A stretch of DNA of 64,000 nucleotides from positions 1-64,000 of the forward strand of contig SCSX01000090.1 of the NCBI GenBank assembly GCA_004297825.1. Reading direction: 5' to 3'. Shown here piece after piece: positions 1-64,000 of this stretch. The position numbers and the translations under genes are program-made. Each line of letters starts with the position of its first letter. Within the stretch, counting starts at the first letter, position 1. The notes under the pieces were generated by a model, which searched no databases, had not been told where the DNA came from, and was given only the letters and a program-made list of their open reading frames with translations. The DNA is from Spirochaetota bacterium (GTDB lineage Bacteria > Spirochaetota > UBA4802 > UBA5368).

Positions 1-710
1 CGGTAACTCCGCTGAAAGCAGAACTCGTGACATCGTTGAACGGGAGAAAAGACCTAAATCGCCGCGTCAGCGGCAAACCTTATTAGCCCGCTTGTTTGAG
101 CCGAGTCCGGCGATAGCCGGCGAGGCGAGTTCGGGCGTTAGGCCCTCCGCCGCTTGAGGAGCGGGGAGAGTGGGAGCCACGAGGGAGAGAGGCCACGCAG
201 GCCTTTCTCCCTCGTGAAAGCATACACTGCCAGTGTGTAACGGGAATATGCCGTGAGGCGTCCCGCGCAACGCGTGAGGGGCCGGCTAAAGGCGCGACCT
301 CCTGTCGCAACGCCGGCATTAGTACATCCTGTACGTCATGCGCAGGGGCAGTCGCGGCAGCCGTTAGCCGCGACCGGAGCGAAGCGCAGCCCGCAGCAGC
401 CCGACCCGAGCGACGGGAGTAGAGCGAGATGAGCATGAGCGCATGTGCGATGCAACTGCATGACGCTGCAATCGTCGCGAGGGGCACGCCCGCCACGGGC
501 ACCTACAAAGCCGCCTTCGACGAACAGATGAAAACCTACGCCGACCGCATGGAGACGATGCAGACCGCGCGATCCACCAGGCCCGCCGCGCGGGGCACGC
601 CCGGATGGACCGTGGCCGGCAGAAAATGTACTTGCGGAAAATCGCCATGTTTTCAACTATTTGTACCAGCACTTGTCGATAAATATCATCCAGCGAAAGG
701 GGTAATCGAT
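1..710. other. Left-edge stretch without a convincing gene
   Basis: No frame here reads like a conserved protein. A frame open from base 3 to a TAG at 84-86 could be the tail of a gene that starts outside the window, but 27 codons are too few to claim it. Bases 87-374 are packed with inverted repeats (separate entry). Bases 375-700 contain an open frame that runs into the DUF2892 gene, but it has no recognisable domain and a better start with a ribosome binding site lies at 711. Confidence 0.5.
87..374. repeat. Cluster of inverted repeats / structured DNA
   Basis: The longest hairpin spans 178-216: 17 paired positions with one G-T and a five-base loop. Others are GTCGCGGC (351-358) with GCCGCGAC (367-374), GTACA-tcc-TGTAC near 323-335, GCGAC-ctcct-GTCGC just before it, and CCGGC-gatag-CCGG-type pairing near 108-121. 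The segment around 87-143 ends in GGGCGTTAGGC, which resembles the right end of an integron attC site, but the matching left core is absent. Origin and function are unknown; a repeat element or a structured RNA are both possible. Confidence 0.5.
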
Positions 711-950
711 ATGACCATGAACGTAGGGCCCGCGGACAAATATATCCGGATTCTCGTGGGCATCGGACTGCTGCTTCAGATAATCATTCTCTCGCCCGGC
801 TGGCTGGGCACGCTCGCACTCCTCGTGGCCGGCGGCGCAATGTTCTTCACCGCGATCGGCGGATTCTGCTGGCCGTACAAGTTGCTCAGGATTACCAGTT
901 GCGCGGCCCCCAAGGCCCCGGACGCGGGCACCCAGGCGCACGGTCACTAA
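711..950 (+). CDS. DUF2892 (YgaP-like) inner-membrane protein
   Basis: A 79-residue protein of the DUF2892 family, small inner-membrane proteins often found alone or fused to rhodanese domains. The family pattern is visible: an N-terminal N-V-G-x-x-D-K-x-I-R-I motif, two hydrophobic segments (about residues 12-28 and 33-50), then F-C-W-P-Y-K-L-L and a short hydrophilic tail. The start at 711 is chosen because AAAGGGG lies nine bases upstream and because conserved sequence begins there; the frame is open further upstream without recognisable content. A strong hairpin terminator follows at 984-1018, so it is probably a single-gene unit. Function is unknown for the family; a role in sulfur or metal handling is only inferred from typical neighbours. 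Confidence 0.8.
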   Translation: MTMNVGPADKYIRILVGIGLLLQIIILSPGWLGTLALLVAGGAMFFTAIGGFCWPYKLLRITSCAAPKAPDAGTQAHGH

Positions 951-983
951 ACCGTTCCCGGCACATGGACGCGACGACGCACA

Positions 984-1018
984 TAAAGGCAGGCGCGCGA
1001 CCTGCCTTTATTATTTTT
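984..1018 (+). terminator. Rho-independent terminator after the DUF2892 gene
   Basis: A perfect 10-bp stem (984-993 with 1001-1010), seven-base loop, followed by TTATTTTT. Confidence 0.85.
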
Positions 1019-1060
1019 CCCGGAAAAAATCGCACGGCAAACCCGCGTATTTTTCCGGGA
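1018..1060. repeat. Inverted repeat next to the terminator
   Basis: TCCCGGAAAAA (from 1018) is repeated in inverted form as TTTTTCCGGGA (to 1060), with about 18 bases between. The T-rich arm follows directly on the previous hairpin, so this could be a second terminator in tandem, active in either direction. Confidence 0.5.
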
Positions 1061-1131
1061 AGGCCCGCCCCGGAAGCCCCTGATTCCGCCCGCCGGGATT
1101 TTCGGGCGCCGATACTACCATAGGCCACACG

Positions 1132-2076
1132 ATGAACCCGCCCCGTACGCCCCGGAAACGCCTGGCCGTAAACACGAACACGCTTGTCTTTAAAAGCCGG
1201 GGCGCCCCCTGCGAGGCGACGCTCTATACGCCCGCCGATACGAACCCGCCCGTCATCGTAATGGCACACGGACTTGGCGCCGAGCGCTCGTTCGGCCTTG
1301 CCGCCTACGCCGGGCGTTTCGCCGCGGCGGGGTTCGCCGTCCTCGTGTTCGATTACCGGAATTTCGGCGGGAGCGCGGGGAAGCCGCGCAACCTGATTAA
1401 CCCGTGGCGCCACGTGGAGGATTACGGCGCGGCCATCGCCTGCGCCCGCTCGCTTCCGGGCGTCGATGCCTCCCGGATCGCGCTCTGGGGTACCTCGTTC
1501 AGCGGGGGCCACGTGATCGAGGCGGCCGTGCGCGACGGGAATATCGCTGCCATCGTCGCGCAGATTCCCTTCGTTGACGGTCGCGCCACCATGCGCATGT
1601 TCTCCGCTGGATTCATCGCGCGCAGCCTCCTGCACGGCCTGCGCGATCTCGGCGCGGCCGCGGCGCTCAGGGCCCCGCATACGGTCCCCATCGTGGGGGG
1701 CCCCGGCTGCTTCGCCCTCATGAACACACCCGAGTCCCTGCCCGGCTATACGAGCCTCCTCCCGGCCGATTCCCGCTGGCGGAACGAGGCTCCCGCGCGA
1801 ATCATGCTCCAGGTTCCCTTTTACCGTCCCGTGCGCCGCGCCCGCAGGCTCGCGTGTCCCGCGCTCGTAATCTGCGCGCGCCGTGATTCCCTTATCCCGG
1901 CCTCCGCCGTGGAAAAGGCCGCCGCCCGCATGCCGCGCGGCGAGTTCGCGGCGCTCGACTGCGGGCACTTCGACGTCTACCGCGGCAGGCTTTTCGCGAA
2001 AACTATCAGGATGGAGATCGACTTTTTCCTGCGGCACCTGTGCGCGGGAACGCGCGGTGCGGAAGGGGTCCGATAA
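1132..2076 (+). CDS. Alpha/beta hydrolase
   Basis: A 314-residue alpha/beta-hydrolase, cytoplasmic by lack of a signal peptide. Visible landmarks: the oxyanion-loop segment VIVMAHGLGAERS (about residues 41-53), the FDYRNFGGS strand-loop (73-81) and the nucleophile elbow W-G-T-S-F-S-G-G with Ser122. A late VICARRDSLIP segment supplies the usual acidic residue and DCGHFDVY the catalytic His. The layout is that of the dienelactone-hydrolase/peptidase S9-like proteins that act on small esters or amides; the substrate cannot be told. The gene lies six bases upstream of a metallo-hydrolase gene on the same strand, so the two are probably co-transcribed. The ATG at 1132 has no clear ribosome binding site. 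Confidence 0.85.
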   Translation: MNPPRTPRKRLAVNTNTLVFKSRGAPCEATLYTPADTNPPVIVMAHGLGAERSFGLAAYAGRFAAAGFAVLVFDYRNFGGSAGKPRNLINPWRHVEDYGAAIACARSLPGVDASRIALWGTSFSGGHVIEAAVRDGNIAAIVAQIPFVDGRATMRMFSAGFIARSLLHGLRDLGAAAALRAPHTVPIVGGPGCFALMNTPESLPGYTSLLPADSRWRNEAPARIMLQVPFYRPVRRARRLACPALVICARRDSLIPASAVEKAAARMPRGEFAALDCGHFDVYRGRLFAKTIRMEIDFFLRHLCAGTRGAEGVR

Positions 2077-2082
2077 CGCTCT

Positions 2083-2826
2083 ATGGCGGGTATACTCATT
2101 CTTGGAAACGGCGGCGCGGTCAACGACGGCCTGCCATATAACGCCTTCCTCGTGGACGGAACCGCGCTGGTCGAGGCGCCGCCGGACGTGATGCTTTCGC
2201 TTCACCGGGAAGGCATCGCGCCCCCCGCCATTGAAGACATCTACATCTCGCATCTTCACGGCGACCACTGCTTCGGCTTCCCCTTCCTGGCGCTGGGGCT
2301 TTTTTTTCAAAGCGTACGCGACGGGGACACGCGGCGACGCTCGGTCTTCGTCCCGGGGGGCGGACGGGACTACCTGCTCGCGCTCACGGAGATGGCGCTC
2401 GGCACGGCGCACCCGTGCATCGACTGGATTCGGGCGCGAATCATGTGGACCGATATATCGGTCACGAACCCCATACTCCTCGCGGGCCGTGAGACGCGCC
2501 TGTACCGCATGGAGCATTTCGTCGAGGCCTACGGCTTTACGATGCACGAGGGCGCATCCTGCCCGCTCGCCTACTCCGCCGATACGCTCTGGTGCGAAAG
2601 CATGGAGAGGATCATAGCGTGCGGACCGGAAATCTTCATCGTCGACCTGAACGGCGAGCCCGGCGACCCGGTCGCCGTGCATCTTTCGGAGGCGGAGCTC
2701 GTCGAAAAGGGCGTGCCCCTCGCGCGCGCCGGAACCCGGTTCCATGGAACCCACCTCAAACGGAATAAAAGCTCCGCCCACCCGGCGCTCTCCTATGTGC
2801 GTGCCGGCCAGTCGATTGTCACCTGA
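2083..2826 (+). CDS. Metallo-beta-lactamase-fold hydrolase
   Basis: A 247-residue MBL-fold protein with the zinc-binding H-L-H-G-D-H motif at residues 57-62 in the usual place after the second strand (DIYISHLHGDH). A later Y-S-A-D-T (around 165) matches the metal-bridging aspartate position, and the HGTH near residue 226 the final histidine. The N-terminal segment ILGNGGAVNDG resembles RNase Z/PhnP-like members of the superfamily, which cleave phosphodiesters, but the specific substrate is unknown. It starts six bases after the alpha/beta hydrolase and probably shares its transcript. The 182 bases after it are AT-rich and hold the promoter of the next operon. Confidence 0.85.
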   Translation: MAGILILGNGGAVNDGLPYNAFLVDGTALVEAPPDVMLSLHREGIAPPAIEDIYISHLHGDHCFGFPFLALGLFFQSVRDGDTRRRSVFVPGGGRDYLLALTEMALGTAHPCIDWIRARIMWTDISVTNPILLAGRETRLYRMEHFVEAYGFTMHEGASCPLAYSADTLWCESMERIIACGPEIFIVDLNGEPGDPVAVHLSEAELVEKGVPLARAGTRFHGTHLKRNKSSAHPALSYVRAGQSIVT

Positions 2827-2943
2827 AACACGCGCCGCGGAAATAATTTGACTTTAGCCCCTAAAATTGGCACACTTTAATATTGGGGACCTCCATCGCG
2901 TGCTAACGCTTGAATTTTGTCCTTTCGGCATTATTTTTTTTGT

Positions 2944-2972
2944 TTGACAGCAAAAGTGTAGTACATTAATAT
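2944..2972 (+). promoter_or_regulatory. Sigma-70-type promoter of the dsrE-like operon
   Basis: TTGACA at 2944-2949, 17-base spacer, TAATAT at 2967-2972, in a locally AT-rich stretch 37 bases before the start codon at 3009. Confidence 0.75.
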
Positions 2973-3008
2973 CATCTGAAATACTTAAATATCTGCCCCG
3001 GAGGACGT

Positions 3009-3548
3009 ATGGATCCCTCAAAGGAACTCGAACTTATTAAAAAGCAGGTGGAAGAAATAAAGGAAGGCTCGCAAAACAAGCTCTCCATGGTCGTATTCAG
3101 CGGCGACCTGGACAAGCTCCTGGCCGCATTCATCATTGCCACCGGCGCGGTCGCGATGGGCATGGAGGTAGTGATGTTCTTCACGTTCTGGGCGACCCCC
3201 GCGCTCCGTGATAAAAAGAAGAAGGCGAAGGGCAAGGACATCTTCGGAAAGATGTTCGGCTTCATGCTCCCCAAGGGAACCGGCAAGGTCAAGCTCGGGA
3301 AGATGCACATGGCCGGGATGGGCACCGGCATGATGAAATACCTCATGAAGAAGAAGAACGTGGCGTCCCTGGACGAGATGGTGTCGCTCGCCGCCGAGCT
3401 CGGGGTGAAAGTGTTCATATGCGAGATGTCCATGAGCCTCATGGGCTTCAAGCCTGAAGAAATGATAGACTACCCGGGTGTCGAGTTCGTGGGTGTCGCC
3501 TCGTTCCTCGCGGAAGCGGGTAACAGCAAGATCCAGTTGTTTATCTGA
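3009..3548 (+). CDS. DsrE-family sulfur-carrier-like protein
   Basis: A 179-residue cytoplasmic protein of the DsrE/DsrF/peroxiredoxin-like family. After a charged N-terminal helix (residues 1-24) it shows the family pattern L-S-M-V-V-F-S-G-D-L-D-K-L-L-A-A-F-I, then V-V-M-F-F-T-F-W, a Lys/Met-rich middle, and V-K-V-F-I-C-E-M-S (Cys near 138), the place where the sulfur-binding cysteine lies in related proteins. Such proteins pass persulfide sulfur to TusA in dissimilatory sulfur metabolism. Here it is followed by tusA and two membrane redox genes. The start at 3009 has GGAGG seven bases upstream. Co-occurrence with TusA is seen; participation in sulfur transfer is inferred from the family. 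Confidence 0.85.
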   Translation: MDPSKELELIKKQVEEIKEGSQNKLSMVVFSGDLDKLLAAFIIATGAVAMGMEVVMFFTFWATPALRDKKKKAKGKDIFGKMFGFMLPKGTGKVKLGKMHMAGMGTGMMKYLMKKKNVASLDEMVSLAAELGVKVFICEMSMSLMGFKPEEMIDYPGVEFVGVASFLAEAGNSKIQLFI

Positions 3549-3616
3549 CCACGGGCAGTTGCGCGCGCCACGGGCGGGACCTGATCCGGGCAACGGTGAA
3601 AATCTCTCATCCGCGG

Positions 3617-3642
3617 CATCCGGCAGCGGCCGGTGCCGGATG
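3617..3642. repeat. Hairpin between the dsrE-like gene and tusA
   Basis: Perfect 9-bp arms CATCCGGCA (3617-3625) and TGCCGGATG (3634-3642) with an eight-base loop and no T tract. It could stabilise or process the transcript; the following gene has its own strong ribosome binding site. Confidence 0.4.
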
Positions 3643-3719
3643 ACCCGGTCCCCGTTCCGTGAGATTATACGAGCGAAGAATTATTATTCCGATCAAACCA
3701 TAACCGCAAGGAGCGAATC

Positions 3720-3962
3720 ATGAGCGAAGAAATCAAAATTGACGTTAAGATGGATCTCAAGGGACTCGCCTGCCCCATGCCCGTCGTGAAGGTGAGCCAG
3801 CAGATCAAGAAGATGAAGGTGGGTGAGGTGATCGAAGCCGAAACCACCGACCCCGGGGCGCATGCCGATTTCCCCGCCTGGGCGAAATCCAGCGGCAACG
3901 AGCTCGTGAAGATCGTTAAAGAAGAAAAATCCGCAAAATTTATAATCAAGAAGCTGAAATAA
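3720..3962 (+). CDS. tusA: TusA-family sulfurtransferase
   Basis: An 80-residue TusA/SirA-like protein. The family signature D-L-K-G-L-A-C-P-M-P-V-V-K is complete; Cys18 of the CPxP motif is the persulfide-carrying residue. The rest fits the two-layer fold (G-E-V-I-E-A-E-T-T-D-P-G-A followed by F-P-A-W-A-K-S-S-G-N-E-L). TusA proteins relay sulfur between cysteine desulfurases or rhodaneses and acceptors such as DsrE or sulfite-reductase systems. AAGGAG lies seven bases before the ATG. Its position between a DsrE-like gene and a DsrM/DsrK-like pair points to energy-linked sulfur metabolism rather than tRNA thiolation, but that is inference. Confidence 0.92.
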   Translation: MSEEIKIDVKMDLKGLACPMPVVKVSQQIKKMKVGEVIEAETTDPGAHADFPAWAKSSGNELVKIVKEEKSAKFIIKKLK

Positions 3963-4153
3963 CCGGCCGCGAAGGCCAAACCGCAAGGACTGGCGATTCG
4001 CTCCCGGTAGAACATTCCCATCCGGGCGACGCGCTGATCAAGCCCTGCGCGCAGCGGGTGAGCGGTCTGCGTTCCGCCTGATAGGCACATATTTTCCCGC
4101 GATCGCGAGACCGCGGGAAGTAAATTCAAATTATCAGGATTACGGGGGGAGCT

Positions 4154-4870
4154 ATGTGGGAATTTTTCTCCTATTTCGTCATGGTGCCAATGGTGTACAT
4201 CGCCTTCGCGACGCTCATCCTGGGCATCATTTTCAAATTCATCGTGGTGTATCGGTCTCCGGGGATCCCGGGGAGGTTGCCCGTGTTTCCTATGGAAAAG
4301 TCGAAAACCCTGGGCCTGTTGAAGGAAGCCTTCACTATACCCGCCGCGTTCCGCGGCTCGAAGCCGTTCTGGTTTTTCCTGGTGCTCTTCCATGCCGCGT
4401 TCACCCTGGTGTTCCTGGGACACCTTGAGCTCGCGGGGGACATCCCCGTGCTTCGGTCCATCCCGCACGAGGTGTTCCTGGGCGCGGGCGCGTTAGGCGT
4501 CACGCTAGGCGTCTCCGTCATCTATTTCCTGTTCAGGCGGCTGCATACCCCGCACCGGGAAATATCGGTCATGGAGGACTATGTGCTTCTCCTGCTGCTG
4601 TTTTTCACGATACTGTTCGGGAGCATCCTGCACATGGCAGACCGCTACGGGATGACGGCGCTCAACATCCCGGTAGGGGACTACCGCGTCTACTTCTCGA
4701 GCCTGCTCGCGCTCAAGCCCAGGATGCCCGTGATGATCACCGCCTCCCCGCATTTCATCATTTTCATCCTGCACCTGTTCTTCGCGAACCTCGTGCTCAT
4801 CATGTTCCCCTTTACCAAGATGATCCACGCGGCGTTCATTTTCCCCGCACTCTCCATCAAGAGGAAATAG
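4154..4870 (+). CDS. NarI/DsrM-like membrane cytochrome b subunit
   Basis: A 238-residue integral membrane protein with about five hydrophobic segments (near residues 5-28, 74-92, 104-124, 142-160 and 198-220). Histidines sit inside or at the edges of these helices (in FHAAFTLVFLGHLEL, ILHMADRYG and ILHLFFANLV) as expected for two b-type hemes in the nitrate-reductase gamma/DsrM/HdrE family. Such subunits exchange electrons between the quinone pool and a cytoplasmic iron-sulfur partner. The partner is encoded two bases downstream (4873-6120). A GGGGGAG sits before the ATG. The family is clear; whether electrons flow to or from menaquinone cannot be read from sequence. Confidence 0.85.
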   Translation: MWEFFSYFVMVPMVYIAFATLILGIIFKFIVVYRSPGIPGRLPVFPMEKSKTLGLLKEAFTIPAAFRGSKPFWFFLVLFHAAFTLVFLGHLELAGDIPVLRSIPHEVFLGAGALGVTLGVSVIYFLFRRLHTPHREISVMEDYVLLLLLFFTILFGSILHMADRYGMTALNIPVGDYRVYFSSLLALKPRMPVMITASPHFIIFILHLFFANLVLIMFPFTKMIHAAFIFPALSIKRK

Positions 4871-4872
4871 CC

Positions 4873-6120
4873 ATGGAACCTGAAAAACTGCAAGGAATGA
4901 AGGACGCGATCCGGGGACGCCTTACCAAACCGATGCGCTACTACCTGGATCTGTGCACCCGCTGCGGGCTTTGCTACGAGTCCTGCCACGTGATCCAGGG
5001 CATTCACAAGCGCGAATACTCCCCCGTCGGGCGCGCCGAGGTCGTGCGCAAGGTCTTCCGGAAATATTTCCGGCCGTCCGGAAAATTTCTTCCCTCGTGG
5101 GGCGAGGCCACGGACCTGGACGACCGCGTGATGGACGAGCTCCTGGACGCCGCGTTTTCCTGCACGGGATGCCGGCGCTGCGTGATGCATTGCCCCTTCG
5201 GCATCGATACGGGACTCATCATGGGCATCGCCAAGGTGCTGCTCATCGAAAACGGCACCGCCCCCGAGGAGCTCCTCATGTTATCCGACGCGGCCGTCGA
5301 GAAGGGGAAAAGCATCGCCGAGTTCAAGGACGGCTACCGCTCTGTCATCTACGATCTTGAAAAACAGGTCCAGGAGCGCCTGGGACTGCCCTCCCCCGAG
5401 GGCGTGATCCCCATGGAAAAGAAGAACGCGAACATCCTCTACGTGGCGCTCGCCGGGGCGCGCTCCATCGTGAATCCCGCGATCATCTTCAATGCCGCGA
5501 AAGAGGACTGGACCCTGTCATTTTTCGAGGCCGTGAACTTCGGGCAGTTCCTGGGAGACCCCGAGAAGATGAAATTCATCGCGAACCGCGTGGTGAACGA
5601 GGCGAAGGAACTGGGCGTGAAGGAGGTCGTGATCGTGGAATGTGGCACCGCCTACCGCATCCCGAAATTCATGCTGGGCCCCTTGCCCTTCAAGGTCACG
5701 AGCATTGTGGAGCTGATACACCGGTACCTGAAAGAAGGAAGGATCAAATTGAAAGAGGGGGCGCTCACTGCCCCGGTCACCTATCACGACCCGTGCCAGC
5801 TGGGACGCAACGGCGGCGTGTTCGAGGAACCGCGCGAGATACTCCAGATTCTCGCGAAGGACTACCGCGAGATGAGCCCCACGCGCGAATTCAACTGGTG
5901 CTGCGGCGGCGGGGGCGGTCTCGTGGCGCTCGACAACGAGAATTTCAGGATAAAATCCGGGAAGCCCAAGCGCGACCAGATCGTCGCCACGGGCGCGAAG
6001 GTCGTGGTATCGGCCTGCGAAAACTGCATCTCCCAGCTCGAGACCATCAGGTCGGGGTACGACCTCGACGTGGAGGTCCGCTACCTGACCGAAATCGTCG
6101 CGGAAAACCTGGTGGTGTGA
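4873..6120 (+). CDS. HdrD/DsrK-like iron-sulfur protein
   Basis: A 415-residue protein of the heterodisulfide-reductase D / DsrK / GlpC group. Two [4Fe-4S] ferredoxin motifs are intact: Cys28-x2-Cys31-x2-Cys34-x3-Cys38 and Cys97-x2-Cys100-x2-Cys103-x3-Cys107-Pro. Of the two CCG domains, the C-terminal one is complete (H-D-P-C-Q-L-G-R, then N-W-C-C-G-G-G-G-G, then S-A-C-E-N-C), enough for a catalytic non-cubane cluster. The N-terminal CCG domain has lost the CC pair and keeps only V-E-C-G-T-A-Y-R. It follows the cytochrome b gene by two bases, making an HdrED/DsrMK-type module that would reduce or oxidise a disulfide or persulfide at the cytoplasmic face. The link to TusA/DsrE upstream suggests a persulfide-type substrate. 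Confidence 0.87.
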   Translation: MEPEKLQGMKDAIRGRLTKPMRYYLDLCTRCGLCYESCHVIQGIHKREYSPVGRAEVVRKVFRKYFRPSGKFLPSWGEATDLDDRVMDELLDAAFSCTGCRRCVMHCPFGIDTGLIMGIAKVLLIENGTAPEELLMLSDAAVEKGKSIAEFKDGYRSVIYDLEKQVQERLGLPSPEGVIPMEKKNANILYVALAGARSIVNPAIIFNAAKEDWTLSFFEAVNFGQFLGDPEKMKFIANRVVNEAKELGVKEVVIVECGTAYRIPKFMLGPLPFKVTSIVELIHRYLKEGRIKLKEGALTAPVTYHDPCQLGRNGGVFEEPREILQILAKDYREMSPTREFNWCCGGGGGLVALDNENFRIKSGKPKRDQIVATGAKVVVSACENCISQLETIRSGYDLDVEVRYLTEIVAENLVV

Positions 6121-6167
6121 ATCGATTGCGCGGGTGAACCGCGGGACGCCGTTAAATAGGATGGGTG

Positions 6168-6221
6168 CGCCGAAAAACCGGTAGAGACGCGATTAATCGC
6201 GTCTCTACCGGTTTTTCGGCG
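6168..6221. terminator. 54-bp perfect palindrome, probable bidirectional terminator
   Basis: Bases 6168-6194 are the exact reverse complement of 6195-6221. The inner stem CCGGTAGAGACGCGAT with its complement is flanked by AAAAA on the left and TTTTT on the right, so it reads as a terminator on both strands. It lies between convergent genes (ends at 6120 and 6246). The core GTAGAGACGCGATTAATCG resembles a palindrome that, from general knowledge, recurs in unrelated bacterial genomes, so it may also be a dispersed repeat. Confidence 0.8.
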
Positions 6222-6245
6222 TCTACCGGACCGGTTTTACGACGG

Positions 6246-8777
6246 TTATGCGCCATCCGACAGCTTTTCAACAAGCTCCGCCACGTTTTTATATCCGGGA
6301 TCCCTTTCGAAAATTTCCGCGAACGCTTCACGCGCCTCGTCGCGGCGGCCCAGCCGGTAGAGGGTCATGCCCCTGAAGTAGAGGTACTCGCGGCTTTCCC
6401 CGTCCAGCTCGAGCGCGCGCGTGACGCAGTACAGCGCGTGCTCAATATCCCCGCAGGCCAGGTAGACCCGCGCGGCGAAATGGCGGTCGGGCGCGTCCAT
6501 CGCGGCCAGTCCCGTCTCCTCGACGATGATCCGCGCTTCCTTGTAGCCCTTGTCCCGGAAGAGCGCCTTCGCCCTGTCCATATCGCTCTCTTTCCGGCGG
6601 GGGCGCGCGGGATCTCCCGTTTCAATGATCAGGAGCGTAATGTCGTCGCGCGCGGACCCGCCCCCCAGGTGCGTTTCAACCATGCGCAGCAGCAGGTTCA
6701 GCTGATCCTTCACGGGCAGATCGCCCGTTTCCTCGATCGCGCCCGTCAGCCTGGATTCCCCGAAAAACCCGCCGTCCTCCCCGCGCGCCTCCGTGAGCCC
6801 GTCGGTATAGAGCACGAGCCTGTCACCCTCCGTAAGTGTCGCGTGGTTGCTGCGGTACACCGCGCCCGGCATCGCGCCGATCGGGAACCCGTCCGTGGTA
6901 ATCGCCCGCGCGGCGCCTCCCGCGCCCGCGATGACCGCGGGGGGATGCCCGCAGCTCGTATACTCGACTACCCCGCCCTCGATGTCGATGATCGCGAGGA
7001 ACATGGTGAAATAGAAGCCCGTTTCGATGAGCGTAGGGGCAAGGTTCGCGTTCAGGAGCGTGCAGACCTGCCCGGTCGTCGCGCCCGGCTTCTCGAGCCT
7101 GTTCTCGAGATCGGTCTTGATCATCGAGGTAAGCAGGGCCGAGGGGAGCCCGTGGCCCGATACGTCCACCACGGCTGCGGCGACCCTGCTGTCGGCAAGC
7201 CGGACCACGTCGTAGAAATCGCCGCTCACTTCCATGAAGGGAAGGACGCGCGCCGCCGCGCGCACGCGCGCGTCATCGGGGAGCGCGGGCGAGAGGATGA
7301 GCTTCTGCACGTCCTTTGCCACCTTGAGCTCGAAGGTCATCTGGAAATTCTTCGTGCGCAGCTCTGCGGTCCGCTCATCCACCATCCGCGCGAGGTTTTC
7401 CTTCATGTCGTTCAGGTCCTGGTACATGATCGAGTTCGCGAGGGCGATGGTCGCCGCGGAGCGCACGCCGTTCATGAAGCGCACCTCGTCGATGGAAAAG
7501 GGCTTCAGGTTGAGCTTTTCACCCAGCAGCGCGATCCCGATCAGTGTGTGTTCCTGCACCAGGGGGACCGCGCATACGGCCGAGGCCCCTCCGAACAGGT
7601 CGAGAAACGCGTCCTTCACCGCGGCGTAGTACGGGTTGGTCTCGACCATGTCCTTCATGACGATGTGGTTCGCGCCGGTAAACCATTCCCCGATCACCCC
7701 CGGCAACTCGATACCCCCGCCGCGGACGTTGACGAACCCGCGCGACGCGACCGGGCGAAGGTAGACGTCCGCGTGCCCGCACCCGATCGCATTTTTGAGC
7801 ACGTCCTCAAACCCGCTCATCCATTCGGTCAGTCCCCTCAGGAACGCCATGTCTTCGACAAACCGGATTTCGATCGCGCGCAGGTTTTGCCGCTGCCGGT
7901 TGAAGACCCTGTTGATGACCGGCTGGATTCTCCTGTAATACAGCAGATTCAGGAAAAACGTCGCGGCGACGAGCAGGAACACCCACGCCGGGTGCGCCGC
8001 CGCGACGAGCGGCCAGACAAGCGCGAAGACGAGCGCGTTGGGAAGCACGATCGCCCACGAGGTCACGACCCAGATAATGGTAAGATGAAGGATGCTGCGC
8101 ACGTCCAGGAGCCGGTAGCGTAACACGCCGTACGCCATGATGAGCAGCGGCACGAACATGAAATTCCCGGCAGGGTAAAGATCGTACCCGAGCATGGCGG
8201 GAATGTTCAACAGATTCAGGAGGGCGATCAGGTTGAGCGAAAAGAGCAGGAAGAATACCTTGGTGCGCGCCACGGGATTGCGCTCCGCGCGAAGCCTCTG
8301 CACGCAGATCGCAATGCCGTATACGAGCGCCGCGATCCCGAGCGCCCCGAAAACCTGGAAGGCGACGCCGCCCACCGCGATTGTGCCCCAGGGATAGCGG
8401 TACAGGCCCCGTATGTACAGTTCCGTGGGTGTAGAGATCATCACCGCCATGCTTACCGCGAAGGCCGCCGCCTCGAGCGCCGGCCGCCGTATCCCCAATA
8501 CTTTATGATAGAAGAGCAGGTTCACCGGCAGGACGAACACGAACAGGAAATGGGCCCCCCGCTCCAGGGCGAGCATGAGACCCTCGTCGGCGATGAAGTG
8601 GTGGAGGATGAACATGGGCGAAAGCATCGTCCACCAGACGCACACGAGCGCGAAGAGCACGTTTTCGCGCCGGAAAGCGCCCCTGAACACCGCTACGCCC
8701 GCGAGCGTCAATCCGACGAGCAGGCTCAGGAGAGGGGGTACGATGAAAACCGGGAACGAGGCGGGAAGCGGTGACAT
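6246..8777 (-). CDS. Membrane SpoIIE-type phosphatase with GAF and TPR domains
   Basis: An 843-residue PP2C-type serine phosphatase. Residues 1-300 hold about eight hydrophobic helices (histidine-kinase-type 7TM sensor layout); 310-460 is GAF-like; a coiled linker (near 465-490) leads into the SpoIIE catalytic domain (500-700) with S-G-D-F-Y-D, V-D-V-S-G-H-G-L-P-S-A and A-R-D-D-I-T-L-L, which carry the metal-binding aspartates. The last 110 residues are TPR-like. Such enzymes dephosphorylate STAS anti-anti-sigma proteins; two STAS genes lie at 35858 and 44501. The ATG at 8777 is preferred over a TTG at 8789 because GGAG lies six bases upstream of it. It follows flgE on the same strand with a 33-base palindrome between them. 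Confidence 0.9.
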   Translation of the reverse strand: MSPLPASFPVFIVPPLLSLLVGLTLAGVAVFRGAFRRENVLFALVCVWWTMLSPMFILHHFIADEGLMLALERGAHFLFVFVLPVNLLFYHKVLGIRRPALEAAAFAVSMAVMISTPTELYIRGLYRYPWGTIAVGGVAFQVFGALGIAALVYGIAICVQRLRAERNPVARTKVFFLLFSLNLIALLNLLNIPAMLGYDLYPAGNFMFVPLLIMAYGVLRYRLLDVRSILHLTIIWVVTSWAIVLPNALVFALVWPLVAAAHPAWVFLLVAATFFLNLLYYRRIQPVINRVFNRQRQNLRAIEIRFVEDMAFLRGLTEWMSGFEDVLKNAIGCGHADVYLRPVASRGFVNVRGGGIELPGVIGEWFTGANHIVMKDMVETNPYYAAVKDAFLDLFGGASAVCAVPLVQEHTLIGIALLGEKLNLKPFSIDEVRFMNGVRSAATIALANSIMYQDLNDMKENLARMVDERTAELRTKNFQMTFELKVAKDVQKLILSPALPDDARVRAAARVLPFMEVSGDFYDVVRLADSRVAAAVVDVSGHGLPSALLTSMIKTDLENRLEKPGATTGQVCTLLNANLAPTLIETGFYFTMFLAIIDIEGGVVEYTSCGHPPAVIAGAGGAARAITTDGFPIGAMPGAVYRSNHATLTEGDRLVLYTDGLTEARGEDGGFFGESRLTGAIEETGDLPVKDQLNLLLRMVETHLGGGSARDDITLLIIETGDPARPRRKESDMDRAKALFRDKGYKEARIIVEETGLAAMDAPDRHFAARVYLACGDIEHALYCVTRALELDGESREYLYFRGMTLYRLGRRDEAREAFAEIFERDPGYKNVAELVEKLSDGA

Positions 8778-8793
8778 GGCGGTCTCCAAGGCA

Positions 8794-8826
8794 CGAATGC
8801 TGATACGATTATCGTATCAGCATTCG
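8794..8826. repeat. 33-base palindrome in the leader of the SpoIIE phosphatase gene
   Basis: Perfect 16-bp arms (8794-8809 and 8811-8826) around a single central base, with core TGATACGATTATCGTATCA. It lies between flgE and the phosphatase gene, six bases upstream of the latter's ribosome binding site. No T tract follows on the minus strand, so an operator or an RNA hairpin is as likely as a terminator. Confidence 0.6.
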
Positions 8827-8867
8827 GAGAAAGCAACAAATATAAAAGCGATGTTCAGGACCGATAC

Positions 8868-10241
8868 TTACCTCTTGAGGTTGATAAGCTCCTGGAGCAT
8901 CTGGTCGCTCGTGGTGATCGTGCGCGAATTGGCCTGGAAGCCGCGCTGGGTCACGATCATGTCGGTGAACTGGTCCGACAGGTCCACGTTCGACATTTCA
9001 AGCGTCCCGGCGATGATCTTCCCGCGCCCCGCCTCGCCCGCGGGCCCCTCGATGGGCCGTCCCGAGTTGTTCGAAACCTCGAAGAGATTTTCACCCGAGG
9101 CGGTGAGTCCCATGGGATTGGTGAACGCGGCCATGGCCACCTGGCCCACGAGCTGCTTCGTACCGTTGGAATACACGCCCGTGATCATGCCCGAGTTGTC
9201 GATATTGAACGATTCCATGTAACCCATGGCGTAGCCGTCCTGCTCCACGGCCTTGGTGGTCGCGGGGGATGAGAACTGCGTAACCCCGTTCATGAGGCCG
9301 GCCTTCCCCAGGTCGAGGCGAATGCTGCGCACGTTGGGATCGTCCTTCACCCGGTAGTTCAAATTGACCACAAGATCTCCCTGGTTTAATTCGTCCGGGC
9401 TCGCGTCGTCGGACACGGACGTCAGCCTCCCCTCGGGGCTGAAGCGCAGGTTCATGCGGCTCGAGAGGTTCGCCCCGCCCGCCTGGTTCGCGCCCCCCGG
9501 GACGTCAAGCGTCACTATTCCCTGGCCGTCGGTGATCGCCGCACTGGCGCTCCACTCGTTGGCGCCGGTCTTCCAGAAGTTGAGCGTCATGCGGTGCGGA
9601 TCGCCCAGCTTGTCGTACACGTCAATGTTCGTCGTGACACCCTCCGCGGCCCGCATCTTGCCGTCGGCGGTGGGCGGAACCACCTGTAGCTTGGAATCGA
9701 GGTTGCACTTGTAGCGGACGTAGGTCGTCTCGCGCGCGTCCACCTTGCCATATACCGGGACGATAACGTCCTCGGGCGTGCCGGTCGGAAACACCTTGCG
9801 CTCGCCGGTCTCGGTCACCTGGGACTGCCAGCCCTGGACGCGCAGCCCGTTCGCGGGGTTCACGAGCTTCCCGTCCCTGTCCAGCGCGAAGTTGCCGGCG
9901 CGGGTGTAGTAGTTTTTCCCGCCCTCGCTCACGATGAAGAAGCCGTCGCCCGAGATCGCGAGATCGGTCTGGTTACCGGTGGTCTGCAGGCTTCCCTGCG
10001 TGAAAAGCCGGTCGATCGACGCGATGGTCATGCCAAGGCCCACCTGCTTGGGGTTCACGCCTCCCTTGTTCTCCTCCGGCTTCGCGGCCCCCGAGAGCGT
10101 CTGCGAGAGCATGTCCTGGAAGGTCACCCGCGTGGTCTTGTAACCATAGGTATTCACGTTGGAGATATTGTGTCCAATCACGTCCATCCTGGTCTGGTGA
10201 TTCTTGAGACCGGATACCCCGGAAAACAGTGATCTCATCAT
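8868..10241 (-). CDS. flgE: Flagellar hook protein FlgE
   Basis: A 457-residue hook protein, the subunit of the curved joint between rod and filament; in spirochaetes it works in the periplasm. The N-terminal signature R-S-L-F-S-G-V-S-G-L-K-N-H-Q-T-R-M-D and the C-terminal D-M-I-V-T-Q-R-G-F-Q-A-N-S-R flagellar rod motif are both present. Lys166 (in V-P-V-Y-G-K) and Cys179 (in V-R-Y-K-C-N) are 13 residues apart, the spacing of the lysinoalanine cross-link pair described for Treponema FlgE (K165/C178, one residue different if counted from the second Met). GGAG lies ten bases before the first ATG. Downstream of flgD and fliK in one operon. Confidence 0.97.
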   Translation of the reverse strand: MMRSLFSGVSGLKNHQTRMDVIGHNISNVNTYGYKTTRVTFQDMLSQTLSGAAKPEENKGGVNPKQVGLGMTIASIDRLFTQGSLQTTGNQTDLAISGDGFFIVSEGGKNYYTRAGNFALDRDGKLVNPANGLRVQGWQSQVTETGERKVFPTGTPEDVIVPVYGKVDARETTYVRYKCNLDSKLQVVPPTADGKMRAAEGVTTNIDVYDKLGDPHRMTLNFWKTGANEWSASAAITDGQGIVTLDVPGGANQAGGANLSSRMNLRFSPEGRLTSVSDDASPDELNQGDLVVNLNYRVKDDPNVRSIRLDLGKAGLMNGVTQFSSPATTKAVEQDGYAMGYMESFNIDNSGMITGVYSNGTKQLVGQVAMAAFTNPMGLTASGENLFEVSNNSGRPIEGPAGEAGRGKIIAGTLEMSNVDLSDQFTDMIVTQRGFQANSRTITTSDQMLQELINLKR

Positions 10242-10274
10242 AAGGCGTCAACTCCTGACAGCGTAGATTTTTAT

Positions 10275-10907
10275 TTACTTGCCCGTATCGGTCCCGGGCG
10301 CCTTCGTTTCCGACTTTTCGTAGGCCTTGAGCGGCCCGTCCTTATTAATATCGTTATTAATCGCGTCCGCTTTAGCCTCATTAATCGCGCCCGTGACGAA
10401 AAAATTACCCCGGACTCCCCCCTTCACCGCGGAGGGGACCGCGCGCTTCGCCGGCTCCTCGTTCGGCAGCACCGCGTGGATGTCGGCCAGCCCCACCTCG
10501 GTCTTTCCCACGAGCAGCCGTATCTCGTTGTCGCGAAAGAACACCTTCGAGACCACGTCCTGCACCGGCTGTCCCGTCGTCGCGCTCATCGCCTCGACCC
10601 TGCGGCCCAGGAGCGCGTAGGCCTCCCCGGTGCGGGAGCTCTTGTTCATTCCCTGGATCGCGGTGTTGATGTTCTGCATCTGCTCCAGTGACGAGAACTG
10701 CGCCATCTGCGCGATGAACTCGCGGTCGGCCATGGGCTGCGTGGGATCCTGGTGCCGGAGCTGCGTGACCAAGAGCTTCATGAACATGTCCTTGCCGTTG
10801 TCGCCCTTGGTCGACCCGTCCTTTTTCTTGATCCTCGAATTCACCTGCTCGGCCAGGGCCTTCGTGCGGGCCAGGTCCTCCAGCGACATGCTGCTCGGCT
10901 TTTCCAT
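10275..10907 (-). CDS. flgD: Flagellar hook-capping protein FlgD
   Basis: A 210-residue hook assembly scaffold protein that caps the growing hook during FlgE polymerisation. The conserved N-terminal domain is clear: K-D-M-F-M-K-L-L-V-T-Q-L-R-H-Q-D-P-T-Q-P-M followed by E-F-I-A-Q-M-A-Q-F-S-S-L-E-Q-M (about residues 39-77). The C-terminal part is short and lysine-rich, lacking an obvious full FnIII/Tudor domain, as in several spirochaetes. GGAG precedes the ATG. It sits between fliK and flgE, the usual spirochaete order. Confidence 0.95.
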   Translation of the reverse strand: MEKPSSMSLEDLARTKALAEQVNSRIKKKDGSTKGDNGKDMFMKLLVTQLRHQDPTQPMADREFIAQMAQFSSLEQMQNINTAIQGMNKSSRTGEAYALLGRRVEAMSATTGQPVQDVVSKVFFRDNEIRLLVGKTEVGLADIHAVLPNEEPAKRAVPSAVKGGVRGNFFVTGAINEAKADAINNDINKDGPLKAYEKSETKAPGTDTGK

Positions 10908-11011
10908 CGACTCCGCTCCTCGTATCGTTCCGTCCGGAATATCGGGGTCCGATACACCGGTACGCGCTTCCGAACCCGGCCCCGCGCATCGAACCCCTGG
11001 ACTTTTAACGC

Positions 11012-11061
11012 AAAAAAATGCTGCGGACGGGCGCCGATAGAAGACCCCCGTTCGCGCCCGT
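11012..11061 (-). terminator. Hairpin with T tract between fliK and flgD
   Basis: On the minus strand, ACGGGCGC (11061-11054) pairs with GCGCCCGT (11034-11027) across a 19-base loop, and a run of seven T follows ten bases later (11018-11012). It could be a weak intra-operon terminator or a processing site that lowers fliK read-through into flgD. Confidence 0.35.
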
Positions 11062-11072
11062 TAATTGTTACG

Positions 11073-12515
11073 CTAGGCTATCACGTCCAGCGCCCCGTCG
11101 TGACCGCGCTCCGAATTTCCGTCATAGCTTTCCGCGACCGTCTCGTGCACGCCGCGCGGAATGAACACCGGGTCGTAGTTCCCCTCGCCCGCGCCGCGCG
11201 CGTCCTGGCCGCGCACGTCGACCTGGAAATCCCCCACCATGATGCCCGCCTCGGCAAGGTCGGAACGCACCGACGCGAGCTGCTCCACGAGCGCGTTTTT
11301 GGCGTCAGGGCTCTCCACCAGGAAGCGCCCAACCAGCGTCCCGCCCTCCAGGCCCAGGTTCACGCTCATGCGGCCCAGCGATTCGGGGTGCAGCCGGAGC
11401 GAAAGCGTCGCGTTCCTGTTGTCCCGCACGCTCAGCTTCGCACCCTGCATGAGCTGCTGGAGCTGCTCGTCGAACAGCACGGATTTTTGCGGCAACGCGG
11501 CCTGGTGCGCGGCCCGCTCCCTCGCGTGCGACGCGCCTGCGAACTGCATCCCGGGCTGGGCCTGCTGGCCTCCCCCCTTCGCGTGCAGCGGCTCCTTCGC
11601 GTCCTCTTTTCCGTTGACGGGGACGGCGAAATGTTTTTCGGCGCCGTGTTCCTTGGTATCGGCCCCCCGGGCCTCGGTCGTGTGTGCGCCCTCTTTTCCC
11701 TTCTCCGGGCGTTTCACGTGCTTTTCCAGGGCGTCCACGATCCGCGCCGCCTCGCGGGCGAGCGACGGCAGGAGCGCCTTTTCACGGTTGTCGCGCGCGT
11801 CCTCACGGCCGGACTCGAGCCTCTTCACGAAATCCCTGAGCCGCCGGTAGAGCGATTCGAGCGGCTCCGCCCCGTGGTCCCGGGATTTGCCGGCAAGCGC
11901 GTCCCTGACTTCATTGAGCGTTTCGCGGATACCCTTCGCATCCTTTATGGAATCCGGGACGGCGCGCAGCGCCATCTCGATCTGCTGCATTACCTGGCCC
12001 AGCGGCTTCGTCTTGTCGTCCTTCGCGCGCGGCTTTTCGGCGACCGGGGTTTCCTCTTTACGTTCCGCGCGGGATTGCGCGGTTTTCTTCCGGGAGGCAG
12101 CCTCTTTCACTGCGAGGGCTTTCGCCCCGCTTTCCGGCTTTTCGGGATGACCGGCCATGCGCTCCAGGGCCTTCGCGTCCGGCCGCGTCACGTCCGGGGC
12201 GTCCTTTTTCTCGGTCTTTTCCCGCGCCGCCTCCTGCCGGGGAGCGCGGTCGGCGCGATCGGCCTGCCCGCGCCCGGGCTGGTGCTCCGCTTCCGCGGAG
12301 GTTTCCGTACGCTCCGTGTGGCGCAGGGATTCGCTCATACCCTCGTCCCTGGTGCGTGCTTTCTCGACTTCGACGGGGCTGGACACGGCGGCATCCAGCA
12401 TGGTGCGGAAGGAAGACTGCGAGTCGGGCGACTCGGCTGCCCTGTAAGGATCGACCGGCAGGGCGGCGCCCTTCAAACCATCAAGGGAACCCGGCTTAAC
12501 AAGTAATCCAAGCAT
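11073..12515 (-). CDS. fliK: Flagellar hook-length control protein FliK
   Basis: A 480-residue FliK. The C-terminal Flg_hook domain is recognisable: L-S-L-R-L-H-P-E-S-L-G-R-M-S-V-N-L followed by L-V-E-Q-L-A-S-V-R-S-D-L-A-E-A-G (about residues 370-440). The N-terminal two thirds are low-complexity, rich in Lys, Glu, Ala and Asp, typical of the FliK ruler segment. FliK is secreted during hook building and switches export from hook to filament subunits. The gene order fliK-flgD-flgE supports the call although FliK sequences are poorly conserved. AGGAT precedes the ATG. Confidence 0.9.
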   Translation of the reverse strand: MLGLLVKPGSLDGLKGAALPVDPYRAAESPDSQSSFRTMLDAAVSSPVEVEKARTRDEGMSESLRHTERTETSAEAEHQPGRGQADRADRAPRQEAAREKTEKKDAPDVTRPDAKALERMAGHPEKPESGAKALAVKEAASRKKTAQSRAERKEETPVAEKPRAKDDKTKPLGQVMQQIEMALRAVPDSIKDAKGIRETLNEVRDALAGKSRDHGAEPLESLYRRLRDFVKRLESGREDARDNREKALLPSLAREAARIVDALEKHVKRPEKGKEGAHTTEARGADTKEHGAEKHFAVPVNGKEDAKEPLHAKGGGQQAQPGMQFAGASHARERAAHQAALPQKSVLFDEQLQQLMQGAKLSVRDNRNATLSLRLHPESLGRMSVNLGLEGGTLVGRFLVESPDAKNALVEQLASVRSDLAEAGIMVGDFQVDVRGQDARGAGEGNYDPVFIPRGVHETVAESYDGNSERGHDGALDVIA

Positions 12516-12619
12516 AGTTTCATCCTGTTCATACGTCGCCCTCCATGGCCTTGATAACAGAAATCCTGTATTAATATCGAGACGGCGGTGCCCAAACTGA
12601 ATGGAAAATTAATCCGGAT

Positions 12620-12647
12620 TTCATTCCGGGACCGATCCCGGAATGAA
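12620..12647. repeat. 12-bp perfect hairpin upstream of fliK
   Basis: TTCATTCCGGGA (12620-12631) and TCCCGGAATGAA (12636-12647) with loop CCGA. It lies 105 bases before the fliK start, so it may be an operator or a leader hairpin of the flagellar transcript. Confidence 0.5.
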
Positions 12648-12802
12648 CACGCGTTCATTTTACACGTATTGCTCGTCTCTTTTATTGAAATGTCGACCGT
12701 CCGGATGGTATCAAATATTTTTATCTGTCTATTTCATTTTTTTATTGTCAAACTTTCTCCTTTAGAACAGGATTCATGCGGTTGTTGTGCGCGTGTGAAA
12801 AA

Positions 12803-12847
12803 ATCAGCGCCGTCACGGGCGATACTAATATCAGCGCCGGCGATACT
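12803..12847. repeat. Near-tandem imperfect repeat
   Basis: ATCAGCGCCG and GGCGATACT occur twice: around 12803-12826 with five extra bases between them, and around 12830-12847 overlapping each other. Role unknown. Confidence 0.4.
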
Positions 12848-12916
12848 TTCTTTATTGCATTCCCTCCAGCCGGGAAACCCGAACAGGGCCCCGGAGCAGG
12901 AGGCCTCTTGGACATT

Positions 12917-12948
12917 CATCCCGGCACCCGCCGGGATGCTTTTTTTTG
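12917..12948 (+). terminator. Strong orphan terminator
   Basis: CATCCCGGC (12917-12925), loop ACCC, GCCGGGATG (12930-12938), then C and a run of T to 12947. No plus-strand protein gene ends here, so it either closes a small RNA started around 12750 or acts as an attenuator before the glycosyltransferase gene. Confidence 0.8.
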
Positions 12949-12960
12949 TGGCCCCGGTTT

Positions 12961-12992
12961 GTGAAGGCGCGGATTCGAATCCGCGCCTTCAC
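12961..12992. repeat. 32-base perfect palindrome
   Basis: GTGAAGGCGCGGATTC (12961-12976) followed immediately by its reverse complement (12977-12992). The TTCGAAT centre looks like a tRNA T-loop, but there is no tRNA around it. It lies 87 bases before the glycosyltransferase start. Confidence 0.6.
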
Positions 12993-13079
12993 CGCGGCGT
13001 ATAAGGCGGGGGTCCGGAAAAAAACTGGCATTCCGCCGCAAAAAATGGTTAGATGTATTCGGGACTAATTAAGGGAACT

Positions 13080-14357
13080 ATGAACATGGAATTTTCAACC
13101 GCGCTTAGGCCGTTCACCCTGCGCAGGCTCGAGGCGGTGCGCAGGGCCGATATTCTCATAGGCATACCGTGCTATAACAACCAGGCGACCATACAGAACG
13201 TGATCGAGATGGTATCGCAGGGACTGCACGCCCATTACCGCGACGCGAAGGCGGTGATCTTCATCTCGGACGGCGGATCGACCGACGATACGCGCGACAT
13301 CGCGAAAGAGATCGAGATCATGCCGTGGCAGGAGAAAATCATCCAGATTTACCGTGGTGTTTCCGGGAAGGGCAGCGCCTTCCGGGCGATCTTCGAGGCC
13401 GCGGTCCAGCTGGACGTCAAGGCGTGCATGGTCGTGGACTCGGACCTCAGGAGCATTTCGCCGGAATGGGTGCACCTGCTCCTGGAGCCCGCGCTGTCGG
13501 GCGAATACGAGTTCGTGGCCCCCATTTACACCCGGCACAAGTACGACGGCACCATCACCAACAATATTGTCTACAACCTCACCCGCGCGGTGTACGGGAA
13601 GCGGATCCGTCAGCCTATAGGCGGCGACTTCACCTTCTCGCGGGACCTGGCGGCCTTCTTCCTGGACAAGCCCGTCTGGTCGACGGACATCGCGAAATTC
13701 GGGATCGACATCTGGATGACCATCAACGCCATTGCGCGCAACGTCAAGATCTGCCAGTCGAACCTGGGTGTGAAGATCCACGACGCGAAGGACCCCGCGC
13801 AGTCCCTGGGACCCATGTTCGTCCAGGTGGTGGGGACACTCTTTAACCTCATGGAGCACTACGAGCCGTTCTGGAAAAACGTCACGGGCAGCCGCGCGGT
13901 TCCGCTGTTCGGCTCGTCGGATCAGACGGAGCCGGAGGCGGTCGCGATCAACATGGAGAAGCTGGTGCACGAATACCGGGTGGGCTTTTCGCAGTTCCAG
14001 ACCCTCTACAAGGCCATCTTCTCCCCCGAGGTCTACCGCGTCCTCGAGGAGGCCTCGGGGCTTTCGGTCGATGCGTTCGCGTACCCCGTCGAGATATGGG
14101 TTAAGGCCCTCTACGAGCTCGCGTCGACGTATCATTACTGGAAGGTGAACAGGGTCCGCCTTATCAACCTCATGGTGCCCCTGTATTACGGACGGGTCGC
14201 CCAGTTCGTGAACGAAACCAGGCTCATGAACTCGCTGGAGGCGGAAGGCGTCGTGGAGCGCCAGGCGCAGATATTCGAAGACCACAAGGACTACCTTATG
14301 CGCAAATGGAACGAGGAGCGTGCCGAACCGGAGATGCTCCATGCCCCCGTACACTAG
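13080..14357 (+). CDS. Family-2/81-like glycosyltransferase
   Basis: A 425-residue GT-A-fold glycosyltransferase, cytoplasmic. The nucleotide-sugar part is clear: A-D-I-L-I-G-I-P-C-Y-N-N (about residues 20-31), V-I-F-I-S-D-G-G-S-T-D-D-T and the metal-binding V-V-D-S-D-L-R-S-I. P-I-G-G-D-F-T-F-S follows at the acceptor-binding position. The C-terminal 150 residues are a helical extension. The layout resembles glucosyl- or mannosyl-glycerate synthases (compatible-solute enzymes), but sugar and acceptor are not readable. The start at 13080 has AAGGGA five bases upstream; an in-frame ATG at 13053 has none. No partner phosphatase is adjacent. Confidence 0.82.
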   Translation: MNMEFSTALRPFTLRRLEAVRRADILIGIPCYNNQATIQNVIEMVSQGLHAHYRDAKAVIFISDGGSTDDTRDIAKEIEIMPWQEKIIQIYRGVSGKGSAFRAIFEAAVQLDVKACMVVDSDLRSISPEWVHLLLEPALSGEYEFVAPIYTRHKYDGTITNNIVYNLTRAVYGKRIRQPIGGDFTFSRDLAAFFLDKPVWSTDIAKFGIDIWMTINAIARNVKICQSNLGVKIHDAKDPAQSLGPMFVQVVGTLFNLMEHYEPFWKNVTGSRAVPLFGSSDQTEPEAVAINMEKLVHEYRVGFSQFQTLYKAIFSPEVYRVLEEASGLSVDAFAYPVEIWVKALYELASTYHYWKVNRVRLINLMVPLYYGRVAQFVNETRLMNSLEAEGVVERQAQIFEDHKDYLMRKWNEERAEPEMLHAPVH

Positions 14358-14400
14358 GCGCTAAAAAATCACACCGGGGCGGATTTTTACTTTACGCGCA

Positions 14401-14449
14401 CCCCGATCTGCACTAGATAGTGATCGGGGCCGGCGCCGCGGCCGGCCCC
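14401..14449 (+). promoter_or_regulatory. Two mutually exclusive hairpins before the HD-GYP gene
   Basis: CCCCGATC (14401-14408) can pair with GATCGGGG (14422-14429); GGGGCCGG (14426-14433) can pair with CCGGCCCC (14442-14449). Both need bases 14426-14429, so only one can form. The second hairpin ends one base before the AGGCGG ribosome binding site (14451-14456) of the gene at 14463. Confidence 0.45.
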
Positions 14450-14462
14450 CAGGCGGTTTTTC

Positions 14463-16508
14463 ATGCAGACGGCGACAATTAACCATGCGATCCTCATAAC
14501 CGACGGCGCTCGGGGGTTCATCGACGACGCGGAATTCCCGCGATACCGCGTGGAGCGCCTGGAAGATCCCGCCGGACTTCCCGGGGAAGCGTCCCCGGGC
14601 GATGGCGCCCTGTTGCTGGTGATTATGCACACCGGCGACGCGATTTCCCCCGCCGCGATCGAGTCCGCGCTGGGCCACGCCGATGCCTGCTACAAAATAA
14701 TCCTCACCGGAACCGAAGAAGACCTTTCGCGGACCGACGAGTCCGATCGCCGGCGCATCATGCATTTTCTCACCAGGCCCGCCGGGGCCGCGGAATCGTC
14801 GTTTCTCATCCAGAAGGCCTTTTCGATCATGGAGGGCGAGCAGTGGTTTCGCGCCGAGCGCGCCCAGTACCTGGAAACGCTCACGGACATGCGGCAGGAC
14901 CAGGAGGACCTCATCACCATAGGCCGTTCGCTGTCCACCGAGAAAGACCCCGACAGGCTGCTGCGCTCGATACTCATGCTGAGCAAGAAGATCACCGGCG
15001 CGGACGCCGGCTCAATTTTCGTCGTCGAGGAGGGGGAGAGCCAGGGGAAACAGCTCAGGTTCAAGTATTCCCACACTTTTTCGAAGAACCTCCCCTACGA
15101 AGAATTCGTACTTGCGATGAATAAAAATTCCATCGCGGGGTACGTGGCGGTAACAGGCAATACCCTGAATATCCCCGATGTCTACAAATTATCCAAGAGC
15201 GACCCGGTCACGTTCAACTCGTCGTTCGACAAGGTGCATAACTACCGGTCCAAGTCCATGCTGGTCATTCCCATGCGCAATCACGTGGATGAAATAATCG
15301 GGGTCATCCAGCTCATCAACAGCAAGGAGTACGCGAACAGCACAAAGATGACGGGCAACGAGGCGTTCGAGGTCCTGCTCTCCACGCCGGAGGATTTCGA
15401 CGTCAAGGTCGTCGCGTTTTCGCCGCGCTATGAGAAGCTCATGGAGGCCGTCGCGAGCCAGGCCGCGATCGCCATCGAGAACAACCGCATGCTCAAGCAG
15501 ATCCAGACCCAGTTCGAGGAATTCGTGAAGGCGTCGGTGATGGCGATCGAATCGCGGGACGTCGCCACCTCGGGTCACTCGTTTCGTGTCGCCGAGTTCT
15601 GCAAGGAGATGGCGTACGCCATCAACAGCGAGACCCAGGGCGTGTTCGCGGACGTCAAGTTCTCGGAAAGCGCCATAAAGGAGATCGAGTTCGCCGCGCT
15701 CCTGCACGATTTCGGGAAGGTTTATATCGACCTCGCCATTTTCCAGAAGGCCAAAAAGCTTTTCCCCAAGGAGCTCGAGAACCTGGTGCTCAAGATGGAC
15801 TACCTGTACCGTTACACCGAGATGCAGTACTCGATGCGCGAGGGCGCGCTCCTTGCGGACGCGCTCGCCCGCGGCGGCCCCCCCGAGGGGATCGATGCGC
15901 TCAGGGAGCGGCGGGGAACCGATCTCGCGAGAATCCTGGGCGTAAAGGACCGGCTCATCCGCCTCAACGAGCCCACGGTGACCGACGAGGACCCCGCGGT
16001 CGTATTGAAGCAGATACTGGCGGAGATCGAATCGATCGAGTGCAGGCACCCGGACGGCTCCCCGCTCCCGATACTCTCCGACCACGAGAAAACGAATCTC
16101 AGCATACGCAGGGGAAGCCTGAACCCCGACGAGCGGAAGGAGATCGAGAGCCACGTGACGCACACCTACAACTTCGTGAGCCGGATACCGTGGCCCCCGG
16201 AATACAGGAACATTCCCGAGATCGCAGCCAAGCACCACGAAATGCTCGACGGCACCGGGTATCCGTCGGGCCTCAAGGGCGCCGATTCCATCCCCCTGCA
16301 GGCGCGCATAATGGCGATCGCCGACATCTACGACGCGTTATCGGCCACTGACCGCCCCTACAAGAAGGCGGTGCCGCTCGAGAAGACGCTTTCCATAATG
16401 CAGGCGGACGCCACGCGCAACAAGCTCGACGCGGCGCTCGTCGAGCTCATGATCCGGTACCATATATATGAGAAAATCCACAAAGACCTCTTCCGGCAGG
16501 CGGAGTAG
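14463..16508 (+). CDS. GAF/HD-GYP cyclic-di-GMP phosphodiesterase-like protein
   Basis: A 681-residue cytoplasmic signalling protein. Residues 1-120 resemble a receiver domain without clear phosphorylation residues; a helix follows (about 125-160); 165-345 is a GAF domain with a long insertion; the HD-GYP domain spans 355-670. The catalytic set is visible: S-G-H-S-F-R-V-A-E-F, L-L-H-D-F-G-K-V, H-H-E-M-L-D-G-T-G-Y-P and M-A-I-A-D-I-Y-D-A-L-S-A. About 190 residues separate the HD from the GYP motif, far more than usual, because of a helical insertion. HD-GYP enzymes degrade cyclic di-GMP. AGGCGG six bases upstream supports the start. The metallophosphatase gene follows after three bases. Confidence 0.9.
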   Translation: MQTATINHAILITDGARGFIDDAEFPRYRVERLEDPAGLPGEASPGDGALLLVIMHTGDAISPAAIESALGHADACYKIILTGTEEDLSRTDESDRRRIMHFLTRPAGAAESSFLIQKAFSIMEGEQWFRAERAQYLETLTDMRQDQEDLITIGRSLSTEKDPDRLLRSILMLSKKITGADAGSIFVVEEGESQGKQLRFKYSHTFSKNLPYEEFVLAMNKNSIAGYVAVTGNTLNIPDVYKLSKSDPVTFNSSFDKVHNYRSKSMLVIPMRNHVDEIIGVIQLINSKEYANSTKMTGNEAFEVLLSTPEDFDVKVVAFSPRYEKLMEAVASQAAIAIENNRMLKQIQTQFEEFVKASVMAIESRDVATSGHSFRVAEFCKEMAYAINSETQGVFADVKFSESAIKEIEFAALLHDFGKVYIDLAIFQKAKKLFPKELENLVLKMDYLYRYTEMQYSMREGALLADALARGGPPEGIDALRERRGTDLARILGVKDRLIRLNEPTVTDEDPAVVLKQILAEIESIECRHPDGSPLPILSDHEKTNLSIRRGSLNPDERKEIESHVTHTYNFVSRIPWPPEYRNIPEIAAKHHEMLDGTGYPSGLKGADSIPLQARIMAIADIYDALSATDRPYKKAVPLEKTLSIMQADATRNKLDAALVELMIRYHIYEKIHKDLFRQAE

Positions 16509-16511
16509 TCC

Positions 16512-17450
16512 ATGCGCATAAACCGCACCATGCTCACGGCCCTGGCGATCGCGTTCTTCCTGTGCGTCCCCGACGCGCGGTCGAAGGAAGGCAGCTTCAC
16601 CGTGGTATATACCAATTCGCTTAACGGGCACCTTGACTACTGCCATTGCAAGGAAGACCCCAAGGGCGGCCTCGTGAAGCGCGCCACCGAGATCCGGGCC
16701 CTGCGGACCCGCTACGGCGACCCGCTGCTCGTCGAGACGGGGGACTTTTTCGCCTACGAGACCGATCCCCTTCTCGCCGAATACGTGGTGAAGGCCTACG
16801 CGCGCATCGGCTACGACGCCATCGCACCCGGCGACCAGGAATTTTCCGGGGGGATCGAGCTCATCACCGCGCACCGTTATGCGCTGCCGCTCCTGTCCGA
16901 CAACCTGCTCGTGTACGACCTCTTCGCCTGGCAGCCCCTGTTCAGGCGCGCGACGGCGGTGGAGCGCGGGGGATTGAAGATCGGGATAATCGGCAGCATG
17001 CACCCCGATTCGTTCAGATATTACCCCGCGAAGATCACCGACCGCGTGCGGGTGATCGACCAGCTTGCGGAGATACGCAGGGACATCACCGCGCTGACCG
17101 CCGCCGGCGCCGATTTCATCATACTGCTTTCGCACTCGGGCTACGAGAACGACGTCGCGCTGCAAAAGGCGCTGCCCGGGGTGGGACTCATCGTGGGCGG
17201 GCACTCCCAGACCATGATCGGGACGCCGCTCCCGGCGGCGGGCTCCCTGATCGTGCAGGCGGGCTCGAACGGCGCGCACATCGGGATCCTGGAGCTCACG
17301 GTCCGCGACGGGAAAATCGTTTCGTTCAGGAATTCCTTCAGGCTGCCCGACGACACGCAGCCGGATGACGACCCGGAGATTCGCGCGCTGATACGCGAGT
17401 ACGAGAAAAAAGCGGAAGCGGAATCGTCCAAACTGAGGTTCAGGCAATGA
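16512..17450 (+). CDS. Secreted 5'-nucleotidase/UshA-like metallophosphatase
   Basis: A 312-residue protein with a signal peptide (residues 1-24, hydrophobic core TMLTALAIAFFLCV) and a calcineurin-like metallophosphatase domain. Motifs: V-V-Y-T-N-S-L-N-G-H-L in place of the canonical N-D-x-H-G, V-E-T-G-D-F-F, A-P-G-D-Q-E-F-S-G-G, L-S-H-S-G-Y and V-G-G-H-S-Q. A C-H-C motif after the first loop, followed by K-G-G-L-V-K-R-A, is characteristic of a periplasmic subgroup. Only the catalytic half of UshA is present. It overlaps the rhodanese gene by four bases, and that gene is followed by a MauE-like gene, so the three form an operon acting at or outside the inner membrane. The substrate is unknown. 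Confidence 0.82.
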   Translation: MRINRTMLTALAIAFFLCVPDARSKEGSFTVVYTNSLNGHLDYCHCKEDPKGGLVKRATEIRALRTRYGDPLLVETGDFFAYETDPLLAEYVVKAYARIGYDAIAPGDQEFSGGIELITAHRYALPLLSDNLLVYDLFAWQPLFRRATAVERGGLKIGIIGSMHPDSFRYYPAKITDRVRVIDQLAEIRRDITALTAAGADFIILLSHSGYENDVALQKALPGVGLIVGGHSQTMIGTPLPAAGSLIVQAGSNGAHIGILELTVRDGKIVSFRNSFRLPDDTQPDDDPEIRALIREYEKKAEAESSKLRFRQ

Positions 17451-17950
17451 CGGACACGAAGGCGTGGAAACAGACTGTAGGAGAATCGGCACTGATCGTC
17501 TGCGCCGCGTGCGTGCTCGGCGTGTGCCTCAACCTGCTCCTGCCGGGCGGGTACGCATTCATGGGCAAAGAGACGCTTGCCTACCGGAAAATCGTACTCA
17601 TCTCGCCCGCCGAGGCGAAATTGAAATACGACGGACGGACGGCGCTCTTCGTCGACGCGCGCGACCCGGCCGAGTTCGGGGGAAATCGGGTCCCCGGGGC
17701 CCTGGGCATACCCGCGGAACCGGACTCGCTCTCCCTTCAGGGGATCAAGCTTCACTTCGATCGCCTCCAGGGACCCCGCGAGCTGGTGATATATTGCGCC
17801 GGGGGCTCCTGCGAATCGTCCGAGACGCTCGCGCGCCGGCTGATACGCATGGGATACACCCGGACGATATACGTGCTGGAGGGCGGACTTCCCGCCTGGG
17901 TGGAAAAAAACTTTCCGCTTGAAACCGCCGGGGAGCGCAAGGAAGAGTGA
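17447..17950 (+). CDS. Membrane-anchored rhodanese-domain protein
   Basis: A 167-residue protein with one N-terminal membrane helix (about residues 15-33) and a single rhodanese domain facing the periplasm. I-S-P-A-E-A-K, L-F-V-D-A-R-D-P-A-E-F and G-A-L-G-I-P mark the fold; the active loop Y-C-A-G-G-S-C-E-S-S carries the catalytic Cys plus a second Cys five residues on. Rhodanese domains carry sulfane sulfur or detect oxidised thiols. The start codon overlaps the end of the metallophosphatase gene (ATGA), and the MauE-like gene starts two bases after its stop, so the three are translationally coupled. Confidence 0.87.
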   Translation: MTDTKAWKQTVGESALIVCAACVLGVCLNLLLPGGYAFMGKETLAYRKIVLISPAEAKLKYDGRTALFVDARDPAEFGGNRVPGALGIPAEPDSLSLQGIKLHFDRLQGPRELVIYCAGGSCESSETLARRLIRMGYTRTIYVLEGGLPAWVEKNFPLETAGERKEE

Positions 17951-17951
17951 C

Positions 17952-18452
17952 ATGGGCATGGTGAGCAATTTCGCGCGATCGGTCGTCTATGGAAATTTAT
18001 TAACCGCCTTCCTGCGCATGCTGTGCGGCGCGCTCTTCCTGTACTCCGGCATCTTCAAGGTGCTGGACATGGAGGGTTTCGGGAGGGTGGTGGACATGTA
18101 CGCGATTCTGCCGTCGGCGCTCGTCCCCTACGCCGCGATCGTGATCCCGTCGCTCGAGCTCATCCTGGGCGCCCTGCTCATGGCGGGCTTCCGCATCCGC
18201 GCCGCCTCGTTCCTTTCGATGTGCCTTATGGCGGTATTCTCCGTCGCGATCATCGTCAACATCGCGCGCGGCTCGAATTTCGACTGCGGGTGCTTCGAGC
18301 TCTCCCGTTTCGGGATCCCGGAGCGGATCGGCTGGCTGCTGGTGGCGCGCGACGCGCTGCTGTTCACCGTATTCGCGCTCATGCTTCAGGCGCGACGGCA
18401 CCTTTTCTCCCTCGATTATTTACTTGAAAAGAGAACACTGAGCACCCTCTAG
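17952..18452 (+). CDS. MauE/DoxX-like membrane protein
   Basis: A 166-residue protein with four hydrophobic segments (near residues 17-36, 51-72, 78-98 and 122-142) in the MauE/DoxX pattern: L-C-G-A-L-F-L-Y-S-G-I-F-K-V-L at the first helix and N-F-D-C-G-C-F in a loop. The C-x-C in that loop is the conserved feature of MauE-type proteins, thought to help keep periplasmic thiols in the right redox state. GGAAG precedes the ATG at 17952; an earlier in-frame ATG lies inside the rhodanese gene. Coupling with rhodanese suggests periplasmic sulfur or disulfide chemistry. No terminator separates it from the convergent gene ending at 18462. Confidence 0.82.
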   Translation: MGMVSNFARSVVYGNLLTAFLRMLCGALFLYSGIFKVLDMEGFGRVVDMYAILPSALVPYAAIVIPSLELILGALLMAGFRIRAASFLSMCLMAVFSVAIIVNIARGSNFDCGCFELSRFGIPERIGWLLVARDALLFTVFALMLQARRHLFSLDYLLEKRTLSTL

Positions 18453-18461
18453 CGGTGCGCG

Positions 18462-18743
18462 CTACTTGTTGCAATCACACCTGCTGAAAGTATCCGCGGA
18501 ATCGATCTCGCTCCTGGCGCATCCCAACACCGTGGCCATACAGTTTTTCAGCACCTGGTTTGCCTTGTCGCGACCCTGTTTTTTTTCAACCTGGCATGCC
18601 GCCGGGCAGCATTGTTCCTGGACATCCGATCGGAAACAATTCGACGCGAAGGCGGGCCCCATTACGGGCGCATCGCCGATAAAGACGGAAACGGACAGCA
18701 ATAAGGCCGACAGAAAAACCACCCCGACAATCAACTTTTTCAT
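18462..18743 (-). CDS. Small secreted eight-cysteine protein
   Basis: A 93-residue protein with a clear signal peptide (M-K-K-L-I-V-G-V-V-F-L-S-A-L-L-L-S, cleavage near A-F-A-S-N) and a mature part of about 60 residues with eight cysteines (single Cys, Cys-Cys, then C, C, C, C-D-C), enough for four disulfides. No family recognised. The ATG at 18743 has AAGGAG seven bases upstream. It is the last of three minus-strand genes and lies convergent to the rhodanese/MauE operon with only nine bases between them; a functional link through thiol chemistry is possible but unproven. Confidence 0.75.
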   Translation of the reverse strand: MKKLIVGVVFLSALLLSVSVFIGDAPVMGPAFASNCFRSDVQEQCCPAACQVEKKQGRDKANQVLKNCMATVLGCARSEIDSADTFSRCDCNK

Positions 18744-18827
18744 GATTCGCTCCTTCAATAAATCGTTTTGTTGCGTATTACTTTTTTTGAAAGCCTGCGT
18801 TGTTACCCCCGATCCGGGGTGTTCCCT

Positions 18828-19040
18828 TTATTGCGTCAAAAGCACGTACAACAGGCCCGCGAAAGCGAAGATTCCAAGAATGCCGCATGCGGCCCTGCCG
18901 CCGGCATCACCCAGCATTTTTTTCAAATAATAGGGAGTGCCGCTCTTAAAAAATGAATTCCAGTTGAAGATGCCCGCCAGCAGGAATACGAGTCCCGCGA
19001 TCATTCCCGTAACAACAAACACCAGCATGAACGTGCTCAT
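18828..19040 (-). CDS. Small two-helix membrane protein, Imm17-like
   Basis: A 70-residue protein with two membrane helices (residues 4-26 and 47-68) and a conserved-looking loop, F-N-W-N-S-F-F-K-S-G followed by A-A-C-G-I-L-G-I. This is the pattern of the immunity-protein-17 family, small proteins named from polymorphic-toxin loci but common elsewhere. GGGAG lies nine bases before the ATG. It starts five bases after the end of the 232-residue gene upstream, so they are co-transcribed. Whether it is an immunity protein here is open; no recognisable toxin domain is adjacent. Confidence 0.7.
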   Translation of the reverse strand: MSTFMLVFVVTGMIAGLVFLLAGIFNWNSFFKSGTPYYLKKMLGDAGGRAACGILGIFAFAGLLYVLLTQ

Positions 19041-19045
19041 CGAAT

Positions 19046-19744
19046 TCAGCTCCCTTTCGTTTCAATGTAATTATCAAAGACGTGCCCGAACATCGTGGGC
19101 TCGATAAAGGCCGAGGCTCCCTCGAATTTTTCTCCGCCCACCGATTTTCGTATCGCCTCGCCCAGGGACAGGTAAACGGCGAACCCCACGTTGTACGACG
19201 TAAATCCCCCGTACCGCCCCGTCTTCATCACGAGATGCGTCCTGGTTCCGTCCACCGGCCTGAGCTGGACGGTCCATTTAAGATCGATGCTGGTGAATCC
19301 CGATTTCCAGCTCCACTCGATCTGTTTCGCGGCCGATTTCATCAAATCCCGGGTGTTCAACAATTTCTCGAATTCGCTTTCGTTTGCCATCGTCCATTTT
19401 CGCTTGGAGAATATGCCGATTTCCCTGAGAACCGCCGGACCCGGTATAACGACATCCAGGATTTCGTGGAATTCCCCCGGCAACGGGCTTAACCCGTCAA
19501 AGGGCTGGAAATACCAGAATTCGGACCTGTTCCTTTTCATCCTGAACAGGTAGACCGAGTCCACGGCGCTCTTCCCGCCGAAAATATCTTTTAAGATCCC
19601 GGTAACCACCCCGCCGGTGCCGTTTCCATTGGCCGAGAGATCGACGACATCAAGAACCGCACATCCCGCTGCATCGGCTTCCGATTCGATGCTTTTCTTC
19701 TGCCTGGCGACCGCTTTTTCCTTTCCAGCCGTGAGTAACCCCAT
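19046..19744 (-). CDS. Protein of unknown function
   Basis: A 232-residue soluble protein without signal peptide or membrane helix. The first 20 residues are charged; the rest alternates hydrophobic strands and loops (S-V-Y-L-F-R-M-K-R-N-R, E-F-W-Y-F-Q-P-F-D-G-L, T-S-I-D-L-K-W-T-V-Q-L). I do not recognise the family. It heads a three-gene minus-strand unit with the Imm17-like and eight-Cys genes. AAGGATG lies about eight bases before the ATG. A cytoplasmic partner of the small membrane protein is the simplest reading, but nothing in the sequence proves it. Confidence 0.65.
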   Translation of the reverse strand: MGLLTAGKEKAVARQKKSIESEADAAGCAVLDVVDLSANGNGTGGVVTGILKDIFGGKSAVDSVYLFRMKRNRSEFWYFQPFDGLSPLPGEFHEILDVVIPGPAVLREIGIFSKRKWTMANESEFEKLLNTRDLMKSAAKQIEWSWKSGFTSIDLKWTVQLRPVDGTRTHLVMKTGRYGGFTSYNVGFAVYLSLGEAIRKSVGGEKFEGASAFIEPTMFGHVFDNYIETKGS

Positions 19745-19746
19745 AA

Positions 19747-19774
19747 GTTGACATCCTTTAGTGAAGGGATATTG
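19747..19774 (+). promoter_or_regulatory. Possible promoter of the CsgG-like lipoprotein gene
   Basis: TTGACA (19747-19752), 16-base spacer, TATTGA (19769-19774). It would give a leader of about 180 bases and lies over the ribosome binding site of the divergent gene, so it is only a candidate. Confidence 0.35.
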
Positions 19775-19963
19775 AAATACAGGATTTAATTTATCATGCG
19801 CTTATTTCCTGTCTCGCCATATCGTGGGCATGCAAAAACTGGCCATGTTTTCCGGGTGAAAACCCCGCAAAGCGGCCCTCCGCTATAAAAAATGCTTGAT
19901 AAATGGGTTTCAGACGTAAAGTCTGATCGGGTGAAATTAATCCCGCAATTCGAGGAAGTTGCT

Positions 19964-20596
19964 ATGAATAAATTTTCCCCGGTTTTCTTCTCATGCGCGC
20001 TGCTTCTCGCGATGGGATGCTCCTCCGTTCAAAAGGATGTCTTCATCAAGAACAAGGAGGCCTTCCAGCAGGAGGTAAGGGTCGCCGTTATGCCGTTTAC
20101 CGACGCCCCGGAGGCGGTCGGCTCGGGCACGGCCGTTGCGGACGCGATAACAAGCGAATTAATCAGGATCGCGAATTTCAATATCGTGGAGAGGTCGCAG
20201 CTCTCGAAGATCATACAGGAGAAATCGCTTGACGCCACAGGCCTTACCGACGCGGCCATGACCGATATCGGCCGCATGGCGAAAACGGACTACATAATCG
20301 TGGGCAGCGTGACCGAGTTCATGTATGCGCGCAGCTTCACCAACGTGTTCATTCCCAAGACCAAGCTCGTGTTCAAGTTCCGGATCATCGACACCAAGGA
20401 CGGCACGATCGTGGGAACGGGCCGCTACAACCTGGAAACCGGCAAGTACGCATGGTGCGGATGCATCCTGGGATTTTACTACATCCCCGTCGCGCTCCTC
20501 ACCGAGGAAAACAAGTACGAGCAGCTCGATTACGCGGCGCAGGACATCGTCTGGCAGATAGGTCATCACGTTCAGAAAAAAACCGGCTGCATCTGA
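19964..20596 (+). CDS. CsgG/LpoB-like lipoprotein
   Basis: A 210-residue lipoprotein. The signal peptide ends in the lipobox L-L-A-M-G-C-S-S (Cys near residue 20). The mature part has the CsgG-type pattern V-R-V-A-V-M-P-F-T-D-A, A-D-A-I-T-S-E-L-I-R-I, F-N-I-V-E-R-S-Q-L-S-K-I-I-Q-E and D-Y-I-I-V-G-S-V-T-E-F. This domain occurs in the curli secretion channel, in LpoB (an activator of penicillin-binding proteins) and in FlgT-like flagellar proteins; the call stops at the domain. The start at 19964 has GAGGA seven bases upstream and places the signal peptide at the N-terminus; the frame is open 24 codons further. A strong terminator follows. Confidence 0.82.
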   Translation: MNKFSPVFFSCALLLAMGCSSVQKDVFIKNKEAFQQEVRVAVMPFTDAPEAVGSGTAVADAITSELIRIANFNIVERSQLSKIIQEKSLDATGLTDAAMTDIGRMAKTDYIIVGSVTEFMYARSFTNVFIPKTKLVFKFRIIDTKDGTIVGTGRYNLETGKYAWCGCILGFYYIPVALLTEENKYEQLDYAAQDIVWQIGHHVQKKTGCI

Positions 20597-20615
20597 AAAA
20601 CCTTTTGCGCCCCTG

Positions 20616-20648
20616 AAAAAAAGACCGCCAAACACGGCGGTCTTTTTT
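20616..20648. terminator. Bidirectional terminator between convergent genes
   Basis: A-run plus GACCGCC (20623-20629), loop AAACAC, GGCGGTC (20636-20642) plus T-run to 20648. Works for the lipoprotein gene on the left and panB on the right. Confidence 0.9.
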
Positions 20649-20699
20649 CTGCCCTTGAGCGGAAGCGGCTCCCGCGCGAATGATTTCCCGCGCGGGCCA

Positions 20700-21503
20700 T
20701 TATTTAAACGCGTGCTCCTCGGCGGGGAACCGTCCCGCGACGACATCGTCATGGTATCCCGCGAGCGCGCCCTTCACAATGTCCGCCAGGTTGACGTACT
20801 TCTTCAGGAACTTGGGTTTGAAGCGCTCGTCCACGCCCAGCAGGTCGTTGATCACCAGCACCTGCCCGCTCGTGTAGCGCCCCGCGCCGATGCCTATCGT
20901 GGGAATGGAGATGCTCTCCGTAATTTCCTTCGCCAGCACCTCCGGCACCATTTCCAGGACGATGCAGAAGACGCCCGCCTGCTCCAGCGTCTTCGCGTCC
21001 TCGATCATGATGCGCCGCTTGTCCTCCTCGCGGCCTTGCACGGTGAACCCGCCCAGCTTGTGTACGGACTGCGGCGTGAGCCCCAGGTGCCCCACGACCG
21101 GGATGGAGGCCTTCGTGATCGCCTCCATGGTCTTCGCGAAATCGCGCCCGCCCTCGAGCTTGACGGCGTTGGCCCCCGTCTCCTTCATGACGCGCCCGCA
21201 ATTGCGCATGGTGTCTTCAATCGAAACATGGTAGCTCATAAACGGGAGGTCGGCGATGACGAACATGGAGGGAGCGCCCCGACGCACGATCTCCGTATGA
21301 TAGATCATCTGGTCGAGGGTGACGGGCACCGTGGTGGAATAACCGGCGAAGACATTCCCCAGGGAATCGCCCACCAGGATGGTGTCGATCTCCGTCTGCT
21401 CGATGAGCCGCGCATAGGCGAAATCGTAGCAGGTGATCATGGAGATGGGCCGCTTTTCGTTGCGGGCCGTCTTGAAGTCATTGATGGTGCGTATCCGTGC
21501 CAT
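20700..21503 (-). CDS. panB: 3-methyl-2-oxobutanoate hydroxymethyltransferase (PanB)
   Basis: A 267-residue cytoplasmic enzyme of normal PanB length, making ketopantoate from alpha-ketoisovalerate and methylene-tetrahydrofolate, the first step towards pantothenate. The family motifs are complete: I-S-M-I-T-C-Y-D-F-A-Y-A, I-L-V-G-D-S-L-G-N-V (metal-binding Asp), G-A-N-A-V-K-L-E-G-G, V-V-G-H-L-G-L-T-P-Q-S and I-G-I-G-A-G. GGGAGG precedes the ATG, which lies inside the end of folK (26-base overlap). Pairing with folK is sensible because PanB uses a folate cofactor. No panC or panD is nearby. Confidence 0.96.
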   Translation of the reverse strand: MARIRTINDFKTARNEKRPISMITCYDFAYARLIEQTEIDTILVGDSLGNVFAGYSTTVPVTLDQMIYHTEIVRRGAPSMFVIADLPFMSYHVSIEDTMRNCGRVMKETGANAVKLEGGRDFAKTMEAITKASIPVVGHLGLTPQSVHKLGGFTVQGREEDKRRIMIEDAKTLEQAGVFCIVLEMVPEVLAKEITESISIPTIGIGAGRYTSGQVLVINDLLGVDERFKPKFLKKYVNLADIVKGALAGYHDDVVAGRFPAEEHAFK

Positions 21504-21951
21504 GGGTTCCCTCCCTGAAATATCGCGCGCTCACCGGGTCGCGCAAATCCCGGTCGAGCTGTACGAGGTGACGGACCACGAAGTCCCTCTCCCAGATGCG
21601 CGGGTGGGGAATCGTGAGCGTATCCGTGCGGAGAATTATATCACCGAATAAAAGAATATCAAGATCAATTATCCGGGGGCCCTTCGGGGCGCCGCGGGTC
21701 CTGCCCATGGAACGCTCGATCCCCAGCAGGGCATCGAGAAGCTCCGGCGGAGAAAGGGGGGTGCCGATACACACGACCTGGTTCAGGAAGCGCGGCTGCG
21801 CGAGAAAATCCACCGGGTCCGTTTCCTCGCAGGAGCTCTCGCCCAGCAGTTCGGTTCCCTCCAGCGCGCCGATTGCGCGGCGGGCTCGCGCGAGGTTTTC
21901 CGCGCGGTCCCCCAGGTTGCTGCCCAGTCCTATAAAGACGCGCGCGGTCAC
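21478..21951 (-). CDS. folK: 6-hydroxymethyl-7,8-dihydropterin pyrophosphokinase (FolK)
   Basis: A 157-residue HPPK, transferring pyrophosphate from ATP to hydroxymethyl-dihydropterin in folate synthesis. Signature pieces: V-F-I-G-L-G-S-N-L-G-D-R near the start, R-F-L-N-Q-V-V, and the ATP/Mg motif G-P-R-I-I-D-L-D-I-L-L-F-G followed by L-T-I-P-H-P-R-I. The start is a GTG at 21951 that overlaps the stop of the upstream ATPase gene (GTGA); this is forced because conserved sequence begins three codons later and the frame further up belongs to antisense noise. Its end overlaps panB by 26 bases. Confidence 0.94.
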   Translation of the reverse strand: MTARVFIGLGSNLGDRAENLARARRAIGALEGTELLGESSCEETDPVDFLAQPRFLNQVVCIGTPLSPPELLDALLGIERSMGRTRGAPKGPRIIDLDILLFGDIILRTDTLTIPHPRIWERDFVVRHLVQLDRDLRDPVSARYFREGTHGTDTHHQ

Positions 21952-22769
21952 AGCCGGTCCCGGTAATCCGGGCCCGAGACCTCGATGATGCGGCACATCT
22001 CCTTGATGCGCGACAGTATGCGGCCGTCCGAAAGCTCGCGCAGCGTCGTGAAGGGATTGCTGTTCGAGGTGAAGATCGTGAATTTTTCGCCCTCGTAGCG
22101 CGCGTCCACCAGGTTGTAGAGGGTCTCGACCTCCCAGGGCGAGTCGCGCTGGACTCCGAAATCGTCCACGACCAGGATATCGACATCCTCCATCTCCTGC
22201 TGGATCTTGCCCGCCTCCCCGTAGGTGTCCGACGACTCGTTGAAGGTGGCGCGCAGCCTCTGGAAGAAGGTGCGGGATATCTTGATGAAGCGCCCCTCGA
22301 TCGCGTGGCGGATGATGAGCTCGGTGAGAATGATGGACGAGAGCAGGGTCTTGCCCGTCCCCGGGTTTCCCCACAGGAAAAGGCCCTTCCCCACGTTTGG
22401 AAATTTTTTGACAATGTCGTAGGCGGCGCTCTTCGCGTCGGAGGCGAGCTTGTGAATGGACTCGTAGGAATCGAACGAGCGCCAGCGGAACTTCTTGTCT
22501 ATCCCTGAGCGCGCGTACACCGCGTTGATGCGCTCTATCTTCGTGCGGATGCCGCGGCATTCGCAGTCGCGGATCGTCTCGTCCACGTAGAGAAAATACG
22601 GCGCGACGCCCCCGCAAGCGCACTTCACCAGGACGCACTTGGGGCAGGGCGAGAGCGGGATGCCCCCCGTCTGCTCGTAGTAGGGATCGCGGACGATGCC
22701 CGTGTGCTCGCAGTACGAGCAGAATTCCTTCGCGGGCTGCTTCGCGGATTTCGGCTTTTCACCGGCCAT
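21948..22769 (-). CDS. DnaC/IstB-like ATPase with Cys-rich N-terminus
   Basis: A 273-residue AAA+ protein of the DnaC/DnaI helicase-loader type. Residues 15-70 carry paired cysteines (C-S-Y-C, C-P-K-C, C-A-C, C-E-C), probably a zinc-binding module. The ATPase core has Walker A G-N-P-G-T-G-K-T, Walker B I-L-V-V-D-D-F-G and sensor-1 F-T-S-N-S-N. It would load the replicative helicase onto DNA. No transposase is nearby, which argues against an IstB of an insertion sequence. The ATG at 22769 has GAGGG about nine bases upstream; the frame stays open far upstream but that part is antisense to the VanW gene. It overlaps folK by four bases. Confidence 0.85.
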   Translation of the reverse strand: MAGEKPKSAKQPAKEFCSYCEHTGIVRDPYYEQTGGIPLSPCPKCVLVKCACGGVAPYFLYVDETIRDCECRGIRTKIERINAVYARSGIDKKFRWRSFDSYESIHKLASDAKSAAYDIVKKFPNVGKGLFLWGNPGTGKTLLSSIILTELIIRHAIEGRFIKISRTFFQRLRATFNESSDTYGEAGKIQQEMEDVDILVVDDFGVQRDSPWEVETLYNLVDARYEGEKFTIFTSNSNPFTTLRELSDGRILSRIKEMCRIIEVSGPDYRDRL

Positions 22770-22794
22770 GATCGTATCCCTCACCAATGGATAC

Positions 22795-22825
22795 ATTAGA
22801 GGATAAATGAAGAAAGCGCTGTCAA
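22795..22825 (-). promoter_or_regulatory. Possible promoter of the dnaC-like-folK-panB operon
   Basis: On the minus strand TTGACA (22825-22820) and TCTAAT (22800-22795) are separated by 19 bases, longer than the ideal 17. Confidence 0.35.
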
Positions 22826-22910
22826 CCAAATATTGGGGGCTGCGGCCGAATTGGGCGCCTCCCGTGCACAATGTATTGATTTTTTCACGGGGCCGGTTCA
22901 GACTGCCGGC

Positions 22911-23630
22911 ATGAAACCAATCGCTTCGAAGATGATCCGTATTGCCTTCACCGCTTTCCTCGCCTGGGGATGCTCTCTCCCCTGCTCCGCCGCCGACCTC
23001 GTCACCGTGGCATCGTTTTCCACCTCGGTGGAGGACCAGGACGAAAACGTGCGGCGCAACATCCACATCGCGTGCGGGAAGCTCGACGGCATCGTGATCG
23101 GGCCCAAGTCGTCGTTCAATTTCAACGACACGGTGGGTGAGGCGACGGCGAAGAACGGCTTCGTGAACGGGCGCGTCCTCTACCGCGACGAGGTGCGCTA
23201 TGAGCCGGGCGGGGGGCTCTGCCAGGTTTCGTCCACGCTCTACAATGCGCTCCTGCTCGCCGGATGCGCGATCGTGGAGCGGCACCGCCACATGCAGCCG
23301 GTGACCTACGTACCGCTGGGCCTGGACGCGACGATCAAGTTCGGAAAGAAAAACCTGGTGATAAAGAACCCTTACGACCGGAAGCTCGTAATCCGCGCGG
23401 AGGAAAACGACAAGACGCTCACCATCCACATAAAGGCCGATTCGGCCCTCCCCCACCGTTACGAGATCGTCACCGAGGACGAGGAGCTCGAGGTCCCCAT
23501 CGTTACGGAGAACAGGCGCGTCCGCAGCGGGGTCACCGTCCAGGTCTACCGGCAGAAATACTCCGGGAACAAGCTTATCGAGAGCTTCCTTCTTTACAAG
23601 GATTACTACCCGCCGGTCTACGTGAAATGA
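22911..23630 (+). CDS. Secreted VanW-family protein
   Basis: A 239-residue protein with a signal peptide (core MIRIAFTAFLAWGCSLPCSA, cleavage near S-A-A-D). The VanW domain is clear: V-A-S-F-S-T-S, D-E-N-V-R-R-N-I-H-I-A, F-N-F-N-D-T-V-G-E, E-P-G-G-G-L-C-Q-V-S-S-T-L-Y-N-A and V-P-L-G-L-D-A-T. VanW domains occur in vancomycin-resistance loci and in YoaR-like envelope proteins next to peptidoglycan-binding modules; their chemistry is not established. The start at 22911 lacks a strong ribosome binding site; ATG 22932 is an alternative. Its stop overlaps the AMMECR1 start, and an alpha-2-macroglobulin and a SpoIID-transpeptidase gene follow. Confidence 0.85.
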   Translation: MKPIASKMIRIAFTAFLAWGCSLPCSAADLVTVASFSTSVEDQDENVRRNIHIACGKLDGIVIGPKSSFNFNDTVGEATAKNGFVNGRVLYRDEVRYEPGGGLCQVSSTLYNALLLAGCAIVERHRHMQPVTYVPLGLDATIKFGKKNLVIKNPYDRKLVIRAEENDKTLTIHIKADSALPHRYEIVTEDEELEVPIVTENRRVRSGVTVQVYRQKYSGNKLIESFLLYKDYYPPVYVK

Positions 23631-24241
23631 ACCGCGCCCCCGTGCTCTGCGCCCTGCTCGCCTGCGCGACCCTTGCAATGGTGCCCCTCGACCCGGGGAT
23701 GCGCCCCGCGGGGGACACGCTCGCGGAATGGGCTCGCTTTTCCCGCACCGCCCGGGCCCGCGCGCTCGTCGAATGGGCGCACTGCGTCATGCGCGGGGAG
23801 CTTGCGGGGCCGCGGTGCGAGGCCGTCATCCCCGGCGGCACGCCCCCGTTATACGGCAGTGCGGGGGTGTTCGTCACCCTGGTGCGCGCGGGGAAGGTCC
23901 GGGGGTGCTTCGGCGCGTTCCATCACGCCTCCGAGAGCCTCGAGGCGATACTCCGCGACTACATAAGCGGGGCGCTCCGGCGGGATCCCCGTTATGCGCC
24001 GCTTGAACCCGGGGAGCTCGACGGCGCCTCGGTGATCATCACCGTCGCCGGGATGGAGTTTCCCGTGGACGACCTCGCTGCGGTGGACCTCGCGCGCAGC
24101 GGCCTCGTCTTCTCGATGGACGGCGGCGAGCGGCTTCTCTTCGTGCCCTCCGAGATTAAAAGTATTGACTATCTGAAAAAACTCGTTAGGATGCAATCGG
24201 TCGTTCAGATCACGGCATTTCGCGCGGTCTCCATAAGGTGA
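23627..24241 (+). CDS. Secreted AMMECR1-domain protein
   Basis: A 204-residue protein with an N-terminal hydrophobic export segment (A-P-V-L-C-A-L-L-A-C-A-T-L-A-M-V) and an AMMECR1 domain (residues 45-200). The family core G-V-F-V-T-L-V-R-A-G-K-V-R-G-C-F-G-A-F is intact. AMMECR1 proteins are usually cytoplasmic and of unknown function; some are fused to MEMO1-like or radical SAM partners. An exported copy beside envelope genes is unusual. ATG overlaps the VanW stop (ATGA), so translation is coupled. The alpha-2-macroglobulin gene starts 55 bases later. Confidence 0.82.
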   Translation: MNRAPVLCALLACATLAMVPLDPGMRPAGDTLAEWARFSRTARARALVEWAHCVMRGELAGPRCEAVIPGGTPPLYGSAGVFVTLVRAGKVRGCFGAFHHASESLEAILRDYISGALRRDPRYAPLEPGELDGASVIITVAGMEFPVDDLAAVDLARSGLVFSMDGGERLLFVPSEIKSIDYLKKLVRMQSVVQITAFRAVSIR

Positions 24242-24296
24242 CGCGCGCCCTTCGCCTCCCGGGCGTCGCAACTCGAACGTATAAAGGCGGTCAACC

Positions 24297-27200
24297 ATGA
24301 AAAAAATATTCGCGGCGTCCCTCATCCTGTGCGCGGCGTCCCTCGCGATCGCCTGCGGCGTGCCGGGCAGGCAGGTGCTCCCCGACGGACGCGCCGTCTA
24401 CGCGAAGCAGGACGGTGCAGCGCTACAAAAGAAAAACGTCATCGAAGGTCACGTGCGGTATCAACACTACGAAAACGACCGCTATCACACCCTGCCGGTG
24501 AAGGGCGCCGTGGTCGAGATCAAGAACGCGAACATGGGCATGGGCTATTACCGCTGCGAAACCGACGGCAACGGCTATTTCCACGTCGAGGACTTCATCA
24601 CACAGGTCCGGTACGTGATCGAAGTACGCGCGGAGGGTTTCGTGACCTACCGGCACACACAGCATATCCAGGCCGGCACCTACGATATCCAGCTCACCCC
24701 CGAGGCGATAATCTCCGGAACCGTAAAGGATTCGGCGGGGGGGCCGATGCGCGATGTCGAGGTTCGACTCAACCATCCCCATGACGACGCCGAGTCCGGC
24801 GAGGAGGAGGAACCCGGCCGCGCGAAGCCGAAACCCTTCGTGACCGCGACCGATGCGCGCGGCCTCTACCGGTTCGACAAGCTCACGAGCGGAAGCTACG
24901 CGGTGACCTTCCAGAAACAGGGCTACATCACCGAGACCGCGCGCCTGCAGCACGTGTCCAGCGGCGAAAAATTCAACCTTCCCATGCAGATGCTTCGCCC
25001 GGCGCGTCTTTCGGGAAGGCTCTCTATCGAGGGAATAGACGCCCCGGCGATCAACGTGGACGCGACGCTCGCCTCCGGAAAAATCGCGCACTCGACCCAG
25101 AGCTACCAGGACGGGAGCTACCAGCTCGAGGATGTGAAGCCCGGGACCTACAAGCTCTCGCTCTCGCACCAGGGCTTTTTCAAGATCGAGACGCCGGTGA
25201 TTACCGTGCGCGAGGGCGACGACCGTGCGCACACCGATTTCACCATGCGCCCTAAAAGCCCGGAGCTCGAGGTTTACTCGAACCGCTACACCTTCGCGCC
25301 CGGCTCCAAGGTCGAGTTCAGCCTCAAATCGTTCAGGCTCGAAAAGGTGAAATTCACGGTCTACCGCGTTCCCGTCGCGGTGTTCTTACGGGGCAAAACA
25401 CAGCCCGGGGCCGTGGACCCCGCGACGTCGGGCTTCAGGGCGGAGCGGCAGTGGGACGATACCATACGCGAGTTCGAACCCTACGAGTGGCGCTACCAGT
25501 CCGTCGAAATGAACGAGCCCCTCCCGCCCGGCGGTTACTGCATCGAGGTGACCGGCGCCGACAAGGTCACCAGCCGCAAGTTTTTCAGCGTGACCTCCGT
25601 GGGCGTGGTCGTGAAGCGCTCGCGCGAATCGGTCTTCGCGTACGTGACGGACCTCGTCACCAACGCGCCCGTGCCCGGCGCGGCCATAGCACTCTTCGAC
25701 AACACGCCGGAGAAGCAGGAGTACCGCGAGTCCGAGTACGCCTACAAGCCCCCGGAGCGCATCGAGGACCTTCCCGTCGCCGTCGTGCAGAAGGGCGCGA
25801 CCGACGTGACCGGCGTGTACCACGCGCCGCTCAAATCGGACATGCACGTCTCCATCCTCGCCGTGGGAACCGACGGCAGCTACTCGTTCTGCAGCACGGG
25901 CTCGCCCAACCAGTTCGCGCGCGAGGAGAACAAGTTCTTCATCTATACCGACCGTCCCGTGTACCGCGCGGGCGACAAGGTGCATTACAAGATCCTGGGC
26001 AAGCACCGCGCGGAGCGCTTCGTGCCGCTGGGCCGGGACACGTACCATTACGAGATCCGCAATATCGACACCGACGACACCATAGATTCCGGGAGCTTCC
26101 CGCTCGACGAATGGGGAACCTTTCACGGCGACATCCAGCTTTCCTCCGAGGTGCGCCTGGGCGAATACGAGCTGCGCGCGGGGACGTCGCCCGACGACCT
26201 CTACGCGGCGGGGCGCTTCTACGTGGAGCAGTACCGCAAGCCCGAATTCAAGATCGAGCTCACCCCCACGGCAGCGTTCTTCACGAACGGCGACACCGCC
26301 GAGTTCAAGGTCGAGGCCCGTTACTTTTTCGGCGCGCCGCTCAAGGGGGCGCTCGTGCGCTACCGCTTCTACGAATCGCGCCTGCGCGACACCGACACCA
26401 CCTACTGGTGGGAGGAGGACTACGGGCGCAGCGAATCGTACAACAAGATCAAGCTCGAGGGCGAGAAGTACCTTGACGACAATGGGATCGCGTCCTTAAA
26501 GCTCCATTGCGGCGACTACCCCTACGACCGCGAGATCACGCTGGAGACCACCATCGTCGACAGCTCGAACGTGAGCATCACGAGCCGCGAGAGCGTGAAG
26601 ATCGGGCGGGGCGAGTACTACATAAAGATTAATCCCGCGCAGAACTTTTTCTCGGACGACGAGAAGAAGATCGTGCAGGTGAAGACGCTTGCGCACGACG
26701 GCAAACCCGTGAGCGCCCCCGTGGAGATCAAGGTCTACCGGTACGTGTGGAAGCCCTGGCAGCGCGTGTACGTGCACGACGCGAAGCCTGTGTTCGAGAA
26801 GAAGCTCACGACCGGTGAGAAGGGCACGGCCGAGCTCGAGCTTCCCGGGAAGCTCGACGTGTACGGCGAATTCGACATCGTCGCGACCGGGCGCGACAAA
26901 AAGGAAAACGTGATCAGCGCGAACCGCGTGGTGTGGATATACTCCAACTTCGGATACAAGATCGAATCGCGCTTCAAGAACCTGGAGCTCGCCGTGAACG
27001 ACGCGGAGCTGGAGAAGCCCGGCGAAATCACCTGCCTCCTCAAGAGCCGGTTCAACGACGCCTGGGTGTGCATCACCCTGGAGGGCAGGGACGTGTACGA
27101 GTCGCGCGTGGTAAAGATGACCGGCAATATCACCCCGGTCAAGCTCGACATCAAGGCGCGCTACGCCCCCAACCTGTTCATCACCGCGACCATGCAGCGC

Positions 27201-29696
27201 AACCGCGCCCTCTTCATGTCCTCGGCCGGGGTATCCATTCCCGATCCCGACACGGGGCTCACGATAGCGGTGAAGGCGGACCGGGAAAAATACCTGCCCG
27301 GGGACACCGTCAAGCTGGCCGTGAAGGCCGCCGATACCGCGGGGCGCCCCGTCCAGGCGGACATCTCGCTGGGCGTCGTGGACGAGGCCATCTACCAGAT
27401 CCGTTACGACCACACGCCGCGCATGCGCGACTTTTTCTATTCGAAGATTTCCAACTGGGTACTCACGAATTATTCCTACCCCATAACCATTCTGGCGGGA
27501 GCGGGAAAAGAGGGCAAGATCAAGGTACGCGAAAACTTCAAGGACACCGCGTTCTGGAAGCCGGACATACGTACCGGCGCGGACGGGAACGCCGAGCTCT
27601 CCTTCACGGTCCCGGACAACCTCACGACCTGGCGGCTCACCCTGCGCGGCCATGACAGGGAGGGGCGCGTGGGCGAAAAAAAGAGCGAGATCCTCGTGAC
27701 CCAGGACCTGGTCGCGCGCATCGGCAAGCCGCGCTTTTTCACCGAGGGGGACAGGCTCTCGCTCATAGGCATCGTGAACAGCAACACGGCGCGCGGCCTC
27801 GAGGCCGTCGCGACCGAGTTCAAGATGGACGGAACCGCGGTCTCCCCGGAGGAGAAGGCGAAGATCAGCCTTCCGGCGTTCGGGTCGGCCCGCGCGCACT
27901 ACCAGGTGCAAGTCCCCGGGAACAGGGAATCCGTCGACCTCTACTTCCAGGCGCGCGCCGATGCCGAGGCGAAGGACGCGCTCAAGCTCACCGTCCCCGT
28001 GCAGTCAAAGGGCGTGCCCTACAAGCTCTACGGCCTGGGGGATATGTCCGGGAATCGCGAGGTCACGCTTTCGCCCCTGGGCGCGACCGACGACTTCGAG
28101 TATCGGCCCGAGACCCTTACCATCACGGTGCACCCCGACCCGATCGCGCAGCTCATGCGCGCGTCGAAGTACCTCGCCGAGTACCCGTACGGCTGCGTGG
28201 AACAGACCATAAGCCGGTTCCTCCCGAACCTGGCCTTCAAGGCCCTGCTCGCGAAGCGCGGCATGAAGGACGTGCCGGTGGACCCGGAGCTGGACGCGAA
28301 GATCTCGGTGGGCATCCAGCGTATAACCCAGATGCAGAACGACGACGGGAGCTGGGGCTGGTGGAGCGGCGACCGCGGCAACGAGTTCATAACCGGCTAC
28401 GTGCTCTACGCGCTTCGCACCGCCAAAGGCCTCGGTTATCCCATCGACGGGGAAAGCGCGCGCCAGGGCCTGGAGGCCGTCGAGCGCATGCTGCAAAACG
28501 AATCGCTTCTTTCGCCGGACGGCAAGGCGTACCTGTTATACATCTATGCCTTTTACGGGAAATGGAGCAAAACGGCGTACGCCGCGCTCGCTAAGGAATC
28601 CGCGCTCTCGAACTACGCGCAGGCCTTCCTCGTGCGGGCGATGGCGCTCGCTCCCGGAATCGCCTCCATCCCCGCACAGGACCGCGCGGCGATCGCGAAG
28701 CTCCTTCCGGAGCAGGTGGCGGCATTAAAGAACCGCCAGCAGACGGACGGCAAGGGCGCCTACTGGGCCCCGGGTGAAAACCCCTGGGCATGGCAGGGCG
28801 CCTCGACCGAAATGAGCGCCCACGTGCTCGCCGCGCTCGTCGAATCGGGCGACACGGGGACGATCCCCGCCTCGATCGTGGCCTCGATCTGCAAGAGGAT
28901 GCGCGGCGGCGCGTGGACGAGCACCAAGGAGACCGCGCACGTCTTCTTTGCCTTCTGCAAATACCTCGAGGCGCGCACGGGTGAACTCTCGTCCGCCGGG
29001 AACATCACCTTTTCCCTGGAAGGAAAGGACATCGCGACCCTCGCCTATGACACGAAGACCATGCGTGACTGGGAAAAGCTCTCCGTGACGGTCAAGCTCC
29101 CGGGGTCGGCGGGGAGCGCGTTCAAGGTCGCCGCGCGCGGCAGCGCCGGTCCCGACGCGCTCTTCGAGCTCGCGCTCAACGGGAACCTCAACTTCAAGGA
29201 CACGGGCTTCCTCTCCCTTTTCAAGAGCGAGGACCGCAGCGTCCGCTCGCTCGAGAACGGCATCTCGCTCGCGCGCCGGTATTACTCGGTGATGCGCGTG
29301 CGCGACGCCAACAACAGCGAGTACTTCGTACCCGAGGAGATCGGGGACAGGAACGCGCTCAAGGTGGGCGACGAGCTTCTGGTCAAGATCAAGTTTCGCG
29401 CCCAGGACAACTTCGAGTACCTGGTGCTCGAGGACTACCTGCCCAGCGGTTTCGAGGTCGTGATGAAGAACGCCTACGGCGAGTACCAGCCCTTTTCCCA
29501 CGCCGAACAGTGGGACAACCGCATGGTGTTCTTCTTCACCGGGCTTGAAAAGAACCGGGTGTACGAGATCGCCTACATCATGCGCGCGGAGCTTCCGGGC
29601 GAGTTCCTGGCCCGGCCCTCGCGCATGGAGTGCATGTACGAGCCCTCCATACAGGGATGGGCATCTCCCTCCCGGTTCGTGATCCAGAAGAAGTAG
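24297..29696 (+). CDS. Alpha-2-macroglobulin family lipoprotein with thioester
   Basis: A 1799-residue lipoprotein (lipobox S-L-A-I-A-C, Cys20). Residues 35-325 hold three carboxypeptidase-regulatory-like beta domains, an N-terminal addition; macroglobulin domains follow (F-I-Y-T-D-R-P-V-Y-R-A-G-D near 545), then the A2M family segment W-K-P-D-I-R-T and V-P-D-N-L-T-T-W-R (near 1085). The thioester motif C-V-E-Q is intact at Cys1300-Gln1303 within Y-P-Y-G-C-V-E-Q-T, followed by the helical complement-like domain and a C-terminal receptor-binding-like domain. Bacterial members trap proteases in the periplasm, and in E. coli YfhM pairs with PBP1C. Here the next gene, two bases on, is a SpoIID-transpeptidase fusion. 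Confidence 0.93.
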   Translation: MKKIFAASLILCAASLAIACGVPGRQVLPDGRAVYAKQDGAALQKKNVIEGHVRYQHYENDRYHTLPVKGAVVEIKNANMGMGYYRCETDGNGYFHVEDFITQVRYVIEVRAEGFVTYRHTQHIQAGTYDIQLTPEAIISGTVKDSAGGPMRDVEVRLNHPHDDAESGEEEEPGRAKPKPFVTATDARGLYRFDKLTSGSYAVTFQKQGYITETARLQHVSSGEKFNLPMQMLRPARLSGRLSIEGIDAPAINVDATLASGKIAHSTQSYQDGSYQLEDVKPGTYKLSLSHQGFFKIETPVITVREGDDRAHTDFTMRPKSPELEVYSNRYTFAPGSKVEFSLKSFRLEKVKFTVYRVPVAVFLRGKTQPGAVDPATSGFRAERQWDDTIREFEPYEWRYQSVEMNEPLPPGGYCIEVTGADKVTSRKFFSVTSVGVVVKRSRESVFAYVTDLVTNAPVPGAAIALFDNTPEKQEYRESEYAYKPPERIEDLPVAVVQKGATDVTGVYHAPLKSDMHVSILAVGTDGSYSFCSTGSPNQFAREENKFFIYTDRPVYRAGDKVHYKILGKHRAERFVPLGRDTYHYEIRNIDTDDTIDSGSFPLDEWGTFHGDIQLSSEVRLGEYELRAGTSPDDLYAAGRFYVEQYRKPEFKIELTPTAAFFTNGDTAEFKVEARYFFGAPLKGALVRYRFYESRLRDTDTTYWWEEDYGRSESYNKIKLEGEKYLDDNGIASLKLHCGDYPYDREITLETTIVDSSNVSITSRESVKIGRGEYYIKINPAQNFFSDDEKKIVQVKTLAHDGKPVSAPVEIKVYRYVWKPWQRVYVHDAKPVFEKKLTTGEKGTAELELPGKLDVYGEFDIVATGRDKKENVISANRVVWIYSNFGYKIESRFKNLELAVNDAELEKPGEITCLLKSRFNDAWVCITLEGRDVYESRVVKMTGNITPVKLDIKARYAPNLFITATMQRNRALFMSSAGVSIPDPDTGLTIAVKADREKYLPGDTVKLAVKAADTAGRPVQADISLGVVDEAIYQIRYDHTPRMRDFFYSKISNWVLTNYSYPITILAGAGKEGKIKVRENFKDTAFWKPDIRTGADGNAELSFTVPDNLTTWRLTLRGHDREGRVGEKKSEILVTQDLVARIGKPRFFTEGDRLSLIGIVNSNTARGLEAVATEFKMDGTAVSPEEKAKISLPAFGSARAHYQVQVPGNRESVDLYFQARADAEAKDALKLTVPVQSKGVPYKLYGLGDMSGNREVTLSPLGATDDFEYRPETLTITVHPDPIAQLMRASKYLAEYPYGCVEQTISRFLPNLAFKALLAKRGMKDVPVDPELDAKISVGIQRITQMQNDDGSWGWWSGDRGNEFITGYVLYALRTAKGLGYPIDGESARQGLEAVERMLQNESLLSPDGKAYLLYIYAFYGKWSKTAYAALAKESALSNYAQAFLVRAMALAPGIASIPAQDRAAIAKLLPEQVAALKNRQQTDGKGAYWAPGENPWAWQGASTEMSAHVLAALVESGDTGTIPASIVASICKRMRGGAWTSTKETAHVFFAFCKYLEARTGELSSAGNITFSLEGKDIATLAYDTKTMRDWEKLSVTVKLPGSAGSAFKVAARGSAGPDALFELALNGNLNFKDTGFLSLFKSEDRSVRSLENGISLARRYYSVMRVRDANNSEYFVPEEIGDRNALKVGDELLVKIKFRAQDNFEYLVLEDYLPSGFEVVMKNAYGEYQPFSHAEQWDNRMVFFFTGLEKNRVYEIAYIMRAELPGEFLARPSRMECMYEPSIQGWASPSRFVIQKK

Positions 29697-29698
29697 GG

Positions 29699-31768
29699 AT
29701 GCGCGCCGCCGCGCTCCTCCTGCTCGCAAGCCTGCTTCCGGCGCCCGCATGGGCCGGAAGCGACGTTGCGCGCAATGGGGGGCCGATACGCGTCTCCATC
29801 CTCTCCCGGCACCTGAAGTCGATGGCCGCGGGCGAGCTGGATCGAATCCTGTTTGAACTTCCGGATAACGTCTCCTGCGTCCGCGCGGACGGCGGGACGC
29901 GCGTCCCGGTGAAAACTATCGAGATCGCCCACCGCGACGGCGCCTTCCGGGTCCTCCTGGACGGGGAAGCGGCCGGCGATCGCGTGAGCCTTACGATCGA
30001 GGGCGCCCCCGGACTCACGGTCGGGGTGCGCTTCAGGGACGATTCGAGGCGCTACCCCCTTCCCCTGCGCATCGACGCATCGCCCCGGGAAATCTCGATC
30101 GTCGCGAGCGAAGAGCCCGAACGCTACGCGCGCGACAGCGCCGCCGCCGAATACGGCCCCCAGCCCCGATCGGGCGCGGAGGCGCTCGAAGCGCTCTCCC
30201 TCCTCGTCCTCGCGCGCGCGGAGCGCGCGCGCGCCCGCCCCGTACACGGGAACGCGCACGTCTGCGACCTGAGCCACTGCCAGGTCTACCGGGGGCGCCT
30301 CGACCGCGCCGACACGAGTATCGGCGAAGCAAATTTCCCGTGGCGCATCGACGCGACCGCGCTTTTTTGCGAACCCGTGTTCCACGCGCGCTGCGGGGGC
30401 GCGACCCTGGGCGACGGCGTCTTCAGCCTGGGCGAAAAGCGTGCTCCGGGGGTCCGCGACCGGCTGCTTGGCGAGGGCGTCTACCTTTGCCGGAACGGCC
30501 GGGAGGGATGGACCGCCGCGCTTCCGGCCGGCGAGCTCAGGTCCATCCTGGGCGGGGACACGGGCGAGATCGCCGCGATCGTCTACGACCGCGCGGCGTG
30601 CCGGCTCGAAATTCGAACCGACAGGGGACCTCTCGAGTTCGCGCCCGAGGATTTCCGCCTCAGGATCAACCGGGTCAAGGGGTGGAGTTTTTTGAAAAGC
30701 AACAATTACGAGGTTCGAAAGGGCGACGACGCGGGTGGCGCGGCGTACCTGTTTTCCGGGCGGGGCCTGGGGCACAACGCGGGACTGTGCCAGCACGGCG
30801 CCCTCGCGCTCGCGATGCGCGGCTTTTCACGCTACGAAATTCTATGCCATTACTTTCCCGGGATCGGTTTTGTACGGGGCGCGCACGAACGCGAGCCGGA
30901 CAGTCCCTATCTCTCTTACGTCGGTTTTTCGCTCGTAACGGGGGAAGTCCTGGACGCGCGCTATGCGCAGATACTCTCCCGCAGCGTCGCACCCGGTTCC
31001 GTCTTCAAGCTGCTGGTTTCGCTCTACCTCGTCGCGCGCCGCCCCGACCTCGCGCGCGGTTATCGCTATACCTGCGAGGGCGCGAGCGCCGATACGCACA
31101 TGCCCGAAAAATGCTGGAAGCCGGGCGGGCACGGCGACACCGATCTCTCCCGCGCGATCTCGTGCTCGTGCAATCTCTACTTCGCCTCGCTCTACGCGCA
31201 CATCGACCGCGCCGATTTCGCGTCATTCATCGCCTCCCTGTCCCGCCGGCCGGGAATCGCCCTCGCGCTCCCGGACATAGACGGGGACGCCGGATTCGCG
31301 CGCCTGCTGTGCGGCCTCGATTACCGCGTGAAGCTGACCGTCCGCGATCTCGTGAAGGTCGCGATGACCGTCTCTCCCGTCGCGGTATCGGACCGCCCAG
31401 TCGATGAATTCCGGCGATCGCTGCCCGCGGGCGGCCTGGAGGTCATCCGCGCGGCCCTGGCCGAGACGGTGCGCACGGGTACGGCATCCGGGGAGAGCGA
31501 ACCGTACGGAAGCGCGCGGGAGAATATCGAACCCCTTCGCCGCGGGCCCCTGGAGGGCGACGACGAGCCCGGGGGCATGGTCCCGTCGTCATCGTGCTGG
31601 GGGAAAACCTCGACTGTCATGGCCGGAACGAACCGGTACCTTTCCTATGGATTGTTCCTGGGGGGCGACAGGGACAGGGGGCTCATAACCATCGTAGCGC
31701 GGGGGAACGGCCACCTGGCCGCCCGGTGGGGGCTCAGGATTTTAGGACGGGAACCCCCTGCCCGTTGA
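29699..31768 (+). CDS. SpoIID domain fused to a penicillin-binding transpeptidase-like domain
   Basis: A 689-residue exported protein (signal peptide 1-20, ending A-P-A-W-A-G). Residues 30-390 form a SpoIID region, with the hallmark G-R-G-L-G-H-N-A-G-L-C-Q-H-G-A near 355-370; SpoIID cleaves denuded glycan strands as a lytic transglycosylase. Residues 410-680 look like a penicillin-binding domain: S434-V-F-K437 (S-x-x-K), S490-C-N492 (S-x-N) and K636-T-S638 (K-T-G/S), in the right order. Many cysteines (about 18) are unusual for a periplasmic enzyme. GTAGGG precedes the ATG, two bases after the alpha-2-macroglobulin stop. It takes the place PBP1C has beside YfhM in E. coli. Domain calls are from motifs; activity of each half is untested. 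Confidence 0.82.
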   Translation: MRAAALLLLASLLPAPAWAGSDVARNGGPIRVSILSRHLKSMAAGELDRILFELPDNVSCVRADGGTRVPVKTIEIAHRDGAFRVLLDGEAAGDRVSLTIEGAPGLTVGVRFRDDSRRYPLPLRIDASPREISIVASEEPERYARDSAAAEYGPQPRSGAEALEALSLLVLARAERARARPVHGNAHVCDLSHCQVYRGRLDRADTSIGEANFPWRIDATALFCEPVFHARCGGATLGDGVFSLGEKRAPGVRDRLLGEGVYLCRNGREGWTAALPAGELRSILGGDTGEIAAIVYDRAACRLEIRTDRGPLEFAPEDFRLRINRVKGWSFLKSNNYEVRKGDDAGGAAYLFSGRGLGHNAGLCQHGALALAMRGFSRYEILCHYFPGIGFVRGAHEREPDSPYLSYVGFSLVTGEVLDARYAQILSRSVAPGSVFKLLVSLYLVARRPDLARGYRYTCEGASADTHMPEKCWKPGGHGDTDLSRAISCSCNLYFASLYAHIDRADFASFIASLSRRPGIALALPDIDGDAGFARLLCGLDYRVKLTVRDLVKVAMTVSPVAVSDRPVDEFRRSLPAGGLEVIRAALAETVRTGTASGESEPYGSARENIEPLRRGPLEGDDEPGGMVPSSSCWGKTSTVMAGTNRYLSYGLFLGGDRDRGLITIVARGNGHLAARWGLRILGREPPAR

Positions 31769-31864
31769 AAAAACTTCAGTTTTCCCCCTTTTCCCTCCGA
31801 TATTTCTAAAGAAGATTACTTGTTCCCAATTCTCGTATTATCATTGTACTGAAGAGGTTACTCC

Positions 31865-32749
31865 ATGAAGCTGAGAAATATCTCCGTCACCGCGCTCTGC
31901 CTGGCAGTCTGTGTTGCCCTGCTGGGGCTGTTCTCCGTCGTCGCGACAGTAAACGCCCAGGACGCCGCGAAGGACGCCCCCAAGGACGCCAAGGAAGTCA
32001 AGGCGGCCGATAAAAAGGAAGAAGCCCCCAAGGAAGTCACGGGCTGGCGGGTGAAGGATTTCAAACCCTATATACAGGCCATGCAGGAGCTGCAGAAGCT
32101 CAGCAAGGACTATTCCGAGAACATGCTGAAGCTCGCGATCGACGAATACTCGACGGGACTCGACATCCTCGAGGACATGGAAAACGAGGTGACCAAGCTC
32201 GTCACCGCCAACAAGGAAAAGAAGAACCTGAACGAACGGTGGTACTGGCAGGAAATCGACCGGAAGAACCAGGAAGAGCGCCAGGTCGCGAAACTGAAAT
32301 ACGACGCCAAGCTTAAATCGGTCACCTATTTCACCCGCGCGATCAACCACATGGACAATGTGCAGTTCCAGGAGGTCAGGAACAACCCGAAGTTCCAGAC
32401 CTTCCAGAGCCGGCTGTACCAGGTGTACGTCTCTTCCCAGTACGACCTGTACAACTTCAAGCCTTGCATCCCCATACTCGAGCGTTATATCGCTTTGAAC
32501 GAGCAGAATAAAAAGGACGTGTGGGCCTACAAGTACCTTTCGAGCTGCTACGGCTACCTCGAAACGGTGGTGGGCAAGTCGAGCCAGGCGCCCGAGGCGA
32601 CGCAGCTTCAGTACAAGCAGTTCAAGAACCGCTACATGCTGCAGGCGGTGGAAATCGAGTTCGGCGCGGAATCGATCGAGTACAAGCATCTGCGGGAAAT
32701 CGTGGAGATGGACGAGAAGAAATCGGAGCGCTTGAACGACTTCAAGTAA
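31865..32749 (+). CDS. Periplasmic helical (TPR-like) protein of unknown function
   Basis: A 294-residue exported protein. A signal peptide (core V-T-A-L-C-L-A-V-C-V-A-L-L-G-L-F-S, cleavage near V-N-A-Q) is followed by a 30-residue Lys/Asp/Ala linker (A-A-K-D-A-P-K-D-A-K) and then amphipathic helices to the end. Residues 150-230 read like TPR hairpins (Y-F-T-R-A-I-N-H-M and L-E-R-Y-I-A-L-N-E). No family recognised; TPR-type periplasmic proteins act in envelope assembly and in spirochaete flagellar collars, so a scaffold role is possible. Single-gene unit with its own hairpin terminator at 32777-32806. Confidence 0.75.
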   Translation: MKLRNISVTALCLAVCVALLGLFSVVATVNAQDAAKDAPKDAKEVKAADKKEEAPKEVTGWRVKDFKPYIQAMQELQKLSKDYSENMLKLAIDEYSTGLDILEDMENEVTKLVTANKEKKNLNERWYWQEIDRKNQEERQVAKLKYDAKLKSVTYFTRAINHMDNVQFQEVRNNPKFQTFQSRLYQVYVSSQYDLYNFKPCIPILERYIALNEQNKKDVWAYKYLSSCYGYLETVVGKSSQAPEATQLQYKQFKNRYMLQAVEIEFGAESIEYKHLREIVEMDEKKSERLNDFK

Positions 32750-32776
32750 GCGATCGAACCGATCCAGAGTTAAAAC

Positions 32777-32806
32777 CGCGGCGGGGAAACCCGCCGCGTT
32801 TCATTT
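32777..32806 (+). terminator. Rho-independent terminator
   Basis: CGCGGCGGG (32777-32785), GAAA tetraloop, CCCGCCGCG (32790-32798), then TTTCATTTT. Lies between convergent genes. Confidence 0.75.
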
Positions 32807-32816
32807 TGGCCCGCCC

Positions 32817-33944
32817 CTATTCCGACGCGAGCGAACCCCGCGCACTGTAGCCTAATTCCCCGCGTGACCATTCGATTTTAAAGACGACGTCCGGCGGCAC
32901 CGTGAGCCTCAAGGGGGCCGGCTGGTCGATATTGTTGGCGCGCTCGTATTTTTCCTTCACGCGGTTGAGCTCCCACCTTTCGGCGCGCACGACGTGGCGG
33001 GACCCCGCGTCAACCTTCGTACGGAATCGCCGCACCGTCCCCGCGGGGCCGCTCTCGGTGCGTCCCGCCTCCGTCCCGTCCACGAAAATCTTATAGAACA
33101 CGGTCGCGGACGGATCGCCCGCGGGGGAATCGTCCGTGCACAGTATCTCAAGGTTGTATTCGCCAGGACGCGCAAGCCTTTTATCGATGGCGTAGGCGGC
33201 GATCACCCGCGCCTCATGGGCGTCCACCACCGCGACGGCCGCCCCGTCCGCGGCGAACAGTATCCTGCCATCGACCACGGCCTGGAAGCGCGCCGGCGCC
33301 CCGAGCGCGAGCGGGATCCTCCGGCCGTTGATGCTCACGAAAGTCCCCTCCTTCCCCTTTGCCAGGATGCACGGTCCATCCCCGGAAAGCGCGAAGTCCA
33401 TCGCCGCCTCCGCGAGTGGTGCGCCCCCGCCGTTCAGGTCGATGCGGTAGAGCGTGCCCTGGCTGCCGTCATCGCCGGCAGTAGGCGCCGTAAGCACGAA
33501 GAGCGTCCCGCGGTTCCCGGCGATCTTGACCGGGGTCACCTCCCGGTCCGGCTTCCAGGCGTACTCGGTCTCCTTTTCCGTTTGTACGTCCATGCGGCCC
33601 GCCGTCAGTTTCCGGTACCCGCCCTGGCCCTTTTTCGGCTCATCAGCGCGCAGGTACCACAGTATCCCGTCGGCATAGCGCGCCATGATCACCCCGCCTA
33701 GGGGCAGGGCCTTCACCCCGTCCTCCGCGTGGGCGTACACCTTCCCGTCAAGGAGCACACAGGCGAAGGGAAGCCGGCCGGGGCGCGTCTCGGCTTCATG
33801 CTTCGTCTCGGAAAACGCGATATCGACGGCGCAGGCCATGACAAGCGCGCTTGCGATAAAGGCTGCGGGGAGGCGGTCAGAGTTTTTCAAGACGGTGCGC
33901 GAAATCGGCCCTGTAAATCTTTTCACCAAGCCTGTTGTGCTCAT
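32817..33944 (-). CDS. Secreted beta-rich protein of unknown function
   Basis: A 375-residue protein. A hydrophobic export segment (A-A-F-I-A-S-A-L-V-M-A-C-A-V-D-I-A, about residues 26-44) precedes a beta-strand-rich body with repeating short strands (F-A-C-V-L-L-D-G-K-V-Y, G-N-R-G-T-L-F-V-L-T-A) that could be a propeller, and a C-terminal beta-sandwich-like part (N-L-E-I-L-C-T-D-D, F-Y-K-I-F-V-D-G-T). No family recognised. The ATG at 33944 has AGGAG seven bases upstream but overlaps the decarboxylase gene by 68 bases; a TTG at 33890 that overlaps only its last codons would give a more typical signal peptide. Either start keeps the same mature protein. Confidence 0.7.
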   Translation of the reverse strand: MSTTGLVKRFTGPISRTVLKNSDRLPAAFIASALVMACAVDIAFSETKHEAETRPGRLPFACVLLDGKVYAHAEDGVKALPLGGVIMARYADGILWYLRADEPKKGQGGYRKLTAGRMDVQTEKETEYAWKPDREVTPVKIAGNRGTLFVLTAPTAGDDGSQGTLYRIDLNGGGAPLAEAAMDFALSGDGPCILAKGKEGTFVSINGRRIPLALGAPARFQAVVDGRILFAADGAAVAVVDAHEARVIAAYAIDKRLARPGEYNLEILCTDDSPAGDPSATVFYKIFVDGTEAGRTESGPAGTVRRFRTKVDAGSRHVVRAERWELNRVKEKYERANNIDQPAPLRLTVPPDVVFKIEWSRGELGYSARGSLASE

Positions 33945-35589
33945 GCACGATCTCCTGGAGGATTTCGGTCGTCGTGAGCGGGTTGATCGTCACCGAACGG
34001 AGGACCACGATCTTCTGGGGGCTGTACTTCGTGGATTCCAGCGTGGTGCGGGACACGAAGCTGTTGTCCTCCTGGCGGATGGCGCGGTGGAGCTCGATGT
34101 TCAATTCATTGAGGGTTTCATTGATCGCGTGTATCCGTTTCAGGAGGCGAACCACCTCCTGCGTCACCTTCGCGCTCTCGACCTGCGCGAGCAGGAGGTT
34201 CAGCTTTTCCTGGATGCGCGCGGGCACGAACCGGTAGTTCATGATGAAAATCTCGGGATTGCTGGTGCGCTCGAAATTCGGATGAAGGTCGATGAGGTTT
34301 TTCAGGGTGTTCGTGATCTCGAACGCGTGCTCGAAGAGAAGGCTGAAGCCCTCGACGCCGAAAATTTTGAAGGTAACCCACGGCTTGAGGCACGAGAACG
34401 GCCGGGACCCCTCCACGGTGAAGCGCCCCTGGTCGACCGAGTCGGGGCGTATGATGTAATTCGAGGTGTGCTTGATATAGTTGAGCGCGGTCTCCTTCCG
34501 GAAGAGTATCATCCCCATCGAAAGGGGCGAATACATGAGCTTGTGCGCGTCGAAGGTCACCGAGTCCGCGTCCTCGATGCCCTTGAACATGTCGCGGTAC
34601 TTGTCGACGATAAGGAGCGACCCGCCCCACGCCGCGTCCACGTGGAAAAACGTCTTGTTCTCGTCGGCGACCCTGCGCATCTCCAGGAGATCGTCGATGT
34701 TCCCGGTCTCGGTCGTACCGGCGATCCCCACGAGCGAGATGATCTTGATTTTTTCCTCGGATGCCGCGTTCGCGTCCTGGATCTGCCTGCACACCTGGCG
34801 CAGCCGCGCCATGTCGATCCTGTCGTTATCGTCGACCGGCACCTTGATGACGCTGCAGTTCCCCAGGCCTATGATCCGCGCGACCTTCTCGAAGGAATAG
34901 TGACCGCGCTGGCTCACCAGTATCACCGCGCGCTTCGTACGGTAGTGCCGGAACGCGTCATAAATGCCCGCCTTGCGGATTCCGGGAAAGCGCCCGTCGG
35001 AGGGAAAGGCCTGGTTGCGCGCCACCAGCATCGCGGTCAGATTCGCCATCGTGCCGTCCAGCGTGACGTTTCCCAGGGCGATGCGGTGATTCTGGACGTG
35101 CGTCCGGTAGAAGTTGACGGACCTCTTGAAAATGAGCCGGTGAATCCATGCGATAAGCTCGCGCTCGACGAAGGTGGAGGCCTTCGCGGTCTCGATCTTC
35201 ACCTGGTTCTGGTTGAGCGCGGCTATGATCATCTCGAGCAGGATCATGAAGTAGGGGATCGCGCTCGTCATGTGGCCTATGTAATAGGGATTGCCCACCT
35301 TCACGGAATGGGCTATGATCTTGGACTTTATCTCGGCGAGTATATCTTTGAGAAGATAGGGGTGCCGGGGAATGTCGATTATCGAAAACATCTTGGCGAG
35401 CTCCTGGATGGAGATCTCGCTGTGGATGCCGCCCTTCGATTTGAAGAAATTGTGGATGAGGTCCAGCAGCTCGTGTCCGAACTCGAGGAACTTGTCCGGG
35501 GAATCGGGCATGATGAATAGCCGTTGCAGGTGGTCCAGGTCCGCCCGAACCTCCGCGCCCTTCCGGATGTCGATCCTTTGCGGTTTCAT
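33877..35589 (-). CDS. PLP-dependent group II decarboxylase
   Basis: A 570-residue pyridoxal-phosphate enzyme of the glutamate/tyrosine/aromatic-amino-acid decarboxylase group. Visible: N-P-Y-Y-I-G-H-M-T-S (substrate loop), T-L-D-G-T-M-A-N-L-T-A-M-L (PLP phosphate region), Y-S-F-E-K-V-A-R-I-I-G-L-G, F-F-H-V-D-A-A-W-G-G and the cofactor lysine in V-T-F-D-A-H-K-L-M-Y-S-P. The C-terminal 120 residues are helical and longer than in most bacterial members. The substrate amino acid is not readable. ATG 35589 is preferred (G-rich sequence upstream) over 35607. The downstream gene overlaps its end. No antiporter gene is adjacent, so an acid-resistance role is not supported. Confidence 0.9.
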   Translation of the reverse strand: MKPQRIDIRKGAEVRADLDHLQRLFIMPDSPDKFLEFGHELLDLIHNFFKSKGGIHSEISIQELAKMFSIIDIPRHPYLLKDILAEIKSKIIAHSVKVGNPYYIGHMTSAIPYFMILLEMIIAALNQNQVKIETAKASTFVERELIAWIHRLIFKRSVNFYRTHVQNHRIALGNVTLDGTMANLTAMLVARNQAFPSDGRFPGIRKAGIYDAFRHYRTKRAVILVSQRGHYSFEKVARIIGLGNCSVIKVPVDDNDRIDMARLRQVCRQIQDANAASEEKIKIISLVGIAGTTETGNIDDLLEMRRVADENKTFFHVDAAWGGSLLIVDKYRDMFKGIEDADSVTFDAHKLMYSPLSMGMILFRKETALNYIKHTSNYIIRPDSVDQGRFTVEGSRPFSCLKPWVTFKIFGVEGFSLLFEHAFEITNTLKNLIDLHPNFERTSNPEIFIMNYRFVPARIQEKLNLLLAQVESAKVTQEVVRLLKRIHAINETLNELNIELHRAIRQEDNSFVSRTTLESTKYSPQKIVVLRSVTINPLTTTEILQEIVHEHNRLGEKIYRADFAHRLEKL

Positions 35590-35857
35590 CACGCTTTCCC
35601 GCCTCATCTCAGTCCATGAATGTTCTTTTGCAAGAACTTTATCTCTATAAATTCAAATTAATGTAATATGAAAATTAAAATACTCCATGCCGTCATCGCG
35701 TAGTACGCCTGCTCCCTCCCTCGCCCGTCGTGTGGTACAGTATACCCGCCGGTCGCGGCAAAATCCCGAAATACCCCGTGATTTTTTCTAATTTTTAACC
35801 CCGCCGTGCCGACAATTAGAATGCGGACAGATAGCGGCTTTTCACGGAAGGGGGCGT

Positions 35858-36172
35858 ATGAACGGACACACTACATGGTCGTTTCCAAGGGAAATCGAGT
35901 TCGAGGACGCCACCCAGCTGAGCCGGCGCATCCGCGAGCTCTCCGTCATTGAAAACACGGTGGTGTTCGACCTCAGCGCGACCAAGCACATCCATTCCTC
36001 GTTCGTGGGCTTCCTTATACATACCAAGCAGTACCTTGAGGCCCAGGGGATGCATCTCATCCTCAAGACATCCCCGCAAATAGACAAGATACTCGCCATG
36101 CTGGACCTCGCGTCCTACTTCCCCATCGTGACCGCGCCTGCCGCGCCGGAGAAGGAGCCCCTTCTCCAATAG
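35858..36172 (+). CDS. STAS-domain protein
   Basis: A 104-residue single-domain STAS protein. The pattern E-N-T-V-V-F-D-L-S-A-T-K-H-I-H-S-S-F-V-G-F-L-I fits the central strand-loop-helix of anti-anti-sigma factors, with H-S-S-F in the place of the phosphorylated D-S-S-G serine. Such proteins bind or release anti-sigma kinases according to phosphorylation, and SpoIIE-type phosphatases (gene at 6246-8777) reset them. A GGAAGGGGG lies upstream of the ATG. No kinase gene is adjacent. An ArsR-type regulator follows 83 bases later with its own promoter. Confidence 0.78.
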   Translation: MNGHTTWSFPREIEFEDATQLSRRIRELSVIENTVVFDLSATKHIHSSFVGFLIHTKQYLEAQGMHLILKTSPQIDKILAMLDLASYFPIVTAPAAPEKEPLLQ

Positions 36173-36186
36173 GGCTTGAAATCTGC

Positions 36187-36215
36187 TTGACAGCTGTTCA
36201 TCTTTTTACTGCATA
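36187..36215 (+). promoter_or_regulatory. Promoter of the ArsR-family gene
   Basis: TTGACA (36187-36192), 17-base spacer, TGCATA (36210-36215); CATAAT two bases further is an alternative -10. Confidence 0.55.
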
Positions 36216-36255
36216 ATTGAATTCTCAAATACAACCGACTGCGGAGACGTCCCGG

Positions 36256-36558
36256 ATGGCCGATATATCATTCACAGAAGAACAATTCACCTCGACGAGC
36301 GACATTTTGAAGTCCATCGCGCATCCGACACGGCTCAAGATACTGTGCTTTTTGATAGAAGGGGAACGTTCGGTGGGAGAGATCGAGCGCGAGTTCGGCT
36401 CCACGATATCGAACATTTCGCAGCACCTCACGGTGCTGCGCCGGATGGACATCATCAAGCGCCGCAAGGACGCGAATTTCATGTTTTACTCGGTGAAGGA
36501 CGACAAGGTCCTGACGCTCCTGGGTACCATGAAGAAGCTCTTCTGCCCCCTCAAGTAA
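36256..36558 (+). CDS. ArsR-family winged-helix regulator
   Basis: A 100-residue transcription regulator with the ArsR fold: I-L-K-S-I-A-H-P-T-R-L-K-I-L-C-F-L, then G-E-R-S-V-G-E-I-E-R-E-F and the recognition helix N-I-S-Q-H-L-T-V-L-R-R-M, with a wing at K-R-R-K-D-A-N-F-M-F-Y-S-V. No C-x-C metal site in the recognition helix, so it is not a typical metal sensor; single cysteines lie at C-F-L and near the C-terminus (F-C-P-L-K). The ATG at 36256 has GGAG nine bases upstream; a TTG 13 codons earlier is in frame. Target unknown. Confidence 0.87.
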   Translation: MADISFTEEQFTSTSDILKSIAHPTRLKILCFLIEGERSVGEIEREFGSTISNISQHLTVLRRMDIIKRRKDANFMFYSVKDDKVLTLLGTMKKLFCPLK

Positions 36559-36579
36559 CCGCCCGGTACCGCCGGGAGC

Positions 36580-37407
36580 CTAAAAAACCTTCAGGATTCG
36601 TCGCGTATTGAAGTAGCGGTCGCCGTTGCGCAGATAGCAGAATGCCCACAGGTAGCTTCTTCCCCCGTTCTGCACCAGGCCCTTGGGCAGGATGCGCCGT
36701 ATGCTGATCTTCCCGGTCTCGTCCATGTAACGTATCTGCACCTCGTCGCCTATGACTATCCGGTTGTTCAGGTGCAGCCGCTCCTTTTCCCTTCGCGAGA
36801 GCCGGGGACGGATAGGCTGTCCGTGTATACGATGCAGGTCGTTGAAGGTCCAGCTTCCTTCATGGTCGTGAAAGGCCACCGCCCGCCGGAACACCTCCAT
36901 GCAGCCGAGCGCGTCCGACAGGGCGCGATGATACCGGATCTCGACGCCCAGGGATTCGCACAGCGTCTGTAGCCGGTAGTTGGGCAGGTTCGCGAAGGTC
37001 TGGCGCGCGATCCTCACCGTGTCGTAGGCGCGGAACGCCGGGACATCGCGCGTGCTCTGCTTGAAGGCGACCTCCATGAACGACAGGTCGAACCGCGGGT
37101 TCTGGATCACGAGCGGGGAGTCGCCGATAAACCCGGCCAGGCTGTCCAGGAGGTCCGCGATGGGAGGGGCGCCCTTGACCATGTCCCCGGTGATCCCGTG
37201 TATCTTGATCACGGCCTCGGGCATGTCGCGCCCCGGGTTCACGAACGTCGAATAGGTTTCCAGTACCTCGCCCAGGGTGAAGCGTATCAGCCCGATCTCC
37301 ACTATCCCGTCGGCGACGGGGTTGATACCCGTCGTCTCGAAATCAAGGGCGCAGTACACGGCGTCCTTAAGCCTCATTTCCGCTGCCGGTTCGGTGCGTT
37401 CCCGCAT
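36580..37407 (-). CDS. DnaQ-type 3'-5' exonuclease fused to a WYL domain
   Basis: A 275-residue protein. Residues 15-180 are a DEDDh exonuclease as in DNA polymerase III epsilon: A-L-D-F-E-T-T-G (catalytic Asp22, Glu24), I-H-G-I-T-G-D-M, N-P-R-F-D-L-S-F and Y-H-R-A-L-S-D-A (His, Asp). Residues 215-275 read as a WYL domain: V-Q-I-R-Y-M-D-E-T-G-K, R-R-I-L-P-K-G-L, S-Y-L-W-A-F-C-Y-L-R-N-G-D-R-Y-F. WYL domains bind ligands, probably nucleotides or DNA ends, and usually sit in regulators. The gene begins one base after the murB stop and is likely co-transcribed. A repair exonuclease gated by its WYL domain is the natural inference. Confidence 0.85.
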   Translation of the reverse strand: MRERTEPAAEMRLKDAVYCALDFETTGINPVADGIVEIGLIRFTLGEVLETYSTFVNPGRDMPEAVIKIHGITGDMVKGAPPIADLLDSLAGFIGDSPLVIQNPRFDLSFMEVAFKQSTRDVPAFRAYDTVRIARQTFANLPNYRLQTLCESLGVEIRYHRALSDALGCMEVFRRAVAFHDHEGSWTFNDLHRIHGQPIRPRLSRREKERLHLNNRIVIGDEVQIRYMDETGKISIRRILPKGLVQNGGRSYLWAFCYLRNGDRYFNTRRILKVF

Positions 37408-37408
37408 A

Positions 37409-38335
37409 TCAGAACTCCCCCGTCATACGCACCTCGGGATGCAGGGCGATCGAAAAACGCCGGGAAACGGTATCACGCACGTGCTCGATGAGCGCGCGCA
37501 CGTCTCCCGCGCTCGCGCCGTCAACGTTGACTATAAAGTTGGTGTGAAGCTCGGAGACCATTGCCCCGCCGATGCGGTAACCCTTGAGTCCCGCCTCGTC
37601 GATCAGCTTCCAGGACGAATGGCCGTCCGGGTTCTTGAACACCGATCCCGCCGATGGATACTGGAGCGGGTGCTTCGCCCCGCGATCGTCGAGTATCGCG
37701 CGGATGCGCGCCCGGGCCGATCGTATATCGGCGGATTCGGGCAGACGGAACACCGCGCCGGTAATGACCGCCCCCTCCTCCATGTCCATACGCCGGTAAT
37801 GGGCCATCTCGCGCCGCACCTCGAGGCTCTTCGACGCGCCCTTACGGTCGATATACTCGATCCTGGTGAGAATATCGATGAAGTTGCCCATGAAGGTCCC
37901 GGCGTTCATCACGATGCCGCCCCCGAGGCAGCCGGGGATACCCGCCATGAAATCCGCCCCTTCGAGGCCCTCATCCAGGCACCAGTCGATAAAGCGCTCC
38001 TTGGGGACGGTCGCGTCGGCGTAGACCGTGCCGTCGGCGCATCGGCGCATCTCGCCCTTCCACGCGCCGTCATGGCCCAGGGAGAGCGTGATTCCGGGTA
38101 TCCCGCGGTCTCCCACGAGAAGGTTCGAGCCGCCGCCTATGACCGTGAGCGGTATGCGCGCCTCGTTCACCAGGCTTACCACGGCGGCGGCCTGCCGGGG
38201 GCCGGAGGGGCACACGAGAAGCTCGGCGGGACCGCCCACCTTGAACGTCGTATGCCTGCTCATGGGCTCATTCGCGAGGGCGCAGCCCTGGGCGGCAAGC
38301 TTTTCGATCAATTCGGATGTAATGGGGTTTCGCAT
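37409..38335 (-). CDS. murB: UDP-N-acetylmuramate dehydrogenase (MurB)
   Basis: A 308-residue FAD enzyme that reduces UDP-GlcNAc-enolpyruvate to UDP-MurNAc in peptidoglycan synthesis. Signature segments: H-T-T-F-K-V-G-G-P-A-E-L, I-G-G-G-S-N-L-L-V-G-D, G-I-P-G-C-L-G-G-G-I-V-M-N-A-G, Y-P-S-A-G-S-V-F-K-N-P (catalytic Ser) and G-G-A-M-V-S-E-L-H-T-N-F-I-V-N. The last motif and overall length fit the type II (B. subtilis-like) enzyme. The exonuclease gene follows directly. MurB is divergent to the coiled-coil gene at 38501. Confidence 0.96.
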   Translation of the reverse strand: MRNPITSELIEKLAAQGCALANEPMSRHTTFKVGGPAELLVCPSGPRQAAAVVSLVNEARIPLTVIGGGSNLLVGDRGIPGITLSLGHDGAWKGEMRRCADGTVYADATVPKERFIDWCLDEGLEGADFMAGIPGCLGGGIVMNAGTFMGNFIDILTRIEYIDRKGASKSLEVRREMAHYRRMDMEEGAVITGAVFRLPESADIRSARARIRAILDDRGAKHPLQYPSAGSVFKNPDGHSSWKLIDEAGLKGYRIGGAMVSELHTNFIVNVDGASAGDVRALIEHVRDTVSRRFSIALHPEVRMTGEF

Positions 38336-38411
38336 GGCCTTCTAGCGCACACCATCGTGACATGAGAGCTTTTTGTCAAAGTAAAATTGGGCTTTACGCC
38401 GGACCCCGGAT

Positions 38412-38432
38412 TTTATTATTTACTATAATAAA
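38412..38432. promoter_or_regulatory. AT-rich palindrome with a perfect -10 element
   Basis: TTTATTAT (38412-38419) and ATAATAAA (38425-38432) form an inverted repeat; TATAAT (38424-38429) is a candidate -10 for the plus-strand gene at 38501, but no -35 is visible. It lies between divergent genes. Confidence 0.35.
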
Positions 38433-38500
38433 GACAGGCAAGGGGGGGGCCGATTCTGCCGATAGTGTAAAGAGGCCTCCCGCCCGAGTACCGGGGCCCG

Positions 38501-39073
38501 ATGCCCCAAAAAGAGAGAACGCAGCGCTCAATGAAAAAGGCCAAAAAACCACTCGCACCGCTGAACACGGAATTCACCGACGCGGACGGCACCCGGTGGA
38601 TACAGACCTCCACCGAGGACCTGTTTTCGGTCAAGGAGCTCAACCAGATACTGGAAAGCGTGGAGAAGGACCGCCAGGAGGGCGAGATCGTGCTCGCGCG
38701 CATCGATTTCCAGCGCGTGAACAAGGAGTATTACGACACGGTCCAGAACCTCCAGAACAAGCTCACCAAGCGCACCGAGCTCCTGAAAAAACTCATAATC
38801 GAGAGTAAAACAACAATTGACAGGAAAAACAAAAAGCTCAAAGAACTGATTGAATACATCAAGAAGCTTCACGTGCTTCTTGCGTATTACAAGCTGAGCC
38901 CGGAGCACATCGACAAATTCCGTTTCACGCCGGAGTTGTATCGGCCCGGCGAAGGGGCGGCTCCGGCCGAGGCCGGGGAGCGTCCGGAGGAAATCCCGAC
39001 GCTCGCGTACAGCGAGGTCGAGGAGCTTCTCCTGGACGATGAGGGAGAAGAGATCGCGCCCGGCACCCAGTAA
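38501..39073 (+). CDS. Coiled-coil protein of unknown function
   Basis: A 190-residue soluble protein. Residues 40-140 are strongly helical and charged (L-N-Q-I-L-E-S-V-E-K-D-R-Q, L-Q-N-K-L-T-K-R-T-E-L-L-K-K-L, R-K-N-K-K-L-K-E-L-I-E-Y) and should form a coiled coil; the last 45 residues are acidic and disordered-looking. No family recognised. The ATG at 38501 has GGGG eight bases upstream; ATG 38531 is in frame without a better site. It lies 26 bases upstream of cysS and may be co-transcribed with cysS and rlmB. Confidence 0.7.
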   Translation: MPQKERTQRSMKKAKKPLAPLNTEFTDADGTRWIQTSTEDLFSVKELNQILESVEKDRQEGEIVLARIDFQRVNKEYYDTVQNLQNKLTKRTELLKKLIIESKTTIDRKNKKLKELIEYIKKLHVLLAYYKLSPEHIDKFRFTPELYRPGEGAAPAEAGERPEEIPTLAYSEVEELLLDDEGEEIAPGTQ

Positions 39074-39099
39074 CTTCCAGACGCGAGAGGCGCACCGCC

Positions 39100-40524
39100 A
39101 TGAAAATCCACAACACGCTCACCGGGCTCCGGGAGGAACTTATCCCCGGGGGATCAAAAAAGGCCTCGGTCGCCGAGTACCCCCCCGTGACCATCTATTC
39201 CTGCGGCCCCACCGTCTACGGATACGCCCATATCGGGAACTTCCGCACCTTCATGTTCAACGACCTGCTCAGGCGCTATTTGAAGTTCCGCGGCTTCCGG
39301 GTCGATCACGCCATGAACATCACGGACGTGGACGACAAGACGATCGCGGGCGCGCACCGCGAGGGCGTGGAGCTGCGCGAATACACGGACCGCTATATCG
39401 GCATCTTTTTCGAGGACCTGAAAACGCTCAACATAGAGCCGGTCGAGCACAACCCGCGCGCAACCGAGTCCGTAGACGCTATGATCGATATCATGAAAAG
39501 GCTCCGTGAAAAGGGCATCCTCTACGAGAAGGAGGGCTCCCTGTACTTCAGCATCGCCAAGTTCGAGCGCTACGGGGCGCTCAGCCGCCTGGATACGCGC
39601 GAGATCAAGTCCGGCCTTCGCTACGACACCGACGAATACGAGAAGGACGACGTGCGCGACTTCGCGCTCTGGAAGTCCGCGCCGGAGAACGAGCCCTCAT
39701 GGGACACGCCCTTCGGCAAGGGCCGCCCGGGATGGCACATCGAGTGCTCGGCGATGGTGAGGAAGATTTTCGGCTCCACCATAGACATCCATACCGGCGG
39801 GGTCGACCTCATCTTCCCGCATCATGAAAACGAGATCGCACAGAGCGAAGCGGCATACGGGGACCGATTCGTCCGTTACTGGATACACGTCGAGCACCTG
39901 CTTGTCGAGGGCTCCAAGATGTCCAAGTCCAGGGGGAATTTTTACACCCTGCGCGACCTGCTTGAAAAGGGCTACACCGCGCGCGCGATCCGCTATCTCC
40001 TGCTCTCGGCGCACTACCGCAAGCAGCTCAATTTCACCTTCGAGGGGCTCCACCAGGCCGGGGCCGCGCTCGAGCGCATCGACAACCTCCTCGTGCGCCT
40101 GGGGGACGTCCCGGGCGGCGACGGGGAAACCCCGGATTGTGCGCCCATGATCGAGCGCTTCATCGAAAAATTCTCGATCGAGATGGAGGACGATCTCAAC
40201 GTGTCGGGCGCGCTGGGCACGCTCTTCGATTTCATCCACGCGGTGAATTCACATATCGACGGGGGAACGCTGTCCGGCCCCGGGAAGGCCCTCGTCATGA
40301 AAGCGCTGAAAAGGATCGACTCGGTCCTGGGGGTGATCTTCTTCCCGGCCGACGCCGGCGCCCCCGAGGACTCTGCGCGCATCGAGGCGCTCATAGCCGA
40401 GCGGAAGGACGCGAAGAAGCAGAGGAACTTCGCACGGGCGGACGAGATCCGCGCGGCGCTCGAGGCCGAGGGAATCGTGCTTGAAGATACTAAAGACGGG
40501 ACACGATGGAAAAAAAAGAAATAA
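39100..40524 (+). CDS. cysS: Cysteine-tRNA ligase (CysS)
   Basis: A 474-residue class I aminoacyl-tRNA synthetase of normal length. Present are T-I-Y-S-C-G-P-T-V-Y-G-Y-A-H-I-G-N-F (zinc Cys35 and the HIGH-type motif A-H-I-G-N, 43-47), M-N-I-T-D-V-D-D-K-T, G-W-H-I-E-C-S-A-M, D-I-H-T-G-G-V-D-L-I-F-P-H-H-E-N-E (zinc ligands) and K-M-S-K-S. The C-terminal helical anticodon domain ends in a lysine run. The rlmB start lies inside the last 19 bases, so the two are coupled, a common pairing. Confidence 0.97.
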   Translation: MKIHNTLTGLREELIPGGSKKASVAEYPPVTIYSCGPTVYGYAHIGNFRTFMFNDLLRRYLKFRGFRVDHAMNITDVDDKTIAGAHREGVELREYTDRYIGIFFEDLKTLNIEPVEHNPRATESVDAMIDIMKRLREKGILYEKEGSLYFSIAKFERYGALSRLDTREIKSGLRYDTDEYEKDDVRDFALWKSAPENEPSWDTPFGKGRPGWHIECSAMVRKIFGSTIDIHTGGVDLIFPHHENEIAQSEAAYGDRFVRYWIHVEHLLVEGSKMSKSRGNFYTLRDLLEKGYTARAIRYLLLSAHYRKQLNFTFEGLHQAGAALERIDNLLVRLGDVPGGDGETPDCAPMIERFIEKFSIEMEDDLNVSGALGTLFDFIHAVNSHIDGGTLSGPGKALVMKALKRIDSVLGVIFFPADAGAPEDSARIEALIAERKDAKKQRNFARADEIRAALEAEGIVLEDTKDGTRWKKKK

Positions 40525-41243
40525 TAGGCCGCAACCCAGTCCTGGAATACCTGCGCACCCTGGAGCCGGGACAGGACGCCGAGCTGTTCATCTCCGAGTC
40601 CGCGCACGGGAAGATCATCGAGATTATCGCCGCGGAGGCCCGCCGGGCCGCGGTGAAGATCACCTACGCCCAGAGGGAATTCTTTTCCCGGGTGGATTCC
40701 TCATCCCGCCACCAGGGGGTAATGCTGCGCATCGTGTCGCGGGGGCCGCAGATACGCGACGACGAATTCATCGCGGAGCTGGCGGCCCGGTCGGGGGTGC
40801 TTGTCGCCCTGGACCAGCTTACGGATCCCCATAACATAGGTTCCATCATACGCACGGCGGAGGCCCTGGGTGCCGGGGGCGTGATCATGACGAAGGCGCA
40901 CGCGCCGGAGATCAACCAGACCATTATCAAGACCTCCGCCGGAGCGACGGCCCATATCCGGATAATGCACGTGGGAAACATCGCGCAGACGCTCGAGAAG
41001 GCGCGCGAGGCGGGCTTCTGGATTATCGGAACCTCCGACGAGGGTGACACGGGCATGGAAAAGCTCCGTGAGCTGCGGCCCGCGGTCCTCGTGATAGGAA
41101 GCGAGGGAAGCGGCATGCGCCGCCTCACGGGCGAGAAGTGCGACTACCTCGTGCGCATCCCCCTCAGGGGGCACATCTCCTCGCTCAACGCGTCCGTCGC
41201 GGCGGGCATACTCCTGTGGGAGCTCCTCCGGGAAGACGACTAA
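40506..41243 (+). CDS. rlmB: 23S rRNA 2'-O-ribose methyltransferase, TrmH/RlmB family
   Basis: A 245-residue SPOUT-class methyltransferase of RlmB length: an N-terminal substrate-binding domain (G-R-N-P-V-L-E-Y-L, residues 8-75, with S-S-R-H-Q-G-V near 68) and the knotted catalytic domain with D-Q-L-T-D-P-H-N-I-G-S-I-I-R-T-A, I-G-S-E-G-S-G-M-R-R and I-P-L-R-G-H-I-S-S-L-N-A-S-V-A. RlmB methylates G2251 of 23S rRNA in E. coli; other TrmH members modify tRNA, so the target is by analogy. Overlaps the end of cysS. A structured repeat region follows. Confidence 0.92.
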   Translation: MEKKEIIGRNPVLEYLRTLEPGQDAELFISESAHGKIIEIIAAEARRAAVKITYAQREFFSRVDSSSRHQGVMLRIVSRGPQIRDDEFIAELAARSGVLVALDQLTDPHNIGSIIRTAEALGAGGVIMTKAHAPEINQTIIKTSAGATAHIRIMHVGNIAQTLEKAREAGFWIIGTSDEGDTGMEKLRELRPAVLVIGSEGSGMRRLTGEKCDYLVRIPLRGHISSLNASVAAGILLWELLREDD

Positions 41244-41606
41244 ATGTAAATTATATAGCGGGTCCAGCCCAAACTCCTCCCCCTCGATGGGGGCCGCTCA
41301 CGGACATCCGTGTCCTCCGCGGCATTCGTACATCCTGTACATCGAGGTCGGGTGAGAGGGGAAAGCATCACCCTCCCCTAACCCCTCCCATCAAGGGAGG
41401 GGGATTTTTGGAGACACACCTTGGTTGACTTATAATCTACGCCACACTACCCGGAAAATAATGTCCACCTGGATGATTAGCATGTGAAATGCCCTTTTTT
41501 ATTGACATCGGAGGGCCCCGGGGGGATAATCCCCCTTCTCCGGGGTTTCCCGGCAATTCGGGGATCCGCACGATGACCGCCGGGACTCAATAGAGGAAGC
41601 CGACCA
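41244..41606. repeat. Structured intergenic repeat element
   Basis: No gene. Bases 41274-41409 are built of short hairpins: CCCCC-tcgat-GGGGG at the left, CACGGA-ca-TCCGTG, GTACA-tcc-TGTAC, and CCCCTCCC-atcaa-GGGAGGGG at the right (41382-41402). The piece CGGCATT-c-GTACATCCTGTAC around 41321-41341 recurs, with one change, around 315-335. The layout suggests a dispersed non-coding repeat. Bases 41410-41606 show nothing except the ribosome binding site of the next gene. Confidence 0.55.
41382..41409 (+). terminator. Terminator-like hairpin after cysS-rlmB
   Basis: CCCCTCCC (41382-41389) and GGGAGGGG (41395-41402) with a five-base loop, followed by GATTTTT. It is part of the repeat element and probably ends the rlmB transcript. 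Confidence 0.55.
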
Positions 41607-42884
41607 ATGATGACCATAAGTCCGTTCAAACACACCCCCGTGCGCCCGCACACCGGCATATTTGTCGGGATCGCCCTGGCCGTGGTGCTGATATTCGGCA
41701 CCCTCCTGATGAGCGGCTTCTCCGAGGAAGAGCCGGCAGGCCCGGTGCTGCCGGGCATCGACGTGCTGGCAGAGCGGGGTTTCGATTCGATCGCCGGCAA
41801 GCGGGTAGGGCTCGTTACGAACCACACCGGGATCACCCGGAGCGGCGCGAGCACGATCGACACGATTCACGGTTCCGGGAAATGCACCCTCGTCGCGCTC
41901 TTTTCCCCCGAACACGGAATCCGGGGCACCGCGGACGAATCGGTGGCTTCCAGTGTTGACAAAAAGACGGGGCTTCCCATATACAGCCTTTACGGCCAGT
42001 CGTACAAACCCTCGAAAGCGATGCTGCGCGGAATTGAGGTGCTGGTATTCGACATCCAGGACATAGGCACGCGGTTCTATACGTATATAGGGACGATGGC
42101 CCTGTGCATGAGGGCGGCAGCTGAAACGGGCATCAAGTTCGTGGTGCTCGACCGGCCGAATCCCATCGGGGGCGTCAAGGTCGAGGGGGCGGTGCCCGAG
42201 AACGGCGTGTGGGGCGGGATCACCTCGATTTACCCGATCCCCACCCGGCACGGCATGACGGCGGGCGAGCTTGCCCTTCTGTTCAACGGTCACTTCAAGA
42301 TCGGGTGTACCCTCGAGGTCGTGCCGGTAAAGAACTGGAAGCGCTCGATGTATTTCGACCAGACGGGACTCACGTGGCTGAATCCCTCCCCCAACATGAA
42401 GACCCTGAACGGCGCCATACTGTACCCCGGTCTGGGCGTGACGGAAACCACGAACGCATCGGTGGCGCGGGGGACCGATAAGCCCTTCGAGATGTATGGG
42501 GCCCCCTTCTTCGACGGAAAGCGTATCGCCGATAATCTTTCAAAGCGATCGACGCCGGGCATTCAATTCAAGCCCTGCACCTTCACGCCCACGGCGCCGT
42601 ATCACCCCTACCGCTACCAGTTGTGCAGCGGGGTGCAGGCTGAAATCACCGACCGCGAGACGCTGGATTCGATAGCCGCCGGGCTTCACATGCTGCAGGC
42701 CATGTACGAGATTCATCCCGACCGGTTCATGGCGTATGAAGGCTTCGTAAACGAGACCGGGGACAGGTACACCTGGAACCTCCTCGCCTGGCAGAAGCTC
42801 GCCCCTGAAAAAATAATCGCCGCGTGGCAGCCCCGGCTCGAATCGTTCAAGAGGGTACGGGAAAAATACCTGCTCTACAAGTAA
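41607..42884 (+). CDS. DUF1343/NamZ-like exo-beta-N-acetylmuramidase
   Basis: A 425-residue protein with one N-terminal membrane/export helix (residues 14-36) and a full DUF1343 domain. Recognisable blocks are G-I-D-V-L-A-E-R-G, G-L-V-T-N-H-T-G, A-L-F-S-P-E-H-G-I-R-G, F-D-I-Q-D-I-G-T-R-F-Y-T-Y, V-L-D-R-P-N-P-I-G-G, P-T-R-H-G-M-T-A-G-E and N-P-S-P-N-M. NamZ of Bacillus removes terminal MurNAc from peptidoglycan fragments; the blocks here include the conserved His/Glu residues of the E-H-G-I-R-G motif. It would act on wall turnover products in the periplasm. GAGGAAG precedes the ATG. No muropeptide transporter is adjacent. Confidence 0.88.
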   Translation: MMTISPFKHTPVRPHTGIFVGIALAVVLIFGTLLMSGFSEEEPAGPVLPGIDVLAERGFDSIAGKRVGLVTNHTGITRSGASTIDTIHGSGKCTLVALFSPEHGIRGTADESVASSVDKKTGLPIYSLYGQSYKPSKAMLRGIEVLVFDIQDIGTRFYTYIGTMALCMRAAAETGIKFVVLDRPNPIGGVKVEGAVPENGVWGGITSIYPIPTRHGMTAGELALLFNGHFKIGCTLEVVPVKNWKRSMYFDQTGLTWLNPSPNMKTLNGAILYPGLGVTETTNASVARGTDKPFEMYGAPFFDGKRIADNLSKRSTPGIQFKPCTFTPTAPYHPYRYQLCSGVQAEITDRETLDSIAAGLHMLQAMYEIHPDRFMAYEGFVNETGDRYTWNLLAWQKLAPEKIIAAWQPRLESFKRVREKYLLYK

Positions 42885-42912
42885 CCCCCGGTAAAAAACC
42901 GCATTTATCTAA

Positions 42913-42965
42913 TTGACATTATATATACTCGTGGTATAAACGGACCGGACAGACGGACGGACCGG
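42913..42965 (+). promoter_or_regulatory. Promoter with a direct repeat over the start of transcription
   Basis: TTGACA (42913-42918), 16-base spacer, TATAAA (42935-42940). ACGGACCGG occurs at 42940-42948 and again at 42957-42965, 17 bases apart, where a regulator could block the promoter. A TetR-type gene lies nearby (43617-44240). Confidence 0.6.
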
Positions 42966-43012
42966 TTTTTCGTAGTTTTCGTCCCGATTTTACCCCAGCT
43001 TCGGAGCGCCCC

Positions 43013-43600
43013 ATGAGCCATTCCCATAATATGTGTTCGAGCGAAACCAAAGGAATCGACCAAATCCATTGCGTCTCTTGCGGCAGGGAGCTCGATTACG
43101 TATCCGCAACCGTATCGGGAGAGGCCGCCGACGCGATCTACATCTGCATGGGTTCCATCAAGCAGAAGATTTTCGTATACGGCAAATACGTGGGGGGCCG
43201 ATACGGGGCAATCTCGTTCGGAAAGTATTTCACCAGGGAACAATGCGCCGAAAAAGCCTGCGACGAAAGCATCGCGGAGATGCTGCGCACCATGAGCGAA
43301 GAGGAATACTCCCGCTTCATCACCTGCCACAAGGGGGTGATGGAGGCGATCGTTCTCACTAAAAGCAAGGTCGAAATGCGCAAGAAGGACCTGGTGGGGG
43401 GCGCGCTCGACTCGGTCCTCCCCCGGTTCAGCGACGAGAGGAAATATTTCTGCCACGAACATGCCGGCGCGACCGGCTTCAGGTGCAGCTGCGGGGAACC
43501 GCTCATCGATATCGGGTCCGATCTCTACCGCGACCTCACGGGGATGGAGGACCGGAAATTCATCGAGGTCTATCTGCCCGGAATACTGGAGCTCAAATAA
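43013..43600 (+). CDS. Cys-rich, probably metal-binding protein of unknown function
   Basis: A 195-residue soluble protein. It starts with a His/Cys segment (S-H-S-H-N-M-C) and has C-V-S-C near residue 20, and C-H-E-H with C-S-C near residues 148-160, which suggests one or two zinc sites. The middle is mixed alpha/beta (I-Y-I-C-M-G-S-I-K-Q-K-I-F-V-Y-G). No family recognised. It has a strong promoter of its own with a direct repeat after the -10 and is convergent to a TetR-type regulator whose stop lies 16 bases past its own; regulation by that protein is possible but not shown. Confidence 0.72.
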   Translation: MSHSHNMCSSETKGIDQIHCVSCGRELDYVSATVSGEAADAIYICMGSIKQKIFVYGKYVGGRYGAISFGKYFTREQCAEKACDESIAEMLRTMSEEEYSRFITCHKGVMEAIVLTKSKVEMRKKDLVGGALDSVLPRFSDERKYFCHEHAGATGFRCSCGEPLIDIGSDLYRDLTGMEDRKFIEVYLPGILELK

Positions 43601-43616
43601 GGCGGGGCGCAGGGCG

Positions 43617-44240
43617 TCAATTCTCCGGGCGTGAATCCCCAAACAGCGAAATCACGTACCGGGTAAGCCTGGACGGGTCCATCCCTATGGGATCGACCTC
43701 CTCCAGCAAGCCCGCGCTCAGGAAGATGATCTGTGCGATGCGCGCCTTGAACTGGTAATCGAACCCATTGTCCCCCTGCCCCGCCTGGCCGAACTGCGCC
43801 CTGCGCACGATGTCCTCGTAGAGATTCAGGTGGTTACGGAAAAATTCGCGGATGGGACCCATGATCTTGTTGTCTTCGAGCCCGTAGAGGACCAGGTTCA
43901 GGAATATCTTGATATTTCGCGTGTTGAGCACGAATCTCTCGATCCCGTACAGGGTCGAGAGGAACGCCCTGTCGCGGGCGAGATCGATATTGCCGATGAC
44001 GCCCAGGTGGTCTTTCTCGATGTCCGTGAAGAAACTCCCGATGAGCTCCATGAACATCGCCTCCTTGGTGTGGAAATAGTAGCGCAGGCCCCCCTTCGAT
44101 ACGCCGGCCTCGTCGGCGACCGTTTGAAGAGATATATACGAGTACGCCTCCCGGTCAAGACAGCGTTTGAGCGCGTCGATGATGAGCCTTTTTTTCTCCC
44201 GGTTTTTTCTCTCTTTTTTGTCCTCGTTTATCCTGGGCAT
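43617..44240 (-). CDS. TetR-family regulator
   Basis: A 207-residue TetR-type repressor. The N-terminal DNA-binding domain is clear: K-K-R-L-I-I-D-A-L-K-R-C-L, S-L-Q-T-V-A-D-E-A-G-V-S-K-G-G-L-R-Y-Y-F-H-T-K-E-A-M (helix-turn-helix, about residues 34-60). The rest is an all-helical ligand domain (C-terminal dimer helix near 165-200) without recognisable specificity. The ATG at 44240 has AAGGAACG upstream. It is convergent to the Cys-rich gene and divergent to a STAS gene at 44501; either could be its target. Confidence 0.9.
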   Translation of the reverse strand: MPRINEDKKERKNREKKRLIIDALKRCLDREAYSYISLQTVADEAGVSKGGLRYYFHTKEAMFMELIGSFFTDIEKDHLGVIGNIDLARDRAFLSTLYGIERFVLNTRNIKIFLNLVLYGLEDNKIMGPIREFFRNHLNLYEDIVRRAQFGQAGQGDNGFDYQFKARIAQIIFLSAGLLEEVDPIGMDPSRLTRYVISLFGDSRPEN

Positions 44241-44285
44241 CGTTCCTTCCCTCACTCCACATCTTTATGCACGTCACTGATCCAC

Positions 44286-44291
44286 ATTATA
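44286..44291 (-). promoter_or_regulatory. -10 element of the TetR-type gene
   Basis: A perfect TATAAT on the minus strand (44291-44286), 46 bases before the start codon. The -35 position (TCACCC) is poor, which fits an activated or weak promoter. Confidence 0.4.
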
Positions 44292-44427
44292 CCCGCGGGA
44301 ACATCCCGGGGTGATGCGCACCGCCCCTCGGCTCATGGGTTCCCCTCCCGGACCCATGCCTCCGGTACGCCTCTGTACGCGCGATTCGGCATTTCTGTAA
44401 ATTGACCGCCCGTCCGACTATTTGCTC

Positions 44428-44456
44428 TTGACATCTGGTAGTTACCATCTTTCAAT
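44428..44456 (+). promoter_or_regulatory. Promoter of the STAS gene with a small palindrome in the spacer
   Basis: TTGACA (44428-44433), 17-base spacer, TTCAAT (44451-44456). The spacer contains GGTAGTTACC (44437-44446), an inverted repeat that could be an operator. Confidence 0.45.
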
Positions 44457-44500
44457 GTATACGTCAACAAGAACACGATGGCGTATGTGGCGCAGGAACG

Positions 44501-44797
44501 ATGAATTTTAAAATATTGGAAAATGCGGAAGTGATCAGGCTTTCGGTCGACAGGGAAAACGGCGCTCAATCCTTCGTCGAGTTCCATGAAAAGATCGTGG
44601 AGATGGTCAAGACGTCCGCCCAGGACATCGAGGTCGACCTTGGAAGCATCGACTTCATCGATTCCACCGGCATCAGCCAGCTCATCATGCTCTACAAGCT
44701 CCAGAAACAGAAAGCGAAGTCCATGAGGATTCTCAACGCGACCCCCATGGTCACCAGCCTGCTCAACCTGAGCTCCCTTGCGGAAGTAATAAGCTGA
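44501..44797 (+). CDS. STAS-domain anti-anti-sigma factor
   Basis: A 98-residue SpoIIAA/RsbV-like protein. The core D-I-E-V-D-L-G-S-I-D-F-I-D-S-T-G-I-S-Q-L-I-M-L is a good match to the family, with Ser/Thr in the D-S-T-G phosphorylation motif (around residues 58-61). The phosphorylated form cannot bind its anti-sigma kinase; SpoIIE-type phosphatases restore it. No kinase is adjacent, but the large SpoIIE phosphatase at 6246-8777 is a candidate partner. It is divergent to the TetR-type gene with promoter elements between. Confidence 0.85.
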   Translation: MNFKILENAEVIRLSVDRENGAQSFVEFHEKIVEMVKTSAQDIEVDLGSIDFIDSTGISQLIMLYKLQKQKAKSMRILNATPMVTSLLNLSSLAEVIS

Positions 44798-45199
44798 TCG
44801 CCGCGCTTTAAACGCCAGTCGACGTATCGGCGGATCGAGCCGCGTTCCCATTACGCGTGCCGGCTCGCAAACTCCGTTCCATGCCGACACACCCGATGCC
44901 GCCGGGCACCCTCATTGCAATTTCCGGGATTCATTGATGCCCTGCTATGCGCCTGGACGTCCGTATGCAAACCAGCATTATCGGACCATGAAAACTGTAA
45001 TCTGTCACATCCCGCATTATGTCCCTTATAGTATAAACTATTACAATTAATAAGTTTAAATTAGAGAACGAAAATTTTTAAATAAAAAACCCAAACGGGC
45101 TTTTTTTGTTTGCTAATTCTGCCGATAGATGGTATATTGTTATGGTTATCTGGAAATCCCTTTTTGGATAAAGGAAACGATTTCGGCAGAACGTAGATT
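44798..45199. other. 402-base intergenic region
   Basis: No gene seen. Bases 45000-45060 are strongly AT-rich. A-run, CCC-aaac-GGG, C and T-run at 45083-45107 looks like a weak terminator on either strand. A promoter (45110-45138) follows. TTCTGCCGA near 45118 recurs inverted as TCGGCAGAA near 45183, 15 bases before the next start codon. Confidence 0.6.
45110..45138 (+). promoter_or_regulatory. Promoter of the surface-protein cluster
   Basis: TTGCTA (45110-45115), 17-base spacer, TATATT (45133-45138), 62 bases before the start codon at 45200. Confidence 0.5.
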
Positions 45200-48100
45200 A
45201 TGAAGAAGGACACGAAATCAAGACTAAAGGCTGTTCTGGGCGCGTGGGCGATCGCCCTGGCCGCCGCGTCCTGCACGGCCGTCCCGGACGCGCCCCGGGC
45301 GACCCCGCCCGTCCTTAATCTTCGCGTGCCGGACGAAAACGCGACCGATGTTCCGCTCAACACCAATATTTCGGTCAGCTTCAGCGAACCGGTGACCGGC
45401 ATCAACAACACCGGGGGCGCCTTCACCCTGAAAAAGCTGGGTGCGGCGAGCGACACGCAGTCCCATGTGAATTATGACGAGGCAGCCCGGACCGCGACGC
45501 TCGATCCGGACGCGGACCTTGAACCCGATTCCCATTACGTGGCGACCGTGACGGGTGGCGTCAGGGACGTGGAGGGGAGCGCCCTTGACGGCGCGCCCGT
45601 GGTCTGGGTGTTCACCACCGGCCCCGCGCCCGATCTTACAAATCCCGCGGTGGTCGAAAAGAATCCCGATGCGGCCGCGCAGAATACCTGGGTGGGCACC
45701 GACGTGACCGTCAGGTTTAGCGAGGCGGTGAGCGCGGTGAACGATGCGAGCTTTACCCTCACCCGCGAGGGGGGCGGGTTTCCCGTAAGCGCGACGGTGT
45801 CGTACGACCCGCAGACCCTCACGGCGACGCTCAACCCGACCGTCGATCTCGAGGAAAACACGAACTACACCGCCGGGCTGTCGGCGGCCGTGAGGGACAC
45901 GGCGGGAAATATTTTGACGGGCGCCCCCGTGCAATGGTCGTTCCTCACCGAAGACAGGACCATTCCCTTCGTAAACGCGCGCGCCCCGGACGAGGGCGAC
46001 TCGGGCATGGGCACGAACACGGTGATCACTGTGAGCTTCAGCGAACAGGTGATGAACGTCACCAACGCGAGTTTCGTGCTCCGGAGAACGGCGGATAACG
46101 CGCCGATAAGCACAATCGTATCATACAACCCGGTCACCTTCAGCGCCACGCTGGACCCGGAAAGCGACCTTGACCCGAGTACCGGATACACGATCTACCT
46201 GAGCGACCTGATACGCGACACTTCCATTAATCACAACCAGCTTGCGCAGACAAGCTGGGGCTTCACCACCGGCGCGAGCCAGGACACCGCGCAGCCCTTC
46301 GACACGGAGCGCTATCCCGAAACCGCGGACGTCCCGCTCGATACACCGGTGTACGCGAAATTCAACGAATCGGTCGTGGGTGTGAGCACGGTATCGTTCA
46401 CGCTCGTACGGACCAGCGACGCGCAGCCGGTTGAAGCGACCATTTCGTATAACGACGCCGAAAAGAAGGCATCACTGGCACCCAAGAACACGCTCGCCGA
46501 GCTCACGCAGTACACGGTGACCCTCACCGGGGCGATCACCGACCTGACCGGAAACGTGCTGCTCAACGCGCCCCTCACGTGGAATTTCACGACCGGCGAC
46601 CAGACGCCCCCGTCCCTGACCGACCGGAACCCGGGAACGGACGCGGTAGACGTGGGCACCAACGCGACCGTTGAGGTCACCTTTTCCGAACCGGTGACCG
46701 GCGTGAGCGATTCGACCTTTACCCTGGTGCGTGTGAGCGACGGGGAGCCCGTTCCCGCGGATATCACCTACGACGCCGGTACATTCAGGGCGGTGCTGGA
46801 CCCCAGGGACGATCTTGCCGAAACCACCGGGTACACGGTGATGCTTACCGCGGGCATCAAGGACACGACAGGCAACGCGCTTGTCCCGTTCTCGTGGAAC
46901 TTCACCACCGGCCAGCGCGCCGATATCACGGCGCCCGGTATCGATTCCAAATACCCGGAGCCGCCGGCGGACGCGGTGCCGCTGGAAGATTCCATCACCG
47001 TTACCTTTAACGAGGCTGTTCGAAACGTAAGCGGCACGAGCTTCACACTGGTCAAGACTTCGGACGGGATGCAGGTAAATGCGGGGGTAAGTTATGACGA
47101 TTTAATCCTTACCGCGACCCTCGATCCGAACGAACCGCTCCAGGAAAACACCCAGTACACGGTGACGCTTACCAACGCCATTAAGGACGTGGCCGACAAC
47201 ATGTTCGTCCAGACTTCGTGGAACTTCACGACCCAGGCGGACAGCGCCCCGCCGATGTGGAGCTCACGCTCGCCCGAGGCGGATTACAACGGCGTGCGCA
47301 CGAGCGCGAACGTCGTCGTGACATTCGACGAGCCTGTTTCCGGTGTGAGCGGTACCTCGTTTTACCTGCGCCAAGGCGTCACGGCGGTTCCGGCCCTGGT
47401 CGTCTACGACCCGGCGACGAGAACCGCGACGCTGGACCCGAACGCGAGCCTCGCGGTGAACACGGTCTACACGGTCACGCTTACGAACGCCATACGGGAC
47501 ACGTCCGTGAACCAGAACCAGCTCGTGCAGCTCAGTTGGAATTTCACCACGACCGACGATTCCACGCCTCCGACGACGAGCCTCACCGTACCCGCCGAGG
47601 GCGCGGGTGGAGTCTCACGTAACCTGCCCGAAATCACGATCGAATTCAGCGAAGCCATGGATCCTGATAAGGGCCGGGCGATATTGATGAACCGCACGGG
47701 CGGGCAGGTAACGGGAAGCCTGGGCACCCCGGCATGGGAAAACGGTTATACGCGCGCGGTTTTCCCGATCATTGGCGAACTTGCCACGAACACGGAATAC
47801 GAGGTGTACCTCTCGTACTGGGGAGGCTCGTTCGCCGACGTCGTGGGAAATCTGCTCAACGGTACGCCCTACCTGGGCAACGGCAGACTGAACTTCACCA
47901 CCGCCGCGGACGGGACCGCACCCCAGGTGAAGTCCACGATCCCCGCGGAGGGAAGCCTCCTGGTGAACAGGAACATACCGCGCATCGTGATCAGGTTCAA
48001 CGATCAGATGAACCCGGCGGCGGGAAGCGCCGTGCTCGCGGGAACCGCCGGAGTTTCGCTGGGCGCGGGCGTGTGGTCCGAGGGAAACCGCACGGTGAGC

Positions 48101-48757
48101 TTCGCCGTATCGGGCACCTTGGATGAAAACACGGATCACACGGTGACGCTCTCGGGCTTTGCCGATACAGCCGGAAATCCACTGGACGGCGTACCCGTCC
48201 TCGCGGACGGCGTGCTCGATTTTACGACGGGAAGCGAGACGGATACCACCCCGATCCTGGCCGAGACTTTCGAATCCTACGCGGATCCGTTCTTTACCGC
48301 GCTTATTAATGTGCCCTTGGGCGGCCGTGCGTGGAACCAGGCCTATTCCAGCAACAATCCCCGCAAGGATCCTGCCGAGGGAGGCTTCATGGCCCGCGCG
48401 GCGACGCTCGAGTGGCAGCCGGGTGATTCGACGTATCTCGAAACCGTTACTCCCGTTGACATGAGCGCGCCGGGTATCTATGTGCTCTCGTTCCAGATGG
48501 TTCATGAAAACATGTACAACGCGCAGGACCGTATCGATTTCTGGGCCGATACCGGGAACGGCTTCCAGTACGTAACGGACTCGGCGATCCTGCGCTTCGA
48601 CGCGTATTGCGCGGGCTCGCCGGCATGGATTACGCACGACATCGACCTTTCGGCGCCCGAATTGCGCGCAGTCGTGAATCTGCGCATACGCGCCGTTTCC
48701 GCGGGCGACGTGGGGAACAACATTCTGATCGACGATCTCAAGGTCCGCCGCTACTAG
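45200..48757 (+). CDS. Large lipoprotein with nine bacterial Ig-like (Big_5) repeats
   Basis: An 1185-residue lipoprotein (signal peptide with lipobox L-A-A-A-S-C, Cys near residue 25). Residues 35-1010 are nine Ig-like repeats of about 105-115 residues. Each has a start such as N-P-G-T-D-A-V-D-V-G-T-N-A-T-V-E-V-T-F-S-E-P-V, a middle F-T-L-V-R, then Y-D-x-x-x-x-T-A-T-L-D-P and Y-T-V-T-L-T-x-A-I-x-D-x-x-G-N; repeats 8-9 are a shorter variant with S-E-A-M-D-P. The last 170 residues form a beta-sandwich-like domain (A-E-T-F-E-S-Y-A-D-P to I-L-I-D-D-L-K-V) resembling carbohydrate-binding jelly rolls. Probably surface-exposed adhesin or fibre. First gene of a four-gene run. Confidence 0.88.
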   Translation: MKKDTKSRLKAVLGAWAIALAAASCTAVPDAPRATPPVLNLRVPDENATDVPLNTNISVSFSEPVTGINNTGGAFTLKKLGAASDTQSHVNYDEAARTATLDPDADLEPDSHYVATVTGGVRDVEGSALDGAPVVWVFTTGPAPDLTNPAVVEKNPDAAAQNTWVGTDVTVRFSEAVSAVNDASFTLTREGGGFPVSATVSYDPQTLTATLNPTVDLEENTNYTAGLSAAVRDTAGNILTGAPVQWSFLTEDRTIPFVNARAPDEGDSGMGTNTVITVSFSEQVMNVTNASFVLRRTADNAPISTIVSYNPVTFSATLDPESDLDPSTGYTIYLSDLIRDTSINHNQLAQTSWGFTTGASQDTAQPFDTERYPETADVPLDTPVYAKFNESVVGVSTVSFTLVRTSDAQPVEATISYNDAEKKASLAPKNTLAELTQYTVTLTGAITDLTGNVLLNAPLTWNFTTGDQTPPSLTDRNPGTDAVDVGTNATVEVTFSEPVTGVSDSTFTLVRVSDGEPVPADITYDAGTFRAVLDPRDDLAETTGYTVMLTAGIKDTTGNALVPFSWNFTTGQRADITAPGIDSKYPEPPADAVPLEDSITVTFNEAVRNVSGTSFTLVKTSDGMQVNAGVSYDDLILTATLDPNEPLQENTQYTVTLTNAIKDVADNMFVQTSWNFTTQADSAPPMWSSRSPEADYNGVRTSANVVVTFDEPVSGVSGTSFYLRQGVTAVPALVVYDPATRTATLDPNASLAVNTVYTVTLTNAIRDTSVNQNQLVQLSWNFTTTDDSTPPTTSLTVPAEGAGGVSRNLPEITIEFSEAMDPDKGRAILMNRTGGQVTGSLGTPAWENGYTRAVFPIIGELATNTEYEVYLSYWGGSFADVVGNLLNGTPYLGNGRLNFTTAADGTAPQVKSTIPAEGSLLVNRNIPRIVIRFNDQMNPAAGSAVLAGTAGVSLGAGVWSEGNRTVSFAVSGTLDENTDHTVTLSGFADTAGNPLDGVPVLADGVLDFTTGSETDTTPILAETFESYADPFFTALINVPLGGRAWNQAYSSNNPRKDPAEGGFMARAATLEWQPGDSTYLETVTPVDMSAPGIYVLSFQMVHENMYNAQDRIDFWADTGNGFQYVTDSAILRFDAYCAGSPAWITHDIDLSAPELRAVVNLRIRAVSAGDVGNNILIDDLKVRRY

Positions 48758-48771
48758 AGAGAAGGTACGCA

Positions 48772-51700
48772 ATGCACGCGATGAAAAATACCGCCGTCTT
48801 CCTCCTCGCCGCCTCCCTCCTGGGGGGCTGCAGCGGCGACGCCTTCAACCAGTACCAGAAGGAACGCTACGTGGAGGACACCACGGGGCCCACGCCCGAC
48901 ACCGAGTCCCCGGCGATCGCCGCGGTGACGGCGCTTTCGCGCACCCGCATCGACGTGGAGTTTTCCGAGGCGCTGGACAGGACGAGCGCGGAGCAGATAA
49001 CCAATTATTACGTGCAGGGACCAAACCGCATCGAGATCACCGGGGCGGCCCTGGCGGCCGACGGCAAGACGGTGATGCTCGACGTCGCCGGGGACACGGA
49101 ACACCGCATGCTGAACGGCAAGCAGTACACGATGCTGGTCCAAAACGTCGCCGACACGGAACGCAACGCGATTGCAAACCTGCTCTCGCAGTTCACGGGA
49201 AAGGGTTCCATCGTCGCCGAGCTGACCGGGACCCCGCCCGCGCACACGAATTCCGCCGCGACGGACATCCATGTCGAGGGCGCCGGGATCATCGCCTACC
49301 AGTTCAGCCTGGACGGCGGCGCGTGGTCCGGCGAAACCGCGGCGGGCATTCCGATATCGCTTAACGGCCTTTCGGACGGGTACCACACGATCAGGATAAT
49401 CGGCAAGGACGACGCGGCGGGCGGCGAATGGCAGGAGATCGCGCAGCCGACCGTGTTTGGCTGGACCGTGGACACGGCCGCGCCAGTCGCGGATCTTTTC
49501 AACCTGCCGGAGAATTTCACCGACAGCCCCTCCGCCGAAATCATCGTGGGCGGCGCCCAGGTCATCGGGTACCGATACAGGCTGGACTCGGATCCCCTGT
49601 GGAGCGACGAGACCGCTTCCACCGTGCACATCGCGCTCGACGGGCTGGCGGACGCCGCGCACACGCTGTACGTGATCGCGCGGGACGAGGCCGGCAACTG
49701 GCAGGACGAGGCGGCGGCGACGACCTTCTCGTGGACCGTGGACAGCGCCGGGATCGCCGCGCAGCTGTCCGGGCTCCCATCCGGCTACACGAGCGAAAAT
49801 GCGGCCCTGGTTACCGTAAGCGGAACGGGGATCAACGCGTACAAGTACAGGCTGGACGCGGGCGGTTGGTCCGCACAGGCCAGCATCACCGAGCTCATCT
49901 CGCTCGCCGCGCTCGCCGACGGCGAACACACCCTGTACGTCTGCGGGCGCAGGGCGATACCGCCCTTCACCTGGCAGGACGACGCGGACGCGACGGCGTA
50001 CACGTGGACGGTGGATACGACCGCCCCCGCGGCGGTGACGCTCCTGTCGCTCCCCGAGAATCCCACGAGCGACCAGGGCGTGCACATCGCCGTCTCGGGC
50101 GCGGGCGGCGTCGTGCAGTACCGCTACAAGCTCGACAGCGGCCTGTGGTCGGGACGGATCGCGATCGCCAATCCTATTTCGCTTAACGGTATAGAGGGGG
50201 GCGCTCACACGCTCCGCGTGGTCGGCGTGGACGCCGCCGGCAACGAACAGGACGCGCAAAGCGCCACGGCGTTCGCCTGGACGATAGACCTCGACGCGCC
50301 CGCGGCCCTGCTCTCCGGGACGCCCGCGAATCCGACCTCCGACGATGCGATCGACGTCCTCGCGAATGGCAGCGATGTCGTGTCGTATAAGTTCAAGATA
50401 GACGAGGGCGGGGTATGGAGCGAGGAATTTTCCGCGGCGGCCCACATTGCGGTGCCCGGTATAACGGAGGGGGCGCACACCCTTTTCGTGATCGCGAAGG
50501 ACACCGCGGGCAACTGGCAGGCGATCGCGGACGCGACTGCATACTCCTGGTCCGTGGACATCACACCCCCCGAGGCGGAGCTCTCGAACCTGCCCAATGA
50601 CCCCACGAACAGCACCTCTACCGGCATTATCGTGGGCGGAACCGGCGTGACGGCCTACAAGTACCGGATCGACCTGGAAGCCTGGAGCGCGGAGCGCACG
50701 ACGGCTCAGCCCATCGCACGCACCGGCCTCGCGGAAACGAATCACACCATTGAGGTTATCGCCAGGGACGGTGCGGGCAACTGGCAGCCTGTTGGCGCGC
50801 CGACCGCGCACCTGTGGACCATAAACTTCTCCGCGCCTACGGCGCTGCTCTCGAACACGCCCTCGACCTGGACGCAGTCGACGTCGATAGACATCGACGT
50901 GGGAGGTTCCGGGATCACCAAGTACAAGTACAAGCTTGACGGTGGCGAATGGACGCTCGCGTGGACCGATATCGCGACCTCCATATATTATACCGGGCTC
51001 GCGGAGAGCGCGCACACGCTCTACGTGCGCGGGCGCAAGGACTCGGGCTCCGAGCAGGCCGAGCTAAACGCCACGACCTGGACGTGGACGATCGACCGTA
51101 CGGCGCCTGCGGGGGTCCTTTCCGGGCAGCCGTCGGATCCCACACGCGAGACCGCGATCTCCATTACCGTGGGCGGACCGGGGGTGGTTGCCTACAAGTA
51201 CAAGCTCGACAATGAATCCTGGAGCAGCCAGATATCCACGGCCACGCTGATCTCTATCCCCGGTATATCGGAGGCGACGCACCGGATTTACGTGATTGGA
51301 AGGGACCTCGCGGGCAACTGGCAGAGCGAGGCAGGTGCGACGAATTACGAGTGGACCGTCGACCTTTCTGCTCCATCGGCCCCCGTTACATGGGACGCGG
51401 GCGACTACGACGGCGACCTGAGGCTGGAGTTCAGCTGGACGAACCCCGCCGGCACGGTCGAAGCGAAGGTCCAGGTCTCGACAAACCCGTCGTTCACCGC
51501 GCCGGTGTACGGCGGCGATGACGGGATATCCGTGGGGAACGCGCATAACTTCAATTACATCGTCAACCCCGCTAACGGGGCGCAGTATTTCGCGCGCGCG
51601 AAGGTCCGCGACGCGGCGGGAAACTGGTCCGGCTTTGGCGACGCCTCCAACGGGATTTATGTCACCGGGGGCGTGACGGGAAAGGTTAAGAATTCGAGCG

Positions 51701-52836
51701 GGGGCACGGGGATTGCGGGCGCGCTCGTGACGCTCAAGCGCGTTTCCGACGACTCCATCGTATCGAGCGCTTTGACGGATGCAAACGGCATTTTTACCTT
51801 CGGCAACGCACCCATCGGCACCAGCGCCTATTACGCGAGCGTGTCGGCGGGCGGTTTCAACGCGGCAATCAAGAACAATATCACGGTAAGCGCGGGCGCG
51901 GTCACCGACGTGGGCTCCGTCTTCCTGGTCTCGACCTCGGCGGCGCAGGGGATAATCACGGGCACCGTGGTTGACGCGAACGACGGGCACCGCATCGCGG
52001 GCGCGACGGTGGTGATTCGCCGCTGGGATAACACGATCGTGGAGACCCTCACGAGTTCGAGCTCAACCACGGACCCCGAACCGAACACCTACCCCGCGGG
52101 CGATCCCCCGGGATATGTCCACAGGGGAAAGTTCGAATCGTCCACGCTCGATCCCGGAACGTATTCGATCACGATCACCATGAACCGCTATTTCGATCTC
52201 ACCGCGGACAACGCGACGGTGGCCGGCAACTTCAACCTGGGAAGCCAGGCGATGTGCGAGGTCCTGGACGAGCCGCAGGTGCGCGTAATCCTCCTCTGGG
52301 GAGGCAGAACGAGTTCGCCCACGGACCCGAGCGACCTTGACCTGCACCTGGTGGGCCCCACGAACAAGACCGTATCCGTGGACGGCGCGCCGAACAACAG
52401 GTTCCACATATACTGGAGCAACAGTAAATCCTTCAACGAGAACACCGGCGCATACATCGCCGGAGCCATGGGCGACCTGACCGGCACACAGTCGACGTCC
52501 AGCCTGGTGCAGGACGACACCACCTATTTCGGCCCGGAAGCGATCAATCTCTTCCGGTACGGCGGCAACCAGTACGTATATGGCGTGTACACCTACACCG
52601 TACACCGCTGGTCCGCCAACGGCGGAAGTTGGGGTTATTCGCCCATTACCATGCGCGTGTACGACTCGCAGGGAATGGCGCGCGAGATCAACTTCCCGTC
52701 GGGGGCCCCGTCGGACCGCTACTGGAAGGCGATCAAGATCAACATCCAGGGCATAGGGCGGGCGAACAGGACGATTACCGTGTATAACCAGTTCGGAACT
52801 CTCACCTACGACTCGAAATCTTCGATGAACTGGTAG
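48772..52836 (+). CDS. Large repeat lipoprotein with C-terminal DUF2135-like domain
   Basis: A 1354-residue lipoprotein (lipobox S-L-L-G-G-C, Cys near 20). One Big_5-like domain (residues 40-145) is followed by eight repeats of about 90 residues, each with V-x-G-x-G-V-x-A-Y-K-Y-K-L-D-x-x-x-W-S, then G-L-x-x-x-x-H-T-L-Y-V-I-x-R-D-x-A-G-N-W-Q and W-T-V-D-x-x-A-P. Then come a fibronectin-like domain, two carboxypeptidase-regulatory-like domains (V-T-G-K-V-K-N; I-T-G-T-V-V-D) and a terminal V-R-V-I-L-L-W-G with D-L-D-L-H-L-V-G-P, typical of DUF2135. GAAGG precedes the ATG; the frame is open upstream but the signal peptide fixes the start. Lies 14 bases after the previous gene. Confidence 0.87.
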   Translation: MHAMKNTAVFLLAASLLGGCSGDAFNQYQKERYVEDTTGPTPDTESPAIAAVTALSRTRIDVEFSEALDRTSAEQITNYYVQGPNRIEITGAALAADGKTVMLDVAGDTEHRMLNGKQYTMLVQNVADTERNAIANLLSQFTGKGSIVAELTGTPPAHTNSAATDIHVEGAGIIAYQFSLDGGAWSGETAAGIPISLNGLSDGYHTIRIIGKDDAAGGEWQEIAQPTVFGWTVDTAAPVADLFNLPENFTDSPSAEIIVGGAQVIGYRYRLDSDPLWSDETASTVHIALDGLADAAHTLYVIARDEAGNWQDEAAATTFSWTVDSAGIAAQLSGLPSGYTSENAALVTVSGTGINAYKYRLDAGGWSAQASITELISLAALADGEHTLYVCGRRAIPPFTWQDDADATAYTWTVDTTAPAAVTLLSLPENPTSDQGVHIAVSGAGGVVQYRYKLDSGLWSGRIAIANPISLNGIEGGAHTLRVVGVDAAGNEQDAQSATAFAWTIDLDAPAALLSGTPANPTSDDAIDVLANGSDVVSYKFKIDEGGVWSEEFSAAAHIAVPGITEGAHTLFVIAKDTAGNWQAIADATAYSWSVDITPPEAELSNLPNDPTNSTSTGIIVGGTGVTAYKYRIDLEAWSAERTTAQPIARTGLAETNHTIEVIARDGAGNWQPVGAPTAHLWTINFSAPTALLSNTPSTWTQSTSIDIDVGGSGITKYKYKLDGGEWTLAWTDIATSIYYTGLAESAHTLYVRGRKDSGSEQAELNATTWTWTIDRTAPAGVLSGQPSDPTRETAISITVGGPGVVAYKYKLDNESWSSQISTATLISIPGISEATHRIYVIGRDLAGNWQSEAGATNYEWTVDLSAPSAPVTWDAGDYDGDLRLEFSWTNPAGTVEAKVQVSTNPSFTAPVYGGDDGISVGNAHNFNYIVNPANGAQYFARAKVRDAAGNWSGFGDASNGIYVTGGVTGKVKNSSGGTGIAGALVTLKRVSDDSIVSSALTDANGIFTFGNAPIGTSAYYASVSAGGFNAAIKNNITVSAGAVTDVGSVFLVSTSAAQGIITGTVVDANDGHRIAGATVVIRRWDNTIVETLTSSSSTTDPEPNTYPAGDPPGYVHRGKFESSTLDPGTYSITITMNRYFDLTADNATVAGNFNLGSQAMCEVLDEPQVRVILLWGGRTSSPTDPSDLDLHLVGPTNKTVSVDGAPNNRFHIYWSNSKSFNENTGAYIAGAMGDLTGTQSTSSLVQDDTTYFGPEAINLFRYGGNQYVYGVYTYTVHRWSANGGSWGYSPITMRVYDSQGMAREINFPSGAPSDRYWKAIKINIQGIGRANRTITVYNQFGTLTYDSKSSMNW

Positions 52837-52840
52837 GAAT

Positions 52841-53494
52841 ATGTCCGGACCAGACACCATCCCTTATAAGTTCCTCCTGACGCTCGTAATTATCGGCGCG
52901 GCGCTCTTTTTGCCGGCGATCGCCCGTGCGCAGGACGCCGCGTTCGGCGGCGTGGAAAAACGAGACGAGGGCACCAAGGTCGCCGGCGGGGAAAAGCCCC
53001 GCGACGAGGAGAGGGCGGCAACGATGCTCGTGAGCGCGGGCGGCGGCTATTTCCGTGCGTTAGGCGATATTGGAGGCGTGCTCGATCCCGGGTATTCGTT
53101 CAGGGCCTTCATCCAGGGCCGGGAACCCGGAGACCCGCTCGCCGTGGGCTTCGAACTCGATTTCGCGCCGCTTAAAGACAAAGAGAACGCGGGCGGCATA
53201 ACGTATATCAGCGCCCTGCCCTCGCTCGCACTGGTATTCACCCCCGTTTCGTCGCTCGATATCCAGCTTCGCGCCGCGGCGGGATTGACCCTCGTGCGGT
53301 CCGTCATCGCGCGGGAAACCGATTCAGTCGAACGCTCCTCGCTCGACTTTACCGTGGGCGCCGGCGCGGGAATCTGGAAAACGTTCGGGGGCCGATACGC
53401 GGTGGGTCTGGAAACGCAATACCTGTATTATTTCGAAAAAACGGGCTCGTCCTCGCTGGGCGCATATCTGTGCGCGGGATACCGGTTCGACTAG
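52841..53494 (+). CDS. Small outer-membrane beta-barrel protein
   Basis: A 217-residue exported protein (signal peptide about 1-30, ending A-R-A-Q-D). The body alternates hydrophobic strands, S-A-G-G-G-Y-F-R-A-L-G-D, F-E-L-D-F-A-P-L, L-R-A-A-A-G-L-T-L-V and Y-A-V-G-L-E-T-Q-Y-L-Y-Y-F, and ends in the classic C-terminal signature G-A-Y-L-C-A-G-Y-R-F-D, as in eight-stranded OmpA-type barrels. It starts four bases after the repeat lipoprotein and is surely co-transcribed. A role as anchor or export partner of the surface proteins is inferred from position only. Confidence 0.82.
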   Translation: MSGPDTIPYKFLLTLVIIGAALFLPAIARAQDAAFGGVEKRDEGTKVAGGEKPRDEERAATMLVSAGGGYFRALGDIGGVLDPGYSFRAFIQGREPGDPLAVGFELDFAPLKDKENAGGITYISALPSLALVFTPVSSLDIQLRAAAGLTLVRSVIARETDSVERSSLDFTVGAGAGIWKTFGGRYAVGLETQYLYYFEKTGSSSLGAYLCAGYRFD

Positions 53495-53575
53495 GAAGGC
53501 ATGACGATGAAGCCAACACACGCTCGCCGCACGACGCACCCGGGGAACAAGACTCGTCGATCAAGGAGGAATCTC

Positions 53576-55096
53576 ATGAGAACACGATTAATTACGGCGC
53601 TCATCGCGGCCGGGTGCATACTCGCGTTGGCCGCCGCACCGGCGCATGCGACCATTACGCTCGATTCGGGACTGGGACTCGCCGATCATCCCTGGATGGT
53701 GGACGGCCTGCAGAGCTACATCTACGCGAACCCGAGCTACCTGGGACAGTTCAGGAACACCATCTTCTTCGAGAGGATCGGCGCGAACGCGGGCGACAAC
53801 GTGGGTGGCTTCATCTGGAACCCCGCGAAAAAACTGACCCTGGGCGTCTTTAGCGGGCTCGCCGCGGATGACGGCACCTGGAACACCACGGGCGCGGCGG
53901 GACTTTATTACATGGGTAACTACACGCCCCGATCGCTCATGAATCCCACGCTCGTGAAACCCGGCCCCACGATCCTCGACCTCGACGATCCCGACGGCAA
54001 CGGGGCGGGGGCGACCCCCTACCGGAAGTTCCTGGCGAACAAGGACGTGATCGCGCTGCTCTCGTACGAGTTCTCGCGCTGGACGCTCGGTTTCAGCCTG
54101 GGATACGCCACGGCATGGAACGGCGAAACCTACGACAATACCACGGGCACGCAAAAGGACGAGTACCAGTTCTCGAGCACCCAGTACAACGTGGGACTTT
54201 CCGTGCTGTTCCGGATCAACGAACGGATGACCCTGGACACGGTCCTGGGCTTCACGATGTACGACCTCGCCAACACGTACGACATGACGGCCGCGGCGTC
54301 CGCCAGGACCATGAGCTACGAATCGGACGGGGCCATGGACATCGGGGGAACCATGCGCTATAACTGGCAGGCGACCAGGATGCAGAAGCTCCACATCCAG
54401 GCCGGGTTCACCTCCCTCAACCGCTCGACAAAGGGCAGTGACGTCATCACCGGCGCGGGGCCGGTGAACGCGAGCGACACCTACGGCCGAACCGGCATGG
54501 AAATTAATTTCGGTGTGGCGGACGAGATGCGGCTCACAGGCGACTTCATGGCCTATATCGGCATGAACGTTAACTACCTGGCGATGGATTACAGTTTCAC
54601 CGGCACGCAGACGGTGGCGCCGTCGTCCGACAGCACGTACACCAACAAGGCCTCGGCGTTTTCCATTCCCATACTCCTGGGACTGGAGACCAGGCTTTCG
54701 GAAGGGTGGAGCCTGCGCTTCGGCTTCTCGCACATAATCTACAACCCGGCGACGAGCGAGGACTCCAGCGCGCACGATTCGACGGCCTCGGACATTACGC
54801 GGACGATCAACGGCGACGACTCGGCCACCACGAAGCTCAACCTGGGGCTCTCGTACAAATACGGCAACCTCCGGCTCGACTGGCTCGCGAACGTGGACCT
54901 CTTCGTGAGGGGCCCGGAGTTCGTATCGGGCAACGCGACCGCGCAGTCGCTCTCGGGCAACGACGGCAGCACGCCGGTGTCGCTCGCCTTCGCGCTCACC
55001 TACTCGTTCGACTCGCTCCTGAGCCAGATCGCCGCGGACCAGGCGGAGCCCGAAAAGGCGGGGAAGAAAGACGAGGGGGCCGATAAAAAAGAATAG
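53576..55096 (+). CDS. Outer-membrane porin-like beta-barrel protein
   Basis: A 506-residue protein with a signal peptide (core L-I-T-A-L-I-A-A-G-C-I-L-A-L-A-A-A-P-A-H-A) and a body of alternating amphipathic strands rich in Tyr, Gly and Thr (W-T-L-G-F-S-L-G-Y-A-T-A-W-N, L-H-I-Q-A-G-F-T-S-L-N-R, W-S-L-R-F-G-F-S-H-I-I-Y), as in 14-18-stranded porins. The C-terminus carries an extra charged tail (E-K-A-G-K-K-D-E-G-A) after the last strand (F-A-L-T-Y-S-F). AAGGAGGA gives an ideal ribosome binding site for 53576. Last gene of the surface run; terminator at 55128-55155. Cargo unknown. Confidence 0.82.
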   Translation: MRTRLITALIAAGCILALAAAPAHATITLDSGLGLADHPWMVDGLQSYIYANPSYLGQFRNTIFFERIGANAGDNVGGFIWNPAKKLTLGVFSGLAADDGTWNTTGAAGLYYMGNYTPRSLMNPTLVKPGPTILDLDDPDGNGAGATPYRKFLANKDVIALLSYEFSRWTLGFSLGYATAWNGETYDNTTGTQKDEYQFSSTQYNVGLSVLFRINERMTLDTVLGFTMYDLANTYDMTAAASARTMSYESDGAMDIGGTMRYNWQATRMQKLHIQAGFTSLNRSTKGSDVITGAGPVNASDTYGRTGMEINFGVADEMRLTGDFMAYIGMNVNYLAMDYSFTGTQTVAPSSDSTYTNKASAFSIPILLGLETRLSEGWSLRFGFSHIIYNPATSEDSSAHDSTASDITRTINGDDSATTKLNLGLSYKYGNLRLDWLANVDLFVRGPEFVSGNATAQSLSGNDGSTPVSLAFALTYSFDSLLSQIAADQAEPEKAGKKDEGADKKE

Positions 55097-55127
55097 TCCC
55101 CGGACCAGCGTATCGGCGGGCGGGAAA

Positions 55128-55155
55128 AAACGCGGCAGAATTCACTGCCGCGTTT
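55128..55155 (+). terminator. Terminator of the surface-protein cluster
   Basis: AAACGCGGCAG (55128-55138), loop AATTCA, CTGCCGCGTTT (55145-55155). Confidence 0.75.
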
Positions 55156-55261
55156 CCTGTTGGGGAAGCGGTTTCCGGTCTCCGGGAATGCCGTTCGCCC
55201 CCCACCGTGGGGTATGGGGGGCGTTTTTTAACTTCTGGATAATGTGTATATCTGCGGTGGA

Positions 55262-55292
55262 GGGTCCGATACGCCGGGGTCGTATCGGACCC
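55262..55292. repeat. Perfect inverted repeat upstream of htrA
   Basis: GGGTCCGATACG (55262-55273) and CGTATCGGACCC (55281-55292), seven-base loop, 189 bases before the htrA start. GGGGTCCGATAC also occurs near 10944 between fliK and flgD. It may be an operator or leader hairpin. Confidence 0.5.
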
Positions 55293-55480
55293 CGGAAAAT
55301 GTAGTTGAAGTTCTCGCGGACCCCGGGCAATAATTGCATCAGGGAGCGCTTATTACGGAGCGCTCTTTCGCGCGAACGCGGGACGCGCGTGGCTCAATAA
55401 CTGCCCGGCACCGGAAGGAATCGCGCCCGCGGCGCCCCATCGCGCGGGAAATTGCACATGCACTCCAAGGAGATGCTTCA

Positions 55481-56887
55481 ATGTCAAAAAAATACCTCGT
55501 CGCCGCGGTCTGCTTCGCGGCCGCTCTTGGGTTCATCCCGGCCTCGGCCGCGGATAAAAACGACCAGGCGCTTAAGAAATTCAACGACCAGATCATCGAG
55601 ATTACCAAAAAGGCCGTTCCCATGGTGGTGAACATTTCGGCCCTGAAGGAAGCGCCCCACAACGACGTCTACGAATACGACAACCAGGGGCGCCAGGAAA
55701 AAAAATTCCCCTTCAAGCCGCCCGTGGAACCCAGGGCCTCCGGCAGCGGCGTCATCGTCGACAAGCGCGGGTACATCATCACGAACTATCACGTGATCAA
55801 GGATACGAGGGCGATCAAGATCACGCTCTCCGACCGGCGTGAATTTCCCTGCTCCGTGATGGGGACGGACCCCGCGACCGACATCGCGATCATCAAGATC
55901 GACGGCGCGGTCCCGGCCGACCTTCCCGTAATTCAATTGGGCGACTCCGACAAGCTCGAGGTGGGAGAGGTGGTCATCGCGATCGGGAACCCGTTCGGGT
56001 TCACGCACACGGTCACGATGGGAATCGTGAGCGCGACGGGCCGCCAGAGCGTGGGCCTGGCCGACTACGAAAACTTCATCCAGACCGACGCCGCGATCAA
56101 CCCCGGCAACTCCGGCGGGGCGCTCATCAACATCGACGGAAACCTCGTGGGCATAAACACCGCCATATTCTCCAAGACCGGCGGCTACATGGGAATCGGC
56201 TTCGCGATCCCCACCAGCATGATAAAGGAAATCCTGAGCGAACTAATCACGAAGGGCAAGGTGGTGCGCGGCTGGCTTGGGGTGTTCATCCAGGACGTGA
56301 CGAAGGACATGGCCGATTCGTTCAAGTACAAGGGCGAGGGCGGCGCGCTCGTCTCCGACATCATGAAGGGCGCCCCCGCCGAGGGCAGCGGCATCCGCAA
56401 GGGCGACATCATCACCTCGGTCGACGGGATAAAAATCCGCGACATCAATCACCTGCGCAGGCTCATCGCCGGGAAAAAACCGGGGGCGACCGTGAAGCTT
56501 TCCGTCTACCGCGACGCGAAGGACCAGGCTGTCAATCTCACCGTGGGCACCCTGCCCGACAAGACCCCCGTCGCCGAGAGCGAAAGCCAGGAAAACGGCG
56601 ACGAGATCGGCATCACGGTGAGGGAGATCGACGAGGATCTCGCCTACAAGTTCCGCTCGACCGAGAAGCGGGGCGTCATGATCACGCAGGTTAAGCGCGG
56701 CTCACCGGCCGACCGCGCGGGACTCATCGCGGGCGACATTATCAAGGAGATCGAGCGCGCGCCCATAGATACCGCAAAATCATACGCGGACGCGGTGGAG
56801 ACGCTCAAGGAGAAGAAGAAGCTTCTCTTCCTGATCTCGCGCGGGGGAACCCACAAGTTCATCGTGATCGAGAAAGAGGAGAAGTAG
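55481..56887 (+). CDS. HtrA/DegP-type periplasmic serine protease
   Basis: A 468-residue exported protease with signal peptide (cleavage near A-S-A-A-D, residue 24). The trypsin-like triad is intact: His104 in T-N-Y-H-V-I, Asp134 in P-A-T-D-I-A-I, Ser211 in N-P-G-N-S-G-G-A-L. Two PDZ domains follow (about 270-370 and 380-465), with G-W-L-G-V at the start of the first. It degrades or refolds damaged envelope proteins. AAGGAG eight bases upstream fixes the start at 55481. A perfect inverted repeat lies in the leader. The next gene begins directly after the stop, so the zinc-ribbon-like protein is a co-expressed partner. Confidence 0.95.
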   Translation: MSKKYLVAAVCFAAALGFIPASAADKNDQALKKFNDQIIEITKKAVPMVVNISALKEAPHNDVYEYDNQGRQEKKFPFKPPVEPRASGSGVIVDKRGYIITNYHVIKDTRAIKITLSDRREFPCSVMGTDPATDIAIIKIDGAVPADLPVIQLGDSDKLEVGEVVIAIGNPFGFTHTVTMGIVSATGRQSVGLADYENFIQTDAAINPGNSGGALINIDGNLVGINTAIFSKTGGYMGIGFAIPTSMIKEILSELITKGKVVRGWLGVFIQDVTKDMADSFKYKGEGGALVSDIMKGAPAEGSGIRKGDIITSVDGIKIRDINHLRRLIAGKKPGATVKLSVYRDAKDQAVNLTVGTLPDKTPVAESESQENGDEIGITVREIDEDLAYKFRSTEKRGVMITQVKRGSPADRAGLIAGDIIKEIERAPIDTAKSYADAVETLKEKKKLLFLISRGGTHKFIVIEKEEK

Positions 56888-57484
56888 GTGGCGGCTCCGT
56901 ACCGCCCCTGCGACTGCGGCGATATCGTGCCGGGCGCGCCGTGGCCCCGGCCCATGGCGCGGGGCCGCGAAATCGTTTCTATCAACAGGGAGACCGGAAA
57001 GGTGCTCGTCGCGTGCGGCACGTGCGGCGGGCACGTTATCGTCGAGGTTGACCCGCGGGGAAACGCGTCCGCCGCGCAGTGTGCCCCGGAAAACATCAGG
57101 GCGAGCTTCCCCGAATGGCTTAAATCGGAATCCGCCGCGTCGGGCCTGGGCGAGGACGAGATCGTTCACGCCATGGGGCGGGACTACATCGCGTCGAAAA
57201 AAACCTTCGGCTGCGATCTCTGCCTCGGGATGAAGCCGGGGGAGGCGGGGGCGCAGATGAACCCTGTCGCGAGCTCCCCTGCCGGCCTCCTCTACCAGTG
57301 CAGGCGCTGCGGAACCTTCCGCTGGCTCCGTCCCGCGGCGCGGGATGCTTCCCGGGCGGCGGACTGGGATTATCTCACCACGTGCGCGGTCCTCAGCTTC
57401 CGCCCGTTTCTCGAGGCGGAGGCGCTCCGGCGCGGCTCCACGCCGGAGCGCCTTGCCGGCGAGATACTGGAACGCAGCGTCTGA
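56888..57484 (+). CDS. Zinc-ribbon-like protein of unknown function, coupled to htrA
   Basis: A 198-residue soluble protein starting with GTG directly after the htrA stop; GAGGAG lies about eight bases upstream. Four cysteine groups are visible: C-D-C-G (near residue 8), C-G-T-C-G-G (near 42), C-D-L-C-L-G (near 108) and C-R-R-C-G (near 136), enough for two zinc sites. The C-terminus is helical. I do not recognise a family. Lack of a signal peptide puts it in the cytoplasm although its partner gene codes for a periplasmic protease; a regulatory role, or a coincidence of operon structure, are both open. Confidence 0.75.
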   Translation: MAAPYRPCDCGDIVPGAPWPRPMARGREIVSINRETGKVLVACGTCGGHVIVEVDPRGNASAAQCAPENIRASFPEWLKSESAASGLGEDEIVHAMGRDYIASKKTFGCDLCLGMKPGEAGAQMNPVASSPAGLLYQCRRCGTFRWLRPAARDASRAADWDYLTTCAVLSFRPFLEAEALRRGSTPERLAGEILERSV

Positions 57485-57602
57485 TTCGCCTGCATAGATT
57501 TTCGCGCATTGACACACGCGCCGATGCGTGCGATGCTGAGCGGGGCGGGGCGCACGGACCATTCGGCATTCCCGCCTACTACGCAGGCAAAGGCGGGAAA
57601 TA

Positions 57603-58976
57603 ATGAAGGAAACCTCCCAGTCGAACGGGCGGACCCTGGCAGCGGAAAGGGTCTCGTTCGGCACCAAGCTCGGGTACGGCATCGGGGACATCGCGAGCAA
57701 TATCTTCATCGTGGCGTCCGGGTTCTACCTGTTATTCTTCCTCACGAACATCCTGCATATCGAACCCGCGGTCGCCGGGATCGTGCTCTTCTTCCCCAAG
57801 CTCTGGGACGTCATCGCCGACCCGATCATGGGGGGCATATCGGACGTGACGCGCTCGCGCTGGGGACGCCGGCGCCCCTTCCTGTTGTTCGGCGCGCTGC
57901 CCTTTGGGCTCACCTTCTTTCTCATCTTCCTCGCCCCGGGTTACGAATCGGGCGCGGCCAACGCGCTCCACACCGGGCTCATGTTCGCGCTCGGCTGCAC
58001 GGCCTTCGCGCTCATAAACGTGCCCTATTCCAGCATGGTCGCGGAGATGTCCGACGACTACAACGAACGCATGTCTATAACCTCGTTTCGCATGATAAGC
58101 TCGTCCGTGGGCGTATTGCTGGCCGGCGGGCTCGCGATGCCGCTCGTCCAGGCGGGGGGCGGCGGCGCCAAAGGCTTCGCGTTCATGGGGGCGCTCTTTG
58201 GCGCAGCGATCGCCCTGATCACGCTCGCGTGTTTCTGGGGAACGAAGAAGGCGAGGTCTCGGCCCGCGGGAGACCGCATGCCGCCCATCAGGGAACAGGT
58301 CCGCGTCGCGCTCCAGAACTTCCCGTTCCTCATGCTCGTGGCGAGCTATGCTATGCAGTCTATCGGCATCGGCGTGCTCATGGCGGGCATGATCTACTTC
58401 ATCAAACACGTCATGCTCATGCCCGAAACCGCGATGGGGATCATCTTCCCCATTCTATTCGGCACCGCGATCGTCTTCATCCCCGTGTGGGTGAAGATCG
58501 GCGTAAGGCTGGGCAAGATCCGCGCCTACAGGATCGGCATCTGCCTCATCTCGGTCATGCTCGCATCCACCTTTTTCACGGGCCCCGGGGACCTCTACCT
58601 TTTATATGCGCAGATCTTCGTGCTGGGAATCGGTTTTTCGAGCTTCCAGCTCTTCCCCTTCTCCATGCTGCCCGACACCATCGAGTACGACGAAATGAAA
58701 TCCGGCCTGCGGCGCGAGGGCATCTTCGCCGGGGCGTGGGCGTCGGGCCAGAAGATGGCTTACTCCATAGGACCGGGCATCATGGGATTCGCGCTTTCGT
58801 TCTCGGGCTTCCAGGGGGGCGATGTCCAGCCGGAAAGCGCGGTGCTGGGTATTCGCGTCGCCTTCTGTCTCTTCCCCGCGATCACACTTATCGCGAGCCT
58901 GATTCCCTTCAGTCGCTACGACCTCACCGAGGAGCGGTTCGAGGAAATAAAGGGCATAATCCGGAAGAACAGGTAG
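57603..58976 (+). CDS. GPH-family (MelB-like) sugar:cation symporter
   Basis: A 457-residue major-facilitator transporter with about twelve membrane helices. The glycoside-pentoside-hexuronide subgroup is indicated by L-G-Y-G-I-G-D-I-A-S-N near the N-terminus, the cation-site helix K-L-W-D-V-I-A-D-P-I-M-G (Asp residues conserved with MelB), R-W-G-R-R-R-P-F in loop 2-3 and D-E-M-K-S-G-L-R-R-E-G in the second half. It would import a glycoside with Na+ or H+; no glycosidase lies nearby, so the substrate is unknown. CCCGCCT and AGGCGGG form a small hairpin just before the ATG, and the ribosome binding site is weak. Confidence 0.88.
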   Translation: MKETSQSNGRTLAAERVSFGTKLGYGIGDIASNIFIVASGFYLLFFLTNILHIEPAVAGIVLFFPKLWDVIADPIMGGISDVTRSRWGRRRPFLLFGALPFGLTFFLIFLAPGYESGAANALHTGLMFALGCTAFALINVPYSSMVAEMSDDYNERMSITSFRMISSSVGVLLAGGLAMPLVQAGGGGAKGFAFMGALFGAAIALITLACFWGTKKARSRPAGDRMPPIREQVRVALQNFPFLMLVASYAMQSIGIGVLMAGMIYFIKHVMLMPETAMGIIFPILFGTAIVFIPVWVKIGVRLGKIRAYRIGICLISVMLASTFFTGPGDLYLLYAQIFVLGIGFSSFQLFPFSMLPDTIEYDEMKSGLRREGIFAGAWASGQKMAYSIGPGIMGFALSFSGFQGGDVQPESAVLGIRVAFCLFPAITLIASLIPFSRYDLTEERFEEIKGIIRKNR

Positions 58977-59015
58977 GTTCGAACCGCCGCCTACCGGCGG
59001 CAAAGGAGGCTGTAA

Positions 59016-60110
59016 ATGAATCTCAAGCCCATCATCATATCCGTGATTGCTCTGTGCGTGTTCCTCCCTGCCCCGTCGGGTCCTCTCCGCGCGGCCGGCG
59101 TGGAAACGCCCTCGATGACCCCCGACGAGGCGCTCCAGCGTCTCAAGGACGGTAACGCCCGATTCCAGCGGGACAAGCGTAAAAATCCCGTGCAGGGGCC
59201 CGCGCGCCGCGTCGAGGTCGCGCAGAAAGGCCAGCATCCGTTCGTCACGATCATCGGCTGTTCGGACTCGCGCGTGCCGCTGGAGCACATTTTCGATGCC
59301 GGCATCGGGGAGCTGTTCGTGGTAAGGGTCGCGGGCAACGTGAGCGATACCGATGAAATCGGCTCGGCGGAATACGGTGCCGACCACCTGGGCACGCCGC
59401 TCCTGGTGGTGCTCGGTCACAGTAAATGCGGCGCCGTGACCGCGGTGCTCAAGGGCGAGGAGGTGCACGGGAGCATCCCGCAGCTCGTTGACAATATCGT
59501 CCCCGCGGCGATCAAGGCAAAAGCCCGGTTCGGGGACACGTTTTCAAACGAGCTTCTCTCCGCAGGAATCGAGATGAACGTGTGGCAATCCATGCATGAC
59601 CTGCTTGCGCGCAGCCACGCCGTCAAGGAGCGCGTGAAGGAAGGAAAGCTCCGTGTCGTCGGCGCGATTTATGACCTGGAAAGCGGGACCGTGAGCTGGC
59701 TAGGCAACCATCCCGAGCAGGCAGCGCTCCTGGAGTCCCACGGGGACGGTGCGGGTCTCCACTTGCCACTGGGATTGATGGGCGCGGGGGCGGGAATGCT
59801 CCTGGTCGCGCTCGCCTTTTACGCTCTTTTCTTTTTCGACCGGACACGCCTGAGCCGCGTCACGGTGAAGCGAAGGATGATAGGCGGCAACATTGCAACG
59901 GCGCTCATCGTGCTCTTCGCGACGGCGGGAATCGCCTGGGAATTCGCGCATCGGGGGACCCACGCCCCGTGGTGGATGTGGCCCGTCGCGCTCGCGGTCC
60001 CCGCGGCGGTCGCGCTCGTCTTCACCTCGCTCGCGACCGGTTCCATAATGGATTCCTTCAAGCGCATCGTCAAGGCCGTGAAGGAAGGAAAGCTGAATCC
60101 CGGGAAGTGA
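59016..60110 (+). CDS. Exported beta-carbonic anhydrase with C-terminal membrane domain
   Basis: A 364-residue protein. A signal peptide (1-27) is followed by a complete beta-carbonic anhydrase (40-240): Cys82-Ser-Asp84-Ser-Arg86 and His135-Ser-Lys-Cys138-Gly-Ala supply the zinc ligands and the catalytic Asp-Arg pair. After D-L-E-S-G-T-V-S-W-L the chain continues with three membrane helices (about 248-272, 290-308, 320-342) and a short basic tail. It would interconvert CO2 and bicarbonate in the periplasm while tethered to the inner membrane. The added membrane domain is not part of the standard family. AAAGGAGG fixes the start. Neighbours give no clear partner; a bicarbonate transporter is absent. 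Confidence 0.9.
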   Translation: MNLKPIIISVIALCVFLPAPSGPLRAAGVETPSMTPDEALQRLKDGNARFQRDKRKNPVQGPARRVEVAQKGQHPFVTIIGCSDSRVPLEHIFDAGIGELFVVRVAGNVSDTDEIGSAEYGADHLGTPLLVVLGHSKCGAVTAVLKGEEVHGSIPQLVDNIVPAAIKAKARFGDTFSNELLSAGIEMNVWQSMHDLLARSHAVKERVKEGKLRVVGAIYDLESGTVSWLGNHPEQAALLESHGDGAGLHLPLGLMGAGAGMLLVALAFYALFFFDRTRLSRVTVKRRMIGGNIATALIVLFATAGIAWEFAHRGTHAPWWMWPVALAVPAAVALVFTSLATGSIMDSFKRIVKAVKEGKLNPGK

Positions 60111-60157
60111 CGGATCCGTAACGCACGGTCCCGCGCCGGGCAGGCTGCGGGGCGGCC

Positions 60158-61135
60158 TCAGCCTGCGTTATACGCAATCCCTACCCTTCGCCTGACGTCC
60201 TCGATCGTGGGAACGGCGACTGCCCTCGTTTTTTCCGCGCCCTTCGCAAGTATCGCGAGAACCTCACCCGGATCCTTGGCGAGGCGCGCGCGCTCGGCGC
60301 GATAGGGCGCGAAGTATTCCCATATGAGCCCCAGGAGCTCCTTCTTCACCTCGCCGTATCCCGTTCCGCCCTGGAGGTATCGGGCGCGCATCGCCTCGGT
60401 GCGTTCCCTGTCCGCAAAGAGCCTGTAGAGCGCGAACACGTTGCAGGTATCGGGGTTCTTGGGCGCCTCGACCGGGGTCGAATCGGTCACGATGCTCATC
60501 ACCTTCTTCTTAAGCGACTTTTCGTCCTCGAAGATATTGATGGTATTCCCGTAGCTCTTGGACATCTTCTGCCCGTCGGTACCCGGGATGACGGCGATAT
60601 CCTCTTCTATGAGGGGCTCGGGCACCGTGAAGGTGTCGCCGAACGTGTTATTGAACCGGATCGCGATGTCGCGCGTGATCTCGACGTGCTGTTTCTGGTC
60701 CTTCCCCACAGGGACCACCTGCGCCTGGAAAAGCAATATATCGGCGGCCATGAGCACCGGGTAGGTGAAGAGCCCCGCGATCGGCGTCAGGCCGCGCGCG
60801 AGCTTGTCCTTGTAGCTGTGGCTGCGCTCGAGGAGCCCCATCGAGGTATGGCACGAGAGTATCCACGTGAGCTCGGTCACCTCGGGGATGTCCGACTGCA
60901 CCCAGAAATGGGAGCGCGCGGGGTCCAGTCCCAACGTGAGGAAATCGAGCGCCGCGTCGATGGTATTCTTCCTGAGCGCGGCGGCGTCGTTCGTGGTCGT
61001 GAGGGCGTGGTAATTTACGATAAAGCAGAAAAGCTCGTGCTCCGCCTGGAACTCGATCATGCGCTTCATCATGGCGAAGTAGTTGCCTATGTGAAGCGTG
61101 CCCGAGGGCTGTATTCCCGAAAGTACCCGTGCCAT
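60158..61135 (-). CDS. trpS: Tryptophan-tRNA ligase (TrpS)
   Basis: A 325-residue class I synthetase of normal bacterial length. The HIGH-type motif is H15-I-G-N18 after S-G-I-Q-P-S-G-T-L; K-M-S-K-S is present in P-G-T-D-G-Q-K-M-S-K-S-Y-G-N. L-M-A-A-D-I-L-L-F-Q-A and P-V-G-K-D-Q-K-Q-H-V-E-I-T-R-D are the usual tryptophan-pocket segments. Convergent to the carbonic anhydrase gene and divergent to the kinase gene. No leader peptide or T-box-like structure was noticed upstream. Confidence 0.97.
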   Translation of the reverse strand: MARVLSGIQPSGTLHIGNYFAMMKRMIEFQAEHELFCFIVNYHALTTTNDAAALRKNTIDAALDFLTLGLDPARSHFWVQSDIPEVTELTWILSCHTSMGLLERSHSYKDKLARGLTPIAGLFTYPVLMAADILLFQAQVVPVGKDQKQHVEITRDIAIRFNNTFGDTFTVPEPLIEEDIAVIPGTDGQKMSKSYGNTINIFEDEKSLKKKVMSIVTDSTPVEAPKNPDTCNVFALYRLFADRERTEAMRARYLQGGTGYGEVKKELLGLIWEYFAPYRAERARLAKDPGEVLAILAKGAEKTRAVAVPTIEDVRRRVGIAYNAG

Positions 61136-61278
61136 ACGCCACCCCTGTCGCCGCCGTCCTGATCCTGAATGTACAGGGATGATCTTTTCGCGCGGCCGTT
61201 CGTCAATAAGAAAATCGACGCCCCCCGCCGAAAATATTTTGCAATATGCGGCCGCGCGGCGTATGGTGTGAGCTACCT

Positions 61279-62388
61279 ATGCGGAACAAACTGTTTCCGA
61301 ACAATTTCACCGCCCTCATCAACCGTATGGACGAGGGGGTCCTCGTACTGGACGAGGAGCGCACCGTGATATTGGCGAACAGGGCGGCCGGGAAAATCCT
61401 GGGCAGCAAGGCCCTTCACGCCGCACGCGCCTGTATCGACACCCTGCTGGCCGAAACCAACCGCCCCTTCTGCGCGTTTCTCGAGGAGGTGGCCGGGAGC
61501 GGCGCCGATTATACCAACCACGAGATAACCTACCGCCGCAGGAACCGCGAGGCGCGCCTTCTCGTATCCGCGTTCACGCGCACCGAAACCGCTCCCGCGC
61601 GCGGCAGGCGCGTCTATGTGCTGCTCCGGGACATTACCCGTCTGTGGCGCCTGCACACCAAGGAAAAGCAGCTCATGGCGCAGGTGAGGAAAAATTATAC
61701 CATCCAGATGGAAAATCTGCGCCAGATTGCCGAGAGCGTCGCGCACGAGGTAAGGAACCCCATCGTTTCCATTGGAGGGTACGCAAACCTGCTGCTCAGG
61801 AAGATAGAGGCCGACAGCACACCGACGGAGGAGCACAGGAAATATCTCACCTACATTAAAGAGGACGCGGAAAGGCTGCTCGCGCTCGTGGGCAAGGTGG
61901 AACGATATACCGATACCAGGGAGATGCACTTCCGGAAGGAAAACGTGCTGCGGGTGCTCAGGGAATCCATCTCATTCGCGAAGCGGCTTGGCGCCCGCAC
62001 CGGGGTGCGCGTCGAGGCGCCCACGGTCGAACCGGGCGAGTACCTCATTTACGTCGACATGACCCTGCTCAAGACCGCGTTTAAAAGCCTGGTCAGGCAG
62101 GCCGTCGTTCTTTCGAACGGCGATGATACGGTGTCGATCCACCTGCACGTAAACACGCTCGAGATCATTTTTTCGATAGACATAGCGACGAAGCTTATAA
62201 AAGAGAACATCCCGTTTCTTTTCAACCCGTTCTACTCGGCCTCCGGGCAGCGTCTGAACTTCGACCTGGCGAACGCCCAGCGCGTCATCATGCTTCACGG
62301 GGGGATGATCCGCGCGGACTGGGGCGGGGAGGGCCGCCTCACCCTGAGGCTTTCCATGCCCAGGGAGAAGCGCCTCCTGCGTCCCTGA
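61279..62388 (+). CDS. PAS-domain histidine kinase with degenerate ATPase domain
   Basis: A 369-residue cytoplasmic protein. Residues 10-125 form a PAS domain (M-D-E-G-V-L-V-L-D-E-E-R-T-V-I-L-A-N). A coiled linker leads to a good HisKA H-box, I-A-E-S-V-A-H-E-V-R-N-P-I-V-S-I-G-G (His near 160). The ATP-binding domain is poor: the N-box shows L-L-K-T-A-F-K-S-L-V-R-Q-A without the usual Asn, the G1 D-x-G-x-G is F-S-I-D-I-A-T-K, while F-L-F-N-P-F-Y-S and M-L-H-G-G survive. It may be a phosphorylatable scaffold rather than an active kinase. No response regulator is adjacent. The start at 61279 lacks a clear ribosome binding site. Confidence 0.82.
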   Translation: MRNKLFPNNFTALINRMDEGVLVLDEERTVILANRAAGKILGSKALHAARACIDTLLAETNRPFCAFLEEVAGSGADYTNHEITYRRRNREARLLVSAFTRTETAPARGRRVYVLLRDITRLWRLHTKEKQLMAQVRKNYTIQMENLRQIAESVAHEVRNPIVSIGGYANLLLRKIEADSTPTEEHRKYLTYIKEDAERLLALVGKVERYTDTREMHFRKENVLRVLRESISFAKRLGARTGVRVEAPTVEPGEYLIYVDMTLLKTAFKSLVRQAVVLSNGDDTVSIHLHVNTLEIIFSIDIATKLIKENIPFLFNPFYSASGQRLNFDLANAQRVIMLHGGMIRADWGGEGRLTLRLSMPREKRLLRP

Positions 62389-62390
62389 AT

Positions 62391-64000
62391 CTACGGATAA
62401 AACTTTTTGTTCTGCCCCGCCATGTCCTCCAGGATTTTCGCGGGTGCGAAGCGCGCCCCCAGCCGTTCCTGGTAACCGTTCATGATCCGCACGATCTCGC
62501 CCGCGCCCGCACTGTCAACATGGCGGAAGGGACCCCCGCGGAACGGCGGAAATCCCAGCCCCAGGATGGCACCCACGTCGCCGTCGCGCGGCCCCGCGAT
62601 AATGCCCTCCTGCAGGCAGAGCGCCGCCTCGTTCACCATCATGAGGCTCACACGCTGCTGAATCTCGGCGAAATCGAATTTCTTTCTGGGCGCGTTCCCC
62701 ACGAGGCGATAGATATCGGGGTCCGATGCGCGAACGCCCTTTTTCTTGGGAACGTCATACCGATAGAAGCCCTTCTTGTTCTTCTTGCCCTTGTAACCTT
62801 TTTCGAGGAGCGCGGGGAGCGCGCTGGAGGATTTCATTCCGCGCGAGGCAAACGCCTCTCCCAGTCCCTTCGACACGTGCGCGCCCACGTCGATCCCCAC
62901 CTCGTCGATAAGCGTGATGGGTCCCACGGGATAGCCGAACAGGTGCATCGCCCGGTCGATGTCGTGGATGTCGGCGCCCTCCTCGACCAGGACCACCGCC
63001 TCATTAAGAAGCGGGGCGAGAATGCGCGTTGTGTAGAAGCCGGGTCCGTCCTTCACCACGATGCAGGTCTTTCCCTGTTTCGTGCCATAGTCGCGCGCCG
63101 TGGACACGACCCACTCGGCCGTCTTCGGGGTGGTGATGATCTCGAGGAGCGGCATCTGCGGCACGGGGCTGAAGTAATGCATGCCAATAACGTTCTGCGG
63201 ACGCGCCGCCTTTTCCGCGATCGCGCCTATCGGCAGCGCCGAGGTGTTCGACGCGAATATGCACGAATCACCGGTCGCGGCCTCCACGTCGGCCAGGACG
63301 CGCTGCTTGAGTCCCAGGTCCTCGAACACCGCCTCGATTACCATTCCGGTATTTTTGAACATCGAGTAGTCGTCGCAGGGGACCACCTTGCCGTACAGCG
63401 CCTCGCCGTCGAAGCGCCTGAGCGCGCCGCTTTTCACGCGCTTCTGAATTCCCCTGTGGATCTGCTTCATGCCGGCGGCCGCCGCGTCCACGCTCACATC
63501 TTTAAGGAGAACAGTGTCCGAGAGCCCGAGCGAGACCGCGGCGATACCTTGTCCCATGAGTCCCGCGCCCATGACCGCGAGCTTGCCGACGGGCCGGGGT
63601 TTTTCACTGGAGGGATTCTTTTTCATATCGGTCATATTGAAAAAGAGCGTCATGAGCGCCTTCGCCTGCGGGCTCACCGCGAGCGCACCGAATCGCTTTA
63701 CGTCCTCGGTCATGCCCTTGACAACGCCCACCTTGTAGCCGCGGCGCACCGACTCGATTATCGACAGCGGCGCCGGGTAGAGGCCGTGCGTCTGCTTCAT
63801 GACCATCTTCGTCGCCTGCGTGAAGACAACGCCCCTCCCGAATGAAGACTCGAGGAACGCGTCCACGAACGAGCGCTTTCTCTTCCGTTTGAATTTTTTC
63901 TTCGCAAGATCGAGCGCAATCGTGATCGCGACCTCGCGCATTCCGTACGGGATGACCACCTTGTCGACCAGCCCCAACTGCTTCGCCTTTTTCACCCTTA
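62391..64000 (-). CDS. Fatty-acid oxidation multifunctional enzyme (FadB/FadJ-like), 5' end outside window
   Basis: At least 535 residues are visible; the frame runs off the right edge without a stop or a supported start, so the N-terminal part is missing. The visible N-terminus (A-K-Q-L-G-L-V-D-K-V-V) is the end of an enoyl-CoA hydratase domain. A 3-hydroxyacyl-CoA dehydrogenase follows: the NAD-binding G-A-G-L-M-G-Q-G-I-A (near 145-155), I-F-A-S-N-T-S-A-L-P, G-M-H-Y-F-S-P-V and two C-terminal dehydrogenase domains ending F-P-P-F-R-G-G-P. The two activities carry out hydration and oxidation in beta-oxidation. A GTG at 63995 is only an internal codon in this reading. The thiolase partner would be expected outside the window. 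Confidence 0.93.
   Translation of the reverse strand, partial: RVKKAKQLGLVDKVVIPYGMREVAITIALDLAKKKFKRKRKRSFVDAFLESSFGRGVVFTQATKMVMKQTHGLYPAPLSIIESVRRGYKVGVVKGMTEDVKRFGALAVSPQAKALMTLFFNMTDMKKNPSSEKPRPVGKLAVMGAGLMGQGIAAVSLGLSDTVLLKDVSVDAAAAGMKQIHRGIQKRVKSGALRRFDGEALYGKVVPCDDYSMFKNTGMVIEAVFEDLGLKQRVLADVEAATGDSCIFASNTSALPIGAIAEKAARPQNVIGMHYFSPVPQMPLLEIITTPKTAEWVVSTARDYGTKQGKTCIVVKDGPGFYTTRILAPLLNEAVVLVEEGADIHDIDRAMHLFGYPVGPITLIDEVGIDVGAHVSKGLGEAFASRGMKSSSALPALLEKGYKGKKNKKGFYRYDVPKKKGVRASDPDIYRLVGNAPRKKFDFAEIQQRVSLMMVNEAALCLQEGIIAGPRDGDVGAILGLGFPPFRGGPFRHVDSAGAGEIVRIMNGYQERLGARFAPAKILEDMAGQNKKFYP

Follow-up and report, generated by a model that had tools for sequence, protein, structure and literature searches.

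A four-gene cluster on the plus strand (22911-31768) of the window, the 64,000-nucleotide stretch of Spirochaetota DNA analyzed here, encodes a VanW-domain protein, an AMMECR1-domain protein, an alpha-2-macroglobulin (A2M), and a SpoIID-transpeptidase fusion, in that order. We favor, with modest confidence, the reading that these proteins form a periplasmic complex coupling A2M to peptidoglycan repair, and that the cluster is a spirochaetal version of the Mag/Yfa systems. The broader proposal of the initial annotation, an envelope system in which A2M is tied to peptidoglycan enzymes, draws good support from the gene context. The cluster bears on why bacteria keep macroglobulins, and suggests that these proteins work together with cell-wall repair.

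The four open reading frames are tightly packed, exactly as first described: the VanW and AMMECR1 genes overlap by 4 bases (ATGA), 55 bases separate AMMECR1 from A2M, and 2 bases separate A2M from the fusion gene. The junctions are coupled and no clear terminator was found within the cluster, where terminator-like matches occurred at about chance level. The N-termini of the cluster proteins resemble signal peptides on inspection, in line with the exported products that had been proposed, and the A2M N-terminus is lipoprotein-like by the same inspection, with Cys20 aligned in most orthologues. None of the four proteins matched a library of anti-phage defense systems.

Table 1. Features of the four-gene cluster, with positions in the window
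Feature	Position	Strand	Details
VanW-domain protein	22911..23630	+	239 aa; PF04294, E=1.3e-41; N-terminal signal; candidate L,D-transpeptidase
VanW Cys104, presumed nucleophile	23220..23222	+	in GGGLCQVSSTL; invariant in 16 orthologues
AMMECR1-domain protein, secreted, shortened	23627..24241	+	204 aa; PF01871, E=1.8e-16
A2M, probable lipoprotein, thioester-containing	24297..29696	+	1799 aa; MG2, BRD, A2M, TED, bMG10
A2M N-terminal CarboxypepD_reg-like repeats, three (residues ~45-325)	24429..25271	+	PF13620, 3 stretches
A2M bait segment (residues 1032-1082)	27390..27542	+	predicted disordered; conserved; nearly fixed length
A2M thioester motif GCVEQ (residues 1299-1303)	28191..28205	+	C, E, Q invariant in family
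SpoIID-transpeptidase fusion	29699..31768	+	689 aa; N-terminal signal; NCBIfam and structure model
SpoIID-like domain (residues ~30-393), candidate catalytic Glu E151	29786..30877	+	5i1t, TM-score by target 0.66
Penicillin-binding transpeptidase domain (residues 399-689)	30893..31765	+	class B PBPs, Z ~24 over 244-257 residues

Across Spirochaetota (samples of 354 to 392 genomes), the A2M subfamily of the cluster was found in 34 of 392 genomes and was not seen in several families of the same order. The secreted AMMECR1 subfamily (32 genomes), the strong-scoring VanW subfamily (30 genomes), and the full-length SpoIID-transpeptidase fusion (25 genomes) all fell among these 34 A2M carriers. The AMMECR1 and VanW genes lie nearly always immediately upstream of A2M, with gaps of at most 25 bases between VanW and AMMECR1 in 18 of 22 loci and at most 55 bases between AMMECR1 and A2M in 22 of 24, and the fusion gene adjoins A2M on its downstream side in 22 of 25. 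The cluster proteins share 31 to 60% identity between genomes, and the neighbors outside the cluster vary by family. The gene-neighborhood survey that had been suggested came out in favor of the proposal: the genes stay together between unrelated flanks with coupled junctions, and where the cluster is broken its parts are still present within the same genome. The genome itself carries a single VanW gene, and only one A2M gene was found; together with the recurrence of the cluster in many genomes with different flanks, this places the arrangement far beyond chance. The fusion gene is separate from the VanW-AMMECR1-A2M trio in three genomes (G003, G008, and G023) and missing in some A2M carriers (G035, f3, and f11), and so does not appear to be strictly required. 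A contig search with the single fusion sequence returned no relative, and relatives were found by profile searches.

The residues expected of active cell-wall enzymes are retained in the cluster proteins. VanW domains include L,D-transpeptidases with a Cys-His triad, and some VanW proteins are without transpeptidase activity (PMC12729407); the family can no longer be called poorly understood, as it had been at the outset. The R-H-R-H stretch of the cluster VanW (residues 124 to 127) is as invariant as the presumed nucleophile among the 16 orthologues, and the combination of VanW domain, Cys, and His makes the protein a candidate L,D-transpeptidase. It resembles the VanW-type L,D-transpeptidases LdtCd4 and LdtCd5 of Clostridioides difficile in these respects but differs from them as a short secreted protein, linked to A2M, in a Gram-negative host. 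No PG4 domain was found in it with Pfam, and its profile had no match in the PDB. In the fusion protein, E151 and the C-D-L-x-x-C stretch (residues 189 to 194) of the SpoIID domain are invariant, as are the transpeptidase motifs S434xxK437, S490-C-N492, and K636-T637 among 21 orthologues. The Pfam SpoIID and Transpeptidase matches are weak (E=0.012 each, below the curated cutoffs) and the TIGR02669 score is below its cutoff; both folds were confirmed by NCBIfam and the predicted structure (pLDDT 82.8). The fusion has the modeled fold and candidate catalytic Glu typical of SpoIID/LytB lytic transglycosylases, followed by the SxxK, SxN, and KT(G/S) motifs and fold of penicillin-binding transpeptidases. 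No glycosyltransferase domain was matched in it by Pfam or by structure comparison.

The closest parallel had been sought in the YfhM (ECAM)-PBP1C pair of E. coli. The two systems share a thioester A2M that is a probable lipoprotein and an adjoining gene for a peptidoglycan transpeptidase, and the cluster A2M has the CXEQ motif and the MG, BRD, TED, and C-terminal bMG10 domains of type I bacterial A2Ms. The downstream gene, however, is not pbpC (PBP1C) but encodes a SpoIID domain and a class B-like transpeptidase, without any glycosyltransferase domain; the spirochaete cluster further differs in its VanW and AMMECR1 genes, its conserved bait, and the N-terminal CarboxypepD_reg repeats of its A2M. 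The nearest known system is instead the Mag/Yfa cluster (magABCDEF in Pseudomonas aeruginosa, yfaPQSTA in E. coli), which is likewise an exported multigene A2M cluster. In that system A2M is directly followed by YfaQ (DUF2300), a transpeptidase-like plus SpoIID protein and the counterpart of the cluster fusion. The homology claim is based on a Pfam SpoIID match of YfaQ (E=7e-6) and an hhalign match between YfaQ and the cluster transpeptidase domain (95%, E=3e-8; controls, 0.2%). The cluster fusion has no match to PF10062, and the domain order differs, with SpoIID-transpeptidase in the spirochaete and transpeptidase-SpoIID-HExxH in Yfa. Since the E. coli protein already combines transpeptidase-like and SpoIID parts, the fusion is not a spirochaete replacement of the repair enzyme, contrary to what had been proposed. 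The profile comparison covered YfaQ of E. coli together with a homologue from Citrobacter, and YfaQ is taken as equivalent to P. aeruginosa MagB on the basis of cluster position.

Several features set the two systems apart. The spirochaete A2M retains its thioester, as opposed to the type II A2M without thioester of Mag/Yfa, and the wall-enzyme motifs of the cluster are intact, whereas YfaQ has partly lost them, with SCG in place of SxN and no GHGxG, and so may play a structural part in E. coli. The spirochaete cluster has VanW and AMMECR1 and is without DUF1175, DUF2135, and DUF2138; DUF1175 was not found in the genome and DUF2135 was not found among the four genes. Clusters of the type DUF1175-A2M-DUF2135-transpeptidase-SpoIID in other spirochaetes and DUF1175-A2M-x-transpeptidase/SpoIID in Acidobacteriota bridge the two arrangements, and the spirochaete ones also keep the thioester, which indicates that its loss is not universal in Mag/Yfa-type clusters. 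In a FastTree phylogeny, the VanW-AMMECR1-linked A2Ms formed one clade (support 1.0) and Citrobacter YfaS grouped with the spirochaete DUF1175-type A2Ms (support 0.99), with deeper nodes weak. The match between YfaQ and the Acidobacteriota fusion was weak (two-sequence profiles, 17%, E=0.0015, with the SpoIID part alone aligning), and pairwise BLAST gave short collinear pieces only. In the spirochaete cluster, VanW and AMMECR1 take the places of DUF1175 (NlpC/P60-like) and DUF2135; that either one is the counterpart of YfaT (DUF1175) was ruled out (hhalign, <1%). From spirochaetes to E. coli, these A2M clusters share the transpeptidase plus SpoIID partner, along with VanW or the NlpC/P60-like DUF1175, and this linkage suggests functions for DUF1175 and for DUF2300, a family that a full-text search of the papers available found named in none of them.

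In the repair complex that we favor, the A2M lipoprotein would sit at a membrane, where a particular protease or partner acting on the flexible bait would expose the thioester, which could fix an attacker or anchor A2M where the damage has occurred. The SpoIID domain would trim damaged glycan strands, the transpeptidase domain would re-form 4-3 cross-links, and VanW would make 3-3 cross-links from existing tetrapeptides with no need for fresh precursors; AMMECR1 may be an accessory or ligand-binding subunit that depends on its Cys. The coupled and conserved junctions, the confined co-occurrence, the invariant transpeptidase, SpoIID, and VanW motifs, the predicted folds, and the homology to YfaQ support this reading. 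Further linkages of A2M with wall enzymes, in the other spirochaetes and Acidobacteriota mentioned above, in Armatimonadota (A2M-VanW), and in one further spirochaete (AMMECR1-A2M-VanW-DUF2135), count for it as well. So do the VanW L,D-transpeptidases (PMC12729407) and the protection that P. aeruginosa MagD gives against peptidoglycan-targeting T6SS effectors (PMC12663445). That protection was reported without a mechanism, for which the link to wall enzymes is a candidate answer. Against the repair complex stand the carriers in which the fusion is apart or missing, the VanW proteins that are inactive (PMC12729407), the partial loss of motifs in YfaQ, and the conserved bait described next.

The bait segment showed an unexpected pattern. 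Its pairwise identity is 71%, as against 54% in the flanks (27 orthologues; ratio, 1.30), and its length is 46 to 47 residues throughout, whereas A2Ms from Eremiobacterota, Verrucomicrobia, and Planctomycetota have variable baits (ratio, 0.55 to 0.67). The segment aligns with residues 895 to 980 of E. coli YfhM, which contain the disordered bait residues 923 to 942. An ordered bait, as might be expected from the conservation, was dropped because the structure model predicts disorder (pLDDT <50). A disordered bait that is nearly fixed in length and conserved above its flanks argues against a promiscuous, broad-spectrum protease trap and points to a single dedicated protease or partner; it could even reflect an A2M that traps no attacker. 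We tentatively suggest that A2M may be a sensor or switch that, once a single dedicated protease cleaves its bait or a single partner binds there, directs VanW and the SpoIID-transpeptidase to wall breaches. The same logic, a macroglobulin that triggers wall repair, would underlie Mag/Yfa, with MagB/YfaQ as a transpeptidase-SpoIID protein in disguise.

The conserved bait would also suit housekeeping remodeling of the envelope, where A2M is a regulated scaffold cut by one endogenous protease that switches the wall enzymes on in growth, division, or stress, and no foreign protease is trapped. Disorder is what a dedicated cleavage or binding motif would be expected to show, and the A2M is the only one found in the genome; the patchy distribution suits an accessory defense better, and the fully kept thioester suggests covalent capture, and we consider this reading rather unlikely. 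A generic YfhM-like trap with a PBP-like repair partner, to which VanW and AMMECR1 are incidental, would account for the thioester and the lipoprotein-like N-terminus, features shared with ECAM of E. coli, and for the transpeptidase partner immediately downstream. It seems improbable to us given the conserved bait, a partner that belongs with YfaQ/SpoIID and not with the bifunctional PBP1C, and the linkage of VanW and AMMECR1 to A2M, which is tighter than that of the fusion and indicates that they are not incidental. We give similarly little credence to envelope tethering, by which VanW and the A2M thioester would covalently join envelope proteins to peptidoglycan and stabilize the cell with no damage repair. 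Some L,D-transpeptidases do anchor lipoproteins or outer-membrane proteins in this way, but the tethering enzymes reviewed are YkuD-type, not VanW (PMC12729407). The lipoprotein-like A2M with its intact thioester would fit such a role, which leaves the SpoIID lytic and transpeptidase domains without one.

The AMMECR1 protein matches its Pfam family at 60.6 bits (cutoff, 25) and falls below the cutoff of TIGR04335, the AmmeMemoRadiSam system model (48.5 versus 99 bits). It shares the core VRGCxG motif with family members such as MM0484 (PDB 1zq7; profile match, E=3.5e-9), and differs from them in being exported, shortened, and placed in a cell-wall cluster. Among 17 orthologues, VRGCxGAF, D120, R122, and VPxE are invariant or nearly so. 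The secreted proteins form a discrete subfamily, scoring at least 149 bits as against at most 68 for other AMMECR1s; within a genome, the score separates them well from its remaining AMMECR1 proteins.

The four genes lie on the plus strand, as first annotated, with junctions of -4, +55 and +2 bases. Pfam places a VanW domain in the first protein (E=1e-41) and an AMMECR1 domain in the second (E=2e-16), while the third is a full bacterial alpha-2-macroglobulin (A2M) with three extra N-terminal CarboxypepD_reg repeats. SpoIID and Transpeptidase are matched weakly in the fourth protein, SpoIID-TP (E=0.012 each), and both are recognised by NCBIfam. In its AlphaFold2 model, built from 21 orthologues (mean pLDDT, 82.8), residues ~30-393 superpose on 5i1t, the SpoIID structure from C. 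difficile (TM-score by target, 0.66), and residues 399-689 resemble penicillin-binding proteins of class B, with Z about 24. The initial annotation regarded all four products as exported; by eye, their N-termini are signal-peptide-like, and that of the A2M looks like a lipoprotein's. A gene for a 294-amino-acid protein without a Pfam match, followed by a strong hairpin terminator-like site, starts 96 bases after the cluster; its conservation at this place after SpoIID-TP is limited to the window's own family.

Coordinates of the window cluster and of compared features
Feature	Locus	Positions	Remark
VanW	window	22911-23630	+ strand
AMMECR1	window	23627-24241	+ strand
A2M	window	24297-29696	+ strand
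SpoIID-TP	window	29699-31768	+ strand; 689 aa
294-aa protein	window	31865-32749	
Terminator-like hairpin	window	32777-32798	
Region with foreign gene(s) between VanW and AMMECR1	L036	1996-4100	foreign insertion
Region with foreign gene(s) between VanW and AMMECR1	L046	1218-7046	insertion
SpoIID-TP of genome G023	L010	1316-3208	one in-frame TAA
DUF1175 (yfaT)	L103 (E. coli yfa)	10337-10960	
DUF1175	L090	12235-13275	
DUF1175	L158	8620-9402	
TP-SpoIID-HExxH fusion	L158	14898-17483	adjoins A2M; HExxH segment C-terminal
Complete yfa-type cluster	L181 (Citrobacter plasmid NZ_CP134684.1)	2028-11363	DUF2138, DUF1175, A2M, DUF2300, DUF2135

The expectation that these genes stay together in relatives was borne out: the same order recurs in several families of the order at 31-60% identity, with unrelated flanks in many relatives. 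Across ~390 Spirochaetota genomes, with coordinates compared by hand, the A2M subfamily is present in 34 (~1200 bits or more, pieces counted). Strong VanW matches (30 genomes), the secreted AMMECR1 (32 genomes; clearly set apart in score from other AMMECR1 proteins, 149 versus 68 bits) and the SpoIID-TP fusion (25 genomes, one a fragment) occur exclusively in A2M carriers. VanW lies directly upstream of A2M in 24 of its 30 genomes, 4 kb and 6.5 kb upstream in one each and elsewhere in one (G014), three being unassigned owing to contig ends; AMMECR1 adjoins A2M in 29/32, and SpoIID-TP follows it in 22/25. VanW and AMMECR1 remain paired without A2M alongside in genomes G014 and G026. The window genome itself holds one A2M, one VanW, three AMMECR1 and seven scored penicillin-binding transpeptidase genes. 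Junctions are coupled across loci, measuring ≤25 bases for VanW-AMMECR1 (18/22), ≤55 for AMMECR1-A2M (22/24) and ≤25 for A2M-SpoIID-TP (12/19). Foreign genes separate VanW from AMMECR1 in two relatives (L036 and L046): one has gained an SDH-type ClpP-like protease gene there, the other five genes. The SpoIID-TP gene of G023, on a contig separate from A2M, may be decaying, or its stop may be a match end effect.

Presumed catalytic motifs are invariant among orthologues: Cys104 and RHRH in VanW, VRGCxG in AMMECR1, E151 in SpoIID, and S434xxK437, S490-C-N492 and K636-T637 in the transpeptidase, as are the thioester Cys, Glu and Gln within the A2M family. Every spirochaete cluster tested retains the thioester, which the Citrobacter A2M lacks. 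VanW domains were recognised in 2024, in C. difficile, as L,D-transpeptidases with a Cys-His-small residue triad, some members being inactive (PMC12729407; PMC11986978).

The proposed envelope defence or repair role is partly supported, with its anchor moved from the E. coli YfhM-PBP1C pair (PMC4498604), a looser match, to the Mag/Yfa clusters (magABCDEF of P. aeruginosa and yfaPQSTA of E. coli). E. coli YfaQ (DUF2300) contains a SpoIID domain (Pfam, E=7e-6), and its N-terminal part matches the window transpeptidase domain, at 90% in hhalign with YfaQ alone, rising to 95% (E=3e-8) with a Citrobacter homologue added and centring on GSLWK and SCGLYF; unrelated Yfa proteins used as controls reach only 0.2% against this domain. 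The DUF2300 gene directly follows A2M in E. coli and on the Citrobacter plasmid, as SpoIID-TP does in the window. From cluster position and general background, we take MagB to be the probable equivalent of YfaQ.

Bridging arrangements occur in spirochaetes inside and outside the order, where DUF1175-A2M-DUF2135 accompanies separate transpeptidase and SpoIID genes (L090, L095, L097, L101), and in an acidobacterium (L158) with DUF1175-A2M-x-(TP-SpoIID-HExxH fusion). Since YfaQ likewise ends in HEYLH, this fusion may be the ancestral DUF2300 layout. DUF1175, encoded beside A2M in Yfa-type clusters, matches NlpC/P60 weakly and has the invariant pattern DC(A/S)GL (D-C-x-G-L), H-x-M and YHTG (Y-H-T-G), pointing to what is probably a cell-wall type enzyme; its sequence suggests a papain-like Cys enzyme. 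One spirochaete (L100) has AMMECR1-A2M-VanW-DUF2135, and in two Armatimonadota (L141, L179) the A2M gene overlaps VanW. Judged by such neighbours, bacterial A2Ms of different clades in the tree are repeatedly linked to peptidoglycan enzymes.

In E. coli YfhM the disordered residues of the bait are 923-942 (PMC4498604), and alignment with this protein places the window A2M bait at residues ~1032-1082. Among 27 family members, its length (residue 1038 to 1083) is 46-47 residues and its pairwise identity 71%, versus 54% in the flanks. Spirochaete DUF1175-type A2Ms behave alike (bait/flank conservation ratio, 1.36; n=5), whereas Eremiobacterota, Verrucomicrobia and Planctomycetota-type A2Ms, small control groups more divergent than the window family, have baits of variable length conserved at only 0.55-0.67 times the flanks. 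A model of residues 640-1799 has its longest stretch of low confidence at the bait (pLDDT below 50), which is no proof of disorder. A bait both flexible and conserved would be easier to reconcile with a single dedicated protease or partner than with promiscuous trapping.

We favour a repair complex, in which the A2M would sense or capture, SpoIID would trim, and the transpeptidase and VanW would re-cross-link. Outside support comes from the related Mag complex, whose A2M, MagD, shields P. aeruginosa against certain peptidoglycan-targeting T6SS effectors (PMC12663445) and is stabilised by its partner MagB (PMC5764988).

Leptospiraceae MAGs likewise carry the VanW-AMMECR1-A2M trio, as does one bin with a Deltaproteobacteria label (L111), and a Syntrophorhabdus bin (L121) carries a truncated A2M. 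Because the L111 and L121 A2Ms, 53-55% identical to that of the window, fall within the spirochaete clade of the tree, horizontal transfer is possible, as is mis-binning of these contigs. The Citrobacter plasmid with the complete yfa-type cluster is classed as mobilizable (MOB-suite), so such clusters can travel.

Follow-up and report, generated by a model that had tools for sequence, protein, structure and literature searches.

A protein of 689 amino acids encoded in the Spirochaetota carries a SpoIID domain and a penicillin-binding transpeptidase (TP) domain in one exported chain, and it is the genomic partner of a thioester alpha-2-macroglobulin (A2M). We think it probable that this fusion protein is a soluble periplasmic peptidoglycan enzyme, acting as the sacculus-remodelling partner of the A2M. 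In what follows 'the window' is the whole stretch of DNA analysed, 64,000 nucleotides of contig SCSX01000090.1. Its relevant features are as follows.

22911..23630, + strand: VanW-like exported protein (NCBIfam vanW-gen, 5.5e-22; orthologues match PF04294 at about 2e-43)
23621..24241, + strand: AMMECR1-domain protein with an N-terminal signal sequence (PF01871, 1.8e-16)
24297..29696, + strand: A2M, probable lipoprotein, 1799 aa (Pfam MG2, A2M, A2M_BRD, TED and bMG10)
28191..28205, + strand: A2M thioester motif G-C-V-E-Q (residues 1299-1303, with Cys1300)
29699..31768, + strand: SpoIID-TP fusion protein, 689 aa, an open frame
29699..29755, + strand: signal peptide of the fusion, residues 1-19 (MRAAALLLLASLLPAPAWA, followed by GS), from inspection of the sequence by eye
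29780..30883, + strand: SpoIID domain, about residues 28-395 (TIGR02669, 9.9e-14; model matches 5i1t and 4rwr)
30149..30151, + strand: codon of Glu151, which by its invariance and the aligned region corresponds to the catalytic Glu101 of Clostridioides difficile SpoIID
30245..30280, + strand: H183, C189, H193 and C194, a putative zinc site by likeness to H134/C140/H145/C146 of C. difficile SpoIID
30758..30778, + strand: G-R-G-L-G-H-N, the C-terminal SpoIID signature, residues 354-360
30896..31753, + strand: TP domain of the class B penicillin-binding protein (PBP) type (PBP2/SpoVD), about residues 400-685, from profiles, PDB sequences and the model
30998..31009, + strand: S434-V-F-K437, nucleophile motif SxxK (all 31 TPs compared, fused and separate, have this Ser and Lys)
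31166..31174, + strand: S490-C-N492, motif SxN (invariant in fused proteins, the Asn nearly invariant overall)
31604..31612, + strand: K636-T-S638, motif KTG (K and T invariant, third position Ser, Ala or Gly)
31865..32749, + strand: exported protein, 294 aa, matching no Pfam family

The fusion gene has an in-frame GTG upstream at 29630; the signal peptide begins at the ATG at 29699, 2 bp past the A2M stop codon. Beyond the signal peptide, no further membrane helix is evident on inspection by eye. NCBIfam profiles identify both domains, SpoIID_LytB (TIGR02669, 9.9e-14) over residues 344-390 and PBP2 (2.7e-10) over residues 425-512, and a search of PDB sequences with the fusion gives PBP2 at 3.4e-6 and SpoIID at 3.2e-4. 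Both domains score under the cut-off with Pfam. Curated SpoIID thresholds lie above the scores of the fusion, which are 16.6 bits for PF08486 (cut-off 23) and 51.9 for TIGR02669 (83.3); a SpoIID relative encoded by a separate gene (locus L109) exceeds the latter threshold at 204.2. PF08486 matches just 3 of 21 fusion orthologues, and its sole match in the whole genome is a different SpoIID gene. Automatic annotation would therefore overlook the fusion. By fold and residues its SpoIID half is a divergent relative of SpoIID/LytB that falls beneath the curated scores, and the family assignment of the fusion is secure.

Glu151 is invariant in 22 fused orthologues and likewise in the SpoIIDs encoded by separate genes. 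In the same 22 proteins C189 and C194 never vary, H183 hardly does, and either His or Cys stands at position 193. The arrangement H183-x5-C189-x3-H193-C194 aligns at the C. difficile zinc site with the C189-H193 spacing one residue shorter, and to judge from this likeness the SpoIID half may bind zinc. C. difficile SpoIID requires Glu101; its zinc ligands are C140 and H145, and H134 and C146 also contribute to binding (PMC6221140). In the GxGxGH signature, G354, G356, G358 and H359 are invariant among the fused orthologues.

These orthologues are 32-42% identical to the window protein, and throughout them no change is seen at S434, K437, S490, C491, N492, K636 or T637, nor at C459, C472 and H478 of a PBP2-like C...CW..GHG segment. 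The original prediction had read the SpoIID signature and the three TP motifs in a single frame; all four were located where it claimed, and Ser434, on whose conservation that prediction hung, is present in every orthologue. Co-occurrence of short motifs by chance is ruled out by the 22-row conservation, by the profiles and by two structure models.

The first of these models, built with AlphaFold from the mature fusion and 21 sequences (pLDDT 86.7, pTM 0.89), folds as a SpoIID domain and a PBP transpeptidase. Searched against the PDB with Foldseek, it matches C. difficile SpoVD (2.9e-10), SpoIID 5i1t (1.1e-9; TM 0.66 by target), SpoIID 4rwr, and structures of PBP2 and PBP3. The second, of the C-terminal 300 residues alone, has pLDDT 91.0 and pTM 0.91, and its best 50 structure matches are all PBPs or peptidoglycan transpeptidases. 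Fold comparison thus recovers both of the predicted folds, the C-terminal one as a class B PBP transpeptidase, and signal peptide, profiles and models agree on a single exported protein that carries both domains with their motifs intact.

It is very improbable that the C-terminal half is a class D beta-lactamase or a beta-lactam sensor and not a peptidoglycan transpeptidase. The fold is common to class D enzymes, and the separate TP at L109 has weak class D matches (3.7e-6), but that same protein matches PBP2/SpoVD far better (5.6e-37), a profile of 17 separate TPs matches class B PBP structures at 1.8e-44, and the best 50 matches of the C-terminal model are PBPs. The second motif of the fusion, moreover, is SCN and not the SxV of class D. 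Class D identity was rejected as a poorer match than PBP2/SpoVD. A separate 258-aa lipoprotein-like protein of the class D beta-lactamase type is encoded elsewhere in the same genome (G000:C29:13659-14255, L036). Another Spirochaetota family (f22) has small stand-alone TPs of the same subfamily, of 262-296 aa (L062:6450, L063:1844, L064:4219, L065:7308, L074:4103, L075:7693); on the stretches examined neither SpoIID nor A2M was found near them.

The fusion gene ends a row of four, VanW-AMMECR1-A2M-SpoIID/TP, whose products are all apparently exported, judging their N-termini by eye. The A2M has a lipobox-like Cys20 and the features of a type I bacterial A2M, namely a CxEQ thioester and A2M, bait-region and TED domains. 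Signal-like N-termini also occur in AMMECR1 orthologues (L041:15023-15649, L047:14683-15267 and others), and in many genomes of the order a signal-bearing AMMECR1 gene lies between VanW and A2M; to our knowledge AMMECR1-domain proteins are otherwise only cytoplasmic. The VanW family is a glycopeptide-resistance accessory, and here a VanW-like gene heads an A2M operon in a diderm bacterium. The exported protein at 31865..32749 recurs downstream of the fusion at 62-68% identity in L039, L047, L048 and L052, and this position is conserved only within the same family of genomes.

The fused relatives belong to uncultured Spirochaetota by a scan of GTDB genomes, and in a phylum-wide search full-length ones were found only in the order of the window. 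We sampled 46 genomes of that order and defined window-type A2M by 42% identity or more. Window-type A2M is present in 30 of the 46, and 25 of these 30 also have the fusion (one copy ending at a contig end); the fusion is in none of the other 16. This co-occurrence has a Fisher p of about 2e-8, a value that ignores the shared ancestry of related genomes. In 22 of the 25 the A2M gene lies upstream on the same strand, mostly overlapping the fusion gene or within about 220 bp of it; the gap is about 2 kb in L083 and L084 and about 0.36 kb in L087. In the domain trees all fused SpoIID domains group together (100/100), so a single fusion event suffices.

Several points count against a partnership. 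The VanW-AMMECR1-A2M set is present and unlinked to the fusion in three genomes (G195, G166, G216), and five have window-type A2M without a fused partner. Two of these five (G087, G219) have an operon with the separate genes, two (G207, G222) are about 70% complete, and in G139 and G087 unrelated genes follow the A2M. The fusion is moreover of single origin, while the co-occurrence statistic takes no account of shared ancestry.

Searches with profiles of the fused proteins turn up TP and SpoIID elsewhere as adjacent separate genes, and a profile of the separate SpoIIDs matches SpoIID structures at 1.6e-45. Such pairs lie near A2M in other Spirochaetota (L057, L058, L067, L069, L072) and in Myxococcota, WOR-3 and Sericytochromatia (L106, L108, L109, L114, L120, L122), which gives Rosetta-stone support to the partnership of fusion and A2M. 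The order is A2M-DUF2135-unknown-SpoIID-TP in L057 and L058; A2M-DUF2135-TP-SpoIID-HExxH protein in L067 and L069, with DUF2135 assigned there by sequence resemblance; and DUF1175-A2M-TP-SpoIID in WOR-3 (L109). In Myxococcota (L106, L114, L120, L122) A2M is followed by other genes, a DUF2135-like one among them, and then TP-SpoIID; in Sericytochromatia (L108) A2M is 2.5 kb downstream of TP-SpoIID. On the stretches examined, A2M was not detected beside TP-SpoIID in L071, L101, L103, L104, L112 and L121.

Other genes accompany these pairs. Beside SpoIID there is a small exported protein, HExxH-like or decayed (L067:3553-4293, L069:8401-9051, L057:5853-6587). The DUF1175 protein of L109 (2697-3278), of the YfaT family, matches NlpC/P60 weakly (0.007), which hints that YfaT may resemble peptidoglycan endopeptidases. 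In L104, L114, L120 and L122 (Myxococcota and relatives) an ORF of 500-570 aa with the look of a Ser/Thr protein kinase (IGRYxLxxKIGKGGMAEIFKA) comes directly before TP-SpoIID, an arrangement that would suit a kinase-controlled cassette.

The recurrence near A2M bears on a different explanation, that the fusion is a general remodeller of septal or growing peptidoglycan and that its A2M neighbourhood reflects co-regulation of envelope genes and no functional partnership. Chlamydiales SpoIID homologues are active at the division septum (PMC6635528), the fusion is away from A2M in three genomes, and deletion of yfaQ, the Escherichia coli gene taken up below, gives wider cells without protease challenge and has phenotypic links to mepS, mepK and nlpI (PMC12282094). 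We nevertheless regard a general remodeller as rather unlikely, since TP and SpoIID occur near A2M in several phyla and in three gene arrangements, and since the fusion is never found in the order without window-type A2M.

The same order has a second, distant A2M type. A PBP1C-like gene directly follows it at 11 examined loci (L132-L138, L140-L142, L149), so SpoIID and TP appear to occupy the place of PBP1C; in L066 the row is A2M-PBP1C-SpoIID.

In the reading that we prefer, a remodelling partnership with A2M, the A2M lipoprotein would trap an invading protease. The SpoIID domain would cleave glycan strands, as a lytic transglycosylase or a muramidase, and the TP domain, through an acyl-enzyme on Ser434, would re-crosslink or trim stems at the same place. 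Together A2M and fusion would edit or repair the sacculus at an envelope breach, the job of PBP1C for the better-known A2M type. We propose this repair role by analogy with A2M-PBP1C, for which protease trapping and wall repair have been put forward (PMC4498604) and are themselves unproven. The classical SpoIID substrate has stems already stripped by an amidase (PMC6221140), and no amidase that would make it is encoded beside the fusion or within it. Glycan cutting may yet be coupled to stem handling, since the Waddlia SpoIID, of Gram-negative type, cleaves intact peptidoglycan as a lytic transglycosylase (PMC6635528). The operon context, comprising A2M, the separate genes and the replacement of PBP1C, was missed by the original prediction and tells more about function than the fusion itself does.

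The E. coli genes yfaA-yfaT-yfaS-yfaQ-yfaP encode DUF2138, DUF1175, A2M, DUF2300 (PF10062) and DUF2135 proteins, yfaS being a pseudogene in MG1655. We know of no assigned function for DUF2300, DUF1175 and DUF2135, partners of other A2Ms. YfaQ matches Pfam SpoIID at 7.2e-6, and independent profiles aligned with hhalign place a TP at residues 55-125 (prob 86) and SpoIID at 302-362 (prob 94). A profile of fused proteins only leaves the SpoIID half of YfaQ undetected, while Pfam SpoIID and the separate-gene profile detect it; a three-round profile contained YfaQ, and the score it gives YfaQ is left out. YfaQ keeps the Ser and Lys of SxxK and the Glu at the SpoIID catalytic position; it has SCG in place of SxN and KTW in place of KTG, and HEYLH at 520 near its C-terminus. 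In the TP tree YfaQ alone intrudes among the fused proteins; its branch is very long, and we treat the placement as an artefact. We conclude that yfaT-yfaS-yfaQ-yfaP is the same gene set and that YfaQ is a degenerate version of the TP and SpoIID proteins. HEYLH and the HExxH-like protein beside separate SpoIIDs are perhaps a third shared module, metallopeptidase-like by sequence.

The decay of part of the family would suit a protein that serves as a scaffold and catalyses little or nothing, its TP or SpoIID domain mainly holding A2M or binding peptidoglycan, much as MagB holds MagD in Pseudomonas aeruginosa, where MagD is stably complexed with Mag proteins (PMC5764988). A pure scaffold needs no such constraint as is seen on the catalytic residues, invariant or nearly so in fused and separate proteins, and we consider this explanation improbable. 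An equation of MagB, which has a membrane helix, with YfaQ was considered and not adopted.

The domain pair itself has been described before. A 2025 report on YfaQ (PMC12282094) reads it as a transpeptidase-like domain joined to a SpoIID-like one, in the opposite order, which corrects the original prediction in so far as that knew of no such described architecture. The main text of that report does not contain the word 'macroglobulin'. Our non-exhaustive search of the open-access literature found no report of a macroglobulin context for SpoIID/TP across phyla; for SpoIID and macroglobulin together it gave just an unrelated proteomics paper, and for a SpoIID-transpeptidase domain fusion it returned only a paper on C. 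difficile PBPs.

In the usual account a bacterial macroglobulin is a borrowed immune protein, and its partner is PBP1C. Recurrence of the trio in other phyla points to an overlooked cell-wall partner, in a gene set that spans Myxococcota, Spirochaetota, WOR-3, Sericytochromatia and enterobacteria. Tentatively, and with less confidence than for the fusion alone, we suggest that TP and SpoIID might be a second, unrecognised cell-wall partner of A2M across phyla, replacing PBP1C as a cut-and-reseal machine at breaches sensed by A2M. Its forms would be separate genes in either order, the spirochaete SpoIID-TP fusion and the decayed enterobacterial TP-SpoIID protein YfaQ. For the whole gene set, the fusion predicts penicillin binding, glycan cleavage and macroglobulin binding.

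Among known systems, class B PBPs (PBP2/MrdA, SpoVD) have SxxK, SxN, KT[SAG], the C...CW..GHG segment and the fold in common with the TP domain of the fusion. They have a membrane anchor and an N-terminal pedestal, whereas the fusion lacks both and has SpoIID in the pedestal position; because a cleavable-type signal peptide and then a SpoIID domain precede its TP domain, it is a TP domain homologue and not a class B PBP. The SpoIIDs of Bacillus, Clostridioides and Waddlia share the fold, the catalytic Glu and G-x-G-x-G-H, and that of C. difficile has similar zinc-site residues, but unlike the fusion they have no fused transpeptidase, and those of Bacillus and Clostridioides are tied to sporulation and the amidase SpoIIP.

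The A2M-PBP1C pair (E. coli yfhM-pbpC) is, as here, a thioester A2M lipoprotein with a peptidoglycan synthase/transpeptidase gene directly downstream; PBP1C has a glycan-making glycosyltransferase domain where the fusion has SpoIID, a glycan-cutting fold. The P. aeruginosa Mag operon likewise sets an A2M, the type II MagD, in a multi-gene periplasmic operon with complexed products (PMC5764988), but MagD, unlike the window A2M, has no thioester.

YfaQ resembles the fusion in being exported, in having TP-like and SpoIID-like domains in one chain and in lying beside an A2M gene, yfaS, and its DUF1175 (yfaT) and DUF2135 (yfaP) neighbours recur in TP/SpoIID/A2M operons. It differs in domain order, with TP first and SpoIID second, in its C-terminal HEYLH and in its decayed SxN and KTG motifs, and the YfaS A2M lacks the thioester motif, present as GCVEQ in the window A2M. 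The comparison is one of shared working and shared ancestry, not of family membership: assignment of the fusion to DUF2300 was rejected, as PF10062 matches neither the window protein nor any of 296 Spirochaetota genomes. Since the fusion keeps all catalytic residues, it can stand in, in readable form, for the kind of protein that YfaQ is derived from or similar to.
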